Of a stretch of 64,000 nt of DNA, positions 1 to 64,000 are shown in pieces. The stretch covers positions 254,951 through 318,950 of the forward strand of contig JACOST010000028.1 of the NCBI GenBank assembly GCA_016178705.1. Reading direction: 5' to 3'. The position numbers and the translations under genes were made by a program. This DNA is from Deltaproteobacteria bacterium (GTDB taxonomy: Bacteria; Desulfobacterota; Binatia; HRBIN30; JACQVA1). A model generated the notes under the pieces. That model worked only from the letters and a program-made list of their open reading frames with translations, was not told the origin of the DNA and did not search any database. Numbering within the stretch: the first letter of the stretch is position 1; every line of letters begins with the position of its first letter.

Positions 1-1894
1 ATTCGTGCCCAGGGATCGAGACTTCGGCGTCGCAATAGAAGTTGTCGCCGGTGGCGAACTGACGCGCGAGTGCGTGATGATTCGGCGTGACGTCGTCGCC
101 GAACAACGTCAGACGACTGTCACGGCTGGCGCCCGGCAGATCGAGATCACCGAACACTTGATCGTAGGTGCGGTTCTCCTTCAGGATGAAGACCACATGC
201 TTGATCTGTTGCGACGCGCTGCTGCCGAAGTCGGGAGGCAGTGGGTGCCCGTGTTCGAGATCGCCGTCGCCAGCATGGCCATCGACCCGTTGAACCGTAA
301 CCGGGTCGAAGCCATTGAGCGCGCGCACCGTCGCGGTACCGGCATCGAGGTCGACGTGATCGACCCCATCGATGATCGACACGCTGCCTTTGATGATGCG
401 GCCAATGTAGTACGGCGTGGCTCCCAGGTTCTCGTCGCTGATGTCGATCAGTTCGGCCCCGTTGCCACCGACGCCGACACCCTTGGCGTTGGCGACGTAG
501 AGGCGCGTACCATCGTGGGTGAGTGCCAGCGCGCTCGGATACCAACCGGTGGGGATGAAGCCGAGTGACTGAAATGTGCGCGCGGCCGGATCGGCGGCGA
601 TGACTTGGACCGCGTTGATGCCCGCGTCGGCAACATAGATACGCCGTCCGTCGGCGCTCACCGTTACCGCGTCGGGGTAGAGACCCTGCAGTCCGAGCGA
701 AGCGCCGCCGGAGTCGAAGCGGTTCAGCTGTAGCTCCGTGGCTAGCGTAAAGGTTGCGGTGTCGATCACCGCGAGCGAGTCGAGGTTGGTGGCGGTAACG
801 TACAGCAGCGCGCCGTCGGGGCTGAGTGTCATGGCGGTAGGATGGCTGCCGCCGAACACGGTGCGGTTGTCGATATGCGCGCTGCGGCCGATCGGAATGG
901 ACTTCTGGAGTCGTGGCTGTGTCGGGTTGCTCAGATCGACGACGATCACCGACGAGCGCGAGAAACCGTTGGGATCGAATGGTGGCAGCGGTGCCGGAAT
1001 CAGTCCGGAGGGATTCCCATTGTTCAAACCCCACGAGGTGACGAACGCATGTTGCCCATCAGCGGCGAGCTTCACGCTGTAGGGGAAGTTGCCGAAATCA
1101 GGGCCGTGCATCGTCTCGCCGGTTTGCAGATCGACGGTCCACAACGCGTTGCTGCGCAGACCGACGACGTAGAGATAGCGCCCATCATGGCTGACGGTCA
1201 GGCCGGTCGGGAATGTACCGTCGGCCAGAGTGGCGACGACTTCCGGGGGCTGGAGTTCGCCATGTTCGAAGCGAAGGCGTTGCACCGTGTTCAAGGTGCC
1301 GTTGGGGACGAAGACTTGCTCGCCATCGGGGCTGAGCGCCAAGCCGAGATAGTGGGGCACCGGCACGCGACTCACGGTCCTCGATGCGGTTTCGATCACC
1401 TGCAGGTTGCGCTGAAAGTTGTCGTTGCCGAAGCCGTCGTTGGTGACGATCACGTGCGCTTCGTCTGGCGTGAGTGCCAGGTTGAGCGGAAACGTGTCGA
1501 TCGGCACTTGCTCGCCCATCGGCTCGACTCGGCGACCGTTGGGCAGCACGCCGCTTGCACTCGACTGCGGACCGGCGACCGCCTCGCCGGCCGGCGCCCG
1601 ATAGACCTCGATCGATGCCGGGCAAGTAGCTAGCGCAACGTTTACCGCCCGCACCAGCTCTTCCACCGTCACGAGGTGATCGCCGTTTGCATCGAGCGGA
1701 CGGCACAGCCGCAGGGCGCCACCGCTGCCCAGCGCGAGGTTCACGCCGTACACGAGTTCCTCGACCGTGACCTCGCCGTCGTCGTTGCAGTCACCGACGC
1801 AGAGCGCGCCGTGGGCGCGAGCGGGCAGGGCGGCGAGCAGGAGAGTGATGCCGAGCATCGTGACGAGGGGGCGGAAGGACTGAGACAAAGGCAT
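1..1894 (-). CDS. Secreted beta-propeller protein with EF-hand-like loops and C-terminal phosphoesterase domain (partial)
   Basis: The reading frame opens at the ATG at 1894 and stays open to the window edge, so the C-terminus is missing. Residues 1-28 form a signal peptide (MPLSQSFRPL start, ARAHG cleavage region). Two dockerin-like calcium loops follow: GDCNDDGEVTVEEL and DANGDHLVTVEEL. Next come YVTN/YncE-type propeller blades (LSPDGEQVFVPN, VSHDGRYLYVVG, LSPDGALLYVTA, VSADGRRIYVAD, LTHDGTRLYVAN). The visible end, HVVFILKENRTYDQVFGD, matches the start of the AcpA/phospholipase C-like phosphoesterase family (PF04185). Inferred role: extracytoplasmic phosphoester hydrolysis on a propeller scaffold; the substrate is unknown. 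The gene is divergent from the PPOX gene downstream. Confidence 0.85.
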   Translation of the reverse strand, partial: MPLSQSFRPLVTMLGITLLLAALPARAHGALCVGDCNDDGEVTVEELVYGVNLALGSGGALRLCRPLDANGDHLVTVEELVRAVNVALATCPASIEVYRAPAGEAVAGPQSSASGVLPNGRRVEPMGEQVPIDTFPLNLALTPDEAHVIVTNDGFGNDNFQRNLQVIETASRTVSRVPVPHYLGLALSPDGEQVFVPNGTLNTVQRLRFEHGELQPPEVVATLADGTFPTGLTVSHDGRYLYVVGLRSNALWTVDLQTGETMHGPDFGNFPYSVKLAADGQHAFVTSWGLNNGNPSGLIPAPLPPFDPNGFSRSSVIVVDLSNPTQPRLQKSIPIGRSAHIDNRTVFGGSHPTAMTLSPDGALLYVTATNLDSLAVIDTATFTLATELQLNRFDSGGASLGLQGLYPDAVTVSADGRRIYVADAGINAVQVIAADPAARTFQSLGFIPTGWYPSALALTHDGTRLYVANAKGVGVGGNGAELIDISDENLGATPYYIGRIIKGSVSIIDGVDHVDLDAGTATVRALNGFDPVTVQRVDGHAGDGDLEHGHPLPPDFGSSASQQIKHVVFILKENRTYDQVFGDLDLPGASRDSRLTLFGDDVTPNHHALARQFATGDNFYCDAEVSIPGHE

Positions 1895-2053
1895 CGCAAA
1901 TCTCCTACGTGTTGATGGCGTAACGAAGCCGCCAGCCTGCGTCAAATGAAAACTGCGAGTCGAGGAAAACTTGAGGGCCCGAGGGAAATCCGTTACCGTG
2001 CGCCGCAGGTAACTGGTTGTGGGCCGTTGCTAAGACGGCGAGGGGTGAGGTCG

Positions 2054-2464
2054 GTGGCGTATCGCTTGAGCGGGAAGGTTCTGGCGTTTGTTCGAACGCA
2101 GCGCGTGGCGCGCTTGGCAACGATCGGCCCGCGCCAGACGCCCCACAACATCGCCGTGTGTACCGTCAACGTGGCGGGTTACATCTACTTCGCAAGCGCG
2201 GCGAACGCCCGCAAGGTGCGCAACCTGCGCCGGTGCCCGAATGTTGCGTTGGCCTTTGACGCCTACACTGAGCGGTGGTCGCACTTGGCGGGTGCGATGA
2301 TTGCCGGTTCCGCGACGGTGATTGCACGCGGCCCGGTGTTCAAACGCATCCGACAATCCCTGTATCGCAAGTATCGTCAGTTCCCGCGCGTCGCGCCGAT
2401 CGTCGAGGATGAGTCGGTGATCGTGCGGATCACTCCCACTGCGTGCTTCTCGTGGGGACTGTGA
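2054..2464 (+). CDS. PPOX-fold flavin/F420-binding family protein
   Basis: A 136-residue protein of the pyridoxamine 5'-phosphate oxidase-like split-barrel family. The visible core is RVARLATIG near the N-terminus, then KVRNLRRCPNVALAFDAY and a HLAGAMIAGSATVI strand. This resembles the small PPOX-class F420- or FMN-dependent proteins (Rv1155/TIGR03668 type). The GTG start at 2054 is chosen because an AGGGGTGAGG stretch precedes it at 2041-2050; an upstream ATG at 1946 would add a basic tail unlike the family. Its TGA overlaps the ATG of the next gene by one base, so translation is likely coupled. Cofactor and substrate cannot be read from sequence. Confidence 0.75.
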   Translation: MAYRLSGKVLAFVRTQRVARLATIGPRQTPHNIAVCTVNVAGYIYFASAANARKVRNLRRCPNVALAFDAYTERWSHLAGAMIAGSATVIARGPVFKRIRQSLYRKYRQFPRVAPIVEDESVIVRITPTACFSWGL

Positions 2465-3612
2465 TGTCAGAGCGGGGAGCCGGTGCGATCATCAGTCTCT
2501 TCCTCGTGATGTTTCCGGTGGCGACGCGAGCGACTCAGCCCAACGCGAGCAAGGTCCCGGTCGCAGAGCCGCGCGCGATGGTGCTCGCGGACGCGTCGAG
2601 CGGCCGCGTGCTGCGCGAACGCAACGCCGACGAGTCGATCGCGCTCGGCGGGCTCGGACACCTGATGCTGTCGCTGCTGGTGCTGGAGCGTCTGGACTCC
2701 GGTGACTTGGTGACAGGCCTGACGCTTCCGGTCAGCGCGGGAGCCGCTGCCGTGCCGGGTGCGCGGCTCGCGCTGCGCGAAGGCGAGCAGCTTTCGATCG
2801 ATGAATTACTGCGCGCGTTGTTGGTGTCCGGGGCGCCCGACGCAGCGGCCGTGTTGGCCGAAGGGACGTTGGGGAGCCCCGCGACGGCGGTGGCGGCGAT
2901 GAACGAGCGCGCGAGTTCATTGGGGATGATCGGGACGGAGTATGGTTCGCTCAGCGGGACCGCCGCCAGCACGCGGCAACCGATCGACGTGACCACAGCG
3001 CGCGACACCGTGCGCGTCACCACTGAGTTGCTGCGGCATCCGCGCGCTCGCACGTGGGCGGCACTGAGTGGTCTGCCGTTTCGCGGCGGCACGGTTCTCT
3101 TGCGCAACCGCAACCAGATGCTCGGGACCGTAGCGGGGGTGGACGGGCTGCTGGTGACCGAGTCAACGCGCGGCGGCTCGCATCTGGTGGCGACGGCGCG
3201 TCGGGGAACGCTCGACGTGATCGCCGTGGCGCTCGGCGCCGCTGACAACAACATTCGCTACACAGCCGTTCGCGAGTGGCTCGACTGGAGCTTTGCGACG
3301 TTTGAGCGCATTGACATCGTGCGTGTCGGTGAGCCGCTCCGCATTCCCGTGCGAGTGCGCGGTGGGCTCGAAGGCCATTTGGTGCCGGTGGCCGGTACCG
3401 GCTGCTCACTCCTCCGACGACATGGAGAAGAGCACCACTTCGAACTGGGCTTCCAATTGCCGGACGTGTTAGCGGCGCCGATTGTCCGCGATCAGCGCGT
3501 TGGCGAAATCGTGATCCGCGAGAATGATCTGGTGGTCGCGGTCGTGCCGGCGGTAAGCCCGGCCGACTTTCCCGCCGCCGACAGCGTGCTGTCGACGGCG
3601 GGCAGTCCGTGA
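2464..3612 (+). CDS. DacA-like (PBP5/6, S11) protein with degenerate active site
   Basis: A 382-residue exported protein with a signal peptide at 1-27 (ending ATRAT) and the overall fold order of D-alanyl-D-alanine carboxypeptidases: [20 protein letters not shown], a helical region, [12 protein letters not shown] and a C-terminal beta domain. Every catalytic motif is altered. SxxK, usually in PASLTKxMT, is [10 protein letters not shown]. SxN reads SGAPDAA instead of S[GA]NDA. KTG, usually VDGLKTGHT, reads [10 protein letters not shown]. It should therefore not form an acyl-enzyme; a binding or scaffolding role in peptidoglycan is inference. It starts inside the stop codon of the PPOX gene. 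Confidence 0.8.
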
Positions 3613-3616
3613 GGTC

Positions 3617-3633
3617 GTCGCCCGATCGGCGAC
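3617..3633. terminator. Short hairpin between convergent genes
   Basis: GTCGCC / GGCGAC forms a 6-bp stem with a 5-nt loop in the 28-nt gap between the convergent dacA-like and hppA genes. There is no T-run. It could be a weak bidirectional terminator. Confidence 0.3.
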
Positions 3634-3640
3634 TGCGGCT

Positions 3641-5749
3641 TCAGATGAACAATGGCGCCATCACCAAGGTGATGGTGCTGAGCAGCTTGATTAGAACGTG
3701 CAAACTCGGACCGGCCGTATCCTTGAACGGATCGCCGACGGTGTCGCCGACGACCGCGGCCTTGTGGGTCTCAGAGCGCTTGCCGCCGTACTGACCCATC
3801 TCGATATACTTCTTGGCGTTGTCCCACGCGCCGCCAGAGTTGTTGAGAAAGGTGGCCATCAAGATGCCGGTGATGGTGCCGACCATCAGGAAGGCGGCGA
3901 CCGTCTCGGCGCCGAGCCCCAAGGGGCGAAACAGCACGCCGACCACGATCGGCATGCTCACGGCGAGCACCCCGGGCATTATCATTTCCTTGAGCGCTCC
4001 GACGGTGACGATGTCGACGCAGCGGCCGTAGTCCGGCTTTGACGTCCCCTGCAGGATGCCGGGGTTCTCCTTGAACTGCCTCCGCACTTCGTTGATGACG
4101 TAGTAGGCGGCTTTGCCGACCGCGCGGATCGCCAACGCGGAGAACAGAAACACCAGCATCGCGCCCAACAGCCCGCCGACGAAAACTTCTGGTTTGGAGA
4201 TGTCCACCGCGGCCAGCTTGTGGCCGTAGTGGCCGACCTCATCGAGATAGGCCGAAAACAGCAGGAACGCGGCGAGCGCGGCGGAGCCGATGGCGTATCC
4301 TTTGGTGAGCGCCTTGGTGGTGTTGCCGACGGCGTCGAGTCGGTCGGTCTTCTTGCGGATGTCTTCGGGTTGCTGACTCATCTCGACGATGCCGCCGGCG
4401 TTGTCGGTAATCGGGCCGAAGGTGTCCATCGCCAAGATGTAGGCTGCGGTGCCGAGCATGCCCATGGTCGCGACGGCCGTGCCGAACAGTCCCGCGTGCT
4501 CCACGCCCGAGGCCTTGCCGAGGTAGAAAGAGGAGACGATGGCAATGGAGATGACGATGGTTGGAATCGCAGTGCATTCGAGGCCGACGGCGATGCCGGT
4601 GATGATGTTGGTGGCGGGGCCGGTCTGCGAGGCCTCAGCGATCGACTTCACCGGACGATATTTGTACTCCGTGTAGTACTGCGTGATGTACACGAACGCT
4701 TGCGCCATCGCGATGCCAACGATGCCGCAGGCGAAGAAGTACTTCCACGCATCCGGTGCCTTGTCAGTCGACAACATCGTGTAGGAGGCAACGAGGAACC
4801 CGGCGGCGGCCAGCGCTGACGCAACATAATAGCCGCGGTTGAGCGCATCCATCGGGTCGGCATCCTCGCGTGTCTTGACGACCATGATGCCAACGATCGA
4901 AGCGAGCAGGCCGAACGCGCGCGCCACCAGCGGGAAGAGGATGCCCTTGAGCCCGAAGTACGGAAACAGGCTGACGCCCAAGATCATCGCGCCGATGTTC
5001 TCGGCGGCGGTCGATTCGAACAGGTCCGCGCCGCGACCGGCGCAATCACCGACGTTGTCGCCGACCAGATCGGCAATGACCGCCGGATTGCGAGGATCGT
5101 CTTCGGGAATGCCGGCTTCAACTTTCCCGACCAGATCGGCGCCGACATCGGCGGCCTTGGTATAGATTCCACCCCCGAGCTGGGCGAACAGCGCGACGAA
5201 CGACGCGCCAAAGCCGTAGCCGACGATGATGAACGGAATCTTCTGCGGTTCGTATCCGAGTTGATTCAACACGGCGTATAGGCCACCGACGCCGAGCAAG
5301 CTCATCGCCACCACGAATAAGCCCGAGACGGCGCCGCCACGGAGGGCGATCTGCAGCGCGTCGTTGAGGCTGGTGCGGGCGGCAGAGGCGGTGCGAATGT
5401 TGGTGCGGATCGACACCCACATGCCCACGTAGCCGGCAATGACCGAGCAGGACGCACCGAATGCGAACGACAACGTGGTCCACATGGCCATCCGCATCGG
5501 TCCCACCGGATCCGACGGATTCGGTGTCCGCACGAAGGCATAGAGGACGAAGATCACGCCGGCGACGACAATCGAGAGCGTCCCGATGGTGCGGTTCTGG
5601 CGCCGCAGGAACGCCTCCGCTCCCTCGCGGATCGCGTTGGAAATCTCCTGCATGGCCGCAGTGCCGGTGTCCTTGGCGAGCACGAGCTGCGCCAGATATC
5701 CGGCGAAGCCGAGCGAGAACACGCTGATAGCCAAAACCATAATGATCAT
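3641..5749 (-). CDS. hppA: Membrane-bound H+-translocating pyrophosphatase, K+-independent type
   Basis: A 702-residue polytopic membrane enzyme that couples PPi hydrolysis to proton pumping. The substrate loop is clear: [14 protein letters not shown] followed by [20 protein letters not shown]. The second conserved loop ends the protein ([14 protein letters not shown]). The ion-selectivity motif reads [10 protein letters not shown], with Lys where K+-dependent enzymes carry Ala, so the K+-independent class is indicated. The ATG at 5749 is preferred over a start at 5929 because GGGAGG precedes it and the protein begins with a hydrophobic helix ([15 protein letters not shown]). It stands alone and converges with the dacA-like gene. 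Confidence 0.96.
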
Positions 5750-6090
5750 TGTGTGAGTTGCCTCCCTTTCAATCTCTCCCGCGTCACAGTGTCCCGTCAC
5801 TGTGCCTGTGGGATCGCCGCCCCTTCTGATCGAACCTGTCGTGAACTGCGACCTGCGCGCCGCCCACCGCGCCCGGCTTCGTCGCGGGCGGGCCGCCGAC
5901 TTCGCTCGGACCTCAACGGGACCGAGCAAGCAGTCGGGGCTGACAAAAGTAACGGTCTCCTATGCCAAAAACGCTTTCCAAACACAATCGGTGCTGCGCT
6001 TCGGCCGTCGGCCCTTGCAACTGTACGGGGCCGTGCTTAAGTGAGGCGCCGCACCTACCCCTGAGATCCGATACGAGAGGAGCCACCATC
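5750..6090. other. Divergent intergenic region hppA / groEL
   Basis: This 341-bp stretch between divergent hppA and groEL must hold both promoters. I see no CIRCE operator (TTAGCACTC-N9-GAGTGCTAA) and no groES. A weak CTGACA-N15-TATGCC pair at 5940-5966 is the only promoter-like element I noticed, and its spacing is poor. No small gene is supported. Confidence 0.5.
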
Positions 6091-7719
6091 ATGTCTGCCA
6101 AGACAATCCACTTGCATACCCGTGCCCGCGAAGGTCTGCTCGCCGGCGTAAATGTACTCGCTGACGCAGCCATGGTCACGCTCGGGCCACGCGGCCGGAA
6201 TGTCCTGATTGAGAAATCATACGGGGCTCCAGTGATCACGAAGGACGGCGCCACTGTCGTCAAGGAGATCGAGCTCGAGGGTAAGTTCGAAAACATGGGC
6301 GCGAAGCTGCTGCGCGAGGTGGCGCAGAAGACCAACGACAGCGCCGGTGATGGCACCACGACCGCCACGGTCCTGGCTCGCGCCATCGTGCGCGAGGGAC
6401 TGCGCCTCGTGGCGGCCGGCATGGATCCGATGGAGCTCAAGCGCGGCATCGATCTCGCGGTGGCGAAGGCCGTCGAAGCCATCCAACAGCAGAGCCGGCC
6501 GGTCAAGAGCCGCGCCAGCATTGCCCAGGTCGGCATTATCGCTGCCAACGGCGATACTGAGATCGGCGACCTGCTCGGCGGCGCGATGGAGAAGGCGGGC
6601 AAGGATGGCGTGATCACCGTCGAGGAAGCCAAAGGCCTCGACACCACGCTCGACATCGTCGAAGGGATGCGGTTCGATCGCGGTTACCAATCGCCGTACT
6701 TCGTCACCAACCCGGAAAAAATGATCACCGAGTTGGACGATCCTTACATTCTCCTGCACGAGAAGAAGATCTCGAATCTGCGCGATCTGCTGCCGCTGCT
6801 CGAAAAAGTTGCGCAATCCGGAAAGCCGCTGCTGATCATCTCGGAGGACTTGGAAGGCGAAGCGCTCGCCGCCTTGGTCGTGAACAAGCTGCGCGGCACG
6901 CTCAAATGTGCCGCTGCCAAGGCCCCTGGGTTCGGTGATCGTCGCAAGGCGATGCTCGAAGACTTGGCGATCCTCACTGCGGGCCGGCTCGTCGCCGAAG
7001 AACTCGGTATCAAGCTCGAGGGTGTGACTCTCAAGGACCTGGGCCGCGCCAAACGGGTCGAGATGGACAAGGACAACACGACCATTGTCGATGGAGCCGG
7101 CAAGAAGGATACGATTCAGGGCCGCATCAGCCAGATCCGGGCGCAAATTGAAGAAACGACCTCCGACTACGACCGCGAGAAGTTGCAGGAGCGGCTGGCG
7201 AAGCTGGCCGGCGGCGTGGCGGTGTTGAAGATCGGTGCGGCAACCGAAGTTGAAATGAAGGAACGCAAAGCGCGCGCCGACGACGCGATGCACGCGGTCA
7301 AAGCGGCGGTCGAAGAAGGGATTGTCGCTGGCGGCGGGGTCGCGTTGCTGCGGGCGCAAGCCGCGCTCGACAAGCTGAAGGTGGATGGCGAGCGCGCCAA
7401 CGGCGTCGAAATCGTGCGGCGAGCGATGGAAGAGCCGCTCCGGCAATTGGCGGCCAATGCGGGGGCCGAGCCCTCGGTGGTCGTGGCGCGAGTGCGCGAC
7501 GGTGCCGACGATTTCGGCTTCAATGCGTCGAGCGAAGAGTTCGAACCGCTCATCAAGGCCGGCATCGTCGATCCGGTGAAAGTTGTCCGCACGGCGTTGC
7601 AAAATGCGGCCAGCGTGGCGTCGCTGCTGATCACGACCGAGGCGGCGATTGCCGAGAAGCCGAAGAAGAAGGCCGGTGCTCCCGCACCCGGCGGCGAAGA
7701 TTTCGACGACGAGTACTAG
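6091..7719 (+). CDS. groEL: 60-kDa chaperonin GroEL
   Basis: A 542-residue chaperonin that folds proteins in an ATP-driven double ring in the cytoplasm. Hallmarks are visible: [34 protein letters not shown] (nucleotide site), [15 protein letters not shown] in the apical domain, and [12 protein letters not shown] near the C-terminus. The C-terminal tail is acidic (GGEDFDDEY) rather than the GGM repeat of GroEL1 proteins. The ATG at 6091 has AGAGGAG eight bases upstream. No groES lies next to it, so either groES is elsewhere or this is a secondary copy. The first apical-domain helix region and length are normal. Confidence 0.97.
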
Positions 7720-7846
7720 GCGGTATTGGTCAGCAAAACTTTTGCCCTTTCCGTACCGGAAACCCCTTGCGGGCTTGGACGATTTGTGCAAAAGAACACA
7801 GCCAATTGGAGCCCACGCCACATTGGCGAGAAGGAGGACAGGAACA

Positions 7847-8098
7847 ATGGGGATTCGAAAGGGATCGCGGGTCGCGGTTGCGCTGGTTGGCTCGGTGCTC
7901 CTCGCGGGGTTGACCGTCGGCTGCACAGCGAAGATTGCACCGGAAGATATGGCACGCATCGACGCAGCGGCTAGCAAGTCGGAAGCGGCAGCCAGCCGGG
8001 CGGAGGCGGCAGCGAAGAGCGCCGGAGATGCCGCGGCCAAGGCTCAGGCGGCCGCCGAGCGCGCCGAGGCCATGTTCAAGAAGACGACTCACAAGTAA
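7847..8098 (+). CDS. Small alanine-zipper lipoprotein (Lpp/OprI-like), copy 1
   Basis: An 83-residue envelope protein. A basic N-terminus (MGIRKGSRVAVAL) and hydrophobic segment lead to a lipobox-like LAGLTVGC at residues 18-25. The mature part is an alanine-rich heptad helix (AAASKSEAAASRAEAAAKSA) ending in KKTTHK. This is the architecture of Lpp/OprI-type murein lipoproteins, in which a trimeric alanine zipper may be attached to peptidoglycan through a terminal Lys; attachment here is inference. AAGGAGG at 7831-7837 sets the start. It lies 127 bp after groEL and is followed by a second copy. Confidence 0.75.
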   Translation: MGIRKGSRVAVALVGSVLLAGLTVGCTAKIAPEDMARIDAAASKSEAAASRAEAAAKSAGDAAAKAQAAAERAEAMFKKTTHK

Positions 8099-8155
8099 CC
8101 TTCGCCAGCAGTGATCGAACTGACGGCGCACCGGCAAACAGAAGGACTTAGGATT

Positions 8156-8410
8156 ATGCGAAACACACACGGACGAGTTGCAGTTGCGTTGTTCGGTTCA
8201 ATGCTCCTCGCGGGCGTGACCGTCGGCTGTACGCAGAAGGCGGAGATTGACCCGGCCCAGATGGCTCGCATCGAAGGTGCGGCCAGCAAGTCGGAAGCGG
8301 CGGCGAGCAGGGCTGAGGCAGCAGCGAAAGCTGCGGCTGACGCGGCGACTCGCGCACAAGCCGCGGCTGACAAGGCCGCGAGCATGTTGCCGCACAAATT
8401 CAAGAAATAG
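8156..8410 (+). CDS. Small alanine-zipper lipoprotein, copy 2
   Basis: An 84-residue paralogue of the preceding gene: same layout of basic start, hydrophobic segment, lipobox-like LAGVTVGC, then MARIEGAASKSEAAASRAEA and a C-terminal lysine pair (HKFKK). The two differ mainly between the lipid-attachment Cys and the helix (TQKAEIDPAQ against TAKIAPED). It is 57 bp downstream of copy 1 and is closed by a strong intrinsic terminator, so the pair probably forms one transcript, possibly with groEL. The likely role is a structural outer-membrane or murein lipoprotein. Confidence 0.75.
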   Translation: MRNTHGRVAVALFGSMLLAGVTVGCTQKAEIDPAQMARIEGAASKSEAAASRAEAAAKAAADAATRAQAAADKAASMLPHKFKK

Positions 8411-8436
8411 GAACGACCACCAGTCGTTGCGAAACG

Positions 8437-8468
8437 AAGCGACCCCATCCGTGGGGTCGCTTTTTTTT
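8437..8468 (+). terminator. Strong intrinsic terminator
   Basis: A perfect 11-bp stem (AAGCGACCCCA / TGGGGTCGCTT) with a TCCG loop runs into eight consecutive T residues. It ends the lipoprotein pair and faces the 3' end of the minus-strand alcohol dehydrogenase. Confidence 0.93.
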
Positions 8469-8482
8469 CGTCCCGCGCGCGG

Positions 8483-9517
8483 TCAGCGACGCGGGAAGCA
8501 AACCAACGTCTTGATCGCCGACTTGTCTTGCGCCGCAACGCGGTAGGCCTCGCCGGCTTGTGCCAACTCGAACCGATGCGTCACCACGTGGCGGGCGCGA
8601 ACCACGCCGGCCTCGATCAATGCCAACGCGGTGCGGGTCTCGCGGGGACCGCACGAATAGCTCGGCACCAGCCGCAGTTCACGGAAGTAGTAGTCGAACG
8701 TCGACAGCGACAGGCGCGCATCCGGTTCGGTTCCCATGAACTGGATCACGGTCCCGCCGCGCGCAGCGCATCCGAGGCCGGCTTCGATCGCCTCGACTGT
8801 GGCCGGGCCGGCGATCACCACTTCGGCGCCCTCGCCATCGGTGGCGGCGAGTACCTGCTCGCGCAGATCGCCGGTCCGCGCATCGATTACAACATCTGCG
8901 CCGAGGGAGGCGGCGTGCGCGCAGCGGCTTGGCACCAAATCCGTGGCCAGAATCTGCCGCGCGCCAAAGTGCCGCGCTAGCAACACATGCATCTGTCCCA
9001 TCACGCCGAGGCCGATGACTAACACCGACGCGTCGGTCAGGTTGCCGGCGCGCTGCAGTGACTTCACCACGCACGCCACCGGCTCGATCAACGCACCATC
9101 GTCATCGCCGATCCCATCGGATAACGCCAGTGTATCGACCGCCAGATTGATTTCCGGCACCAAGAAGTACTCTGCCATACCGCCGGGAACGATGTGCGTG
9201 GTGCGCCACGTCGCGCACTGTACGAACTCCCCGCGGCGGCAGGCTCGGCAATTGAGACACGGAGCGTGGTGATGGACGAACACGCGCTGACCCGGCCGCC
9301 ACGCATCGGCGACGTCCCGACCGACTTCGACGATCTCACCAACCGGTTCGTGCCCAAACACCAACGGCGCCTTCTTGCGAATGTACCACGGCACGACGTC
9401 GCCGGAACAGATGCCGCAGGCACGAGTGCGCACTAGCGCGTCACGTGGGCCGACTGGCGGCACCGGGGCTTCCTCGATGCGTACATCGAGGAAATCGTAG
9501 AGGCGCGCAACTTTCAC
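8483..9517 (-). CDS. Zinc-dependent alcohol dehydrogenase (MDR superfamily), gene 2 of pair
   Basis: A 344-residue medium-chain dehydrogenase of the sorbitol/threonine dehydrogenase type. Catalytic-zinc ligands sit in ACGICSGD and GHEPVGE. The structural-zinc cysteines are in APCLNCRACRRGEFVQC. The NAD(P) Rossmann turn is VIGLGVMGQ. The substrate is not readable. It begins 4 bases after the stop of the upstream dehydrogenase (9522-10637), so the two are co-transcribed and may act on successive or related substrates. Confidence 0.85.
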   Translation of the reverse strand: MKVARLYDFLDVRIEEAPVPPVGPRDALVRTRACGICSGDVVPWYIRKKAPLVFGHEPVGEIVEVGRDVADAWRPGQRVFVHHHAPCLNCRACRRGEFVQCATWRTTHIVPGGMAEYFLVPEINLAVDTLALSDGIGDDDGALIEPVACVVKSLQRAGNLTDASVLVIGLGVMGQMHVLLARHFGARQILATDLVPSRCAHAASLGADVVIDARTGDLREQVLAATDGEGAEVVIAGPATVEAIEAGLGCAARGGTVIQFMGTEPDARLSLSTFDYYFRELRLVPSYSCGPRETRTALALIEAGVVRARHVVTHRFELAQAGEAYRVAAQDKSAIKTLVCFPRR

Positions 9518-9521
9518 AGGG

Positions 9522-10637
9522 TCACGGGATTACGGCGAACTTGACGCCGTCGCCGCGTTGGTGGCTCGCGAGGGCGGCGGGCAACTCGTCCATCGGGAAC
9601 TGACCGCTGATCAACGCGGACGTATCGAGTTTGCCGCTCGCGAGCCAATCGTATGCGGCGCGTACGGCACGCGGTGTGAAGTGGAACGGGCTGACGATGC
9701 TGAGCTGTTCGTAGTGCAATCGCTGCGTGTCGAAGCGTGCTGTGGTGCCGGCCGCACAGCCACCGAACAAGACAACCGCCCCGCCGCGTCGTACCAGCGC
9801 GGGTGCCGCCTCCCATACCTCGACCTGGCCGGTACATTCGATGACGACATCGGCGCCGCGTCCGTCGGTGAGATCGAGCACCGCCGCACGCGCCGTCAGC
9901 GGAGGCTCGGTGAGCACGACCGTCGCGCCCGCGCGGTGCGCGAACGCGGCGCGCTGGGCGTTGCGACCGATCACTACGACCTGCTCCACCCCCATCGCGC
10001 GCAACACCAGCACGTGCAACAGGCTGATGGCCCCGGCGCCGATCAACACCACCGTGTCGTCTGGGCGCACCGTGATCTGCTGCAACCCGTGAACAACGCA
10101 CGACAGCGGTTCGAGCAACGCGGCCTCGTTGAACGAGAGATGCGTTGGTTTGTGGAAGAGGTTGGTTCGCACGATCCGCCCTGGCAGCTTGAGATACTCG
10201 GCATAGCCGCCGAGGACATAGTCATCAAACAGCGTGGCACACAGGTTCTCTTGTTGTCGTTCGCAATGATAGCACTGCCCACACGGCGCACTGGGGACGG
10301 CCATGACCGCATCGCCTTCGCGGAAGCCCTGGACCTGCGACCCAACGTCGGTAAGTTCACCGGCAAACTCGTGGCCGAACAGCGTTGGCATCGGGAATTT
10401 CGGATGACCGCGCAAGTAGGTCTTGATGTCGGTGCCACAGGTGAGCGCTGCGCGCACGCGCATCACGACTTCGTCGACTCCTGCAACCGGTCGTGGGAGT
10501 GAGCGCAGCTCCAGCTCGCCCAATGACACCAACATTTGCGCCCGCATCCACTTGGCAGCCAAGCTTGCCGGCATGAGGTTCGCGTATCCGTGGTCTGTCG
10601 CGTTGTCAAGGAAGCTTACGGGGTCCCAATCAGCCAT
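9522..10637 (-). CDS. Zinc-dependent alcohol dehydrogenase (MDR superfamily), gene 1 of pair
   Basis: An up to 371-residue MDR dehydrogenase. Catalytic zinc: LTCGTDIKTY and GHEFAGE. Structural-zinc lobe: SAPCGQCYHCERQQENLC. Cofactor turn: VLIGAGAISLLH. The start is uncertain. No Shine-Dalgarno site is evident at 10637, and the family usually starts near MRAQMLVSLGELELR, which would be the ATG at 10547 (341 residues). It heads a two-gene operon with the next dehydrogenase. The paralogues are clearly different proteins, not a recent duplication. Confidence 0.83.
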   Translation of the reverse strand: MADWDPVSFLDNATDHGYANLMPASLAAKWMRAQMLVSLGELELRSLPRPVAGVDEVVMRVRAALTCGTDIKTYLRGHPKFPMPTLFGHEFAGELTDVGSQVQGFREGDAVMAVPSAPCGQCYHCERQQENLCATLFDDYVLGGYAEYLKLPGRIVRTNLFHKPTHLSFNEAALLEPLSCVVHGLQQITVRPDDTVVLIGAGAISLLHVLVLRAMGVEQVVVIGRNAQRAAFAHRAGATVVLTEPPLTARAAVLDLTDGRGADVVIECTGQVEVWEAAPALVRRGGAVVLFGGCAAGTTARFDTQRLHYEQLSIVSPFHFTPRAVRAAYDWLASGKLDTSALISGQFPMDELPAALASHQRGDGVKFAVIP

Positions 10638-10722
10638 TGACGCCAGGTTGCGATGACGCCATTGCTAGCGCAAGCCAGTGCTCGATGGCTGAGCCGCAGC
10701 GGACTGAAGTAGGCAGCTATCT

Positions 10723-12495
10723 GTGAAGCGACGCGCCCAAACCAACCTTCGACCCGGCCATTCGTTGGGGAGCAGATCTCACCCGGCAGACGGGATCGGC
10801 AAGCTAATGCGTGCGGCGCTGGCGGCGGCGTGTGTCGCATTGGCGGTGTATGCCGGTGCCTGGCGTGGCGGCCCGGTGTGGGACGACGGCATCATCGTGC
10901 ATGATATCGTTCCGTTGCTCTCCAGTGGCTCGCGCATCCTGTTTCCACCATCTGACGTCGTGTTGCTGGATCGGTACTACCGCCCGCTGGTCTATGCGAC
11001 GTACGCGACCGACTACTACCTTGCTGGTGGCGGCGCGTTTGCTCGGCACGCGACCGGTATCTTCGGCCATGCGATCTGTGCGGCGCTGGTGGCATGGCTT
11101 GCGTGGCAGGTGCAGCCGGCCCCTCGTCGTGATCCACTGGTTGCGTTGGTTGCGGGCACGCTGTTCGCGGTGCATCCGATTCACGTGGAGTCGGTGGCGT
11201 GGATGTCAGGGCGTGCCGACATCTTGGCCGCGCTCGCACTGTTGGTCATGTTTTGGAACCTTCTGCGATTTGATTGGAGTGCGGGGGCGCTCGCGGCCGT
11301 CAGCTTCTTCCTCGCGTTGTGCTCGAAGGAGAGCGCCGTGTGCGGCCTCGCGCTCGCCGGGCTCGCGCTGGCGCGCAGACGCGACCGCCGAAGTATCGTG
11401 CCGTGCCTGTTGATGTTGAGCGGGGCGTTGGTGCTCTATGGCGGGTTGCGGTGGAGGGCCCTAGGCGGGTGGGTGAGCCCAGAGCAGCCGATCGTCGCGC
11501 GGCCCGATGCGGTGCTGCGCGCGCTGTACGCGCTGCTCTTCGAACTGCGCGCACTGGTATGGCCGTTCCCTGCCAACCCGTTCGTGCCCGACATTCCGGT
11601 ACCGGATGTCGCATCCTGGTTAGTATTGATCGTAGCCGTCTCCACGTTTGGGTTGTTCGCGTGGCGTGTCGCTCGCGGTGGCGACAGCCTGCCACTCGTC
11701 GGAATGAGTTGGGTGGGAATTGCTCTGCTGCCAAGTCTCGTGGTGGCGACGCATGAAGTAGCGACCGTCGCGATCGCCGAACGCTACGAATACATTCCGT
11801 CGATAGGGTTGTGTTGGGTACTTGGATCGCTCGTTGGGTCCGCGCGTACGTTGGGCGGTTGGCGTGCGCGAGTGAGCACTGCAATAGCTCTGGGTCTGGT
11901 CCTCGCCGGCGGATACACGACGATGAGTCGAGTGGGGATCTGGCACGACAATCGAGGCTTTTGGACGGCAGCCGCGCGCGGCGCGCCAGGACACTGCCTT
12001 CCGCTGACGCAGCTGGCGGACGACGACCTCTTGGAAGGACGCGCCGCCACCGCGGAGCAACAATATCGTGTCGCGCTCGCCGGCAAGTGTCCGCTGAAGA
12101 CGCGCGCCTACGTACTGGGGCGGCTTGGTCTCACCGCGTATCAACAGAATCGGCTAGCTGAAGCGGAAGCCAACTTCAGCGCCGCGCGCCAGCTTGATCC
12201 CGGTGATTTTTTCGCTCCCTATGGATTGGGCCTATGCGCGGCGACCAACGCAAACGCCGAGATCCGCGCTGGCCGTGACGCCTCCGAGTTGCTTACGCAG
12301 GCGGTGCACCAGCTGCAAGCCGCCGTTGCCTTGCGCTCGCGCTTCGCTGACGCTCACTACCTGCTGGGCGAGGTACTGAACGTGCGCGGCGATGGCGACC
12401 AGGCGCGTGTTGAATGGCAAACGGCGGTGCAGGTTGATCCGACCAGTCCGGCCGCGAAACAGGCGCGAGCGGCGCTCGCTTCGGCATCGGAGTAA
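10723..12495 (+). CDS. GT-C-type membrane glycosyltransferase-like protein with C-terminal TPRs
   Basis: A 590-residue polytopic membrane protein. The N-terminal half has about ten hydrophobic helices with a VWDD motif in the first luminal loop and the HPIHVESVAWMSGRADILA block, both typical of PMT/TMTC-like GT-C proteins. The C-terminal third is soluble and built of TPR-like helices (LGRLGLTAYQQNRLAEAEANF, DAHYLLGEVLNVRGDGDQARV). Known relatives transfer sugars from polyprenyl-linked donors to proteins on the outer face; acceptor and sugar are unknown here. Start is GTG at 10723, or possibly ATG at 10807 directly before the first helix; neither has a strong Shine-Dalgarno site. Confidence 0.75.
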   Translation: MKRRAQTNLRPGHSLGSRSHPADGIGKLMRAALAAACVALAVYAGAWRGGPVWDDGIIVHDIVPLLSSGSRILFPPSDVVLLDRYYRPLVYATYATDYYLAGGGAFARHATGIFGHAICAALVAWLAWQVQPAPRRDPLVALVAGTLFAVHPIHVESVAWMSGRADILAALALLVMFWNLLRFDWSAGALAAVSFFLALCSKESAVCGLALAGLALARRRDRRSIVPCLLMLSGALVLYGGLRWRALGGWVSPEQPIVARPDAVLRALYALLFELRALVWPFPANPFVPDIPVPDVASWLVLIVAVSTFGLFAWRVARGGDSLPLVGMSWVGIALLPSLVVATHEVATVAIAERYEYIPSIGLCWVLGSLVGSARTLGGWRARVSTAIALGLVLAGGYTTMSRVGIWHDNRGFWTAAARGAPGHCLPLTQLADDDLLEGRAATAEQQYRVALAGKCPLKTRAYVLGRLGLTAYQQNRLAEAEANFSAARQLDPGDFFAPYGLGLCAATNANAEIRAGRDASELLTQAVHQLQAAVALRSRFADAHYLLGEVLNVRGDGDQARVEWQTAVQVDPTSPAAKQARAALASASE

Positions 12496-12559
12496 CCGAG
12501 CAATAGCAGTCGCAAGCCCTTCCCTGGGATGCTAGCATTCTGCGCGGAGGATATGTTCT

Positions 12560-12745
12560 ATGCTTGGAATGGGCGTTCCTGAATTGCTCGTCATTCTCGT
12601 TGTGGCCTTGGTGATCTTTGGACCTGGCAAGTTGCCCGAAGTGGGGAGTGCGCTCGGCAAGGGCATCCGTGACTTCAAGAAAGCTTTTGAGGGCAAGGAA
12701 GAGGAACAAAAGAAGGTCGACTCTACCACTGATCAGCCCTCATAG
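12560..12745 (+). CDS. tatA: Twin-arginine translocase subunit TatA/E
   Basis: A 61-residue protein with one transmembrane helix ([22 protein letters not shown]), the FGPGKLPE hinge, an amphipathic helix ([17 protein letters not shown]) and a short charged tail. This is the TatA/E pore-forming component for export of folded proteins. GGAGG at 12546-12550 lies nine bases before the ATG. No tatB or tatC is adjacent. Confidence 0.93.
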
Positions 12746-12848
12746 ATCCCCGCTGGGTTCATGGCGATAACGCCACAACCCTGCATCGCAGCGTTGGCAG
12801 ATCCTAAACACCCCGAAGTCGCGACGATAGAGTCGCTCCCGCTTCAAG

Positions 12849-13262
12849 GTGCTACCGCCCGATGGCACTTCGATCAATTGGCAATCGCTGATCGGCATCA
12901 ATCGCTACCGTACGGTTGGTCCGGACCTGCGCGGACGCGTCAACGATGTGAAAAATCTGCGAGCCGTGCTGATCAAACTCTACGGCTTCAAGGGCAAGGA
13001 CATCACTACGCTCACGGACTTCGCGGCGACCACCGCGGCGATTGAATAGGGCATCGCGCGCTAGCGGCGCGACCTCGATTGGAAGGCCCCGCTGCTCGAC
13101 GACTGGGCGATCAAGAACGCTGGCGGTCAGCTCACCTATCGTAAGTTGCACCAGCGCACGGTCGCGCTGCTGAAGCAGCGCAAGTTCGACCAGGTGCCGC
13201 AGCTCGAGGGGCGCGGCCCCCAATTTCGATCGGTCGTTTCTCTCTCCGCTCGCCTAACGTGA
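12849..13262 (+). pseudogene. Decayed caspase-like (peptidase C14) gene
   Basis: The frame reads a recognisable metacaspase-like N-terminus (LIGINRYRTVGPDLRGRVND, then LYGFKGKDITTLTDFAATT), hits TAG at 13047-13049 and again at 13059-13061, and continues in the same frame with DLDWKAPLLDDWAIKNAGG and QLEGRGPQFRS to the stop at 13260. The His (SGHG) and Cys (DxCxSG) active-site blocks that normally lie between and after these segments are absent, so a large internal deletion is inferred. It is likely non-functional. Confidence 0.65.
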
Positions 13263-13274
13263 ATGACCATCAGC

Positions 13275-13309
13275 GCCCGCCAAGACACGGAGACGTAGTC
13301 TTGGCGGGC
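13275..13309. terminator. 12-bp inverted repeat 3' of membrane-protein gene
   Basis: GCCCGCCAAGAC / GTCTTGGCGGGC, perfect 12-bp arms with an 11-nt loop, lies between the dead caspase gene and the 3' end of the minus-strand gene 13325-13786. It has no T-run; a Rho-independent role is possible but unproven. Confidence 0.4.
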
Positions 13310-13324
13310 ACCGACATCGGCCAG

Positions 13325-13786
13325 CTACATTTGCGCAGCCCAGAGCTGGATTGCGATGAATGTCGCGATGCTATCGAGGCAGACAAGATGTTCGCGACAG
13401 ATCGCTCGCGCCAGCGTGCTCTGGTGCGCGGCCGAGTCCAAGCGCGTGCCGAGTCGCGCGGCATTCGGAACGACTCGCGAGAGGGCCAAGACAGTCGGAC
13501 CGCCGGAGAGCACCAGTGAAACGATGTCGATCCAGCGCGGCTGATTGCCAAACACGGCCCGCGCCAGCGTCCCCAGAACGACTGACGCCATGACGATGCC
13601 GATCAGCCCACCCATGGGCCATGCGTCGGTGGTGACGCGACGGTAGTACGCAGCGATCGAGGCGAGGACAGTCTCTGGCAACTCGCTCGTCGCGTCTTTG
13701 TGGCGGAGCACCTGAACGTCGAACATGAGGTCCATCCAAAGGACCGCCAGCAGGAAGCCGCCGCCGGCGGCGAGGATCGTTGTCAT
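13325..13786 (-). CDS. Small integral membrane protein, function unknown
   Basis: A 153-residue protein with four hydrophobic segments (TILAAGGGFLLAVLWMDLMF, GLIGIVMASVVLGTLARAV, IDIVSLVLSGGPTVLALSRV, and a C-terminal IATFIAIQLW). AGGAG seven bases upstream supports the ATG at 13786. I do not recognise the family. Polar residues are spaced in the loops, with a DAWPMGG turn before the second helix. It is divergent from the EVE-domain gene. Confidence 0.65.
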   Translation of the reverse strand: MTTILAAGGGFLLAVLWMDLMFDVQVLRHKDATSELPETVLASIAAYYRRVTTDAWPMGGLIGIVMASVVLGTLARAVFGNQPRWIDIVSLVLSGGPTVLALSRVVPNAARLGTRLDSAAHQSTLARAICREHLVCLDSIATFIAIQLWAAQM

Positions 13787-13949
13787 GCATCGCTCCTGAA
13801 GTGAACGTGCCGCTTACGCTATGCGGTTGACCGCCGACGAACAAGCGCAATGCTCCGTCCGCGTTGGAGGAGAACCTGGAGGCGAACACGGACCGCGATT
13901 GACGACCTGGGCCGCGCTTGTTACGTCGCGCGAACACGGGAGACTGCAG

Positions 13950-14360
13950 ATGGCTGGACGATGGCTGTTGAAAACCGAACCGTCGACCTACTCCTTCGCA
14001 CAGCTCCAACGCGACAAACGCGCCGTGTGGGACGGAGTGAAGAACCCGGTGGCGCTCAAGCATCTGCGCGAGGTGAAGGCGGGGGACCAACTGCTCATCT
14101 ATCACACCGGCGATGAGAAGGCCGTGGTCGGCATTGCGAAGGCGTTGAGCGCCGGGTATCCAGACCCGAAACAGAACGATCCGAAGCTGACAGTTGTCGA
14201 TCTCGCGCCGATCGCCGCGTTGGCGCGGCCGGTGACGTTGAAGGAAATGAAAGCGTCGGCGAAGTTCCAAGGTTGGGACCTACTGAGGCTGCCACGGTTG
14301 TCGGTCATGCCGGTCAGCGCGGATCACTGGACCGAGATCGAGCGCCTGGCAAACGCGTAA
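13950..14360 (+). CDS. EVE-domain protein
   Basis: A 136-residue protein of the EVE (PUA-like) family related to human thymocyte nuclear protein 1. It begins RWLLKTEPSTYSFAQL and carries WDGVKNPVALKHLREVK, LIYHTGDEKAVVGIA and the C-terminal LPRLSVMPVS block. EVE domains are thought to read modified bases in DNA or RNA; the ligand here is unknown. The ATG at 13950 follows GGGAGA; longer in-frame starts add a non-homologous tail. Confidence 0.88.
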   Translation: MAGRWLLKTEPSTYSFAQLQRDKRAVWDGVKNPVALKHLREVKAGDQLLIYHTGDEKAVVGIAKALSAGYPDPKQNDPKLTVVDLAPIAALARPVTLKEMKASAKFQGWDLLRLPRLSVMPVSADHWTEIERLANA

Positions 14361-14407
14361 GGGGAAATCTTCAGTGCTCCCCAGAGAGCGGAGCGGCGCA
14401 ACCTACC

Positions 14408-14436
14408 TTGACCGTCGATAGCCCGGATGTTAGAAA
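14408..14436 (+). promoter_or_regulatory. Sigma-70-type promoter of etfBA
   Basis: TTGACC (14408-14413), 17-bp spacer, TAGAAA (14431-14436), 36 bp upstream of the etfB start. Confidence 0.5.
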
Positions 14437-14472
14437 CTCGCGTTTTTCGAATTCCCCACCCAGGAGGTTCCT

Positions 14473-15228
14473 GTGAAGATACTCGTCGCTGTCAAGCGGG
14501 TCCCGGATCCGAACGCCACCATCAAGGTCAAGCCGGACGGTACCGGGATCGTGACCGACAACTTGAAGTATGTCGTGAACCCATTTTGCGAAATCGCTAT
14601 CGAAGAAGCGCTGCGAATCAAAGAGAAGGTCAGCGGTACTGAAGTGGTGATTGTCAGCATCGGCGGCAAGGTGAGCCAGGAGCAACTCCGTACCGGCCTC
14701 GCGATGGGCGCTGATCGGGCGATTCTGGTGCTCGCGGAACAGGAACTCGATTCGGCCGGCGTGGCCCGTATTCTTGAGAAGCTGGTGCGCACCGAAAACG
14801 CGGATCTCGTACTGTTAGGTAAACAAGCGATCGACGACGACGCCAATCAGGCCGGACAAATGCTCGCCGAATTGTTGGGGTGGCCACAGGCCACCTTCGC
14901 TTCGAAGGTCGAGTTGTCGGCTGATCAGAAGTCAGCAACGGTCACTCGCGAAGTCGATGGTGGACTCGAAGACGTTTCGTTCGCGTTGCCTGGTATCGTC
15001 ACCGCGGATCTGCGCTTGAACGAACCGCGCTACGCGTCGCTGCCAGGCATCATGAAAGCGCGCAAGAAAGAACTCAAAGAGATTCCGGTGGCCGATCTCG
15101 GTATCGACGTGAGCCCGCGTCTCAAGGTGCTATCACTGGCGTCGCCGCCCAAGCGGCAAGCCGGCAAAGTGGTCGGCTCGGTGCAAGAGCTGGTCAACCT
15201 GCTGCACACCGAAGCCAAAGTCATCTAA
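14473..15228 (+). CDS. etfB: Electron transfer flavoprotein beta subunit
   Basis: A 251-residue EtfB. It opens with MKILVAVKRVPDPNATIKV, carries the AMP/FAD-binding core (GADRAILV, DLVLLGKQAIDDDANQAGQM) and the ETF-beta signature near LRLNEPRYASLPGIMKARKK. With EtfA it accepts electrons from acyl-CoA and related dehydrogenases and passes them to ETF:quinone oxidoreductase. GTG start with AGGAGG at 14462-14467. It is 25 bp upstream of etfA in a clear operon. Confidence 0.97.
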   Translation: MKILVAVKRVPDPNATIKVKPDGTGIVTDNLKYVVNPFCEIAIEEALRIKEKVSGTEVVIVSIGGKVSQEQLRTGLAMGADRAILVLAEQELDSAGVARILEKLVRTENADLVLLGKQAIDDDANQAGQMLAELLGWPQATFASKVELSADQKSATVTREVDGGLEDVSFALPGIVTADLRLNEPRYASLPGIMKARKKELKEIPVADLGIDVSPRLKVLSLASPPKRQAGKVVGSVQELVNLLHTEAKVI

Positions 15229-15253
15229 GCGCACGGATCAAGGAGTTTTGCAC

Positions 15254-16222
15254 ATGAGCAACGTTCTGGTGTTCGCCGAGCACGCCCACGGCAAGTTTCC
15301 CAAGACTACACTGGTAGCGCTCGCCGCCGGCAAAGACGCGGCGGCGAAATTCGGCGGTGATTGCTACGCCGCGGTTCTCGGCAAGGGCGTCGACGGATTG
15401 GCCGCCGACCTCGCGGAGTGCGGCGTGAAGAAAGTCTTCGTGGTTGACGACGCCACGCTCGAACATTACGTCGCGGATGCCTACGCCGCGGCGCTCTCGC
15501 AACTCGCGAAGGACAAGGGCAGCGACATCGTGATTGCGACCGCGACGGCCATCGGCAAGGATCTCCTGCCCCGCGTCGCCGTTCGCCTCGACGCCGGCAT
15601 GGCCAGCGACATCACCGACATCAATGCCGACGGGACGATTCTGCGCCCCATGTATGCCGGTAACGCCATCGCGACCGTGAAATTCGAAAGCCAGTACAAA
15701 GTCATCAGCGTCCGCGCCACCGCCTTCGACGCTGCACAGAAGAGCGGCAAGGCGGAGATCGAGAAGGCGTCGGTGAGCATCGACGCGGCTTCTCGCAAGA
15801 TGAAGTTCGTGAGCTTCAACGAGATCACCTCCGATCGTCCGGTACTGGCCGAGGCGCGGATCGTCGTCTCCGGCGGCCGCGGGCTGAAGAGCGGCGAGAA
15901 CTTTACCACCGTCCTCGAACCGCTGGTCGATGCGATGGGCGCCGCCATGGGCGCCAGCCGCGCCGCGGTCGATGCCGGCTTCGTCCCGAACGATTTGCAG
16001 GTCGGGCAGACTGGAAAGGTCGTCGCGCCCGAGCTGTACATCGCTGTCGGCATTTCCGGCGCGATTCAACACCTCGCCGGTATGAAAGACTCGAAGGTCA
16101 TCGTCGCCATCAACAAGGACGCCGAAGCCCCGATCTTCCAAGTCTCCGACTACGGTCTGGTCGCCGATCTGTTCAAGGCCGTGCCGGAGTTGAAGGAAGA
16201 GATCGAGAAGCTCAAGCACTAA
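15254..16222 (+). CDS. etfA: Electron transfer flavoprotein alpha subunit
   Basis: A 322-residue EtfA. The FAD-domain motifs are present: SGGRGLKSGENF, GASRAAVDAGFVPNDLQVGQ, PELYIAVGISGAIQHLAGM and the C-terminal AINKDAEAPIFQVSDYGLVADL. The ATG at 15254 is chosen because AGGAG at 15241-15245 is nine bases upstream; a TTG six bases earlier is the alternative. It pairs with the preceding etfB. Confidence 0.97.
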   Translation: MSNVLVFAEHAHGKFPKTTLVALAAGKDAAAKFGGDCYAAVLGKGVDGLAADLAECGVKKVFVVDDATLEHYVADAYAAALSQLAKDKGSDIVIATATAIGKDLLPRVAVRLDAGMASDITDINADGTILRPMYAGNAIATVKFESQYKVISVRATAFDAAQKSGKAEIEKASVSIDAASRKMKFVSFNEITSDRPVLAEARIVVSGGRGLKSGENFTTVLEPLVDAMGAAMGASRAAVDAGFVPNDLQVGQTGKVVAPELYIAVGISGAIQHLAGMKDSKVIVAINKDAEAPIFQVSDYGLVADLFKAVPELKEEIEKLKH

Positions 16223-16259
16223 GCGCGCCCCACGCGCGGCTGAAAGAGAGGACCACGCC

Positions 16260-16748
16260 ACGGCTCGCAAGTCGTTCAGGGTCCACGTCACCAAGGACTA
16301 CCTGAAGTTCTCGGCGGCGCACTTCATCGCCTATCCGGGCTTCCGTGAGGCGTTGCACGGGCACAACTATCGCGTGTCGATCGACGTTGAAGGACAACTC
16401 GGTCCCAATGGCTATGTCGTCGACTTCGGCGTGGTCAAGAAGATCGCGCGGCGCGTGTGTGAACGCTTGAACGAACGGACGCTGGTGCCAATGCTCAGCG
16501 ACTGCCTGACCATCAGCGATGACGGTCCACAGGTGGTGATGCGCTACGAGAACGATGAATTTCGCTTGCCGCGCACCGACGCGGCGTTGCTGCCGATCGT
16601 CCACAGCTCCGCGGAAGAATTAGCTCGCTACCTCGCCGGAGAACTGCGGCGCGAGCTCGCGACGGAAGGGATCACCGAGATCGTCGCGATCCAGGTGGGT
16701 GTGGAAGAGACCACCGGCCAAGCCGCCTACTATCGAGAAGAGCGGTGA
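16260..16748 (+). CDS. 6-pyruvoyltetrahydropterin synthase/QueD family protein, apparent ACG start
   Basis: A PTPS/QueD-fold protein of about 162 residues. Zinc-binding histidines are in FSAAHFIAY and LHGHNYRV, and a second-half VHSSAEELARYLAGEL block fits the family. The Cys usual just before HGH is absent; FREALHGH has Glu there, as in PTPS-III-type variants. No ATG, GTG or TTG exists in frame upstream of the HGH motif. The best-placed start is ACG at 16260, eight bases after AGAGAGG and followed by ARKSFRV, where ATGGCTCGC would be expected. Likely role: pterin or deazapurine metabolism. GTGA overlap with the cytochrome gene downstream. Confidence 0.75.
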   Translation, partial: TARKSFRVHVTKDYLKFSAAHFIAYPGFREALHGHNYRVSIDVEGQLGPNGYVVDFGVVKKIARRVCERLNERTLVPMLSDCLTISDDGPQVVMRYENDEFRLPRTDAALLPIVHSSAEELARYLAGELRRELATEGITEIVAIQVGVEETTGQAAYYREER

Positions 16749-17029
16749 GGCGCGCGACGAGGGCGCTGAGCGTGGGGCTCGGCGTGACACTCGTGACGCT
16801 GATGACTGGCTGCACGCAGTTGCCGGAGCCGGAGTCGCCCGGCGCAAAGATGTACGCGGCGCGCTGCGGAACGTGCCATCGTCTCTATGCTCCCTCGCTC
16901 CTCAAGTTCGAGATGTGGAAATATCAAGTCGATCGTATGCAAGGGGAGATGCAGCGCCGCGGCATTCCACCGTTAAGCGATAGCGAGCTCACCACCGTGC
17001 TCGACTACCTGAAGCGCCACAGCGGCTAG
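16745..17029 (+). CDS. Small lipoprotein cytochrome c
   Basis: A 94-residue protein with a signal peptide and lipobox TLMTGC, then one c-type heme site CGTCH at about residues 41-45 and a downstream Met-containing helix. It is predicted to be an envelope-anchored monoheme electron carrier. It starts at GTG in a 4-base GTGA overlap with the PTPS-like gene, which implies coupled translation though no functional link is obvious. Confidence 0.8.
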   Translation: MRRATRALSVGLGVTLVTLMTGCTQLPEPESPGAKMYAARCGTCHRLYAPSLLKFEMWKYQVDRMQGEMQRRGIPPLSDSELTTVLDYLKRHSG

Positions 17030-17042
17030 AACCGGAGAGATG

Positions 17043-18506
17043 ATGCGTCTGACTCTCTCGACCCAACACGCAACCGACGTCCGCACTGACCTACTCGTGA
17101 TCGCGACGACGCGTGCGCGCCTCGCACGCGACCTCGCGGTCTTCGCCCCGCCGCTCAAGCGCTTGCTCCGAGAGGCCGTCGCCCGCGCCGAGTTCACGGG
17201 GGCGGACGGCACCACTCTGTTCTTCCAGACTCAGCGCGCGTTGACACCGCATGCCATCGTCCTCGTCGGCGCCGATCCAGCCGCCGCTCCTCGAACGTGG
17301 CTGCAACTCGGCACCATCGCCGTGGAGCAGGCACGCCAGCACAAGGCGCGATCGGTAGCGATCAGCTTCGGATCTGGGTTGGAGAGCCCCGACGCGATCA
17401 GCACTACGGCCGAAGGCGCACTGCTGAGCGCCTACCGCTTCGATCGATTCAAATCGCGGCCGGCCAAGGATACGGGCCCTACACGCATCGCGATCCTCGT
17501 CGCGCGGACCGATACCCCCACTCGCGCCGTGCTGCGACGCGCCGAGTTGTTCGCCGCGGCAACGAACTACGCTCGCGATCTCATCGTGACACCGGCGGCG
17601 GAGATCACGCCGATTCGTTTGGCGCAGGAAGCCAGTGAGTTGGCGCGGCGCCATCACCTGCGGGTTCGGATTTTCGACGAGCGGGCGCTGAAGCGGATGG
17701 AGATGGGCGCGATTCTCGGCGTCGCCCAAGGCAGCGCCCAGCCACCGCGGTTGATTGAGCTCATCTACAAACCGCGCGCGCGCGCCACGAAACGAGTCGC
17801 CATCGTCGGCAAGGGGATCACGTTTGACAGCGGTGGTCTCTCGCTGAAGAACCCCGACGCGATGCAAGGCCAGAAGCGCGACATGGCCGGCGGCGCCGTG
17901 ATCTTGGGCGTGATGAGCGTGATCGCCCAACTCGCCCCCGCCATCGAGGTCCGCGGCTACGTGGCCAGCGCCGAGAACATGCCCAGCGGGCGCGCTATGC
18001 GGCCCGGGGATGTCGTGCGCGCATTCAACGGCAAGACCATCGAAGTGCTCAACACCGATGCTGAAGGACGGCTCGTGCTCGCCGACGCGTTGGCGTACGC
18101 CGCCAAAGCGAAGCCCGACCTGATGATCGATCTGGCGACGCTGACTGCGGCGGTCGGCGCCGCGCTCGGCCGCCGCTACGCCGGCATCATGAGCACCGAC
18201 GCCACACTTGCCGCGGCGTTGATTCAGGCCGGGAAGCGGGCAGGTGAGAACCTATGGGAGTTGCCGCTCGTCGACGACTATCGCGCCGACATCAACAGCC
18301 GCGTTGCCGACATCAAAAACACCGGGGAGGGCTCAGCCGGCACGATCATCGGTGGATTGTTTCTGCGCGAGTTCGTCGCCAACGTGCCGTGGGCGCACAT
18401 CGACTTCTCCAGTACGGTGATCACCGACAAGGCCTTGCCCGCGCACCCGATCGGCGCCACCGGCTTCGGCGTGCGCACGCTGCTGCAGTACATCACCAAC
18501 CTGTAG
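17043..18506 (+). CDS. pepA: Leucyl aminopeptidase (M17)
   Basis: A 487-residue cytosolic M17 aminopeptidase. The metal and catalytic motifs are intact: VGKGITFDSGGLSLK, a KRDMAGGA block, the NTDAEGRLVLADAL signature, and LATLTAAVGAALG. The N-terminal macro-like domain is normal in length. The ATG at 17043 gives better spacing to GGAG (17034-17037) than the ATG at 17040. It is 13 bp after the cytochrome gene and may be part of that transcript. Confidence 0.95.
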   Translation: MRLTLSTQHATDVRTDLLVIATTRARLARDLAVFAPPLKRLLREAVARAEFTGADGTTLFFQTQRALTPHAIVLVGADPAAAPRTWLQLGTIAVEQARQHKARSVAISFGSGLESPDAISTTAEGALLSAYRFDRFKSRPAKDTGPTRIAILVARTDTPTRAVLRRAELFAAATNYARDLIVTPAAEITPIRLAQEASELARRHHLRVRIFDERALKRMEMGAILGVAQGSAQPPRLIELIYKPRARATKRVAIVGKGITFDSGGLSLKNPDAMQGQKRDMAGGAVILGVMSVIAQLAPAIEVRGYVASAENMPSGRAMRPGDVVRAFNGKTIEVLNTDAEGRLVLADALAYAAKAKPDLMIDLATLTAAVGAALGRRYAGIMSTDATLAAALIQAGKRAGENLWELPLVDDYRADINSRVADIKNTGEGSAGTIIGGLFLREFVANVPWAHIDFSSTVITDKALPAHPIGATGFGVRTLLQYITNL

Positions 18507-18546
18507 TCGCGTCGTCGTCCCAGGCGCCGGCGTCTCCTCCCGCCCC

Positions 18547-18582
18547 TTGACACGCTGAGACTCGCTCTTACATTCGCGAGCG
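18547..18582 (+). promoter_or_regulatory. Promoter with inverted repeat ahead of the hsp20 pair
   Basis: Perfect TTGACA (18547-18552), 16-bp spacer, TACATT (18569-18574). CTCGC (18561-18565) and GCGAG (18576-18580) flank the -10 element, a possible repressor site. No CIRCE consensus is seen. Confidence 0.5.
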
Positions 18583-18666
18583 ACTAACGGAGTACGGGCG
18601 CCGAATAGTTTCGGCCCTCGCGAGGCCCGCGGACTCCAGACGAACAGTTAGACGAGGAGGTTCATC

Positions 18667-19113
18667 ATGGCATTGTTTCGCCTAGCGTCGGACTTCGATC
18701 CGACCAACGCACTGCTCACGCTGCAACGTGAGTTGGAGCGCGCATTCGGCAATTCGCGCGGTCTCGATCTCGGGGTTTCTGGCCGCGGCGTCTTTCCGCC
18801 AGTGAACGTTTTCAGCGATCGTGAGGGCTACATCATCCGCCTGGAAGTTCCGGGAGTATCGCCGGAGCAGATCAGCATCGAAACGCAGGGTCGTACACTC
18901 ACCGTGAAGGGCAAGCGCGAGTTCACGCCGCCGAGTGATGGCAGCTTTCACCGCCACGAACGCGGTGCGGGCGAGTTCTCGCGCTCGTTGCAACTGCCGC
19001 TCGACCTTGACCTGAGCCGCGCCGAAGCCTCGTGCAAGCACGGTTTGCTGACCGTTCGCATTCCGAAGCGCGAAGACGTTAAGCCGCGCCAGATTACGGT
19101 ACAGGCCGCCTAG
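18667..19113 (+). CDS. Small heat-shock protein Hsp20 (1)
   Basis: A 148-residue alpha-crystallin-domain chaperone. The ACD runs from PPVNVFSDREGYIIRLEVPG to HGLLTVRIPKRE, with the conserved GxLTVRIPK end and a KPRQITVQ C-terminal extension resembling the IxI/V anchor. GAGGAGG precedes the ATG. It binds unfolding proteins without ATP. First of a tandem pair, 27 bp from the second. Confidence 0.94.
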   Translation: MALFRLASDFDPTNALLTLQRELERAFGNSRGLDLGVSGRGVFPPVNVFSDREGYIIRLEVPGVSPEQISIETQGRTLTVKGKREFTPPSDGSFHRHERGAGEFSRSLQLPLDLDLSRAEASCKHGLLTVRIPKREDVKPRQITVQAA

Positions 19114-19140
19114 CACCGCAGACCACGGAGGTACTACACG

Positions 19141-19536
19141 ATGACACCCCAGGAACTCAGCGTCCGCGACAAGCAGGAGACCGCCCGCGAAGAACACACA
19201 CGCGCCGGGCGTACCTATCTTCCGGACGTCGACATCTACGAAACCACCGATGCGTTGTGGCTGTGGGCCGACATGCCCGGCGTCGAGTCCGCTATTGACG
19301 TGCATCTCGCTGACGGCATGCTCTCGATCTCGGGACGGGTCTCGGTCAAAGAGTACGCCGAACTGGCGCCGGTCTACACCGAGTACAACGTCGGCAACTA
19401 CGTGCGCCGTTTCACGGTGTCCGACGCCATCGACAGCGACCAGATCACGGCCAAACTGAACAACGGCGTGCTCGAACTGAAACTCCCCAAGGCCGAGCGC
19501 GTCAAGCCGCGCCGCATCGCGGTGGCAACGGCCTGA
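19141..19536 (+). CDS. Small heat-shock protein Hsp20 (2)
   Basis: A 131-residue sHSP divergent from its neighbour. The ACD spans YLPDVDIYETTDALWLWADM to NGVLELKLPKAE, with a KPRRIAVATA tail. The two probably form hetero-oligomers (inference from the tandem arrangement). GGAGG lies upstream of the ATG. A hairpin overlapping its stop codon separates it from convergent pepP. Confidence 0.93.
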   Translation: MTPQELSVRDKQETAREEHTRAGRTYLPDVDIYETTDALWLWADMPGVESAIDVHLADGMLSISGRVSVKEYAELAPVYTEYNVGNYVRRFTVSDAIDSDQITAKLNNGVLELKLPKAERVKPRRIAVATA

Positions 19537-19557
19537 GTTTCCGAGCGCAACTCAGGC
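19531..19557. terminator. Hairpin spanning convergent stop codons
   Basis: GCCTGAGTT / AACTCAGGC, perfect 9-bp arms with a 9-nt loop. The arms include the TGA of hsp20 and the stop of pepP. There is no T-run on the plus strand. Probable bidirectional termination signal. Confidence 0.5.
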
Positions 19558-20865
19558 GCGAGCGGCGGTGACGTCCTCGATCGTCTTCGGAATCGCCGCG
19601 GACAAAACCTCGTGACCGCTTTCGGTCACCAGCACATCGTCTTCAATGCGCACCCCGATGCCGGCCCAACGTGGGTCGGCATCGCGCGCTTGGTGGCCGA
19701 CATAGATGCCGGGCTCGACCGTCAACACCATCCCGGGTTCGAGCACGCGCGACTCGCCGTTGATCTTGTACTTGCCGACATCGTGGACATCGAGGCCCAG
19801 CCAATGACTGGTGCGGTGCATGTAGAGCGGTTTGTATAATTCCTTCTCGATGATCTCGGTCGGGCTGCCGCACAACAGGCCGAGCCCCACCAAACCATCC
19901 ACGAGGACACCCAGTGCCGCATGATGGACCTCTTCGAAGCGGATTCCCGGACGAATCGCCTCGATGGCCCGCAGTTGTGCGCGCAAGACCAGTTCGTAGA
20001 TCTCGCGTTGCCGATCGGTGAAGTCCGTCTCGACCGGATACGTGCGGGTGATGTCGGCGCAGTAGCCGTCAAACTCGGCGCCGGCGTCGATCAACAACAG
20101 ATCGCCGGCCTGCATCATGCGGTCGTTGGTCACGTAGTGCAGAATCGTCGCGTTGCTGCCGGAGGCGACGATCGACGGATACGCCGGACCCCATCCGCCC
20201 TGGTGGCGAAAGGTGTAGTCGAGCAACGCTTCGATCTCGTATTCGTGCACGCCGGGGCGTACGGCCCGCATGGCCGCAGTGTGCGCTTCGGCGGCGATCG
20301 CGATCGCACGGCGCATCGCGGCGAGTTCGGCGGGGTCTTTGAACAGCCGCATCTCGTGGAGAATCTCGCTCGGGTCAATCACCGTTGTCGGGCCCCGACC
20401 GCTGCGTGGCCGTTGCGTTTGCCACTGTTGCAGCCAACTCAGGAGGCGCTGCGTAAACGCGGAGTGACGCCCCATCTGGCAGTACAAACGCTCGCGCTCG
20501 CCGACGTAGGCGAGAATCTTTTCGTCGAGCTTGTCGACCGTGTACGCGATGTCAGCGCCGTAGCGTTCCGTCGCCCCTTCGACGCCGGCGCGCAATCCCG
20601 TCCAGGTCTCGCGATCTGGATCGCGCGGTTGTACGAACAAGACGAACTCCTCGCTCTGCGGTTGTCCGGGCAGCAGCACGCAGACCGCCTCCGGTTCGAG
20701 AAACCCGGTGAGGTAGTAGAAGTCGTTGTCCTGCCGGTAGCGATACTCGACGTCGTTCGAGCGCAGGGCCACCGGCGCGGCGGGAAAGACGGCCGCGGCA
20801 TCCGGGCCGATGGCGTCCATCACCGCTCGACGGCGGCGCGCCGCGGTGTCGCGATCGAACGGCAT
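19552..20865 (-). CDS. pepP: Xaa-Pro aminopeptidase (M24B)
   Basis: A 437-residue proline aminopeptidase. The N-terminal AMP_N domain (VEYRYRQDNDFYYLTGFLEPEA) is followed by the pita-bread domain. Dimetal ligands are visible: DAGAEFDGYCADITRTYPV (two Asp), HRTSHWLGLDVHDVG (His), LTVEPGIY and IRIEDDVLVTE (two Glu). It removes N-terminal residues preceding proline. It lies 6 bp after the slipin gene and is probably co-transcribed. Confidence 0.95.
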   Translation of the reverse strand: MPFDRDTAARRRRAVMDAIGPDAAAVFPAAPVALRSNDVEYRYRQDNDFYYLTGFLEPEAVCVLLPGQPQSEEFVLFVQPRDPDRETWTGLRAGVEGATERYGADIAYTVDKLDEKILAYVGERERLYCQMGRHSAFTQRLLSWLQQWQTQRPRSGRGPTTVIDPSEILHEMRLFKDPAELAAMRRAIAIAAEAHTAAMRAVRPGVHEYEIEALLDYTFRHQGGWGPAYPSIVASGSNATILHYVTNDRMMQAGDLLLIDAGAEFDGYCADITRTYPVETDFTDRQREIYELVLRAQLRAIEAIRPGIRFEEVHHAALGVLVDGLVGLGLLCGSPTEIIEKELYKPLYMHRTSHWLGLDVHDVGKYKINGESRVLEPGMVLTVEPGIYVGHQARDADPRWAGIGVRIEDDVLVTESGHEVLSAAIPKTIEDVTAARA

Positions 20866-20871
20866 GAGGAG

Positions 20872-21624
20872 TCAACTTGCCGGACGGGCGAGCAGCGATC
20901 GGATCAGATCGATGGGCACTGGTACCACCACGGTGTGGTTGCGTTCGGTGCCGATCTGCCCGAGTGCTTGCAACAGGCGGAGCTGAATCGCCACCGGCTC
21001 CTTTTCCATCAAGGCCGCGGCTTCTCCCAAGCGCTCTGCGGCCTGTAATTCACCCTCGGCGTTGATGACCTTGGAGCGGCGCAGGCGCTCGGCCTCGGCT
21101 TGGCGCGCCATCGCGCGCTGCATCTCGACGGGCAAATCGATCTGCTTCACTTCCACCGATACCACTTTCACGCCCCACGGCTCGGTGTGCATGTCGATGA
21201 TCTCTTGCAGCTTGGCGTTGAACTTGTCGCGCTCGGCGAGCAACTCATCGAGATGCGCTTGGCCGCAGACGCTGCGCAGTGTGGTCTGCGCGATCTGCGA
21301 CGTGGCGTACATGAAGTTCTGCACCTCGACTACCGCGCGGCCGGCATCGACGACGCGGAAGTAGAGTACCGCGCTCACCTTCACTGACACGTTGTCGCGT
21401 GTAATCACGTCTTGCGACGGCACGTCGAGCGTGACCGTGCGCAGATCCAACCGAAAGAGTTGCTCGATGAACGGGATGACGTAGATGATGCCCGGCCCTC
21501 GTACCGGGGCCAGCCGCCCGAGCCGGAACACCACGCCGCGCTCGTACTCGCTGAGCACCTTGATGCCCGCGACGAGAGCGACGAGGACGATCACCAGCAC
21601 GGTACCAATCGGCCCGACGAACAT
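20872..21624 (-). CDS. Slipin (stomatin/prohibitin SPFH-domain membrane protein)
   Basis: A 250-residue SPFH protein: one N-terminal membrane helix (VGPIGTVLVIVLVALVAGI), then EYERGVVFRLGRL, PGIIYVIPFIEQLFRLDLRT, and a coiled region MARQAEAERLRRSKVINAEGE. Slipins form membrane microdomain scaffolds and are often paired with an NfeD serine protease; none is adjacent here. AGGGTG precedes the ATG. It is upstream of pepP in the same direction. Confidence 0.93.
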   Translation of the reverse strand: MFVGPIGTVLVIVLVALVAGIKVLSEYERGVVFRLGRLAPVRGPGIIYVIPFIEQLFRLDLRTVTLDVPSQDVITRDNVSVKVSAVLYFRVVDAGRAVVEVQNFMYATSQIAQTTLRSVCGQAHLDELLAERDKFNAKLQEIIDMHTEPWGVKVVSVEVKQIDLPVEMQRAMARQAEAERLRRSKVINAEGELQAAERLGEAAALMEKEPVAIQLRLLQALGQIGTERNHTVVVPVPIDLIRSLLARPAS

Positions 21625-21746
21625 GATGGCACCCTAGCAGACGGTCAGAGCCGGCCGCAACGTGCGCGCCTATGCTGGTCGATTCGCGGAACCGGCCCCG
21701 CGCAACCGGTTCTGCGATCACCGGGCGGCTGTGCTACGCTTGATTT

Positions 21747-22289
21747 GTGGCGACTCCGAATCCACTCCGTTGGCGCCGCGCCGCCAATTCGGCCGCCTTC
21801 ACCACCTCGCTCGTGGTGGTGTTGGCGCTCGGGTACCTCGCGCTCACTCGTGTGCTCGAACAACGCAAACCAATCGCGGCTACCGCCGGCGTGGAAACCG
21901 ATGCCGCACCTGCGGTCGAGTTCGACCGCTTTAGCGCGCGACAAGAGCGCAGCGAGGGCGGCGAGCGGCTGAGTGTGTCGTTGCGCGTGCGCGCCACCGC
22001 GCCCGAGCCGTTGCGCGGGTATGTGTTCCTGGTCGCGCGCAACGACCACGTCACGCCGCATCTGTGGGCCATCTGGCCGCCGCAAGCGAAAGGTTTGGCA
22101 ATCACAGCCGGTGGCCACTTCCACGCCGGCAATCCGTCTTCAGGCGAGGCGCTCTCGCTCAGTGATCGTTGGGAACGCATCAACGCCATCCTCCCGCACG
22201 AGCCGGGGCAGCCACCGTTCGATACCGTCACCATCTATGTCGTCAGCCCGCAGGGTCAGGTGTTGCTCAGTCGGCCGTTCGGAATCTGA
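21747..22289 (+). CDS. Single-pass membrane protein, unknown
   Basis: A 180-residue protein with GTG start, one signal-anchor helix (FTTSLVVVLALGYLALTRVL) and a beta-rich extracytoplasmic part (RLSVSLRVRATAPEPLRGYVF, FDTVTIYVVSPQGQVLLSRP). I do not recognise the family. It lies 35 bp upstream of a small cytosolic gene and may be co-transcribed with it. Confidence 0.55.
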   Translation: MATPNPLRWRRAANSAAFTTSLVVVLALGYLALTRVLEQRKPIAATAGVETDAAPAVEFDRFSARQERSEGGERLSVSLRVRATAPEPLRGYVFLVARNDHVTPHLWAIWPPQAKGLAITAGGHFHAGNPSSGEALSLSDRWERINAILPHEPGQPPFDTVTIYVVSPQGQVLLSRPFGI

Positions 22290-22324
22290 GCTGCGCCAAC
22301 GCCCCCACCGTTGAGAGGTCTGGC

Positions 22325-22597
22325 ATGAAGAACGAGAAATCATTCACGTTACGCTTTTCGCTCGAAGCGGAGATTCCGCCCGAACTGCTGGAAGACGACG
22401 ACTTCGAAGACGATCACTGGCTCGCCCAGTGGGAGGCGCACATCAAGCCCGGTCTTATCCGTGCCGTCTTCAGCCACCTGCGCTCATTCGAGGGTTGGGC
22501 AGCCCACGTTCGCAGCCGCGGCGTGGCATCGACCGATGAAGTCGAGGTGGTGGTGACGCATACCTTCGCGCCGCCGCCGAAGCCCGCGCTGCAGTAG
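22325..22597 (+). CDS. Small acidic hypothetical protein
   Basis: A 90-residue protein, MKNEKSFTLRFSLEAEIPPE, with an acidic ELLEDDDFEDDHWLAQWEAH patch and a C-terminal beta strand (DEVEVVVTHTF). GAGAGG six bases before the ATG supports the start. No family recognised. It converges with the glycosyltransferase cluster. Confidence 0.6.
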   Translation: MKNEKSFTLRFSLEAEIPPELLEDDDFEDDHWLAQWEAHIKPGLIRAVFSHLRSFEGWAAHVRSRGVASTDEVEVVVTHTFAPPPKPALQ

Positions 22598-22615
22598 AGA
22601 AAGCGTGTAGCGCTT

Positions 22616-23773
22616 CTAAAGGACGCTCAACAACTCACGCAGCACATGCTCGGCGCGGAAGAAGCGTTCCGCAATGTCGCGCGCCGCATGGCTCTCCTGC
22701 ACCAAGTCGATACCACTCGTGTGCACCGCGTCGACCGCCTCGTCGGTCGACCGCACGCTGAACAGTCCCTTGCCGGTCGGGAAGATGCGATCAAACCCCG
22801 TGTCCTGCGTGATCACCGGACGCCCGGCGGCGAGGTAACACGCGCTGCGATCGGAGAACCAGCCAGTCGCCAACCGCACGTTGAGGTCCTTCGCCACGGT
22901 GAACTCGCCCCGCGATGCGCAGATGAAGTCGTGATAGCGCTCGGCATCAGCCGACAGCGCGATCGGATCGATGACCTCCCAGCCGTTCTGCTGCAACGCG
23001 CGGAGATCGTTGGGCAGCTTGGCGATGTCCATCGCTACGCGGAAGCGTGCGCCGGTGCGGTGCGGTAGCGCCAGGAACTTCATCCACTCGACGCGCTTGC
23101 GCCAGGAGTAGGTCTCGCCCTCGAAGTGGATCTCGCGACGGTTCTCGTCCCAGCGCCCGACGGTGGTGAACGCCGCCGGCGTGTCGGCCGCCAGCGGCGA
23201 CCAGAGATCGAGAACGATCGGTTGGCGCGTCGGATGCCAGGTGAATCCCGCCGTTGGTACACGACAACCGGGTCGCCCGATGTTTTCGCCGAGGGTGAAC
23301 AGCGCGTCATGCTCGTCGAGCAACTCCAGCAGTGCGCGATCCCCACTCGCGGCGCGGATTTGCGTGTAGGCGGGATCGAAGTCGATGAAGACCAGTTGCT
23401 GCCCCGGTTTGGACGGCAGGCGGTTCACCCCCGCGAGGTTGATGACGACGCGCGCTTCTGCCAGCAACGCATCGCGCGCATCGCGACCCAGCCCTGCGAT
23501 GCGGTCGCGCGCGATGTCGCGGAATGTCCAGCGACCGCCGAAGCCGTAGCGGGCAAAAAATTCTTCGGCGAACGCGATGCCACTGGCGGGATCGTCCGTG
23601 TCACTATTGGTGCGCGGATCGTAGCATCCGGGGAATGACGAGGTGTCTTCGACGAAGTAGGGATCGAAGCCGAGCTGCCGCAGTCCGACCATGTAGTGCA
23701 AGATCTGCCAGGCGTAGCCGCCCAGCGGACAGCGGATGAGAAACCCCGAGACGATGATCTTGTCAGCGCTCAC
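22616..23773 (-). CDS. GT-B-like glycosyltransferase, paralogue 3 of 3
   Basis: A 385-residue GT-B-fold protein (GT1/GT4-like by pattern). N-terminal Rossmann start IIVSGFLIRCPLGGYAWQ; a C-terminal nucleotide-sugar region RGEFTVAKDLNVRL, WFSDRSACYLAAGRPVITQD, then GFDRIFPTGKGLFS. The GTG start at 23773 overlaps the TGA of the upstream paralogue (GTGA). It shares the whole domain order with the two genes upstream, so the three arose by tandem duplication and probably add related sugars. Donor and acceptor unknown. Confidence 0.72.
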   Translation of the reverse strand: MSADKIIVSGFLIRCPLGGYAWQILHYMVGLRQLGFDPYFVEDTSSFPGCYDPRTNSDTDDPASGIAFAEEFFARYGFGGRWTFRDIARDRIAGLGRDARDALLAEARVVINLAGVNRLPSKPGQQLVFIDFDPAYTQIRAASGDRALLELLDEHDALFTLGENIGRPGCRVPTAGFTWHPTRQPIVLDLWSPLAADTPAAFTTVGRWDENRREIHFEGETYSWRKRVEWMKFLALPHRTGARFRVAMDIAKLPNDLRALQQNGWEVIDPIALSADAERYHDFICASRGEFTVAKDLNVRLATGWFSDRSACYLAAGRPVITQDTGFDRIFPTGKGLFSVRSTDEAVDAVHTSGIDLVQESHAARDIAERFFRAEHVLRELLSVL

Positions 23774-24927
23774 AAGCCAGCCAACTCCAACAAATGCGGC
23801 AAGACGATGCGTGCATCGAAACACGTGCGCGCCAGCGCGCACGCGGCCTGCGCATGCGCCGCATAGTCTAAGTCCACCGCGGTGATGGCGGCGGCCGCAC
23901 TTGCTGCATCGTCGAACGCGAGCAATCCCCGCCCGACGGGTACGTATCGGCTGAATCCGGTGTCTTGCAGAATCACTGGTCGCCCCGCCGCCAAGTAGCA
24001 GGCGCTGCGATCGCTGAACCATCCGCTACGACCGGCCACGTAGCCGTGCTTGGCGGCGGTGAACTCGCCGCGCGAGCGCCAGATGAAATCGCGGTAACTG
24101 TCCGGCGTGGCCGCATGCACCTGCGGATCGCTCAACCGCCAGCCGTGTTGCGCCAGCACGGCGCGATCGGCTTCGTCGGGATGAATCGCCAGGCAGATCT
24201 CCAGCGGCGTGTTCACGCGCCGCGGCACGTCAATCACGCGGGTGAACTCTTGCGCCTTCTGGCCGTACCAGACTCCATTCCATTCGACCGCGCCGTAGCC
24301 ACGCCAATCGGCGACGGTTGTGTACGCATCGCCCGGTGGCGTTGTCGTATCCCATTCCTCGATCACCACCGGCGGCACGATGGTCTGCCACGCGACGCCG
24401 CAGGTCGGCAACGGGCAATCTGGTTGTCCGAAGTTCAAACCGACCGTAACGTAACAATCGTGCCCGCGCAGGTTCATGTCGACGTGGTACTGCTCCTGCC
24501 AGATCTGGGTGAAGCCGGGATCCATATCGAGGTAGAGCCGTCGACGCGCCGCCGCCAGAATCTCGCGCTCATGGAAGCGGCCGGACATGTTGATGAACAG
24601 ATCGCAGTCGCGTGCAAGCTGGTGCACTTCGCCGCGCGAGAGGCCCACGTGCGAATCGCTCTGCTCGTCGAGCAGCGCCATCGTGCCGTCGAGTGCGAAA
24701 CGCCGCGACAACGCCGCGAACGTCTTCGCGTTGACACTGTGATCGAACGTCGTCGGCTGCCACTGCGCGTCCCAGCAGGATTTCGCTTCGAGATGTTCAA
24801 CATAAAATGTCTCGATGCCCAAGGCGCGAAAGCCGAGCAGGTATTGCAGAAACGCCCACGCGTTGCCGGCACCACCGATCGGATGATGCCCGATGGCGCC
24901 TGCGATTATGATCCGTCTGGGAGTCAT
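23770..24927 (-). CDS. GT-B-like glycosyltransferase, paralogue 2 of 3
   Basis: A 385-residue homologue of both neighbours. It begins RRIIIAGAIGHHPIGGAGNAW, has YVEHLEAKSCWD after the first helix, LDMDPGFTQIWQEQY mid-protein, and the shared C-terminal block RGEFTAAKHGYVAGRSGWFS, DRSACYLAAGRPVILQDTGF. The invariant WFSDR...QDTGF segment is where GT-B enzymes bind the donor. ATG start in a 4-base ATGA overlap with the upstream gene. Confidence 0.72.
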   Translation of the reverse strand: MTPRRIIIAGAIGHHPIGGAGNAWAFLQYLLGFRALGIETFYVEHLEAKSCWDAQWQPTTFDHSVNAKTFAALSRRFALDGTMALLDEQSDSHVGLSRGEVHQLARDCDLFINMSGRFHEREILAAARRRLYLDMDPGFTQIWQEQYHVDMNLRGHDCYVTVGLNFGQPDCPLPTCGVAWQTIVPPVVIEEWDTTTPPGDAYTTVADWRGYGAVEWNGVWYGQKAQEFTRVIDVPRRVNTPLEICLAIHPDEADRAVLAQHGWRLSDPQVHAATPDSYRDFIWRSRGEFTAAKHGYVAGRSGWFSDRSACYLAAGRPVILQDTGFSRYVPVGRGLLAFDDAASAAAAITAVDLDYAAHAQAACALARTCFDARIVLPHLLELAGL

Positions 24928-26096
24928 CCAAGTCCGGCATTCGCCAGCAGCCGCGTCAGCACCCGATCGGAAACGAACTCCTGCTCTGCCAACGCGCGCG
25001 CGGCGTTGCAGTGCTTCCGGTAATCGGCATTGATCGTGGCGAGCGCCGCGACGGCTTCATCCATCGTCGAGAACGCGAACAGTCCGGCGCCGGTTGGATA
25101 GATCGCGCTGAAGCCGGTGTCTTGCACCACCGCCGGCTTGCCGAGCGCGAGATACGCCGCGGTGCGCGTGCTGAACCAACCGCTGCGCGATGCGACGTAG
25201 GCATTCTTCGCGACGCTCCATTCGCCGCGCGAGTGCGCGAGGTAGTCGCGATACGCGGCCATCGTGCCCGACTTGGCCCGCGGATCGACCACGCGCCAAC
25301 CGCGTCGGCGGAGATCATCAACCGGCGCGTCGCCCGCAACCGCGACTTCGATCACCGCCGGCGTGTGTTGGGGAAGATCGAGGAACTTGCGAAACTCGAC
25401 GTCCTTGCCGCCGTACGTCACGCCATCGATCGCGGGCAGCGTCACGTCGGTCTTCCACGACATCACCGTGGTGAACGCCTCGGCGGCCGCATCGAAACGC
25501 ACCGGCCAATGATCGAGCACGATCGGTTGGCGCGTCGTCTGCCAGATCAGACCACAGTCCGGAATGCGGCACGATGGCCTCGCGATGTTTTCCGCAAACG
25601 TGAAGAAGCAGTCGTGCGCGCGGATCAAGCCGACCGAGTACACGACATCCTCGCTCGCCGTGCCGCGTTCGACGGCCATGAGCTTGGCCTGGCTGTAACA
25701 CGGATCGCTGTCGAGGTACGCCGTGCGGCGGGCGCCGCGATAGGCCTCGCGCAGCCAACAGGCGCCGGACACATTCAAAAGCAAATCGGCATCCTGACAG
25801 AAGCGCGCGACCGCCGCCTCCGAAGCGCCATGATACACACCGTCCGGACTCCGCACCGACCACCGATCGCCGAGATCCACGCCGGCGTAGCGCATCGCGT
25901 CAAGCAAGTAGTTGACGTTGTACGTCACGTCATCGGTGAACGTCTGCGCACGCGGATCGTAGAACCAGTTGCCGGTGTCTTCGAGATAGAAAACCTCGTG
26001 CCCGAGCCGGGCGAAGCCGGCGACGTAGGCGATGTAATCCCAACTCACGCCGCCGAGCGGATAGGTCGCAATCAGACCGGTGACGACGATCTTCAT
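24924..26096 (-). CDS. GT-B-like glycosyltransferase, paralogue 1 of 3
   Basis: A 390-residue member of the same trio. MKIVVTGLIATYPLGGVSWD, YLEDTGNWFYDPRAQTF, YLDSDPCYSQAKL, and C-terminal RGEWSVAKNAYVASRSGWFS, TRTAAYLALGKPAVVQDTGF. First of the overlapping three, 36 bp downstream of the ABC exporter. Differences at the donor-site block (TRTAA for DRSAC) suggest a changed sugar preference, which is inference. Confidence 0.72.
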   Translation of the reverse strand: MKIVVTGLIATYPLGGVSWDYIAYVAGFARLGHEVFYLEDTGNWFYDPRAQTFTDDVTYNVNYLLDAMRYAGVDLGDRWSVRSPDGVYHGASEAAVARFCQDADLLLNVSGACWLREAYRGARRTAYLDSDPCYSQAKLMAVERGTASEDVVYSVGLIRAHDCFFTFAENIARPSCRIPDCGLIWQTTRQPIVLDHWPVRFDAAAEAFTTVMSWKTDVTLPAIDGVTYGGKDVEFRKFLDLPQHTPAVIEVAVAGDAPVDDLRRRGWRVVDPRAKSGTMAAYRDYLAHSRGEWSVAKNAYVASRSGWFSTRTAAYLALGKPAVVQDTGFSAIYPTGAGLFAFSTMDEAVAALATINADYRKHCNAARALAEQEFVSDRVLTRLLANAGLG

Positions 26097-26132
26097 ACAC
26101 GATGGATTGAAAACGGCGTCGTCATCCGATCA

Positions 26133-27920
26133 TCATCCGACCCGCGCGGGCGTGGGCTCCTCTTCGATCCCGAATTGCTGGGCGTAGAGTCCATAGAACG
26201 CTCCGCGCTGCGCTACGAGTTCAGCGAAGGTGCCACGCTCGATGATCTCGCCGTCGCGCAGCACCAAGATCACGTCGGCGCGCCGGACGGTGCTGAGGCG
26301 ATGGGCGATCACGAACGTGGTGCGACCGGACATCAGCGCGTCAAAGCCGTGCATGATAGCTGCTTCGGTGCCGGCGTCGACGGAGGAGGTTGGTTCGTCG
26401 AGAATGAGGATCGGCGTGTCGCGGAGCAGCGCGCGCGCAATCGTCAGACGCTGCCGCTCGCCCTCGGAGAGCGTGACGCCTGCTTCACCGATCACGGTCT
26501 CGTAGCCGGCCGGCAGGCGTTGAATGAACTCATGCGCCTGCGCCCGGCGCGCGGCGCCTTCGATCTCCGCGTCGCTCGCGCCCGGCACGCTGTAGGCGAT
26601 GTTGTCGCGAATGCTGACCGGAAACACCATCGGTGGCTGGAGGACCATGCTGATGCGGTTGCGCAACGACGTCAGGCGCAGCTCGCGCACATCAATGCCG
26701 TCAATCGTTACTGCGCCACCGATCGCGTCGTAAAAGCGCGGGATCAAGCTCACCAACGTGCTCTTGCCGGCGCCCGTCGGGCCAACGATCGCGATCACCT
26801 GGCCCGGCTTCGCCGTGAAACTCACCTCGGACAGCGCTTTGCGCTCTGGCCGATACGAGAATTCGACTCGATTGAATTGCACTTCGGCGCCGTGGCCGCG
26901 CGCCGCCGGCAACTCCCGCGTCCCGTCCGGTACCTGCGACGGGGTATCGAGCAACTCGAAGACGCGCACCACGCCGGCGCGCGCACCTTGCACCAGTCCA
27001 TAGGTTTGAATGATCGAGTTGAGCGGCCCATAGAGCGAAGCCAGGTAGCTGACGAACACGACCATATCGCCGACGCGCAACGTGCCGGCCATGACGTGGT
27101 GCGCGGCCACCCACACCACCGCCGCCGTCCCACCGGCGAGCACGACGTTGGTAAACGCGCCGTACGCGGTCTGAAACGTGTAGAGCTTGAGGCTGCTGCG
27201 CAAGCTGGCACTGCTGTGGGCGACGAACGCGCGGTGCTCATCGGCTTCGCGCGAGAAAGCTTGCACGACTTTGATCGCGCCCATGCTGCGCTGGACGTGC
27301 TGATAGACTTCGCTCTCGCGCTCGCGCGCCTGCACCGCGATCGTGGTCATGCGCCGGTTTAACCCGGCGATCGCCAGCACCAACAGCGGGCAAATGCCGA
27401 GCGCGATCAATGTGAGATACCAATCCAAGCGGATCATCACGGCGAACATGCCACCGAGCAGCACCACGGCCGAGAGAATCGGAAAGATGCCGTTCATCGC
27501 CAGCGTCTGGATGGCGTAGGTATCGGCGGTGACGCGATAGATGAGATCGCCGACCGACGCATTGGTGTGGAACGCCAGCGACAACCGCTGCAGGTGTCCG
27601 TAAAGTTGGCTGCGCAGATCGTTCACCATCGCTTGGCCGATCGAGATGGTGGTGTAGTTGTTGGCCACACTCACCGCTCCCAGTAGCAGATAGATTGCAA
27701 TGATTCCGAGGACCGCCCCGACTAGCAGCGCGTACGGCGTCATCGACTGCAGCGGCTCCCACGACAGCGGCGTGGCCGTCAACACATTATCGATGACGAT
27801 CTTGAGCGGCCACGGCTTGAGCATCTCCAGTCCCGCCAGCGCAAACACCTGCAGCACCGCGAACAGGAAGCGCAGTCGGTACGGCCAGACATAGCGGAGG
27901 ACTTTAGGCAGTAGCGTCAT
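26133..27920 (-). CDS. ABC exporter, fused membrane and ATPase domains
   Basis: A 595-residue half-transporter of the MsbA/NdvA type. Six membrane helices occupy about residues 1-320. The ATPase follows with Walker A VGPTGAGKSTLVSLIPRF, Q-loop MVLQPP, signature variant LSEGERQRLTIARALL, Walker B ILILDEPTSSVD and H-loop VIAHRLSTV. ATG 27920 is preferred over the TTG at 27959. Located between the GH-GT2 fusion and the GT trio, it most likely exports their glycan or glycolipid product; such exporters work as dimers. Confidence 0.88.
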   Translation of the reverse strand: MTLLPKVLRYVWPYRLRFLFAVLQVFALAGLEMLKPWPLKIVIDNVLTATPLSWEPLQSMTPYALLVGAVLGIIAIYLLLGAVSVANNYTTISIGQAMVNDLRSQLYGHLQRLSLAFHTNASVGDLIYRVTADTYAIQTLAMNGIFPILSAVVLLGGMFAVMIRLDWYLTLIALGICPLLVLAIAGLNRRMTTIAVQARERESEVYQHVQRSMGAIKVVQAFSREADEHRAFVAHSSASLRSSLKLYTFQTAYGAFTNVVLAGGTAAVVWVAAHHVMAGTLRVGDMVVFVSYLASLYGPLNSIIQTYGLVQGARAGVVRVFELLDTPSQVPDGTRELPAARGHGAEVQFNRVEFSYRPERKALSEVSFTAKPGQVIAIVGPTGAGKSTLVSLIPRFYDAIGGAVTIDGIDVRELRLTSLRNRISMVLQPPMVFPVSIRDNIAYSVPGASDAEIEGAARRAQAHEFIQRLPAGYETVIGEAGVTLSEGERQRLTIARALLRDTPILILDEPTSSVDAGTEAAIMHGFDALMSGRTTFVIAHRLSTVRRADVILVLRDGEIIERGTFAELVAQRGAFYGLYAQQFGIEEEPTPARVG

Positions 27921-27984
27921 CCGGAATCCGCCCGCCCCGTTGCCGGGAGCGGGAACCAAATGAGGAACCCCACACGCTCGTCGC

Positions 27985-30543
27985 TTACTTCCCCACGACC
28001 GGTTCGAGCACTGGACTCAGCCCGATCGATTTCGCGACGATCTCCTGAGCGTGGTACATCACGCGGCCCAGACGTAAACACTCGTAGATCACCACGCCCA
28101 GATTGATGGCGCCGAGCAGCCCCGCCACCTCCGCGATCTCCGGTGCGCGCAGGAACAGCCCGAGCGACAGGACCGCGCCGCAAGCGAGCAGCGACATCTT
28201 GGCGAGGAACGAGAGACGAATGCCGCAGCGGGCGCGGAAGAAACGCTTGGCGCCGCCGTGATTCTCGACCGCGAGCTTGAGATCCGCGGTCGTCCAGACG
28301 CCGCGATACACTTCGATATCCCAGTCGTTCCACCCCTGATCGATGGCGACCAAGTGCTTGCGCACGACCAGGAACTCCATCAAGGCCCCGAGCAGGTGTT
28401 CCTTCTCGCGCCCGTCTTCCGACCAGTACGATAGGAAGAAGCGTCGTGCCGCCCACTGCACTTTCGGTTTCTGCGACGGCGTCTCGAGGCTGATCCGTTC
28501 GACCGGCCGCATGCCTTGCAACCGCCACAGATACCGCTGCGCACTGCGCACGAGGGGCCCGAGATAGACCAGCGCCGTAATCAGCAGCCGCGAACGGAAC
28601 AGATCGTAGCGCGGCTCCAGCCGCGCGCGCCACGCGGTCGCCACCGCCCACACCACTGAGATCAGCAACGGTGCCGAGGCCAGGAACAGGTAGCGCCCGG
28701 CGAGCAACGATCCCAGCAGCAGCACCAGCCCGACGACGTTCCACTCGAGCGTGAACGGGATGTACGACAGCAACGACGACGGCGCTTCGTACAGGGTTTG
28801 GAACAGGCCGCGACCAAACACGCCATGGTAAATCACTGGGCGGCGCGAGAACAACGCACCGGTGAAGTCTCCGTAGATGCGCCCAAGCCACTGCGATTGC
28901 CCGAGCAGGTTGAAGCGATACGGATGCTTGAAGTACAGTAGCGCTTCGGCTTTGCCGTAGCCCATCTGCTGCTTGAGATACGCGCGGATGGTGTTGCGGC
29001 GGAAGTGCCACACCATCGCCGCCGGACTGAAGCCGATCGGGTGTCCGAGGTTTTGCAACCGCCAACACAGATCGACGTCGTCCCCGGCCGCGCGATACAC
29101 CGGATCGAAGCCGTCGACGGCTTGCAGCGCGCTGCGCCGGAAGGCCATGTTGCAGCCCGGAATGTGCTCCGCCACTTCGTCATTGAGCAGTACATGCGTC
29201 GGCCCGCCGGGCGACGCTGCCACACACGCCGGAATCAACGCGTCTTCGGGCGGCGGCAGATTCGGTCCGCCGACGGACACGAAGCCACCGTACTCGAACT
29301 TGTACGCCAGGTAGGTCAGCCAATCGGGATCGACCACGCAATCGGAGTCGGTGTAGGCGATGATGTCGCCGAGCGCGGCCTCGGCGCCGACGTTGCGCGC
29401 CACGCTGAGGCCCTTGTTGGGTTGCGAAATGATCCGCGCCTCGGGATAGCGTTCTGCGATTGCCCGCGTCGAATCGGTCGAACCATCATCGACGACGACG
29501 ATTTCGTAGTTCGGGTACCGGAGTTCGCGCAACGACCGCATGCAGGCATCCATCGTCGTCTCGGCGTTATACGCGCAGATCACCACTGAGAACCTGGGTG
29601 GATTCGGCAGCGGCGGCGGCAGTTGCCCGGCGTAGATCTTCTGCACCGAGTGATACGACGGTTTCTTGTGGCGGGCGCGATCGACCAGTCCGAACGCCCA
29701 GTCTTCGACCTGAAAGCCGCCGGTGAACCAATCGTCGGTCCACGCAAACACGACCGCGCCGGCGACGCCGCTCTCGAAGGCGGCGCGCACTTGCCACGAC
29801 AGGATCTCGGCCTGCTCCGCATCGCCTTCGCGGATCGAGTCGATGCCGAACTCGGTCAACACCAGCGGTTTGTCTTTGGCGAGATTCTGCAGCCGCGAGA
29901 CGTAGCTGCGGAAATCGTGCTCGCGATGCAAGTAGACATTGAACGAGATGAAGTCGAGGAAATCGAGATCGAGATATTCCGTCGGCGGGAAGTTGGCGTA
30001 GCTGACCAGCGTCTCCGGCGTGATGTTCTTGGCCAGGTCAAACAGTTCGTGCATGAACTCGCGAGTACGTTCGGGGCCGTGCCAGCGAACGATGTCGGAC
30101 GGGATCTCGTTGCCGATCAGCATGGCGAAGAGCGCGGGATGGCCGTGCAGTGCCTTCACCGCGTTCTCGACGCTGGTGCGGATCTCTGCCGCGACGCCGG
30201 GCTCGTCGAGGAAGGCCACGTGTTCGGTCCACGGGATGCCGGTGAGGACGACGAGGTCGTTGTCACCCGCGAGATCGAGCAGCCACTCGGGGGGCGGGGT
30301 GAAGGTGCGGAAGCAGTTCACGCCGGCATCGCGCATGAGCGCGAAGTCGCGCAGGACCATATCGCGTTCGGGAAATTGCGTTCCATGCGCTGCGGGGGCG
30401 AATGGTCCATACGACACGCCGCGGAGGAAGCATTTTTCTTCCCCGCGGAAGAGGAACTTGCCCTTCGCCTGCGGTCGGCGGCCAATGTCCTCTTGGGCAA
30501 TGCGCCGGTCGAGTGCGACCGCGGCAGCGCTGGCTGGGGGCAT
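27985..30543 (-). CDS. Glycoside hydrolase-glycosyltransferase family 2 fusion
   Basis: An 852-residue two-enzyme protein. Residues about 30-310 are a clan-A TIM barrel: RGVSYGPFAP, MRDAGVNCFRTFTPP, acid/base in IGNEIPSD and nucleophile in LVLTEFGID. Residues about 320-570 are a GT2 domain: VVDDGSTDST, YTDSDCVVDPDW, GDDVDLCWRLQNLG. Hydrophobic helices follow (about 610-680 and 770-820). The pairing resembles NdvB-type cyclic-glucan synthases, which join GT2 with a GH17 domain, but here the hydrolase is N-terminal. The likely job is polymerising and remodelling a glucan-like chain at the inner membrane. ATG 30543 is used; a TTG at 30555 is the alternative. Confidence 0.8.
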   Translation of the reverse strand: MPPASAAAVALDRRIAQEDIGRRPQAKGKFLFRGEEKCFLRGVSYGPFAPAAHGTQFPERDMVLRDFALMRDAGVNCFRTFTPPPEWLLDLAGDNDLVVLTGIPWTEHVAFLDEPGVAAEIRTSVENAVKALHGHPALFAMLIGNEIPSDIVRWHGPERTREFMHELFDLAKNITPETLVSYANFPPTEYLDLDFLDFISFNVYLHREHDFRSYVSRLQNLAKDKPLVLTEFGIDSIREGDAEQAEILSWQVRAAFESGVAGAVVFAWTDDWFTGGFQVEDWAFGLVDRARHKKPSYHSVQKIYAGQLPPPLPNPPRFSVVICAYNAETTMDACMRSLRELRYPNYEIVVVDDGSTDSTRAIAERYPEARIISQPNKGLSVARNVGAEAALGDIIAYTDSDCVVDPDWLTYLAYKFEYGGFVSVGGPNLPPPEDALIPACVAASPGGPTHVLLNDEVAEHIPGCNMAFRRSALQAVDGFDPVYRAAGDDVDLCWRLQNLGHPIGFSPAAMVWHFRRNTIRAYLKQQMGYGKAEALLYFKHPYRFNLLGQSQWLGRIYGDFTGALFSRRPVIYHGVFGRGLFQTLYEAPSSLLSYIPFTLEWNVVGLVLLLGSLLAGRYLFLASAPLLISVVWAVATAWRARLEPRYDLFRSRLLITALVYLGPLVRSAQRYLWRLQGMRPVERISLETPSQKPKVQWAARRFFLSYWSEDGREKEHLLGALMEFLVVRKHLVAIDQGWNDWDIEVYRGVWTTADLKLAVENHGGAKRFFRARCGIRLSFLAKMSLLACGAVLSLGLFLRAPEIAEVAGLLGAINLGVVIYECLRLGRVMYHAQEIVAKSIGLSPVLEPVVGK

Positions 30544-30870
30544 GGTCTGAATCAACTCCGGATGAGCATCGGGGTTGCGGTTAGTCCCGCGCAGCGGAAA
30601 GGATCGGGCACCCCATCGTTTGGATCGTCGAAACCGGCGCCGTCATAGCATGGCGTGCCCGCGCCAAGCTAGGTCTGGCTGGGCAACCGCCGGGCGCCCC
30701 GTTTGAGCGCGAACCTGCACGCGAAGTTCGGCGATCCGCGACGCGCTCGTTTCCCGCGTTGGTGAAAGCGAGGTTACCTTGACTGAAGTAACACGCCGTG
30801 TTAGATGCGCCGCTCCCGTTCAGGGAGAAGTCTCAACGCTACCCGCCGGGGAGGCGAGAGAGTTTGTACC
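30544..30870. other. Divergent intergenic region, GH-GT2 cluster / excisionase-type regulator
   Basis: A 327-bp region between divergent transcription units. It holds the promoter and palindrome described at 30779-30806. No gene or RNA is apparent in 30550-30770. Confidence 0.55.
30779..30806 (+). promoter_or_regulatory. Promoter with embedded 15-bp palindromic operator
   Basis: TTGACT (30779-30784), 16-bp spacer, TTAGAT (30801-30806). The palindrome TAACACGCCGTGTTA (30789-30803) has perfect 7-bp arms and fills the spacer, where a bound repressor would block RNA polymerase. It drives the HTH gene at 30871. Confidence 0.5.
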
Positions 30871-31059
30871 ATGGAAAAGGATGACACGATTCTGAACAGC
30901 AAAGAGGTCGCTCAGATCCTCGATATGAGTCCGGACACCGTGAACGAGTTTGCCCGCAAGAGCATCTTGCCGGCATTCAAAACCGGGCGGCAGTGGCGCT
31001 TTCGCCGCCGCGACATCGCGTCGTTCAAGCGCCAACTGCGCGGGGCAACGGCCGCGTGA
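30871..31059 (+). CDS. Excisionase-type (MerR-like HTH_17) DNA-binding protein
   Basis: A 62-residue winged HTH: SKEVAQILDMSPDTVNEFAR then LPAFKTGRQWRFRRRDIASF, the standard HTH_17 pattern. A GGGGAGG lies 16 bases before the ATG, a wide gap, and GAGAGAG is closer. Its own promoter carries a palindrome, so autoregulation is plausible. The methyltransferase gene starts 38 bp downstream. Confidence 0.82.
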   Translation: MEKDDTILNSKEVAQILDMSPDTVNEFARKSILPAFKTGRQWRFRRRDIASFKRQLRGATAA

Positions 31060-31097
31060 TCGCGCGGGTTGCTCGCGCCTAACCGATTGAGGTTCTG

Positions 31098-31727
31098 ATG
31101 CCCTCGTTCGAACAGACTCAAGCCCACGAAAGCAAGATCTACTCCGAATTTTCCCACCTCTACGACCGGATCTTTACGCGCGTGTTCTTTCCGCGGATCA
31201 GTCGGGTCATTCGCGCGCTGGACATCCCGCCGGGGGCCCGCGTCCTGGAAGTCGGTGTGGGCACCGGGCTCTCGTTTCCGGCCTATCCGCCGCACTGCCA
31301 TGTGACCGGCATCGACCTGGCGCCCGAGATGCTCGAACAGGCGCAAGAGAAGATCAATCGTAACGCGTGGCGCCACATCAACGTGATGCCGATGGATGCG
31401 CTCGATCTCAAGTTCGCCGAGGATACCTTCGACTACGTGATGGCCTTCCACGTGGTGAGCGTCGTCCCCGATCAGCGCCGGCTCATGAACGAGGTCCAGC
31501 GCGTCTGCCGTCCACACGGATCGGTGGTCGTGATCAATCACTTCCGCAGCCCACAGCCCATGCTGGCGGCGCTCGATCGCTCGATCGAGCCCATCACCCG
31601 CCGCCTGGGCTGGCGCACGCTCAATCAAGGCGAGGTGTTCGAGGGCTTGCCGCTGCGGATCCGCCGGCAATACAAGACCTCGCAGCGCTCCCTGTTCACC
31701 ATCGTCGTGGCCGAGAACCAAAAGTAG
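31098..31727 (+). CDS. Class I SAM methyltransferase, PmtA-like
   Basis: A 209-residue methyltransferase close in pattern to Rhodobacter-type phosphatidylethanolamine N-methyltransferase. SAM motif I is VLEVGVGTGLSFP, followed by VTGIDLAPEML, and the hallmark FDYVMAFHVVSVVPD and VVVINHF segments. Expected reaction: SAM-dependent methylation of phosphatidylethanolamine towards phosphatidylcholine at the inner membrane. The assignment is by motif only. Confidence 0.82.
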   Translation: MPSFEQTQAHESKIYSEFSHLYDRIFTRVFFPRISRVIRALDIPPGARVLEVGVGTGLSFPAYPPHCHVTGIDLAPEMLEQAQEKINRNAWRHINVMPMDALDLKFAEDTFDYVMAFHVVSVVPDQRRLMNEVQRVCRPHGSVVVINHFRSPQPMLAALDRSIEPITRRLGWRTLNQGEVFEGLPLRIRRQYKTSQRSLFTIVVAENQK

Positions 31728-31744
31728 CCCGCCCCCTCTCAAAC

Positions 31745-31760
31745 CTGGCCGTTCGGCCAG
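31745..31760 (+). terminator. Hairpin after the methyltransferase gene
   Basis: CTGGCC / GGCCAG, 6-bp stem with a GTTC loop, 18 bp after the stop codon. No T-run, so weak support. Confidence 0.35.
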
Positions 31761-31784
31761 TCGTGGACCGCGCCAGTTACTGAA

Positions 31785-31813
31785 TTGTGGCTGACCGGCG
31801 CATAGGTTATACT
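31785..31813 (+). promoter_or_regulatory. Sigma-70-type promoter of ctpA
   Basis: TTGTGG (31785-31790), 17-bp spacer, TATACT (31808-31813), 35 bp before the ATG. Confidence 0.55.
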
Positions 31814-31848
31814 CCGTCATCGTTGCGGATCGGAAGGTACAGACTCCT

Positions 31849-33222
31849 ATGACAGTAAAGCGGCGACTCGGTGTAGTCGCAACCGTGATCGTGGTGACCG
31901 CGGCCCTCCTCCTGGGCGGCCGAATGGTGAGCCGCGTCTCAGCCGTGGCGAAGGATGCCTACGAGAACATCGAGGCCTTCACCAACGTGCTGGCACTGGT
32001 ACAAAAGAACTACGTTGATGAAGTCACAACCAAGCAACTCATCGACGGCGCGATCACCGGCATGCTCAGCGCCCTGGATCCGCACAGCGCCTACTTGCCT
32101 CCCGAACAGTACAAAGAATTGCAGGTCGATACCCGCGGTAGCTTCGGCGGCCTCGGCATCGAGATCACGGTGAAAAACGGCTTGCTCACCGTGGTGTCGC
32201 CCATCGAGGATACCCCAGCTTTCCGCGCCGGCGTCAAACCGGGCGATCAGATCATCAAGATCGAGGACGATTTCACCAAGGACATGACCTTGGTCGACGC
32301 CGTCAAGCGCATGCGTGGTCCGAAGGGCACCAAGATTCATCTCACGCTGCGTCGCGAGGGGGCGGCCGAGTTGATCGATCTCACGCTGGAACGCGAGGTC
32401 ATCAAAATCCAGAGCGTAAAATTCCACATGCTGGAAAAGGGCTACGGCTATATCCGCCTCACACAGTTCCAAGAGCACTCGGACGAAGATCTCGAGAAGG
32501 CGTTGAAGAGTTTGGAGAAGGAGAGCGGAGGGCATCTGTCCGGCCTGGTACTCGACCTGCGCAACAATCCGGGCGGGCTGCTCACGCAAGCGGTCCGCGT
32601 GTCGGATACCTTCTTGGATTCCGGCTTGGTGGTCTATACGGACGGGCGGCTGGAGAGTCAGAAGCAAAAGTACTTCGCTCACCGCCAAGGCAGCCATACC
32701 GAATTTCCGATGATCGTGCTGGTCAACGGTGGCACCGCCAGCGCCTCCGAGATCGTCGCCGGTGCGCTGCAAGATCACAAACGCGCGCTGGTGCTCGGTG
32801 AGCAGACCTTTGGTAAGGGATCGGTGCAGACGATCCTGCCGATCGACGACAACGCCGCGTTGCGCCTCACCACTGCGCGTTACTTCACGCCGAATGGCCG
32901 GTCGATCCAAGCGATGGGCATTACGCCCGACGTGGTCATGGAGAGTGTCGTGACCGCGAAGGCCGAAGCTGAGCACAACGTGCCCTCGCTGCGCGAGGAA
33001 AACTTACCGCGGCACCTCGAATCGCCCAGCGGTGGCACCAAGATCAAGGAAGAGAAGCCGCACGACGGCGCCCCGCCGCAAGGCGGCGACGGCAACATTC
33101 CGAGCAGCAGTGGCCCTCCGCTCGATCCCGAAGCCGCGAAGGATCCGCAACTCCACCGCGCGCTGGAACTGCTCAAGAGTTGGAACGTGTTCAAAACCGT
33201 GGTGGCGCAGAGCCAGCCCTAA
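31849..33222 (+). CDS. ctpA: Carboxy-terminal processing protease (S41)
   Basis: A 457-residue periplasmic serine protease. N-terminal membrane anchor (VVATVIVVTAALLLGG), PDZ domain at about 90-175 (GGLGIEITVKNG, AGVKPGDQIIKIED), then the S41 core with catalytic Ser in GGTASASEIVAGAL and Lys in GEQTFGKGSVQT. The C-terminal 70 residues are proline/glycine-rich and low in complexity. It trims periplasmic or membrane protein C-termini. Confidence 0.95.
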   Translation: MTVKRRLGVVATVIVVTAALLLGGRMVSRVSAVAKDAYENIEAFTNVLALVQKNYVDEVTTKQLIDGAITGMLSALDPHSAYLPPEQYKELQVDTRGSFGGLGIEITVKNGLLTVVSPIEDTPAFRAGVKPGDQIIKIEDDFTKDMTLVDAVKRMRGPKGTKIHLTLRREGAAELIDLTLEREVIKIQSVKFHMLEKGYGYIRLTQFQEHSDEDLEKALKSLEKESGGHLSGLVLDLRNNPGGLLTQAVRVSDTFLDSGLVVYTDGRLESQKQKYFAHRQGSHTEFPMIVLVNGGTASASEIVAGALQDHKRALVLGEQTFGKGSVQTILPIDDNAALRLTTARYFTPNGRSIQAMGITPDVVMESVVTAKAEAEHNVPSLREENLPRHLESPSGGTKIKEEKPHDGAPPQGGDGNIPSSSGPPLDPEAAKDPQLHRALELLKSWNVFKTVVAQSQP

Positions 33223-33256
33223 GCGGCCGCGCGCGATCATGCCTAGCCTGACCCGG

Positions 33257-33284
33257 CGGAGCCCTTTCGTACGAAAGGGCTCCG
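33257..33284. repeat. 28-bp perfect palindrome
   Basis: Arms of 14 bases (CGGAGCCCTTTCGT / ACGAAAGGGCTCCG) meet without a spacer, between ctpA and the deacetylase-like gene and 16 bp before the latter's start. There is no T-run. It could end ctpA transcription in part, form a cruciform, or bind a dimeric regulator. Confidence 0.7.
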
Positions 33285-33300
33285 CATTGTCTGTAGCCTG

Positions 33301-34446
33301 ATGGCGCGTGATCGCGCCCGCGCCCGGGGAGGTGGCCTGGGCTGGTTCCGGAGCCTGATATTCTCGGCGGTCTTCGGCGTGCTGCTGTTCGTGATCGCGC
33401 AGGAAATACGCTCCGGCCACGGTCCGATCCTGCCCGCGGCGCCGCACGTCGATTGCAGTGGGCGCTTGGCCGACCTCACCACTCAGATCAACGAAGCGAC
33501 CGCGTTGCTAGCGCAGAGCGGGCTACCTCTGCTGGCGCCGATCGAGGAGAAGCAAGGGGCAGAACGCTTGCGCTACATTCACCGGCGCTACGAGGTTAGC
33601 GTCCCGCCGACGATCACCGCCGATGAGATCCGCCGGCGACTGGCGCCACTCGGCGAACACGATCCGTGCGTCGTGGTTGACGTTACGACGGACGGCGGCG
33701 GTGCGCATGTGCAGGTGGGCATCGATGAGGTTCTCACGCACACGCTGCTGATGCGATGGGCGACGCCGACGCCGGTGCGCATGCAGATCGCCATCGTGAT
33801 TGACGACCTTGGCAACGATTTGCGCAGCGCGCGCGAGTTTGCCGGCCTCGATGCGCCGTTAGCGTTTGCGATCGCGCCATTTCGTTCCTTCTCGAAGGAG
33901 GTCGCTGAAGTTGCGCACACGTTCAACCGCGAAGTCTTGCTCCGCTTACCGACTGACGACGGTGGTGACGCGACGGATGAACGAGTGCTCCGTGCCGTGG
34001 CCGCGCGCGCGGCGATTGAGGATGTACTCACGCAAGCCCTCGCCGCGGTCCCCTACGTGATCGGGACCTCGGTGGCGGCGGACGCGCCGATCACGCGCGA
34101 TCGCCAGCGCATGCGCTGGTTGTTGAGTTGGCTCAATGGACACCAGTTGTTCCTCGTCGACTACGCCACGCAAAGTACCGCCACCGAATTGGCCGCCGGC
34201 ATTGGTATCGCGGTGGGGTCTAGCACCGTAGTGCTTGACGACGTACCCACGGAAGCCGCCATGCACGACCAACTCGCGGCGTTGTTGCAGCAAGCGCGCG
34301 AGCGCGGCAGCGCCATCGGTGTAGGTCACCCGCAGCCGATGACCGCAACGGCGTTGAAGGCCGTGCTGCCGGAGTGGCGCGCGGCCGGTGTCGAACTGCT
34401 GCCGATCTCGACGCTGATCCAAGCCGGAACCTTGGCGTCGAAGTAG
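33301..34446 (+). CDS. Divergent polysaccharide deacetylase (YibQ family), degenerate
   Basis: A 381-residue protein with an N-terminal membrane anchor and the DUF610/YibQ NodB-like fold: MQIAIVIDDLGND, LAFAIAPFRSFS, FLVDYATQSTA, GSAIGVGHPQPMT. The usual LHLPMEP reads LRLPTDD, and the usual NNHMGS metal motif reads TSVAADA, so metal-binding histidines are missing. Activity is therefore doubtful. It often neighbours CtpA in other bacteria, as here, where it probably serves the cell envelope. Confidence 0.78.
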   Translation: MARDRARARGGGLGWFRSLIFSAVFGVLLFVIAQEIRSGHGPILPAAPHVDCSGRLADLTTQINEATALLAQSGLPLLAPIEEKQGAERLRYIHRRYEVSVPPTITADEIRRRLAPLGEHDPCVVVDVTTDGGGAHVQVGIDEVLTHTLLMRWATPTPVRMQIAIVIDDLGNDLRSAREFAGLDAPLAFAIAPFRSFSKEVAEVAHTFNREVLLRLPTDDGGDATDERVLRAVAARAAIEDVLTQALAAVPYVIGTSVAADAPITRDRQRMRWLLSWLNGHQLFLVDYATQSTATELAAGIGIAVGSSTVVLDDVPTEAAMHDQLAALLQQARERGSAIGVGHPQPMTATALKAVLPEWRAAGVELLPISTLIQAGTLASK

Positions 34447-34466
34447 GCCTCTGTTACAGTCCGCGC

Positions 34467-35681
34467 ATGCCATCACTTGAGCCGTTGGCAGCACCAGTGT
34501 TGACCGTGAGTCAGCTCACCTCGCGCGTGCGCGAGGTGTTGGATGGCGCGCTCGCGGATTGCCGCGTGGTTGGTGAGATCTCGAATTTTCGGGTGCCGCC
34601 GTCGGGTCATTGCTACTTCATTCTGAAGGATCGCCGCAGCCAGATCGCGGCGGTGATGTTTCGCTCCGCCAGCCAGACGCTCACGTTTCGCCCGCAAGAC
34701 GGCATGGAAGTCGTGGTGCGCGGGCGCATCGGCCTCTACGAAGCCCGCGGCGATCTGCAGCTCTACGTCGACTGGATGGAGCCGCGTGGCCAAGGGGCAC
34801 AGCAACTGGCGCTTGAACAACTCAAGCAGCGACTGGCGGCCGAAGGACTGTTCGCCCCCGAACGCAAACGAGCGCTGCCGATTTATCCGAGGGCTGTGGG
34901 CATCGCCACGGCGGCGACCGGAGCGGCGGTGCACGATCTCCTGCGCGTCTTGCGCGATCGCTGGCCATCGCAACGAGTGATTCTGCGGCCCGTGCGTGTG
35001 CAGGGTGCGGGCGCCGCCGCTGATATCGTGGCCGCGATTCAGGAGCTGAACGAAGTTCCGTCGATCGATGTCATCATCGTTGGCCGCGGCGGTGGATCGG
35101 TTGAAGACCTGTGGGCCTTCAATGAGGAACACTTGGCCCGCGCGATTGCCGGCTCGCGCATTCCGGTTGTCTCGGCGGTTGGCCACGAGGTCGATGTGAC
35201 CGTCGCCGATTTGGTTGCCGATTGCCGCGCGGCGACGCCCACCGCAGCGGCGGCGCTGGTGGTACCGGATCATTGCCAGGTGGCGGTTGATGTCGACGAC
35301 GCGACGCGCGCACTGGTGAGTGCCCTACGCCGGCGCGTGCAACGGGAGCGCGAACGCGTCGCCGGCTTACAGCGGCACATCCGTGAACCGCGCCAAGTGC
35401 TGGCATCGCTCCGGTTGCGGGTCGATGAGTTGGGCGAGCGCAGTCAGCGCGCGTTGGCGGCGACGCTGCGCCTCGCACGCCAGCAGCTGCGCGGGAGCGC
35501 GGAACAACTGCACGCGCTCAGCCCGCTCGCGGTGTTGCAGCGCGGCTACAGCATCACGCGACGCCAAGACGACGGCAGCGTGGTGCGCGATGCGGCGATT
35601 GTTCCGGCCGGCACTTCCGTGCGGCTCGCCTTCGCGCGGGGCTGGGCGCTGGCGCGCGTGTCAGAGAGTGGTGAATCGTAA
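34467..35681 (+). CDS. xseA: Exodeoxyribonuclease VII large subunit
   Basis: A 404-residue catalytic subunit. OB-fold [20 protein letters not shown] and [19 protein letters not shown], then the catalytic region [38 protein letters not shown] and [17 protein letters not shown]. The C-terminal coiled coil and [10 protein letters not shown] end are normal. It degrades single-stranded DNA with XseB. Its TAA overlaps the xseB ATG by one base. Confidence 0.96.
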
Positions 35682-35932
35682 TGGCGAATGACACCGACAC
35701 CCGACGCTTCGAGGACGCGATGCACGAGTTGGAGACGCTCGTGGCGCGCTTGGAATCCGGCGACCTCGCACTCGAAGACGCGCTCGCCGCCTTCGAGCAA
35801 GGCATCGGCCTAGTCCGCTTGCTCAACGAGAAGCTCAACCACGCCGAACAGCGCGTCGAGATCCTCACCCGCGACGCGGAGGGCGCGATCCGGTTGCAGA
35901 TCGTTGACAAGCTCAAGGATGACGGATCGTGA
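35681..35932 (+). CDS. xseB: Exodeoxyribonuclease VII small subunit
   Basis: An 83-residue helical protein, [20 protein letters not shown] then [20 protein letters not shown], the standard XseB pattern. It sits between xseA (TAATG overlap) and ispA (GTGA overlap) in a conserved gene order. Confidence 0.96.
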
Positions 35933-36822
35933 ACCTGGAAAGCTATCTGGCGCGCCGCCGCCGGCAGATCAATCGCCAACTGACGCGCTACCTGCCAGTC
36001 AAAGCCAAGCACACCCCGACACTGATCAAGGCCATGCGCCACAGTCTGCTGGCGGGCGGCAAGCGTTTGCGACCGATCTTGGCGCTTGCGGCGGCAGAGG
36101 CGGTCGGCGGCGCGCCGCGCGACTTGCTGCCGTTCGTGTGTGCGCTCGAGATGGTCCACACCTACTCGCTCGTGCACGACGATCTGCCGTCGATGGACGA
36201 CGACGATCTGCGCCGCGGCCAGCCGACGTGTCACGTCGTGTATGGCGAGGCCGTCGCGATTCTCGCCGGCGATGCGTTGCTCACCGAAGCCTTTCGTGTG
36301 ATGGTGGCTGCGGCGCAAACCAACGGCCTCAACAAAGCCCGCGCGCTGCAAGTGATCCACGAGATCGCCGAAGCGGCCGGAGCGCGCGGCATGGTGAGCG
36401 GGCAGGTGGCCGACATCGAGGCCGAGCACGCCGAGCCGAGTCTTGCGTTGGTCGAGTTCATTCACGTCCGCAAAACCGGTGCGCTGCTGCTCGCCTCCGT
36501 GCGCACCGGTGCGCTGCTGTCTGGGGCTAACGCCAGCACACTGCGCCACCTCACGCGCTACGGCGAGTGTCTGGGGCTCGCCTTTCAAATCGCCGATGAC
36601 ATCCTCGATGCCGAGGGCACGACGAGTGTCACGGGCAAGCGGGCCGGGCGCGATCGGGTGCTCAGCAAGGTGACGTTCCCCGCCGTGATGGGCATCGCAG
36701 CGGCGAAGGCGCGCGCGCGCGATTTGCTGGCGCAAGCGCTCGACGAGTTGCAGAGCTTCGACCAACGCGCCGAGCCCATGCGTGCGATCGCGCGCTACGT
36801 GGTCACGCGTGCCGGCGCGTAG
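35929..36822 (+). CDS. ispA: Polyprenyl (farnesyl) diphosphate synthase
   Basis: A 297-residue trans-prenyltransferase. First Asp-rich motif [15 protein letters not shown], second [15 protein letters not shown], plus GGKRLRPIL and [12 protein letters not shown]. It condenses IPP with allylic diphosphates, normally to FPP, in the cytosol. The GTG start overlaps the xseB stop. Chain length follows family convention and is not proven. Confidence 0.94.
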
Positions 36823-37582
36823 TCGTCCCGCGAGCCATCCCGGTCGCGCGCGTCTCGACACGCTGCTGGTCGAGCGCGGCCTCGCCCCCACGCGCGAACG
36901 CGCGCGCCGGTTGGTGATGGCTCGGCAGGTGTTCGTCGACAACCAGCCGGTGGACAAGCCGGGCAGTTTGGTCAAACGAACCGCGGCGGTGGAAGTACGC
37001 GGCAGTGATATCGCGTACGTCAGTCGCGGCGGGGTGAAACTCGCGGCGGCGTTGGAAGCCTGGCCGATTCCCGTCCGCGACTGCGTTGCCCTCGATGCCG
37101 GCGCGTCGACGGGTGGTTGGACGGATTGTCTGCTGCAGCACGGCGCGCGGCGTGTCTACGCCGTCGATGTCGGCTACGGCCAATTCGCGTGGACGTTGCG
37201 CAATGATCCGCGTGTCACGCTCTACGAGCGCGCCAACATTCGCAGCTTCGCTGCTCACTTCGACGAGCCGCCTATGGTGGTGGTTGCCGACGTGTCTTTC
37301 ATTTCGCTGCGCCTGGTGTTGCCGAAGTTGATCGAGCTGGCGGCGCCGGCCGCGACGTTCGTCCTATTGGTGAAGCCGCAGTTTGAAGTCGGCAAAGGGC
37401 TCGTCGGCAAAGGCGGCGTCGTGCGCGATCCGGCGCTGCATCGCTCCGCCATCGATGCCGTGCGTGCGCGCGCGGAAGAACTCGACCTCACCTGCCGCGG
37501 TGAGATGGAGTCGCCGATCCAAGGACCGGCCGGCAACCGAGAATTTCTGCTGTGGCTGGAGAAGGGCGCGAGCCTAGTTTAA
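36809..37582 (+). CDS. tlyA: TlyA-family rRNA 2'-O-methyltransferase / hemolysin-like
   Basis: A 257-residue protein with an S4 RNA-binding domain (RLDTLLVERGLAPTRERARR) and an FtsJ-like methyltransferase domain (VALDAGASTGGWTDCLLQHG, VYAVDVGYGQ, VVADVSFISLRLVLPKL). The known TlyA reaction is cytidine 2'-O-methylation of rRNA. GTG 36809 lies inside the end of ispA; this overlap matches the usual xse-ispA-tlyA order. The 3' end overlaps the convergent gene by 9 bp. Confidence 0.92.
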   Translation: MPARSRPASHPGRARLDTLLVERGLAPTRERARRLVMARQVFVDNQPVDKPGSLVKRTAAVEVRGSDIAYVSRGGVKLAAALEAWPIPVRDCVALDAGASTGGWTDCLLQHGARRVYAVDVGYGQFAWTLRNDPRVTLYERANIRSFAAHFDEPPMVVVADVSFISLRLVLPKLIELAAPAATFVLLVKPQFEVGKGLVGKGGVVRDPALHRSAIDAVRARAEELDLTCRGEMESPIQGPAGNREFLLWLEKGASLV

Positions 37583-38080
37583 CGCCAGCGCGTCGGTGCG
37601 GGCGATGAGGTCACGTAGCCGCAGAGCGTGGGCTTCCTCCAACCGGCAGAGGCGGTCAAACAATGCGGCGGTTTGCGGCACGGTCTCCGCGAAATGCACG
37701 GCTTCTTCGCGCAGCCGACGCATGGCGCTGCGATGAGCCTCGAGATCCTGCACCAAGCGTTCCCAATGGTTCAAACTTCCAACTGGCGGAACAGGCTCGG
37801 TGCGCGGGACCTCGGCGCCGAGCGCTGCGAGTGCCTCCGCCAAGCGCTTGGCCTCGGAGTCATCTTCGTCGGCCAAGCGGGAGAGTTCCTGTTGGCTGAG
37901 TTGATTCGGCGCCGCTTCGGCGTGGACACGCATCAGCGCCGCACGCTCGCACAGGCCGGCATGGGCCTTCTGCAGCTCCGGAATCGCCTCGTGGGTAACA
38001 GTGTACTGCTCACCCGACACCAATCGCCCCAATGCGTCACGCCAGCTCATACGGGCGCGCAAGCTACTCAGCGCCGGCAT
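37574..38080 (-). CDS. All-helical hypothetical protein
   Basis: A 168-residue protein predicted entirely helical, with LQKAHAGLCERAALMRVHAE, SRLADEDDSEAKRLAEALAA and LFDRLCRLEEAHALRLRDLI. The spacing of Glu and His residues recalls ferritin-like bundles, but no complete ExxH pair set can be assigned. The start is uncertain: ATG 38080 is used; a TTG at 38089 or ATG at 38050 are possible. Confidence 0.55.
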   Translation of the reverse strand: MPALSSLRARMSWRDALGRLVSGEQYTVTHEAIPELQKAHAGLCERAALMRVHAEAAPNQLSQQELSRLADEDDSEAKRLAEALAALGAEVPRTEPVPPVGSLNHWERLVQDLEAHRSAMRRLREEAVHFAETVPQTAALFDRLCRLEEAHALRLRDLIARTDALALN

Positions 38081-38119
38081 GAGAGTCAACTGAAGGATTC
38101 GCGACAGATTGAGGAGGAT

Positions 38120-38147
38120 TTGCTTTGCGGGGTGAATTCGCTACACT
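38120..38147 (+). promoter_or_regulatory. Candidate promoter of rpoZ
   Basis: TTGCTT (38120-38125), 16-bp spacer, TACACT (38142-38147), 30 bp before the rpoZ ATG. Confidence 0.4.
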
Positions 38148-38177
38148 CCCGCGCGCTACCCAAAGGAGCGTCACAGA

Positions 38178-38378
38178 ATGGCTCGCATCACTGTCGAAGA
38201 TTGTCTGGAGAAGATTCCCAACCGGTTCGAGCTGGTTCTGCTCAGTGCGCGCCGCGCGAAGCAGTTGCTCAAGGGCGCGCGTCCGCTGGTCGAGACCGAC
38301 AACAAAGAAGTGGTGACCGCCTTGCGAGAAGTGGCGGCTGAGAAGGTGTTGATGCGTTACCCGGAGGAAGAGGAATAA
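38178..38378 (+). CDS. rpoZ: RNA polymerase omega subunit
   Basis: A 66-residue omega subunit: [20 protein letters not shown] then [20 protein letters not shown] and [14 protein letters not shown], all conserved blocks. It aids RNA polymerase assembly. AAGGAG at 38163-38168 precedes the ATG. Confidence 0.96.
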
Positions 38379-38453
38379 CCGACGGCGTGACGCCGACTGC
38401 CGCCACCGGAGCTGGCACGGGCTCCGGGTTTGGCTCGATCGTTCCCTCACACT

Positions 38454-39599
38454 GTGTCCGCTGCTGATTCGCCCACCGACCTCTACGCACTTCTCGGCGT
38501 CGCGCGCTCTGCGTCGGCGGCGGAGATCAAGAAGGCTTATCGCAAGCTCGCGCGCAAGTTCCATCCTGATGTGAATCCCGGCAACAAGGACGCCGAGGAA
38601 CGTTTCAAACACATCTCGCACGCGCACGACGTGCTCTCCGATCCGGAGAAGCGCAAACTCTACGACGAATTCGGTACCGCCGGATTGCAGGCCGGCTTCG
38701 ATCCTGCGCAGGCTCGCGAGGCAACCTCGTGGCACCGCGGCGGACCGTTTGACCCCGGCGAGTTTGCCGGCGGGCGCGGCTTCGAACGCTACAGCAGCGT
38801 CGACGACGTCTTCGGCGATATCTTTGGCGGTGTCCGCTCCAGCGGTCCGCAACGTGGCGAAGATATCGAGTCGGAGATTCCGATCGCGCTGCTCGACGCC
38901 GTGCGCGGGTCGAGCACGACCATCAGTCTCGAACGCAACGAGGCCTGCGGCCCGTGCCACGGGTCTGGTCAACTACGCGGACCGGCGGCGATCACGTGCC
39001 CGGAATGCGGCGGCAAGGGCAGGGTGCGGATCGCGCAAGGCCCGATCGCGTTCATGCGCACGTGTCCGCGCTGCGCGGGCGCAGGCGCCATCGGGCTCAC
39101 GCCGTGTCCGACCTGTAGCGGCAGCGGTCAGACCCGCCGCCGCGAACGGCTCGCGGTCCGCATTCCTGCCGGAGTCGACACCGGTTCACGCGTGCGCGTG
39201 GCGGGCAAAGGCCAAGCCGGAGTCGCCGGTGGCGCGGCCGGCGATCTCTACCTCGTGGTCCGCGTGCAACCGCATCCGCTGCTGGATCGCCGCGGCAACG
39301 ATCTGTATCTCGACGTGCCGGTCACGGTCGGCGAAGCGACGCTCGGCGCGACCATCACCGTGCCGGAACCCGATGGCGAGGTGCGCGTCAAGGTGCCTGC
39401 CGGCAGCCAGAGCGGCCGTTTGCTACGCGTGCGCGGCCACGGTGCGCCGCTGCTCGGCAGCAAGGACACGCGTGGTGATCTGTATCTGCGCTTGATGGTG
39501 CAGGTCCCCAGCGACGGCACGGCTGAGGGCGTCAAGCACGCCATCGAAACGCTGGAGGCCGCTTACACCGGCGATCTCCGCGCGAGCCTGCGGTTCTGA
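38454..39599 (+). CDS. dnaJ: Chaperone DnaJ (type I)
   Basis: A 381-residue Hsp40. J domain at 8-75 with the HPD motif (FHPDVNPGN), a Gly-rich linker with GGPFDPGEF, four zinc cysteine repeats (CGPCHGSG, CPECGGKG, CPRCAGAG, CPTCSGSG) and C-terminal substrate domains. It stimulates DnaK. GTG at 38454 gives a standard N-terminus; TTG at 38430 would add eight residues. Three bases before cbpM. Confidence 0.93.
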   Translation: MSAADSPTDLYALLGVARSASAAEIKKAYRKLARKFHPDVNPGNKDAEERFKHISHAHDVLSDPEKRKLYDEFGTAGLQAGFDPAQAREATSWHRGGPFDPGEFAGGRGFERYSSVDDVFGDIFGGVRSSGPQRGEDIESEIPIALLDAVRGSSTTISLERNEACGPCHGSGQLRGPAAITCPECGGKGRVRIAQGPIAFMRTCPRCAGAGAIGLTPCPTCSGSGQTRRRERLAVRIPAGVDTGSRVRVAGKGQAGVAGGAAGDLYLVVRVQPHPLLDRRGNDLYLDVPVTVGEATLGATITVPEPDGEVRVKVPAGSQSGRLLRVRGHGAPLLGSKDTRGDLYLRLMVQVPSDGTAEGVKHAIETLEAAYTGDLRASLRF

Positions 39600-39601
39600 T
39601 C

Positions 39602-39910
39602 ATGACGGCGCGTTATGTGAAGCTCATCGAGGTGATCGAACAGCTCGGCGTCGATCGCGATTGGCTGCGCACGCTCGAGATCGAAGAGTTCATTCATCCG
39701 AAGCGGAGCCTCGACGACGACGAGGTCCTCTCGATCGAAGACGTCGAGCGCATTCGCGTCGTCCGCCTGCTCACTGAAGAGATGGACATCAATCTCGCCG
39801 GCGCCGAAGTGATCCTGCATATGCGCGAGACGATGCGGGCGATGCAGACGCAGTTCGACGAGATCCTCGCCACTTTGGTCGCGGAGCTGCGCGAGCGGTT
39901 GAGGAAGTGA
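39602..39910 (+). CDS. cbpM: CbpM-like DnaJ modulator with MerR-like HTH
   Basis: A 102-residue protein immediately downstream of dnaJ. N-terminal wHTH-like part (LIEVIEQLGVDRDWLRTLEI, LSIEDVERIRVVRLLTEEM) and a C-terminal coiled coil (MRETMRAMQTQFDEIL). In other bacteria CbpM binds the J-domain of CbpA and restrains it; a regulatory DNA-binding role like HspR is an alternative. Confidence 0.75.
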   Translation: MTARYVKLIEVIEQLGVDRDWLRTLEIEEFIHPKRSLDDDEVLSIEDVERIRVVRLLTEEMDINLAGAEVILHMRETMRAMQTQFDEILATLVAELRERLRK

Positions 39911-39997
39911 GAAGTCGGAGTCGGAAGTCAGAAGTCAAGAATTCAGCTGCCCGCTTGCCCCGTTGTGCTAAAGTCGTTACCGTTTTGTCCGCTGCCA

Positions 39998-41047
39998 ATG
40001 GCAAACGCGCACCGAGATACTGACGAGCCGCTGGACGAGACCACGGCGACATCGGACGACACGCCCGACGAGACACCAGAACTGACCGGTGATCTCGGCG
40101 CAGAGCCCGAGGCCGGCGCTGACTTGGTTGCCGGAGTCGTCGAAGTCGCCGACGTTGGCGAGGAGGACGCGTCCGACTCATCGAGTGCGGTCACCACTTA
40201 CGATCCGCTGCAGCGCTATCTCGCCGAAATCCGCCGCTACCCGTTGCTGTCGCGCGAGGAGGAACACCGCATCGCGGTCGAATACCTGCAGACCGGCGAC
40301 CTGCAGGCCGCCTATCGCTTGGTGACGGCGAATCTCCGTCTGGTGGTGATGATCGCCCGCCAGTATCAGCGCGCCTTTCGCCAGCTCATCGACCTCATCC
40401 AAGAGGGCAACATCGGGTTGATGGAAGCGGTGAAGAAGTACGACCCCTACCGCGGCATTCGTTTCCCATCGTACGCGGCGTGGTGGATTCGCGCCTACGT
40501 CATCCGCTACCTGATGAACAACTGGCGGTTGGTGAAGCTCGGAACGACACAAGCGCAGCGCAAGTTGTTCTTCAATCTGCAGAAGGAGAAGCAACGCCTC
40601 GAAGCCGAGGGTATCTTTCCCGGCCCCAAGTTGATCGCGCAACGGCTCGACGTGAAGGAACACGAGGTCGTCGAAATGGAACAGCGCATGGCCTCGCGCG
40701 ATTTGTCGGTCGATTCACCGATGAATAGCGACAGCGATGCGACTATGCTCGACCTCTTGTCGAGCCACGAGGCGACCACCGAAGATCGACTCGCCAACGC
40801 CGAGTATCAAGAACGCTTGCGCATCAAGATCGCCGAGTTCGGGGCGACGTTGAAGGGCAAAGACAAGGTGATCTTCGATGCCCGGCTGATGGCTGAGGAG
40901 CCCCTGACGCTGCAAGAGATTGGGAAGCAGTACAAGATCAGCCGCGAACGCGTGCGCCAGCTCGAAGCCCGCCTCAAGAAAAAACTGAAAGCGCATCTGC
41001 AATCCGAATTCGAAGATCTGCGTGATTCGACGGTTGAGATCGGCTGA
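39998..41047 (+). CDS. rpoH: RNA polymerase heat-shock sigma factor (sigma-32 type)
   Basis: A 349-residue sigma-70-family factor. A 68-residue acidic, Thr/Asp-rich N-terminal extension precedes region 1.2 (DPLQRYLAEIRRYPLLSREE). Regions 2 (IDLIQEGNIGLMEAVKKYDP, FPSYAAWWIRAYVIRYLM) and 4 (LTLQEIGKQYKISRERVRQL) are complete. The RpoH box appears as QRKLFFNLQKEK. The acidic extension is unusual. With dnaJ-cbpM upstream this is a small heat-shock regulatory block. Confidence 0.9.
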   Translation: MANAHRDTDEPLDETTATSDDTPDETPELTGDLGAEPEAGADLVAGVVEVADVGEEDASDSSSAVTTYDPLQRYLAEIRRYPLLSREEEHRIAVEYLQTGDLQAAYRLVTANLRLVVMIARQYQRAFRQLIDLIQEGNIGLMEAVKKYDPYRGIRFPSYAAWWIRAYVIRYLMNNWRLVKLGTTQAQRKLFFNLQKEKQRLEAEGIFPGPKLIAQRLDVKEHEVVEMEQRMASRDLSVDSPMNSDSDATMLDLLSSHEATTEDRLANAEYQERLRIKIAEFGATLKGKDKVIFDARLMAEEPLTLQEIGKQYKISRERVRQLEARLKKKLKAHLQSEFEDLRDSTVEIG

Positions 41048-41076
41048 ACCGCCGGGCCGGTTGTCGCGGAGAATGT

Positions 41077-42576
41077 GTGAAGGAACTGAGAGTCGAGCAC
41101 GCTATGCGGGCCGATAGCCCTCAGCGCTCGCTGCGCGTCGCTATCATTGGCGCGGGGATGGCGGGCATCTTGAGCGCGATCAAACTCGACGAGGCCGGCT
41201 ACCACGACTACGCGGTCTACGAGAAGGCCGATCGCCTCGGTGGCACTTGGCGAGAGAACACCTATCCCGGCATCGCGTGCGACGTCCCCTCGCATCTCTA
41301 CAGTTATTCGTTCGCACCCAACCCCGACTGGAGTTACCGCTACTCGCCCGGTGCGGAGATCCAGACCTACCTTGAAGGCGTCGCACGCCAGTACGGCGTG
41401 GACCAGCGCATTCGTTTCGGCGCAGAGATTGCTCGCTGCGAGTTCAGCGGAGGCCGCTGGCAGATCGAGACCACGAGCGGCCTCCGCGACCAGGCCGACA
41501 TCGTCATTGCGGCGACCGGCGTCCTCCATCATCCGAACGTTCCCGACATCGACGGACTCGATGACTTCGCGGGCACGCGCTTCCACAGCGCGCGCTGGGA
41601 CCACAGCACACCGGTCGATGGCCGCCGCATCGGCGTCATCGGCACCGGCTCGACGGGCGTGCAGATCGTCGCGGCGCTCGTCGAGCGCGTCGCCAAGCTC
41701 ACGCTCTTCCAACGAACGGCCCAGTGGATCGCGCCGCAGGAGAACCCGCCCTACAGCAGCGCGGAGCAGGCCGAGTTCCGTCGCCAGCCGGAGATCATGC
41801 GCACGATGCATCACGAGATGTCGCGCATGCTCGCCGAGAATTTTTCGAATGTGGCGGTGGACGCGAGCTCGCCGCAGATGAAGCTGATCGAAGACGTCTG
41901 TCGGGCGAACCTCGAGAGTCACGTGCGCGACCCCGAGCTGCGGGAGAAGCTGCGCCCGAACTATCGCGCCGCGTGTAAACGCCTGGTGGTTTCGCCCAAT
42001 TTCTATGCGGCCATCGAGCAGCCCAACGCCGAGCTTGTCACCGAAGCCATCGAGCGCGTCGAGGTCGACGGCGTGCGTACCCGCGACGGCCGGCTGCATC
42101 CGCTCGATGTGTTGGTGCTGGCCACGGGGTTCCGTGTCGATCGCTTCCTGCGCCCGATGGAGGTGATCGGACGGGGCGGCACGCGTCTCGACGACGTCTG
42201 GGCGCAGCGGCCGGCTGCCTACCTCTCCATCTCGATTCCGGGCTTCCCGAATCTTTTCATGCTCAATGGCCCCAACGGTCCGGTGGGAAATTTTTCGCTG
42301 ATCGAGGTCGCCGAACTGCAGATCGCGTACATTCTGCAACTCATCGAGTTGATCCGTGTCGGGCGCTGTCGCGAGATCAGTGCCAGCGCCTCAGCGACGG
42401 CGCGGTTCGATGCGGAACGAGTCGAGCAGGCGAAGCGAACCGTCTGGGCCACCGGCTGCCGCAGTTGGTATCTTGACGACCGCGGCATCCCGGCCGTCTG
42501 GCCGTGGACCTTCGATCGCTTCCGCGAGGAAATGGCAGCGCCGCAGCTCGATGCCTATGAGCGAGTAGCCGGATGA
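41077..42576 (+). CDS. Baeyer-Villiger-type flavin monooxygenase
   Basis: A 499-residue FAD/NADPH enzyme. FAD site VAIIGAGMAGILSAIKL, the signature FAGTRFHSARWDH (FxGxxxHxxxW[PD]), and NADPH site IGVIGTGSTGVQIV. The C-terminal half has LVLATGFRVDRFL. Such enzymes insert oxygen next to ketones or oxidise heteroatoms; the substrate is unknown. GTG start with GGAG five bases upstream. Confidence 0.87.
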   Translation: MKELRVEHAMRADSPQRSLRVAIIGAGMAGILSAIKLDEAGYHDYAVYEKADRLGGTWRENTYPGIACDVPSHLYSYSFAPNPDWSYRYSPGAEIQTYLEGVARQYGVDQRIRFGAEIARCEFSGGRWQIETTSGLRDQADIVIAATGVLHHPNVPDIDGLDDFAGTRFHSARWDHSTPVDGRRIGVIGTGSTGVQIVAALVERVAKLTLFQRTAQWIAPQENPPYSSAEQAEFRRQPEIMRTMHHEMSRMLAENFSNVAVDASSPQMKLIEDVCRANLESHVRDPELREKLRPNYRAACKRLVVSPNFYAAIEQPNAELVTEAIERVEVDGVRTRDGRLHPLDVLVLATGFRVDRFLRPMEVIGRGGTRLDDVWAQRPAAYLSISIPGFPNLFMLNGPNGPVGNFSLIEVAELQIAYILQLIELIRVGRCREISASASATARFDAERVEQAKRTVWATGCRSWYLDDRGIPAVWPWTFDRFREEMAAPQLDAYERVAG

Positions 42577-42624
42577 CACCGGTGTCCTATATTCCAGGCG
42601 GCGTTGCCGGTGGGTGTGCCGGCT

Positions 42625-43473
42625 TCAGGCGGTGGCGCCGACGTCGATGCTCGTGCCCTCGGCCGCGATACTGACTGGCAGCGCGCCGGCAACTGGAAGC
42701 GCCTCTGCGGCGACGACGCGTTCGAGGGCGTCGTCGCTGCGTTCCGGATCGTGGTGAAAGACGATCAATTGCTTCGCTCGCGTCACGGTCGCGAAGCGCA
42801 CCGCCTGCGCGAACGTACTGTGTCCCCAACCCATCCGCGAACGGTATTCCTGATCGGCGTATTGCGCGTCGTGAATCAGCAGGTCGGCATCGGCCGCCAA
42901 TGCGAATCCCGAGGTCCATTCGGAGCTGGCAGGGAACTCCGCCGCTCCCAACGCGGGCTCGTGATCGGGCAGATAGGTGACGGTGCGCCCATCGGCGGTG
43001 ATGCGGTACCCGACGGTGGGTCCGGGATGGCACACGAGTGTCGAGACGATGCGAAACGGTCCGACGGTCTCTTCAGCACATGGCACTTCATGCAGGGTCA
43101 GCACGCAGGGTAGTTCGCGCAGGTGTATCGGGAAAAAAGGCGGTGACAGGTAGCGCGTCAACCGTGCGCGCAAGCTCATGGTCGTACTGGCCGGCCCCCA
43201 GATGTGTACCTCGACGTTGGGGTTGTACAACGGACCGAAGAAGCCGAGGCCTTGAATGTGATCCATGTGCAGGTGTGTGAGCAGCACGTCGACGCGCCGC
43301 AGTGAGGCAGGGACGGCGCCACCGAGGCGCCGGATCCCCGTGCCGGCGTCGAGCGCGAGCAGCGCGCCGTCGGCGGCGCGCACTTCGATGCACGAAGTGT
43401 TGCCGCCGTAGCGCGCGGTCTCGTTGCCCGGGCTGGCCAGGGATCCGCGCGTGCCCCAGAAGGTCACTCGCAT
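42625..43473 (-). CDS. MBL-fold metallo-hydrolase
   Basis: A 282-residue beta-lactamase-fold enzyme. It starts MRVTFWGTRGSLASPGNETA, with metal sites THLHMDHIQGLGFF, a later VCHPGPTVGY His and LLIHDAQY Asp, and a C-terminal LIVFHHDPERSDDALE. The pattern resembles cyclic-nucleotide phosphodiesterase/RNase Z-like hydrolases. It overlaps the PAS gene by 10 bp, so sensor and hydrolase are made together. Confidence 0.85.
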   Translation of the reverse strand: MRVTFWGTRGSLASPGNETARYGGNTSCIEVRAADGALLALDAGTGIRRLGGAVPASLRRVDVLLTHLHMDHIQGLGFFGPLYNPNVEVHIWGPASTTMSLRARLTRYLSPPFFPIHLRELPCVLTLHEVPCAEETVGPFRIVSTLVCHPGPTVGYRITADGRTVTYLPDHEPALGAAEFPASSEWTSGFALAADADLLIHDAQYADQEYRSRMGWGHSTFAQAVRFATVTRAKQLIVFHHDPERSDDALERVVAAEALPVAGALPVSIAAEGTSIDVGATA

Positions 43474-43865
43474 TCGCCGGGCACCTCCCAGAAGATGGCC
43501 ACGGCTCCCAGGTGGCGGCCGGCTTGGCCGACGAGCGGGAAGGCGGTGACCTCGATGCAGCGGCGCTGATTGTCGAGGCCGAGAATCCACAGCCGATCGT
43601 GTGCCGGGCGATGCTCGCGCAACGCGATCATCAGCGGTCGCTGCTCGGGAGGAATGGGATTGCCGTTCGCATCGGAGGCGCGATCGGCACTGGCCCATTC
43701 GTCTCCTGGAAGCTCCCCGGTTTCTTCGAAGCGCTGGCCGAGAATCTTTTCTGCCGGCTCGTTGTAGAACACCAACGTGCCGTTGGGATCGACGATGAAG
43801 ATCGGCGTCGCCAAGTAGCTGGCGAGCTGCCGCATCAAGATGACCTCGATTTCCTGCTGCGCCAT
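43464..43865 (-). CDS. Single PAS-domain protein
   Basis: A 133-residue protein consisting of one PAS domain: LASYLATPIFIVDPNGTLVF, YNEPAEKILGQRFEETGELP, RRCIEVTAFPLVGQAGRHLG and the closing VAIFWEVPG strand. No output domain. It overlaps and is upstream of the MBL hydrolase, so it may sense a signal for it or bind it as a partner (inference). Confidence 0.82.
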   Translation of the reverse strand: MAQQEIEVILMRQLASYLATPIFIVDPNGTLVFYNEPAEKILGQRFEETGELPGDEWASADRASDANGNPIPPEQRPLMIALREHRPAHDRLWILGLDNQRRCIEVTAFPLVGQAGRHLGAVAIFWEVPGECE

Positions 43866-43934
43866 AGCGTGCCCGCTATCACACTTGCGGTCGTTCGGGC
43901 AGCGTAACGCGTATGCAACCGAGCAACGTGACGA

Positions 43935-44050
43935 CTAACAACCTAGCTCCTCCGCCAGGCGCGGCGCGTGTCCGGTGGCGCCCATCGTGGTGAACAGCCG
44001 CTGCGCCTCGCGCAGCTCGCGCTCGGCGGCGACCAAGGCTCGCTGCCTCC
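43935..44050 (-). pseudogene. Residual C-terminal tail of a cyclase/AAA/TPR-type gene (fragment 1)
   Basis: About 33 codons read AAERELREAQRLFTTMGATG and HAPRLAEELGC to a TAG at 43935-43937. The same closing pattern (RMGATGRVARLARELNS) ends the full cyclase gene at 55548. No upstream part is present; the SDR gene abuts it. Confidence 0.55.
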
Positions 44051-44058
44051 AGACGGGT

Positions 44059-44991
44059 TCACGCGGCAGCCAACGTCTCGCAGAGCGCCCACAGTTTTTC
44101 CGCGGCCGTGGCGTCGAGCGCGGCGTCCTCATCGCGTAGCCGCACCAGTCCCAGCGTGTTGTGATAGTACCCACCCTTCCGCAGCCCCTCCTGGGTGGCG
44201 CAGATGAGCGGTGTCTGCGCGCCGAGCTCGGGACTGATCATGGTGGCGCGCTTGAACCAGTTGCCGACGGCTCCGGCATCGCCGCCGAGGTCGGTAGCGA
44301 TGGCGCCTGGGTGCACCACGAACACCGACAGCTCCGGATGGCGCTTCTGCAGCTCCGACGCGATCCACAGGTTCCCGAGCTTGCTGCGGCAATAGGCCCG
44401 CAGACCTCCGATCCTGCCGCGCCACGAGTAGTCAGGCGTACATCCGGACTCGAGGACGTAGATATCGCCCGTGATGATGACCACGCGTGCGCTCGGCAGC
44501 ACGCCGCTATCCAGAAGCGTCTGGCGCAGAACGAAATGACCAAGGACGTTGACGCCAAAGCTGATCTCGTGACCCTGCGGCGTCACCGAGTACGCGCGCT
44601 CCATCACGCCGGCGTTTTCGATCACGACATCAATGGGCGCGCCGAGCCTCGCGATCTCCCGCCCCGCTTCACGCACGCTACGAAGATCGGTCAGATCCAT
44701 GGCGACGAGATCGATGCGAGCCTTCTCGCCCGCTTCCCGTCGCAATTGATCGCGCACGCGAGCCCCTTTGCTCGGGTTGCGACACGGGAGAATCACGTCG
44801 GCCCCGCGCGCGAGGAGGCCACGCGCCATCTCGAGGCCGATGCCGTTGGTGCCGCCCGTGACCAGCACCCGCTTCCTCTCCAGTCGTGGTGTCTCCGGAC
44901 AGCGCCGTGTCTTACGACCCTGACCGATCGAGGCAGCGGCGAGTCGCGCGTACACGTTGGCCCGTGGGACCGATTCTTCGAGGATCGCCAT
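44059..44991 (-). CDS. Short-chain dehydrogenase/reductase
   Basis: A 310-residue SDR. Cofactor motif VLVTGGTNGIGLEMARGL after a 40-residue N-terminal extension, NAGVMER, and the YCRSK catalytic Tyr/Lys motif. The catalytic Ser position reads IITGDIYVL with Thr/Gly, so the proton relay may differ. Substrate unknown. It is inserted between gene remnants, and its own frame is intact. Confidence 0.8.
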   Translation of the reverse strand: MAILEESVPRANVYARLAAASIGQGRKTRRCPETPRLERKRVLVTGGTNGIGLEMARGLLARGADVILPCRNPSKGARVRDQLRREAGEKARIDLVAMDLTDLRSVREAGREIARLGAPIDVVIENAGVMERAYSVTPQGHEISFGVNVLGHFVLRQTLLDSGVLPSARVVIITGDIYVLESGCTPDYSWRGRIGGLRAYCRSKLGNLWIASELQKRHPELSVFVVHPGAIATDLGGDAGAVGNWFKRATMISPELGAQTPLICATQEGLRKGGYYHNTLGLVRLRDEDAALDATAAEKLWALCETLAAA

Positions 44992-45072
44992 GACGGCGCC
45001 CTATACCATACATCCCGGGCCTACGCGTGCCGTTGATCGCGTCGGACGACTGGCTAACTCCATCCGGATATG

Positions 45073-45141
45073 TCACGAACCAAGCTCCTCGGCGAGGCGC
45101 TGCAGCTGTAGCGGTGCCCCTATCTCTTGGTAGCGCCGTTG
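45073..45141 (-). pseudogene. Residual C-terminal tail of a cyclase/TPR-type gene (fragment 2)
   Basis: About 22 codons read AQRRYQEIGAPLQLQRLAEE and LGS to the stop at 45073. It matches the tail of fragment 3 (QGYEEIGAPLR then RLATEIGS) closely. No domain upstream survives. Confidence 0.5.
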
Positions 45142-45609
45142 CGCCGCGCCGGCAGACACTCGAGGGCACCATGGAACTCCTGTGTACCCCGGAGGAGCTG
45201 GTCGCCGAGAGCCGTCGGCTCGCTCATCGCCGGCATCCCCGACCCGTTCGCGCCGCTGCGCTTGACCAAGGTGCTGATGGTGATCATGCTGACGGCGTTC
45301 GCGCTGATCAGCCTGATGTTCCTGCTGATGGTGCGAGTGACCGACCCGTTGGTGCCGCGCGCCATGTTCGGCGTGTTGAGCACGCTCCTGTACTTCCCGA
45401 GCGGCGCGGTCTACCCGCGCCAAGGTTTCCCCGCCTGGATGCAGGTGATCTCGGCGGCCGATCCGTTTACCTACGCCGTCCACGCGCCCAAGTGCTTGTT
45501 GCTGAAAGATACGGGAATGGCGGCCATCGGTGGCGACCTCGTCTTCCTCGCCACCTTCTCCATCGTGACGATGACGATCGCGACATTGTTGTTTCGGCGT
45601 ACCTTGTGA
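45127..45609 (+). pseudogene. Truncated ABC-2-type transporter permease
   Basis: From about 45223 the frame encodes the C-terminal half of an ABC-2 permease: four hydrophobic helices with LISLMFLLMVRVTDPLVPRA, LLYFPSGAVYPRQGFPAWMQ (the LPxWL-like exit motif) and DPFTYAVHAPKCLLLKDTGM. The first three helices and a natural start are missing; the leader from 45127 is not homologous. No ATPase partner is nearby. Likely a remnant. Confidence 0.6.
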
Positions 45610-45629
45610 TCTCGCGGTGCGGTGCTGAT

Positions 45630-46180
45630 TCACGATCCAATTTCTGTCGCCAGGCGCGCGGCGAAGCGGCGCGCCGATCTCTTCGTAGCCTTGCTGCGCC
45701 TGTCGCAGCAGTTGAGCGCGCGTCACCTAGTCGCCGAGCACGGCAGCCAGCTCGGCGCGCCACTCGCAGAGCGCGGGGGCGAGCGTCTTTGCTCCCGTGC
45801 TTTCGATCAACGCCGCGGCGTTGGCGAGCGCGGCTTCGGCGGCATCGCGGGCCGCCGCTGCGTCGCGATGGAGGAGTGCGCGGGCGAGGACACCGTGGGC
45901 CTCGGCTTCGTACATGCCGCGCAGCGAGCGGCGGCAAAGCGCGATCGCCTCTGCTGCCACGGACTGCGCGGCCGATAGGTCACCCGTTTCAGCAGGGCTT
46001 CGGCCAGAAGCGCTGCTGCCACGCCTGCCGTTTCCTTTTCGACGTGTCCGAATATGCCGAGCGCGGCACGCGCCGGTTCGATGGCGTCGACAGCGCGGCC
46101 TCGACGGCGAGTCGTGCGGCGCGAAGCTGCCTCGCGCAGAAGGCGAGGTCGGCGTTGCCTGCGTGGCACTGTGGCCATTC
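45630..46180 (-). pseudogene. Decayed C-terminal TPR part of a cyclase-type gene (fragment 3)
   Basis: TPR-like coding potential is spread over three frames: ADLAFCARQLRAARLAVEAA, then IEPARAALGIFGHVEKETAG, then SVAAEAIALCRRSLRGMYEA and STGAKTLAPALCEWRAELAA. A TAG at 45727-45729 interrupts AVLGD from TRAQLLRQAQQGYEEIGAP, and one more shift is needed to reach RLATEIGS at 45630. At least four lesions, so a clear pseudogene. Confidence 0.65.
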
Positions 46181-46229
46181 CATAGGCCTGCCACCCACAA
46201 ATGCGGCACGTCGGAGCCCCAGGTCGGCC

Positions 46230-46415
46230 GGCGCGGCCCAAGGTTCTTGCACAGCGTGGCGAATCGATCCGGCGGATGGAAGTCGAGCGGCCAGATGTCT
46301 GGATGGCGGAGCATCGGCTTCGCCAGGAAGTCGGGGACGGACGCGGGGATCATCACTCATGGGCCACCGGAAGCGCGAAGGGCAGTTGCCATGATTTGGC
46401 CGCCGCCTTTGCCAT
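46230..46415 (-). pseudogene. Gene remnant with intact ribosome-binding site
   Basis: GAGGAGG precedes an ATG at 46415 (MAKAAAKSWQLPFALPVAHE), which stops after 20 codons; an overlapping frame then reads VPDFLAKPMLRHPDIWPLDF and RFATLCKNLGP. I do not recognise the family. It may be the broken start of a lost gene. Confidence 0.35.
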
Positions 46416-46446
46416 TCCCTTCCTCCTCTTACGGGACGATCGAGGA

Positions 46447-47541
46447 TCATCCGCGCATGCCATCGATCTGGTACAGCGGCACGGGCCGGCTGAGGCCCTT
46501 CAGGTCGTGGTCGCCCAGGCTCGACGCCGTCACCCGGTCCTCCACGGCCGCGTGCACGCGGTGGGTGACGAGGATCGCGCCGCCGGGCGCGATGGCGCAC
46601 ACGCGCGCCGCGAGGTTCACCACCGTGCCGATCGCCGCGTACTCGGTGCGCCCCTCGAAACCGATCTCGCCGCAGGTGGCGTAGCCGACGGCGATGCCGA
46701 TGCCGAGCGCGAGGTCATGGCCGCGCCGGCGCCACTGCTGCGACAGGGCCGCGGTGCGCTCCCGCATCGCGATCGCAAGCCGCACGGCATCCCACGCCGG
46801 GTCGTCGAGCGGCACGGGATCGTTGAAGAACACCAGCATCCCGTCGCCGGTGAACTGGGCGATGGTGCCGCCGTGCTCGAAGATCATCGGCCCGACGGCG
46901 TGGTGAAACTCGCGCAGCACGGCCATCACTTCTTCGGGCTCGGCCGTCTCGGAGAACGGGGTGAAGCCGCGCATGTCGCAGAACAGCACCGTGATCTCGC
47001 GCCGGTGGCTGGCGAGGATCGAGTCGCCGCCGGCGGCGATCGCTTCGGCCAATTGCGGGGTGACGAACCGCCGGAGCCGGTTGAGGCGCTCCACCTCGCG
47101 CACCTTTTCCTCGACCCGCTCGCTGAGGCGCGTGTTCCACTCGAGTAGCTCGTCGGTCATCCGCTTGCGGTCGAGGCACGCCCCGAGGCGGGCGTGCAGC
47201 AGCACCGGATCGAACGGCTTCGGCAGGTAGTCCTCGGCGCCGAGCTTGATGCAGGCGACGATCGAGTCCATCTCGTCGACCCCGGAGATGACGATGAACG
47301 GGATGGTCTTCAGGCGGTCGTCGCCGCTGCGGTGCCGCAGCAAGCCGTAGCCGTCCATCTCCGGCATCTCGATGTCGGTAAGGACGACGTCGATCGCCTC
47401 CTCGGCGAGCACGGCGATGGCTTCGCGGCCGTTGCCGGCCTCGCGCACCTGGTGGCCTTCGGCGCCGAGCGACATCGACAGCATGGCGCGGTTGAGGGGA
47501 TCGTCATCGACGACGAGGACCGTGGCGGGTCTGGTGGACAT
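46447..47541 (-). CDS. Receiver-linked class III adenylate/guanylate cyclase
   Basis: A 364-residue response regulator. REC domain at about 8-122 (VLVVDDDPLNRAML, phospho-Asp in VVLTDIEMPEMDGYG, KPFDP), a short coiled coil (LLEWNTRLSERVEEKVREVE), then the cyclase domain with metal Asp in FCDMRGFTPFSE, FTGDGMLVFFN and the EYAAIGTVVNLAARVC block. It should make cAMP or cGMP when phosphorylated. Start at ATG 47541, eight bases after AAGGA; the ATG at 47550 would overlap the kinase stop (ATGA). It directly follows the GAF kinase gene. Confidence 0.88.
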   Translation of the reverse strand: MSTRPATVLVVDDDPLNRAMLSMSLGAEGHQVREAGNGREAIAVLAEEAIDVVLTDIEMPEMDGYGLLRHRSGDDRLKTIPFIVISGVDEMDSIVACIKLGAEDYLPKPFDPVLLHARLGACLDRKRMTDELLEWNTRLSERVEEKVREVERLNRLRRFVTPQLAEAIAAGGDSILASHRREITVLFCDMRGFTPFSETAEPEEVMAVLREFHHAVGPMIFEHGGTIAQFTGDGMLVFFNDPVPLDDPAWDAVRLAIAMRERTAALSQQWRRRGHDLALGIGIAVGYATCGEIGFEGRTEYAAIGTVVNLAARVCAIAPGGAILVTHRVHAAVEDRVTASSLGDHDLKGLSRPVPLYQIDGMRG

Positions 47542-47546
47542 GTCGT

Positions 47547-54557
<7,011 letters not shown>

Positions 54558-54715
54558 GCGAGGAACGTGAATAAACTCCTTCGCGGTCTGTAGTCAACCG
54601 AGCATGGGAGGGAGAACCAGTGCGCTCTCGTCCATGGCTCGGTATGCGGAGCCGGTGCGCCAGCAAGGCGTCGCTGCGCGCCGCGAAGATCTGCTATCCG
54701 TGTCATCCGTGAAAC

Positions 54716-55551
54716 TCACGCCCAGATCCTCGCCTCGGCCTGCGTCGCCAGCCATTCCTCGCCGTTCTCACGGTGCAGCGGCGCCGCGGTGCGGAAGGCG
54801 CGTTCGCAGACGGCGTCATCGCCGCGCTGCGCGCGCATCGAGGTTCTGCCGAAGTGAAGGAGGAGGTGATCGAACGGGGTCTGCGACTCGCCGAGGCGGT
54901 TCCGCATCTCGGCGTGGAGGCCCTCCGTTTCGTTACGACGGCCGAGGCGATGTGGCAGTGAGGCGGTCGAGGCTGCGGCGATGTACCAGGGCCGGAACCA
55001 GGCCATCCGCGTACTCCTTCAGCGTGTCGCGCAGGTGGAGCGCCGCGTAGCAGGCGCGCTGCGCGTGGTCCTCGTGGGCGATCGGCGCACCGAAGAGCGC
55101 CATGATGCCGTCGCCGGTGTACTGGTTCACCGTGCCCTCGAAGCGATGCACGCCGTTGGTGAGAATCGCGAAGAAGCGATCGAGGATCGTGTGCCACTGT
55201 TCCGGATCAAGCTGCTCCGCCAACTCCATCGAGCCTTTCACGTCAGCGAAGAGAACGGTGACCTGCTTGCGTTCGCCCTCGATCGCGGACTTCGATTGCA
55301 GGATTTTGTCGGCGAGATGCTTGGGAGTGTAGGCGCGGGGGGACAGGTTGTTCGTTGTTGGGTTGTTGGTTGTTAGGGGCGGAGGGGAACTGCCTACTGC
55401 CTACTGTTGCCGCTCCGCACTCGTCGCAGAACTTCGCGGTGGGACGCAGCTCGGCTCCGCAGCCGGCGCACAGGCGCGTGATCGGCGCAGCGCACTGTTC
55501 GCAAAACTTGGCCCCCGGCCGGTTCTCGTGCCGGCAGGCCGGACAGTTCAT
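54716..55551 (-). pseudogene. Broken zinc-ribbon/class III cyclase gene
   Basis: ATG 55551 opens a double zinc ribbon (CPACRHENRPGAKFCEQC; CAGCGAELRPTAKFCDEC). A frameshift in the low-complexity linker near 55340 leaves the cyclase domain (VTVLFADVKGSMELAEQL, QYTGDGIMALFGAPIAHEDH) in another frame. That frame ends at 54933 right after the metal-site half, and a third frame then codes a helical tail to 54716 (LHFGRTSMRAQRGDDAV). The lost part includes the second half of the cyclase and all of AAA. Its ATG overlaps the stop of the upstream cyclase gene (ATGA). Confidence 0.7.
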
Positions 55552-58500
55552 GAGTTGAGCTCCCGCGCGAGGCGAGCAACTCGGCCGGTGGCTCCCATCC
55601 GCGTAAACGCTTCGAGCGCGCCGCGGAGATACGTCTCCCGCTGCTGCGTCCCACCGCGCAGTTCTGCCAACGCGGCGCGTTCCGCGAGGACGAAGGCCGT
55701 CATGTTGCACGCGCCGGTCTCGGCGATGAGGCGGTCGGCGGTGGCCAGCACGTCGTCAATGCGGGCTGCCGCCGCCAGGCCCATCTCAGCGCGCAACGCG
55801 GCCGACAGCACCAGCGCGGCATCGATCGCGTGGAGGCGACCGCTGATCGCGAGACACTGCTCCAGCGCGGCTTCGGCCATCGCGCGCGCGCGCGGGTTCT
55901 CCGGCTGCGAGCCGTGCCTGCGCCAGCGCGTGCGCGATGAACGGCGCCTGGGACCGGTTGCCGTCTTTGGAGAACGACTGGGCGTACTCGAGCGCCTCCG
56001 CCGCCTCGGCCACCCGCCCGTCAAGCAAGAGCTGTCGACCGAGCCGACTGTGCGCAATCGTGCGCGCCAACACCCCCAATGGTTCGCTGATGCGGACGGC
56101 ACGCTCGACCGTGGATCGAGCCAGATCCGGGTCGCCAGCAAGGAAACCGAGATCGCCGAGGACTCCGAGGGACCAGACCTCGACCTCGCTGTCCAGCCCT
56201 CTCGCGACGTCGATCGAGCGCTCAATCAACGCGCGCGCTTGTTCAAATGTCCCATCGCGGAGTTCGCCCCACGCCAAATTGTTGAGCACGTCCGCGAGCG
56301 CGCTGACGCCCCAATCGCGCAGGCCCCACTCGGGATGTCCCTCAGTCCAGGCGAGCTGTTGCTGGCAATTGATTCGCAGGGCTGCCAAGTCACCCTTGCC
56401 GAGCAGCGGCATAAGCGTCGGCCAGAGGGCGCAGGCGCGCCGTTCTTCGTCGGGCAGCGCGCGCACGATGCGCTCCCATTCCACGCTATGGCGGAGCCCG
56501 GCATCGAATCGATTGTTGCCGCTCTCGAACACCGACATGGCCTGGTGCAACCGACCCGCCCAGAGCGGGTCGTCGGTTCGCGCGGCCCAGTCGAGCCCTT
56601 CGCGAAACACGGAATGCGCCTCGAGCTCCGGTACCCCCAGGCGGAACGCAAGACCGAGTACGTGAAAACAGGCATCGGCGCCGAGCGCCGGCGCGCGCGG
56701 ATCATCGGCGACGGTGCGCAACGCCTCGCGCGCTTGCTGCCGGTGACGGGCCGATTCGGTGACGTCGCTGCGCGCGAGAAACGTCGCCGCGCGCGCGTGC
56801 CACTGCGCCGCCGCCAACGGCTGGCCCGCTTCGACGCAGTGATGCGCCAGCAGCGCGGCGTGCTCATCGAGCTTGTCGGCATGGGTCGCTTCGATTGCCT
56901 GCGCCACGGCGGCGTGGATCTGTCGCCGCCGCTCCTGCAACTGCGAGCCGAGGGCGACCTCCTGCGTCAGCGGATGTTTGAAGCTGTACTCGGCGATCGG
57001 GTAGAGAGCGGTTTCATGTACGAACTCGCGTGATCGCAGCGTCGCGAGCGCCTCGCCGAGCTGCGCTTCCGGTAGCGCGTCGCCGGCGGTCGCTGCCAGC
57101 ACTTGGCGGAGAATCGGCTCGGAGAACTCCTTGCCGATGACCGCCGCCGTCTGCAGCACCTGCTTGTCGCGCTCCTCCAGCCGATCGATGCGCGCGCCCA
57201 GCAAGCCGCGCACAGAAGGCGGCACATCGAGTCGCGCCACCGGTGTCGTCAGCCGATAGCTGCCGCGGCTTCCCTGGAGACTGCCCGACTCGATGAGCGT
57301 CTGGACAATCTCTTCGGCGAAAAACGGATTGCCGCCGCTGCGCGCATGGATCATATCGGCAAGGCCGGTAGTGCTTTCGTCGCTTCCCAGCAGGTCCGAG
57401 AGCAACTCGCGGATGGCTTCGGGGCCGAGCGGGGTCAGCGCGATCTGCCGATAGTACGATTTCTGCATCCAGGCCGCGCGGTACTCGGGACGGAAGTTCA
57501 CCACCAGCAAACGACCGGCGGCGCCGATCGCTTCCACCCATTCGGCAAGGAACGCCTCGCTGGCGGGGTCCATCCAGTGCAGATCTTCGATCAATGTGAC
57601 CGGCGGGCGACCGGAAGGATCGTCGCGCTGCACCACCTTGCGCAACACCGCGAAATACAGGCGCTGGCGCGCCTCAGGATCCATGCGGGGGACCGGCCGC
57701 TCCGGATCGGGCACACCGTAGAAATCGAAGATCACCGGGAGGACCTCGCGGAAGCCGTCGTCGATCAGCAACAATCGCCCGGCGATCTTCTCGCGCACGG
57801 TACGATCGTCGTCGCGTTCGCCGATTCTGTGGTACGCGCGCAACACCTGCAGGATCGGCAGGAGCGGGACGTTCTTCCCGTGCGCGACTGCCTGGGCTTC
57901 GTTGACCGCCATGCCGCGGGCGCGGCAATGTTGGACGAACTCGAAACAGAGACGGCTCTTCCCTGTGCCGGCCTCCGCCACCAGCCCAACCACTTGGCCG
58001 TGCCCCGCCTGCGCCTGCGCCAGCGCGGCTTCGAGCGTGCGCATGTCGTCGTCGCGACCGACGAAACGGGTGAGGCCGCGCGCGCGAGAGGCATCGAATC
58101 GGGTGCGCACGGCGCCGAGGCCACGCAGGACGAATACGTTTACCGGCTCGGCGACGCCTTTGACGCGAAAGGGGCCGAGATCGTCGAAGGCCACGTATCC
58201 CGACGCCAGCGCCGCGGTGGCGTAGCTGACGAAGCAGGTGTTGGCTTCCGCCAAGCTCTCCATGCGCTGCGCCAAGCCGACGGTGTGGCCCTGCGCGGTG
58301 TAGTCCATACGCAGATCGTCGCCAATTTTACCGACGACGACGTCGCCGGTGTGCAGGCCGATGCGCACGGCGAAGTCGAGCCCGTGCGAACGCTTCACCT
58401 CGCGCGAGTAGCCGCGCACTTCTTCCAGCAGATGCAGCGCCGCGTAGCAGGCGCGCTGCGCGTGATCCTCGTGCGCAATCGGTGCGCCGAACAGCGCCAT

Positions 58501-58932
58501 GATGCCGTCGCCGGTGTATTGGTTCACCGTCCCTTCGAGGCGATGGACGCCTTCAGTGAGGATCTCGAAGAAGCGTTCGAGCATCCCGTGCCATTCCTCC
58601 GGATCGAGTTGCTCGGCCAGCTCCATCGAGCCCTTCACGTCGGCGAAGAGGACCGTCACCTGTTTGCGCTCGCCTTCGAGCGCCGACTTCGATTGCAGGA
58701 TTTTGTCGGCGAGATGCTTGGGGGTGTAGGAGAGGGGGCTAGGGGTTAGGGTCTGGCTTTGAGCTTTCAGCTTGTCGCTTGAAGCTATGGCCGCGCCGCA
58801 CTCGTTGCAGAACCTGGCATCGGCAGGCAGCTCGACGCCGCAGTGTGGGCAGCGGCTTGCCTGCGCGCTCCCGCACGCGAGGCAAAACCGGGAACCCGCA
58901 GGGTTGCTGTGACCGCATGCGGTGCACGTCAT
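55548..58932 (-). CDS. Zinc-ribbon/class III cyclase/AAA ATPase/TPR protein, frameshifted near its 3' end
   Basis: Zinc ribbons at 3-48 (CTACGHSNPAGSRFCLAC, CPHCGVELPADARFCNEC), cyclase at about 85-260 (VTVLFADVKGSMELAEQL, QYTGDGIMALF, DYTAQGHTVGLAQR), AAA/STAND ATPase with AEAGTGKSRLCFEF and LIEDLHWMDP, then TPR helices. The first frame runs to 55786, where it ends in an Arg-rich non-homologous tail. Restoring 2 bases at the (CG)7 run 55881-55894 continues the TPRs (RAMAEAALEQCLAISGRLHA) to ELNS and the stop at 55548, giving 1128 residues. It is a multidomain signalling protein making a cyclic nucleotide. Confidence 0.82.
55881..55894. repeat. (CG)7 dinucleotide run at the frameshift
   Basis: Fourteen alternating C/G bases mark the point where the cyclase frame is lost. 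One added CG unit restores the ancestral frame, so slippage (biological or in assembly) is the likely cause. Confidence 0.85.
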
Positions 58933-58954
58933 GGTAACCTAGCTCACTGTCGCG

Positions 58955-59317
58955 TCAGCGGGCCGATGGCACGCGGCGCGATTTCCGGATGACGCGGTCA
59001 CGCGTGACCAGTGGCGCACGATGGACGATGCTGGTTGCCGCGATGAGTTCATCGGCCGGGTCGCTGCGAAAGTCGAGCGTACGAAGGGCGCGGCAGATCT
59101 CCAACGTGATAGGCCAGGTGTGCACGCGCGCCAGCGCGCGGGTCAGCTCCACGCTGTCCAGGTCGACATCGATGCGCCCGAGCTGGGCGAGCTGGGCGAT
59201 CTCCCAGAGCACGATCGCTGAGATACTCCAGGTATCCGCCCCGAGGAGGCGCGCTTCGCGCGCGGTGAGTTCGCCGGTCGGGGCGTGCAGAAGAATGTGC
59301 GTATCAAGGTTGAGCAT
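58955..59317 (-). CDS. vapC: PIN-domain toxin (VapC family)
   Basis: A 120-residue PIN nuclease. Acidic residues are in MLNLDTHILLHAPTGEL, VLWEIAQLAQLG, and DPADELIAATSIVHRAPLVT plus RDR. It likely cleaves RNA and is held by the adjacent antitoxin. The ATG at 59317 overlaps the antitoxin end by 14 bp. A longer start at 59344 lacks family support. Confidence 0.85.
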   Translation of the reverse strand: MLNLDTHILLHAPTGELTAREARLLGADTWSISAIVLWEIAQLAQLGRIDVDLDSVELTRALARVHTWPITLEICRALRTLDFRSDPADELIAATSIVHRAPLVTRDRVIRKSRRVPSAR

Positions 59318-59522
59318 GCCAGCGCAGGCCGGTCGAGAGAACATCGCCGCGGATCTTCAGCTTCCCCTTCAAGCACCCGATCGTGCTGGCCGAGTCCGTG
59401 CCCAATGGAATGAGCTTGGCAACCGGACGGCCGTGCTTGGTGATGATGATGCCCTCCGGGCTCAGTCGATCGAGGACCGCGAGGCACTCCTGTTTGAACT
59501 GCGCGGCGCCGATGTGTTTCAT
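59304..59522 (-). CDS. Phd/YefM-type antitoxin
   Basis: A 72-residue protein: MKHIGAAQFKQECLAVLDRL, then IIITKHGRPVAKLIPL, the standard Phd/YefM DNA-binding fold, with a C-terminal toxin-binding tail. First gene of the toxin-antitoxin operon, overlapping the PIN toxin. It probably represses its own promoter. Confidence 0.83.
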   Translation of the reverse strand: MKHIGAAQFKQECLAVLDRLSPEGIIITKHGRPVAKLIPLGTDSASTIGCLKGKLKIRGDVLSTGLRWHAQP

Positions 59523-59735
59523 GGCGGCACTGTACCTGTGACCAAAAATTCTGTCCAGGCTCAGACGGCGCGCTTCGCCGGCCTGCCGCGTGCGCGAGCG
59601 CGCCGAGGTCTCGGCAGCCGTGGACGGTTCGTTGTTGTCCGGACAGCAGGCCGACTGTCGCCTTGCCCCTGTGGACCCTGCATCGTATAGTCCCGGCGCT
59701 TTTCGATACCTCGGCGAGATCGGAGAATGTTCGAC

Positions 59736-61385
59736 ATGAGTTCGATGCACGGCGGCCGCGTAGTGGCCAAAGCCCTCAAAGCCGAGGGCGTATCCTTTGT
59801 CTTCACCCTGTGCGGTGGCCACGTGATGCCGATCTATGACGGCTGCATCGACGAAGGCATCGGTGTGATCGATGTGCGGCACGAACAAACGGCAGCGCAC
59901 GCGGCCGATGGCTGGGCGCGGGTGACCGGCCAACCCGGCGTCGCGATCGTGACCGCCGGCCCCGGACTCACCGACGCGGTGACGGGCGTCGCCAGCGCGC
60001 ACCGCGCCAACGTGCCGATGCTGCTCTTCGGCGGGCAAGGACCGCGTCCGTTCGCGGATATGGGCTCGCTGCAGGACATGAACCATGTCGAGTTGATGCG
60101 GCCGATCACCAAGTGGGCGACGGCAGTGCCCGAGGGGCGCCGCTTGGCGGAATACGTCGCGACGGCGTTCCGCATCGCGACCACTGGCCTTCCCGGTCCG
60201 GTCTTCCTCGAAATGCCGATCGATCAATTGTTTAACACCTACGAAGAAGACAAGTGCGTCTTCCCCAAACAGTACCGCAGCGACGCCGGGATGGCCGGCG
60301 ATCCGCGCTACATCGAGCGCGCCTTCGAATTGCTCAAGCGCGCGCAGCGCCCGGTCGCGCTCGTCGGCACGCAGCTGCGCTGGTCGCGCCGCCGCGAAGC
60401 GTACCCGAAGTTTGCCGAGACCTTTGGTTTGCCGATCTACGTCAACGGACTCGGGCGCGGTTCGCTGCCGCCCACGCACCCGAATTTCTTTTCGCAGACC
60501 CGCAAAGAAGCCCTGAAGCAAGCCGATGTGGTGATCATCTTCGGTACGCCGCTCGACTTCCGCTTGGGTTACGGCCGCGAGAGTCACTTCAACCCCGACG
60601 CCAAATTGATCCAAGTGGATCTCGACGGCGGCGAGATCGGGCGCAATCGCGCCATCGAAATTGGGATCATCGGCGATACCGGCATCGTCATGGAGCAGCT
60701 CAACGGCTTGGCGAAGTCGGACGGTTACTCGGCGGCGTTGGTGAAGCCGTGGCTCGATGAGATGCGCGCGCGCGAAACTCAGAAGTCGGAGCGTATGCAG
60801 CCGGAACTCAACTCCGACGCGGTGCCGATCAATCCGTTGCGCGCGTGCAAGGAGATCGCCGACTCGCTCGGACCCGACGCGATCTGCATCGGCGACGGCG
60901 GCGACTTTGTCGCCACGGCGGCGTCGGTCCTGCGCATTCACGAGCAGGGACATTGGCTCGACCCGGGTCCGCTCGGTACCCTCGGGGTCGGCCCCGGTTA
61001 CGCGATGGCGGCGAAGTTGGCGAAGCCCAAGAGCCCGGTGGTGATCATCTACGGCGACGGCTCGTTCGGGCTCCACGGTATGGAGTTCGAAGCGATGGTG
61101 CGGCAGAAGATCAACGTCGTCGGCGTCGTCGGCAACGACGCCGCCTGGCAGCAGATTCGCCGCGGCCAGGTGCAGCTCTACGGTGAAGAGCGCGCGGTGG
61201 CGACCAAGCTCAGCTTCGTGCACTACGAGAAAGTGGTCGAAGCGCTCGGCGGCCACGGCGAGTTCGTGGAACGTCCCGAAGATATTCGTCCAGCGATGGC
61301 GCGCGCGCTGGCCGCCGGCAAACCGGCGCTGGTGAACATCCGCATCGGCGGCAGTGATTTCCGTAAGGACGCGATTTCGATTTGA
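59736..61385 (+). CDS. Thiamine-diphosphate enzyme (acetolactate synthase / 2-hydroxyacyl-CoA lyase-like)
   Basis: A 549-residue ThDP enzyme. Activating Glu in DVRHEQTAAHAADGWARVTG; FAD/central domain VALVGTQLRW; ThDP-Mg motif IIYGDGSFGLHGMEFEAMVR ending in VVGNDAAWQQ. Length and order match the acetolactate synthase/oxalyl-CoA decarboxylase/HACL group. Its standing alone, without an ilvN regulatory subunit, favours a lyase or decarboxylase, but this is inference. ATG 59736 is used; 59727 and 59745 are alternatives. Confidence 0.82.
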   Translation: MSSMHGGRVVAKALKAEGVSFVFTLCGGHVMPIYDGCIDEGIGVIDVRHEQTAAHAADGWARVTGQPGVAIVTAGPGLTDAVTGVASAHRANVPMLLFGGQGPRPFADMGSLQDMNHVELMRPITKWATAVPEGRRLAEYVATAFRIATTGLPGPVFLEMPIDQLFNTYEEDKCVFPKQYRSDAGMAGDPRYIERAFELLKRAQRPVALVGTQLRWSRRREAYPKFAETFGLPIYVNGLGRGSLPPTHPNFFSQTRKEALKQADVVIIFGTPLDFRLGYGRESHFNPDAKLIQVDLDGGEIGRNRAIEIGIIGDTGIVMEQLNGLAKSDGYSAALVKPWLDEMRARETQKSERMQPELNSDAVPINPLRACKEIADSLGPDAICIGDGGDFVATAASVLRIHEQGHWLDPGPLGTLGVGPGYAMAAKLAKPKSPVVIIYGDGSFGLHGMEFEAMVRQKINVVGVVGNDAAWQQIRRGQVQLYGEERAVATKLSFVHYEKVVEALGGHGEFVERPEDIRPAMARALAAGKPALVNIRIGGSDFRKDAISI

Positions 61386-61447
61386 CCGAAACCCGAACCC
61401 GCCGATGGACTCCGTTGAGCGCAGATAGACGGTAGGATCAGCAAGGC

Positions 61448-62188
61448 ATGCCGGCCGGACGTGACACGACTGCGGCGATCATTGTTGTCGGCAATGAGAT
61501 TCTGACCGGCAAGGTGGTCGACACCAACGCCGCCTTTCTCGCGCGCGAGCTGCACGCGCTCGGCGTCGCGTTGGAGCGCATTGTGGTCATCCCGGATGAT
61601 ATCGACGTGATTGCCGACACGGTGCGCAAGTACCATCCGCGCTACGACGCGATCTTCACCTCCGGCGGTGTCGGCCCGACGCACGACGACGTGACGATTG
61701 CCGGCGTCGCGCGTGGACTGAACCGGCGCGTCGTGCACAACGTTGTGCTCGAAGAGAAGATCCGCGAGTTCGCGGGCGCGACACTGAGCCCGGCGTTGCT
61801 CAAAATGAGCGAGACGCCCGACGGGGCCGAATTGGTGTTCGGCGGGAAGCTGAAGTTCCCGACCGTGTGCGTCGAGAACGTGTATATCTTGCCGGGGATT
61901 CCGGAACTGTTCGAGGATAAATTTCTCGCCATCAAGCATCGGTTTGAGGGCGCGCCTTTTCATCTGCGGGTGCTGTACACGCGCGAGTTCGAGACCACGA
62001 TCGCCGAGCCACTCAATCAGACCTTGGCGGCGTTTCCGGCGCTGCAGCTCGGCTCGTATCCGAAGATGAACGAGCCCGACTATCGCGTACGGGTCACGCT
62101 CGAATCGAAAGATCGCGAGTACGTCGAGCGGGCACTGGCGCATTTGGTCAGCTTGCTGCCTCCGGATGCCGTAGTGCGGACGGAATGA
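61448..62188 (+). CDS. MoCF-domain protein (CinA N-terminal-like / molybdopterin-binding)
   Basis: A 246-residue protein: AIIVVGNEILTGKVVDTNAA, IFTSGGVGPTHDDVTIAGVA, and VYILPGIPELFEDKF, the MoeA/MogA fold used in CinA. The C-terminal nicotinamide-nucleotide amidase domain of full CinA is absent. Known roles of the fold are molybdopterin binding or ADP-ribose pyrophosphatase activity. Confidence 0.85.
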   Translation: MPAGRDTTAAIIVVGNEILTGKVVDTNAAFLARELHALGVALERIVVIPDDIDVIADTVRKYHPRYDAIFTSGGVGPTHDDVTIAGVARGLNRRVVHNVVLEEKIREFAGATLSPALLKMSETPDGAELVFGGKLKFPTVCVENVYILPGIPELFEDKFLAIKHRFEGAPFHLRVLYTREFETTIAEPLNQTLAAFPALQLGSYPKMNEPDYRVRVTLESKDREYVERALAHLVSLLPPDAVVRTE

Positions 62189-62248
62189 AGCGGACAGAGT
62201 GAAGTCGACAGAGAGAAGTGGATTGGAACCTTTGGAAGGAGGTGCGTG

Positions 62249-62584
62249 ATGAGGCGGAGACTGGTGACGATGGTGATGCTGGCGGCGCTGCTGGTGGCGA
62301 GCCGGCCGAGTTGGGCCAAGGAATCGAACGACAACTACGGTCGCGAAGCGGGATACGGAACGCTGGCGGCTTTGTCGACTATGGTCTACGGTCCGTTGAA
62401 GATGGTGTATTCGCTGCTCGGCGGGTTCACCGGCGGCCTAGCTTATTTGGTCACTGTGGGTGACTTGGAGACGGCGGAAAAAGTCTGGAGCGTGTCGATG
62501 GGCGGCACCTACGTGGTGACGCCGGGGATGCTCCGCGGCGAGGAAGAGTTCCTCGTCAACGGCGCGACGCACGAAAAAGAGTGA
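62249..62584 (+). CDS. Small exported protein, unknown
   Basis: A 111-residue protein with a cleavable signal peptide (MRRRLVTMVMLAALLVASRP, then SWA). The mature part holds a hydrophobic stretch MVYGPLKMVYSLLGGFTGGL and a VVTPGMLRGEEEF end. AAGGAGG is six bases before the ATG. No family recognised. It may be a lipid- or membrane-associated periplasmic protein. Confidence 0.6.
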   Translation: MRRRLVTMVMLAALLVASRPSWAKESNDNYGREAGYGTLAALSTMVYGPLKMVYSLLGGFTGGLAYLVTVGDLETAEKVWSVSMGGTYVVTPGMLRGEEEFLVNGATHEKE

Positions 62585-62646
62585 CGGTCGCTGCGTTCGC
62601 GCCGGGCGCGGGCGGAGCGCACGGCGCGAACAGGGGGGAGAAGGCT

Positions 62647-63270
62647 ATGAACAAGAACGTGATCATTGGACTCGTAGCCGTGGTGGTCGTCGGGGTCGGC
62701 GGCTTCTTCGGGTATCAGTACATGCAGTTGCAAGCCCAAGCGAAGAAGTGGGCGGGGCCGCACAAGGAAATCGTCGAAGAGAAGGTCACCAAGGACGGCG
62801 CGGTGACCACCTTGCATTTCGTCTCCCTGGTCGATGTGCCGCTGGCAGCGGTCGAGAACGTGTTGTGGACTCCCGAACGCGGGCAAGAGATGATCGAGAA
62901 CATCACGCTGTCGAAGCTGCTCAAGTCCGAGGGCAATACCAAGCTGCTCGAGATGAATGTGCGTGCGCTCAATCTGCCGCTGCAATTCTACACGATGCAG
63001 TTCACGCATGACCCCGAGCATCACCGCATCAGTTTCAAGACGGTCGAATCGCAGGCGCAAGATCTCGAAGGGGAGTACGTGTTGGAACCCTCACCGGACG
63101 GGAAGAGCACGCGGGTCGACTACACCTCGAAGTCGAAGGACAAGATCGCGCTGCCGTTTCCCCAATCGGTGGTCGACAGCGCCAACCGCGAGATCTTCGT
63201 CAACACCATGCGCGGCGTGAAGAAGGGGGCGCAGCAAAACGCCGCCGGCAGCGCTGCGCCGCCGGCGTAA
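62647..63270 (+). CDS. Membrane-anchored SRPBCC/START-like protein
   Basis: A 207-residue protein with an N-terminal anchor (NVIIGLVAVVVVGVGGFFGY) and an SRPBCC-like region: VDVPLAAVENVLWTPERGQE, LEMNVRALNLPLQFYTMQFT, GEYVLEPSPDGKSTRVDYTS. The fold binds hydrophobic ligands; a periplasmic lipid-handling role is possible. GGGGGGAG precedes the ATG. It follows the exported unknown gene and may be co-transcribed. Confidence 0.65.
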   Translation: MNKNVIIGLVAVVVVGVGGFFGYQYMQLQAQAKKWAGPHKEIVEEKVTKDGAVTTLHFVSLVDVPLAAVENVLWTPERGQEMIENITLSKLLKSEGNTKLLEMNVRALNLPLQFYTMQFTHDPEHHRISFKTVESQAQDLEGEYVLEPSPDGKSTRVDYTSKSKDKIALPFPQSVVDSANREIFVNTMRGVKKGAQQNAAGSAAPPA

Positions 63271-63309
63271 CCCCCTAGCCAGCGTCGCGCCTGACATTCC
63301 ACCTCGTAG

Positions 63310-63327
63310 GGTCCGCTATTGCGGACC
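63310..63327 (+). terminator. Hairpin after the SRPBCC-like gene
   Basis: GGTCCGC / GCGGACC, 7-bp stem with a TATT loop, 40 bp after the stop. No T-run. Confidence 0.35.
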
Positions 63328-63345
63328 GTCCGTGGTCAACATTGA

Positions 63346-63369
63346 TCGATCCATCGATATCTGGATCGA
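63346..63369 (+). promoter_or_regulatory. Inverted repeat ahead of the HTH-citrate synthase gene
   Basis: TCGATCCA / TGGATCGA with an 8-nt spacer, 30 bp before the ATG of a gene whose product begins with a DNA-binding domain. Candidate autoregulatory operator. Confidence 0.4.
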
Positions 63370-63398
63370 GAAATCAATGCGTAGTAGAGAGAGGCGCG

Positions 63399-64000
63399 AT
63401 GTCCGCCTTTCTCTCCGCCGCCGAGGCCGCTGCCGAACTCGGTATCAACTTACCCACGTTGTACGCGTACGTCAGTCGCGGGCTGATTCGCTCCGAAGCG
63501 GAAGGCAAGGCGCGCCGGCGGCGTTATCTCGCCGACGACATCTGGCTGCTCAAGCAACGTAAGCAGCATCGCCGCGATCCCAGCAAGGCGGCGCAGGAGG
63601 CGTTGCACTGGGGCATGCCGGTGTTGGAGTCGCGCCTCTCGGTCATCCACGACGGCAGGCTGTACTACGTCGGACGCGACGTGGTGACGCTGGCGCAAAC
63701 GTGTACGATCGAACAGGTCGCGGCGCTGTTGTGGATGGGCGACATCACCGCGCCGTTTCCCGATGAACTGCTCGTCCCGCCGGAGTGGAAGACGCTGACT
63801 CAGGTGGCGACGGGGTTGCCACCGCTCGAAGCGCTCCAGGTCCTCTTGCCGGTGGCTGCGGCGCACGATCCGTACGCCTACGACATCCGACCGACGGCAG
63901 TGCAGCGCGCTGGCGCGCGCATTCTGCGACTGCTCGCCGCCGCGGCGGTGGGTGCACGGCCGACGCGCGAGCCGATCGCGCAGGTGTTGCAGCGCCGATG
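63399..64000 (+). CDS. Citrate synthase family protein with N-terminal HTH (partial)
   Basis: The gene runs off the window. Residues 1-60 form a MerR/HTH_17-like DNA-binding head (SAAEAAAELGINLPTLYAYV, RRRRYLADDIWLLKQRK). The rest is the citrate-synthase small/large-domain start: GMPVLESRLSVIHDGRLYYV, VAALLWMGD and AAAHDPYAYDIRPTAVQRAG. GAGAGAGG precedes the ATG. Citrate synthase-like enzymes with such heads may couple acetyl-CoA/oxaloacetate chemistry to gene control; the catalytic residues lie beyond the window. Confidence 0.8.
   Translation, partial: MSAFLSAAEAAAELGINLPTLYAYVSRGLIRSEAEGKARRRRYLADDIWLLKQRKQHRRDPSKAAQEALHWGMPVLESRLSVIHDGRLYYVGRDVVTLAQTCTIEQVAALLWMGDITAPFPDELLVPPEWKTLTQVATGLPPLEALQVLLPVAAAHDPYAYDIRPTAVQRAGARILRLLAAAAVGARPTREPIAQVLQRR

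Follow-up and report, generated by a model that had tools for sequence, protein, structure and literature searches.

Alternating CG is a known hot spot for two-base deletion (PMC8284014), and that work describes a heterocyclic amine-induced CG deletion in the CGCGCGCG run of hisD, near the hisD3052 site, in Salmonella TA1538. Dinucleotide tracts have also been considered as reversible switches. In Helicobacter pylori, tract length at a CT repeat in the 5' region of oipA sets the frame (PMC10564699). PMC2651432 describes a promoter TA tract in Haemophilus influenzae as a documented case of phase variation and lists dinucleotide tracts consistent with phase variation across 16 H. influenzae strains, while for four genomes of the species its authors concluded that such tracts do not mediate it. 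PMC5231331 reports that di- and trinucleotide repeats in meningococci vary little in copy number. Screening cut-offs have been set at more than four GC/CG units (PMC5231331) and at six or more dinucleotide units, a threshold that may include tracts too stable to switch (PMC6321876).

The gene described here lies on the reverse strand of the window (the whole 64,000-nt stretch of DNA that was analysed) and changes frame at a run of seven CG units. Like the hisD gene of the hisD3052 tester strains, it lacks one CG unit from a short stretch of alternating CG, with a shift of frame as the result; the Salmonella deletions were mutagen-induced and scored in the laboratory, whereas ours is deduced from one assembly and implies no mutagen. 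As in oipA, the length of a dinucleotide tract sets the frame, but the oipA tract sits in the 5' region, whereas the tract in the window is late in the gene, is not conserved and is known in one length state. With somewhat better than even confidence, we hold that this gene, one of the 22 long members of its family in the genome, has undergone a real, recent contraction by two bases. Pfam matches give the domain order as zinc ribbon, cyclase, AAA_16 and TPR, an architecture for which a literature search found no papers. The features are as follows.

55786-58932, reverse strand: open reading frame in the starting frame, 1048 residues (ATG at 58932, stop at 55786)
Residues 3-48 of the 1048-residue frame: double zinc ribbon (Pfam DZR, 3-46)
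58729-58797, reverse strand: linker from zinc ribbons to cyclase, with degenerate heptanucleotide repeats
Residues 89-269 of the 1048-residue frame: class III cyclase (Pfam Guanylate_cyc)
Residues 289-478 of the 1048-residue frame: AAA_16 ATPase (Pfam)
Residues 880-950 of the 1048-residue frame: Pfam TPR_12 match, in the TPR region
Final ~36 residues of the 1048-residue frame: out-of-frame readout, unlike the homologues (by translation and comparison)
55881-55894: perfect (CG)7 run at the frame change (gene nt 3039-3052 of 3385)
55548-56225, reverse strand: tail-frame open reading frame (P0002), overlapping the 1048-residue frame
55548-55880, reverse strand: TPR tail in the other frame, 110 codons plus stop, similar to intact homologues

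The first-pass annotation had described the gene as truncated by a two-base frameshift in the (CG)7 run, and multiple alignment confirms this: the stretch across the site is 33 nt long in 25/25 homologues and 31 nt in the window gene, in an alignment that omits the duplicates L021, L043, L023 and L042, the gene itself (L001, L018) and seven more distant homologues (L065, L071, L072, L076, L078, L079 and L008). When those seven were aligned separately, five crossed the site without a gap, whereas L076 and L078 carry a nine-residue insertion two residues past it, where the alignment is weak. Blastp taken alone leaves the break point unfixed, because the end of similarity to the body varies among homologues (residue 1017 for L049, 1012 for L022, 1017 for L058, and various positions between 934 and 1046 for the remaining homologues listed); it is the multiple alignment that pins it. 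Similarity in the tail frame starts at P0002 residue 104-123 in the five distinct homologues with a tail match. A six-frame codon-usage Viterbi path trained on the window ORFs places the switch at 55915/55916, 21 nt away from the run, with the other same-strand switches in the window treated as gene junctions; this path and the blastp end points of the closest homologues agree with the alignment. Both frames are open for more than 90 nt around the site. We conclude that the sequence does contain the frame change and that the CG run is its correct location.

Past the run, the TPR frame stays open, as had been reported, to a TGA (55550-55548) that overlaps the ATG of the next gene (55551-55549) in an ATGA junction, and the restored length of 1128 residues given earlier agrees arithmetically with the gene length plus two bases. 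The description of the protein as giant holds in a relative sense only: among the 21 other long family matches in the genome, open frames measure 1081-1207 aa in 18 and 871, 2948 and 2973 aa in the remaining three. Homologues in related genomes, the comparison that had been suggested, include intact full-length forms. The closest, L049 (JACQEN010000367.1), shows 90% protein identity and 86% DNA identity as far as its contig reaches, from residue 142 onwards, and is read without a break down to the same ATGA overlap. Across the final 685 nt of the alignment with L049, the sole uncompensated gap is in the CG run.

We compared the tail with the body of the gene and with L049. Ka/Ks between the window gene and L049 is 0.107 in the body, 0.255 in the last 57 body codons and 0.288 in the tail, so that the tail evolves faster than the body, as does the last body stretch. 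Polarised amino acid changes in the tail number, on the window versus the L049 branch, 14 versus 13 with L022 as outgroup, 3 versus 11 with L058, 3 versus 7 with L050 and 8 versus 6 with L002; relaxed tail evolution on the window branch was not found with these four outgroups, two giving more changes and two fewer. Nucleotide changes in the tail on the window branch fall at third positions in 18/33 cases (L022) and 12/18 cases (L058), an excess over one third (one-sided binomial 0.010 and 0.004, respectively); the corresponding counts on the L049 branch are 13/33 and 15/35. This retained coding signature indicates that the tail frame was used until recently, and with no consistent acceleration on the window branch, any loss is recent, in agreement with the earlier claim. 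By the usual marks of a pseudogene, the frame is broken relative to intact homologues and relaxed constraint after the break was not seen. A loss in the very recent past, an error in the consensus and a reversible state would all fit this tail pattern, which does not distinguish among them.

A recent loss of two bases within the alternating CG run would account for a stretch shorter than in all 25 aligned homologues, and polymerase slippage at alternating CG is its likely cause. The run itself would exist because an Ala/Arg-rich TPR helix relies on GCG and CGC codons in a window of 65% G+C; at a TPR site with Ala and Arg, alternating CG can come from codon choice, and homologues encode similar residues there with mixed codons. 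By translation, the product would keep the ribbons, cyclase, ATPase and most TPRs, and exchange its last ~115 residues for ~36 unrelated ones. The copy is probably impaired or dead, and the family would be one in which copies decay where they stand.

A consensus or assembly error, in which the gene is whole in the cell and only the assembled run lacks two bases, is a less probable but substantial alternative. The run length at 55881-55894 is read from one consensus assembly, so the contraction may be a consensus error, and a tail frame without decay is what such an error would leave (equally what a reversible state would). The gap against L049 is the lone uncompensated one in the 685 nt compared, and no other CG run in the window is as long. 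Against this reading, the other eight runs of 7-8 units in the genome seem to be in frame, and 0/21 other long family matches hold a stop. Four of those runs (L129, L132, L135 and L137) have the same best frame on either side, and L139 keeps one frame from ~200 nt ahead of the run; in L130 and L133 the run is within ~25 codons of the start of the open frame, which makes them weak tests. In L138 an apparent switch at the run vanishes when a TGA is read as a residue, and one frame spans the run. Systematic breakage at CG runs was not seen. Programmed translational frameshifting, giving long and short products from one mRNA, would profit from the two frames open around the site, but all 25 aligned homologues cross the site in one frame and none needs it, and no known shift signal was recognised there by eye; we consider it highly improbable.

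The first-pass annotation had also proposed that the run could act as a phase-variable switch, with the CG run retained and slippage toggling the TPR tail on and off, and this proposal is not upheld; we judge such a contingency locus quite unlikely. Seven units do exceed both published cut-offs cited above, the list of tracts in 16 H. influenzae strains is compatible with dinucleotide switching, and the tail is still under constraint. The window ORFs are also richer in CG runs of five or more units than their own synonymous shuffles, which counts against a reading without a switch: the 24 ORFs hold 8 such runs against 2.5 in shuffles (5, 2 and 1 runs of 5, 6 and 7 units against 2.0, 0.3 and 0.1 expected), and shuffles give 0.17 runs of seven or more units per 39 kb, with 1 observed. 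Yet the run is not conserved. The longest CG run at the homologous site ranges from 1 to 6 units among the 25 homologues, with 2 in the closest (L049), 5 in L044 and 6 in L002, a paralogue in the same genome; the tract is not kept in these orthologues, a set without strains of the same species. Nor are long runs enriched genome-wide: the 6.1-Mb genome holds nine separate runs of seven or eight units (11 matches when overlaps are counted), whereas ~23 runs of seven or more are expected by a rough extrapolation from 300 synonymous shuffles of the 24 window ORFs (39 kb, scaled up with 88% coding assumed), and long CG runs as a genome-wide class of switches were therefore rejected. The run also lies late, at codon 1013 of ~1128, leaving cyclase and ATPase intact in either state, and the surveys of four H. 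influenzae genomes and of meningococci argue against dinucleotide tracts as switches. A still more elaborate version, in which a reversible CG switch toggles the last TPRs and partner binding and a length-variable heptanucleotide linker adds a second frame-sensitive repeat in the family, seems very unlikely. If a switch were real, this would be a dinucleotide contingency locus on a signalling protein in a G+C-rich environmental bacterium; as matters stand, its annotation should note the frameshift and the existence of intact homologues, and should not list phase variation.

The locus also documents the birth and death of genes in an uncultured lineage, within a large family of cyclase-ATPases. 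The genome holds 63 family matches, and 22 of them, counting the present gene, cover 600 or more residues of the query; among these, 15 begin at or before residue 24, and 0/22 contain a stop. The overlapping next gene belongs to the same family, with the following parts.

54719-55551, reverse strand: collapsed paralogue, the overlapping next gene (ATG at 55551)
55551-55405, reverse strand: its zinc ribbons, in their own frame
About 55332-55404, reverse strand: its frame break, in the heptad linker
55343-54999, reverse strand: its cyclase piece, in another frame, 95% identical to L002 over 114 residues
54847-54719, reverse strand: its C-terminal end piece, 65% over 43 residues

No ATPase match was found between the cyclase piece and the C-terminal piece. 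The ATG overlap noted earlier therefore stands, but the next gene is not intact, its ribbons and cyclase piece being in different frames, and its identity as a collapsed paralogue makes this a birth-and-death family. The family is large, and some of its members are dead in place. Two matches, L144 and L146, have no homology in any frame past ~residue 750 (3/9 family queries shown), which may suggest TPR loss in the family, though a fast-evolving tail could also escape detection; the G034 match (L146) contains a TAG, and L145, near a contig end, is uninformative on short forms. Weak C-terminal family remnants also occur at 44081-43938 (E 7e-7 and 7e-5) and 45987-45670 (E 9e-5), and 45648-46111, which overlaps the latter, is 88% identical in DNA to C28:235616-236080.

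The contig that carries L049 (G013:C160, with L049 and L140 compared with window 55412-58509) is assigned to a genome from another family. Its rpoB is 84% identical to that of the window's genome (G000) over 1142 residues, yet the signalling proteins share 90% identity, which points either to horizontal transfer of the gene pair from one lineage to another or to misbinning of the 13.5-kb contig. The second gene in G013, the counterpart of the collapsed neighbour, has a 1141-aa open frame, and its best full-length DNA match among the own-genome stretches compared is L003 (82% over 3286 nt), ~65 kb away from the gene described here. Among named homologues, the nearest belongs to a groundwater MAG that carries the label Deltaproteobacteria.

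Residues 85-274 match CyaB (PDB 3r5g) and 2w01. In alignment with 3r5g, the acidic positions Asp98 and Asp142 and the arginine Arg223 are retained, whereas Gly219 replaces Asn and Gln138 replaces Lys (residues 138-223, about window 58264-58521). We take the Asn and Lys positions to be functional cyclase residues; the two substitutions make cyclase activity uncertain, and the domain may not be an ordinary adenylate cyclase.

Degenerate heptad linkers, with units such as CTGAAAG, CCCTAAC, GTTGTTG and ACTGCCT picked out by eye between zinc ribbons and cyclase, occur in the window at 58729-58797 and 55332-55406 and in L002-L005, L007, L021, L027 and L052. Self-match at lag 7 is 0.465 in eight own-genome linkers, compared with 0.291 in codon shuffles (z 9.8; z 5.8 at lag 14), and 30 linkers from other genomes give z 4.4. 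The frame break of the collapsed neighbour sits within such a linker. An out-of-frame linker as a family-wide feature was rejected: ribbons are in frame at 38/45 distinct cyclase starts, six others have a different N-terminal region, and one, the collapsed neighbour, is out of frame. Genome-wide, the AGCTGAAAGCTGAAAGC heptad pattern was not enriched (1 match versus 2 for the reversed control), and CCCTAACCCCTAACCCC gave 5 matches versus 0, of which two adjoin or fall within the family match C32:66344-68401. Heptamer repeats described in PMC4679880 are mostly intergenic. The linker repeats may be worth more attention than the CG run. A separate degenerate period-7 array (GAAGTCA, 6.1 copies) lies at 39904-39946, between predicted coding segments.

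Elsewhere in the genome, L138 1031-1663 (G000:C30, about 428 kb) encodes a member of the UGSC family (PF24696; E 1.7e-36 when TGA is read through) that has an in-frame TGA ahead of GSC; this TGA, which we take to be read as Sec, suggests that the genome probably uses selenocysteine. Within the window, 46447-54557 encodes a sensor kinase of 2336 aa that combines roughly ten GAF domains with HisKA, HATPase, two receiver domains and Hpt, and the end of its gene overlaps the start of a response regulator-cyclase.
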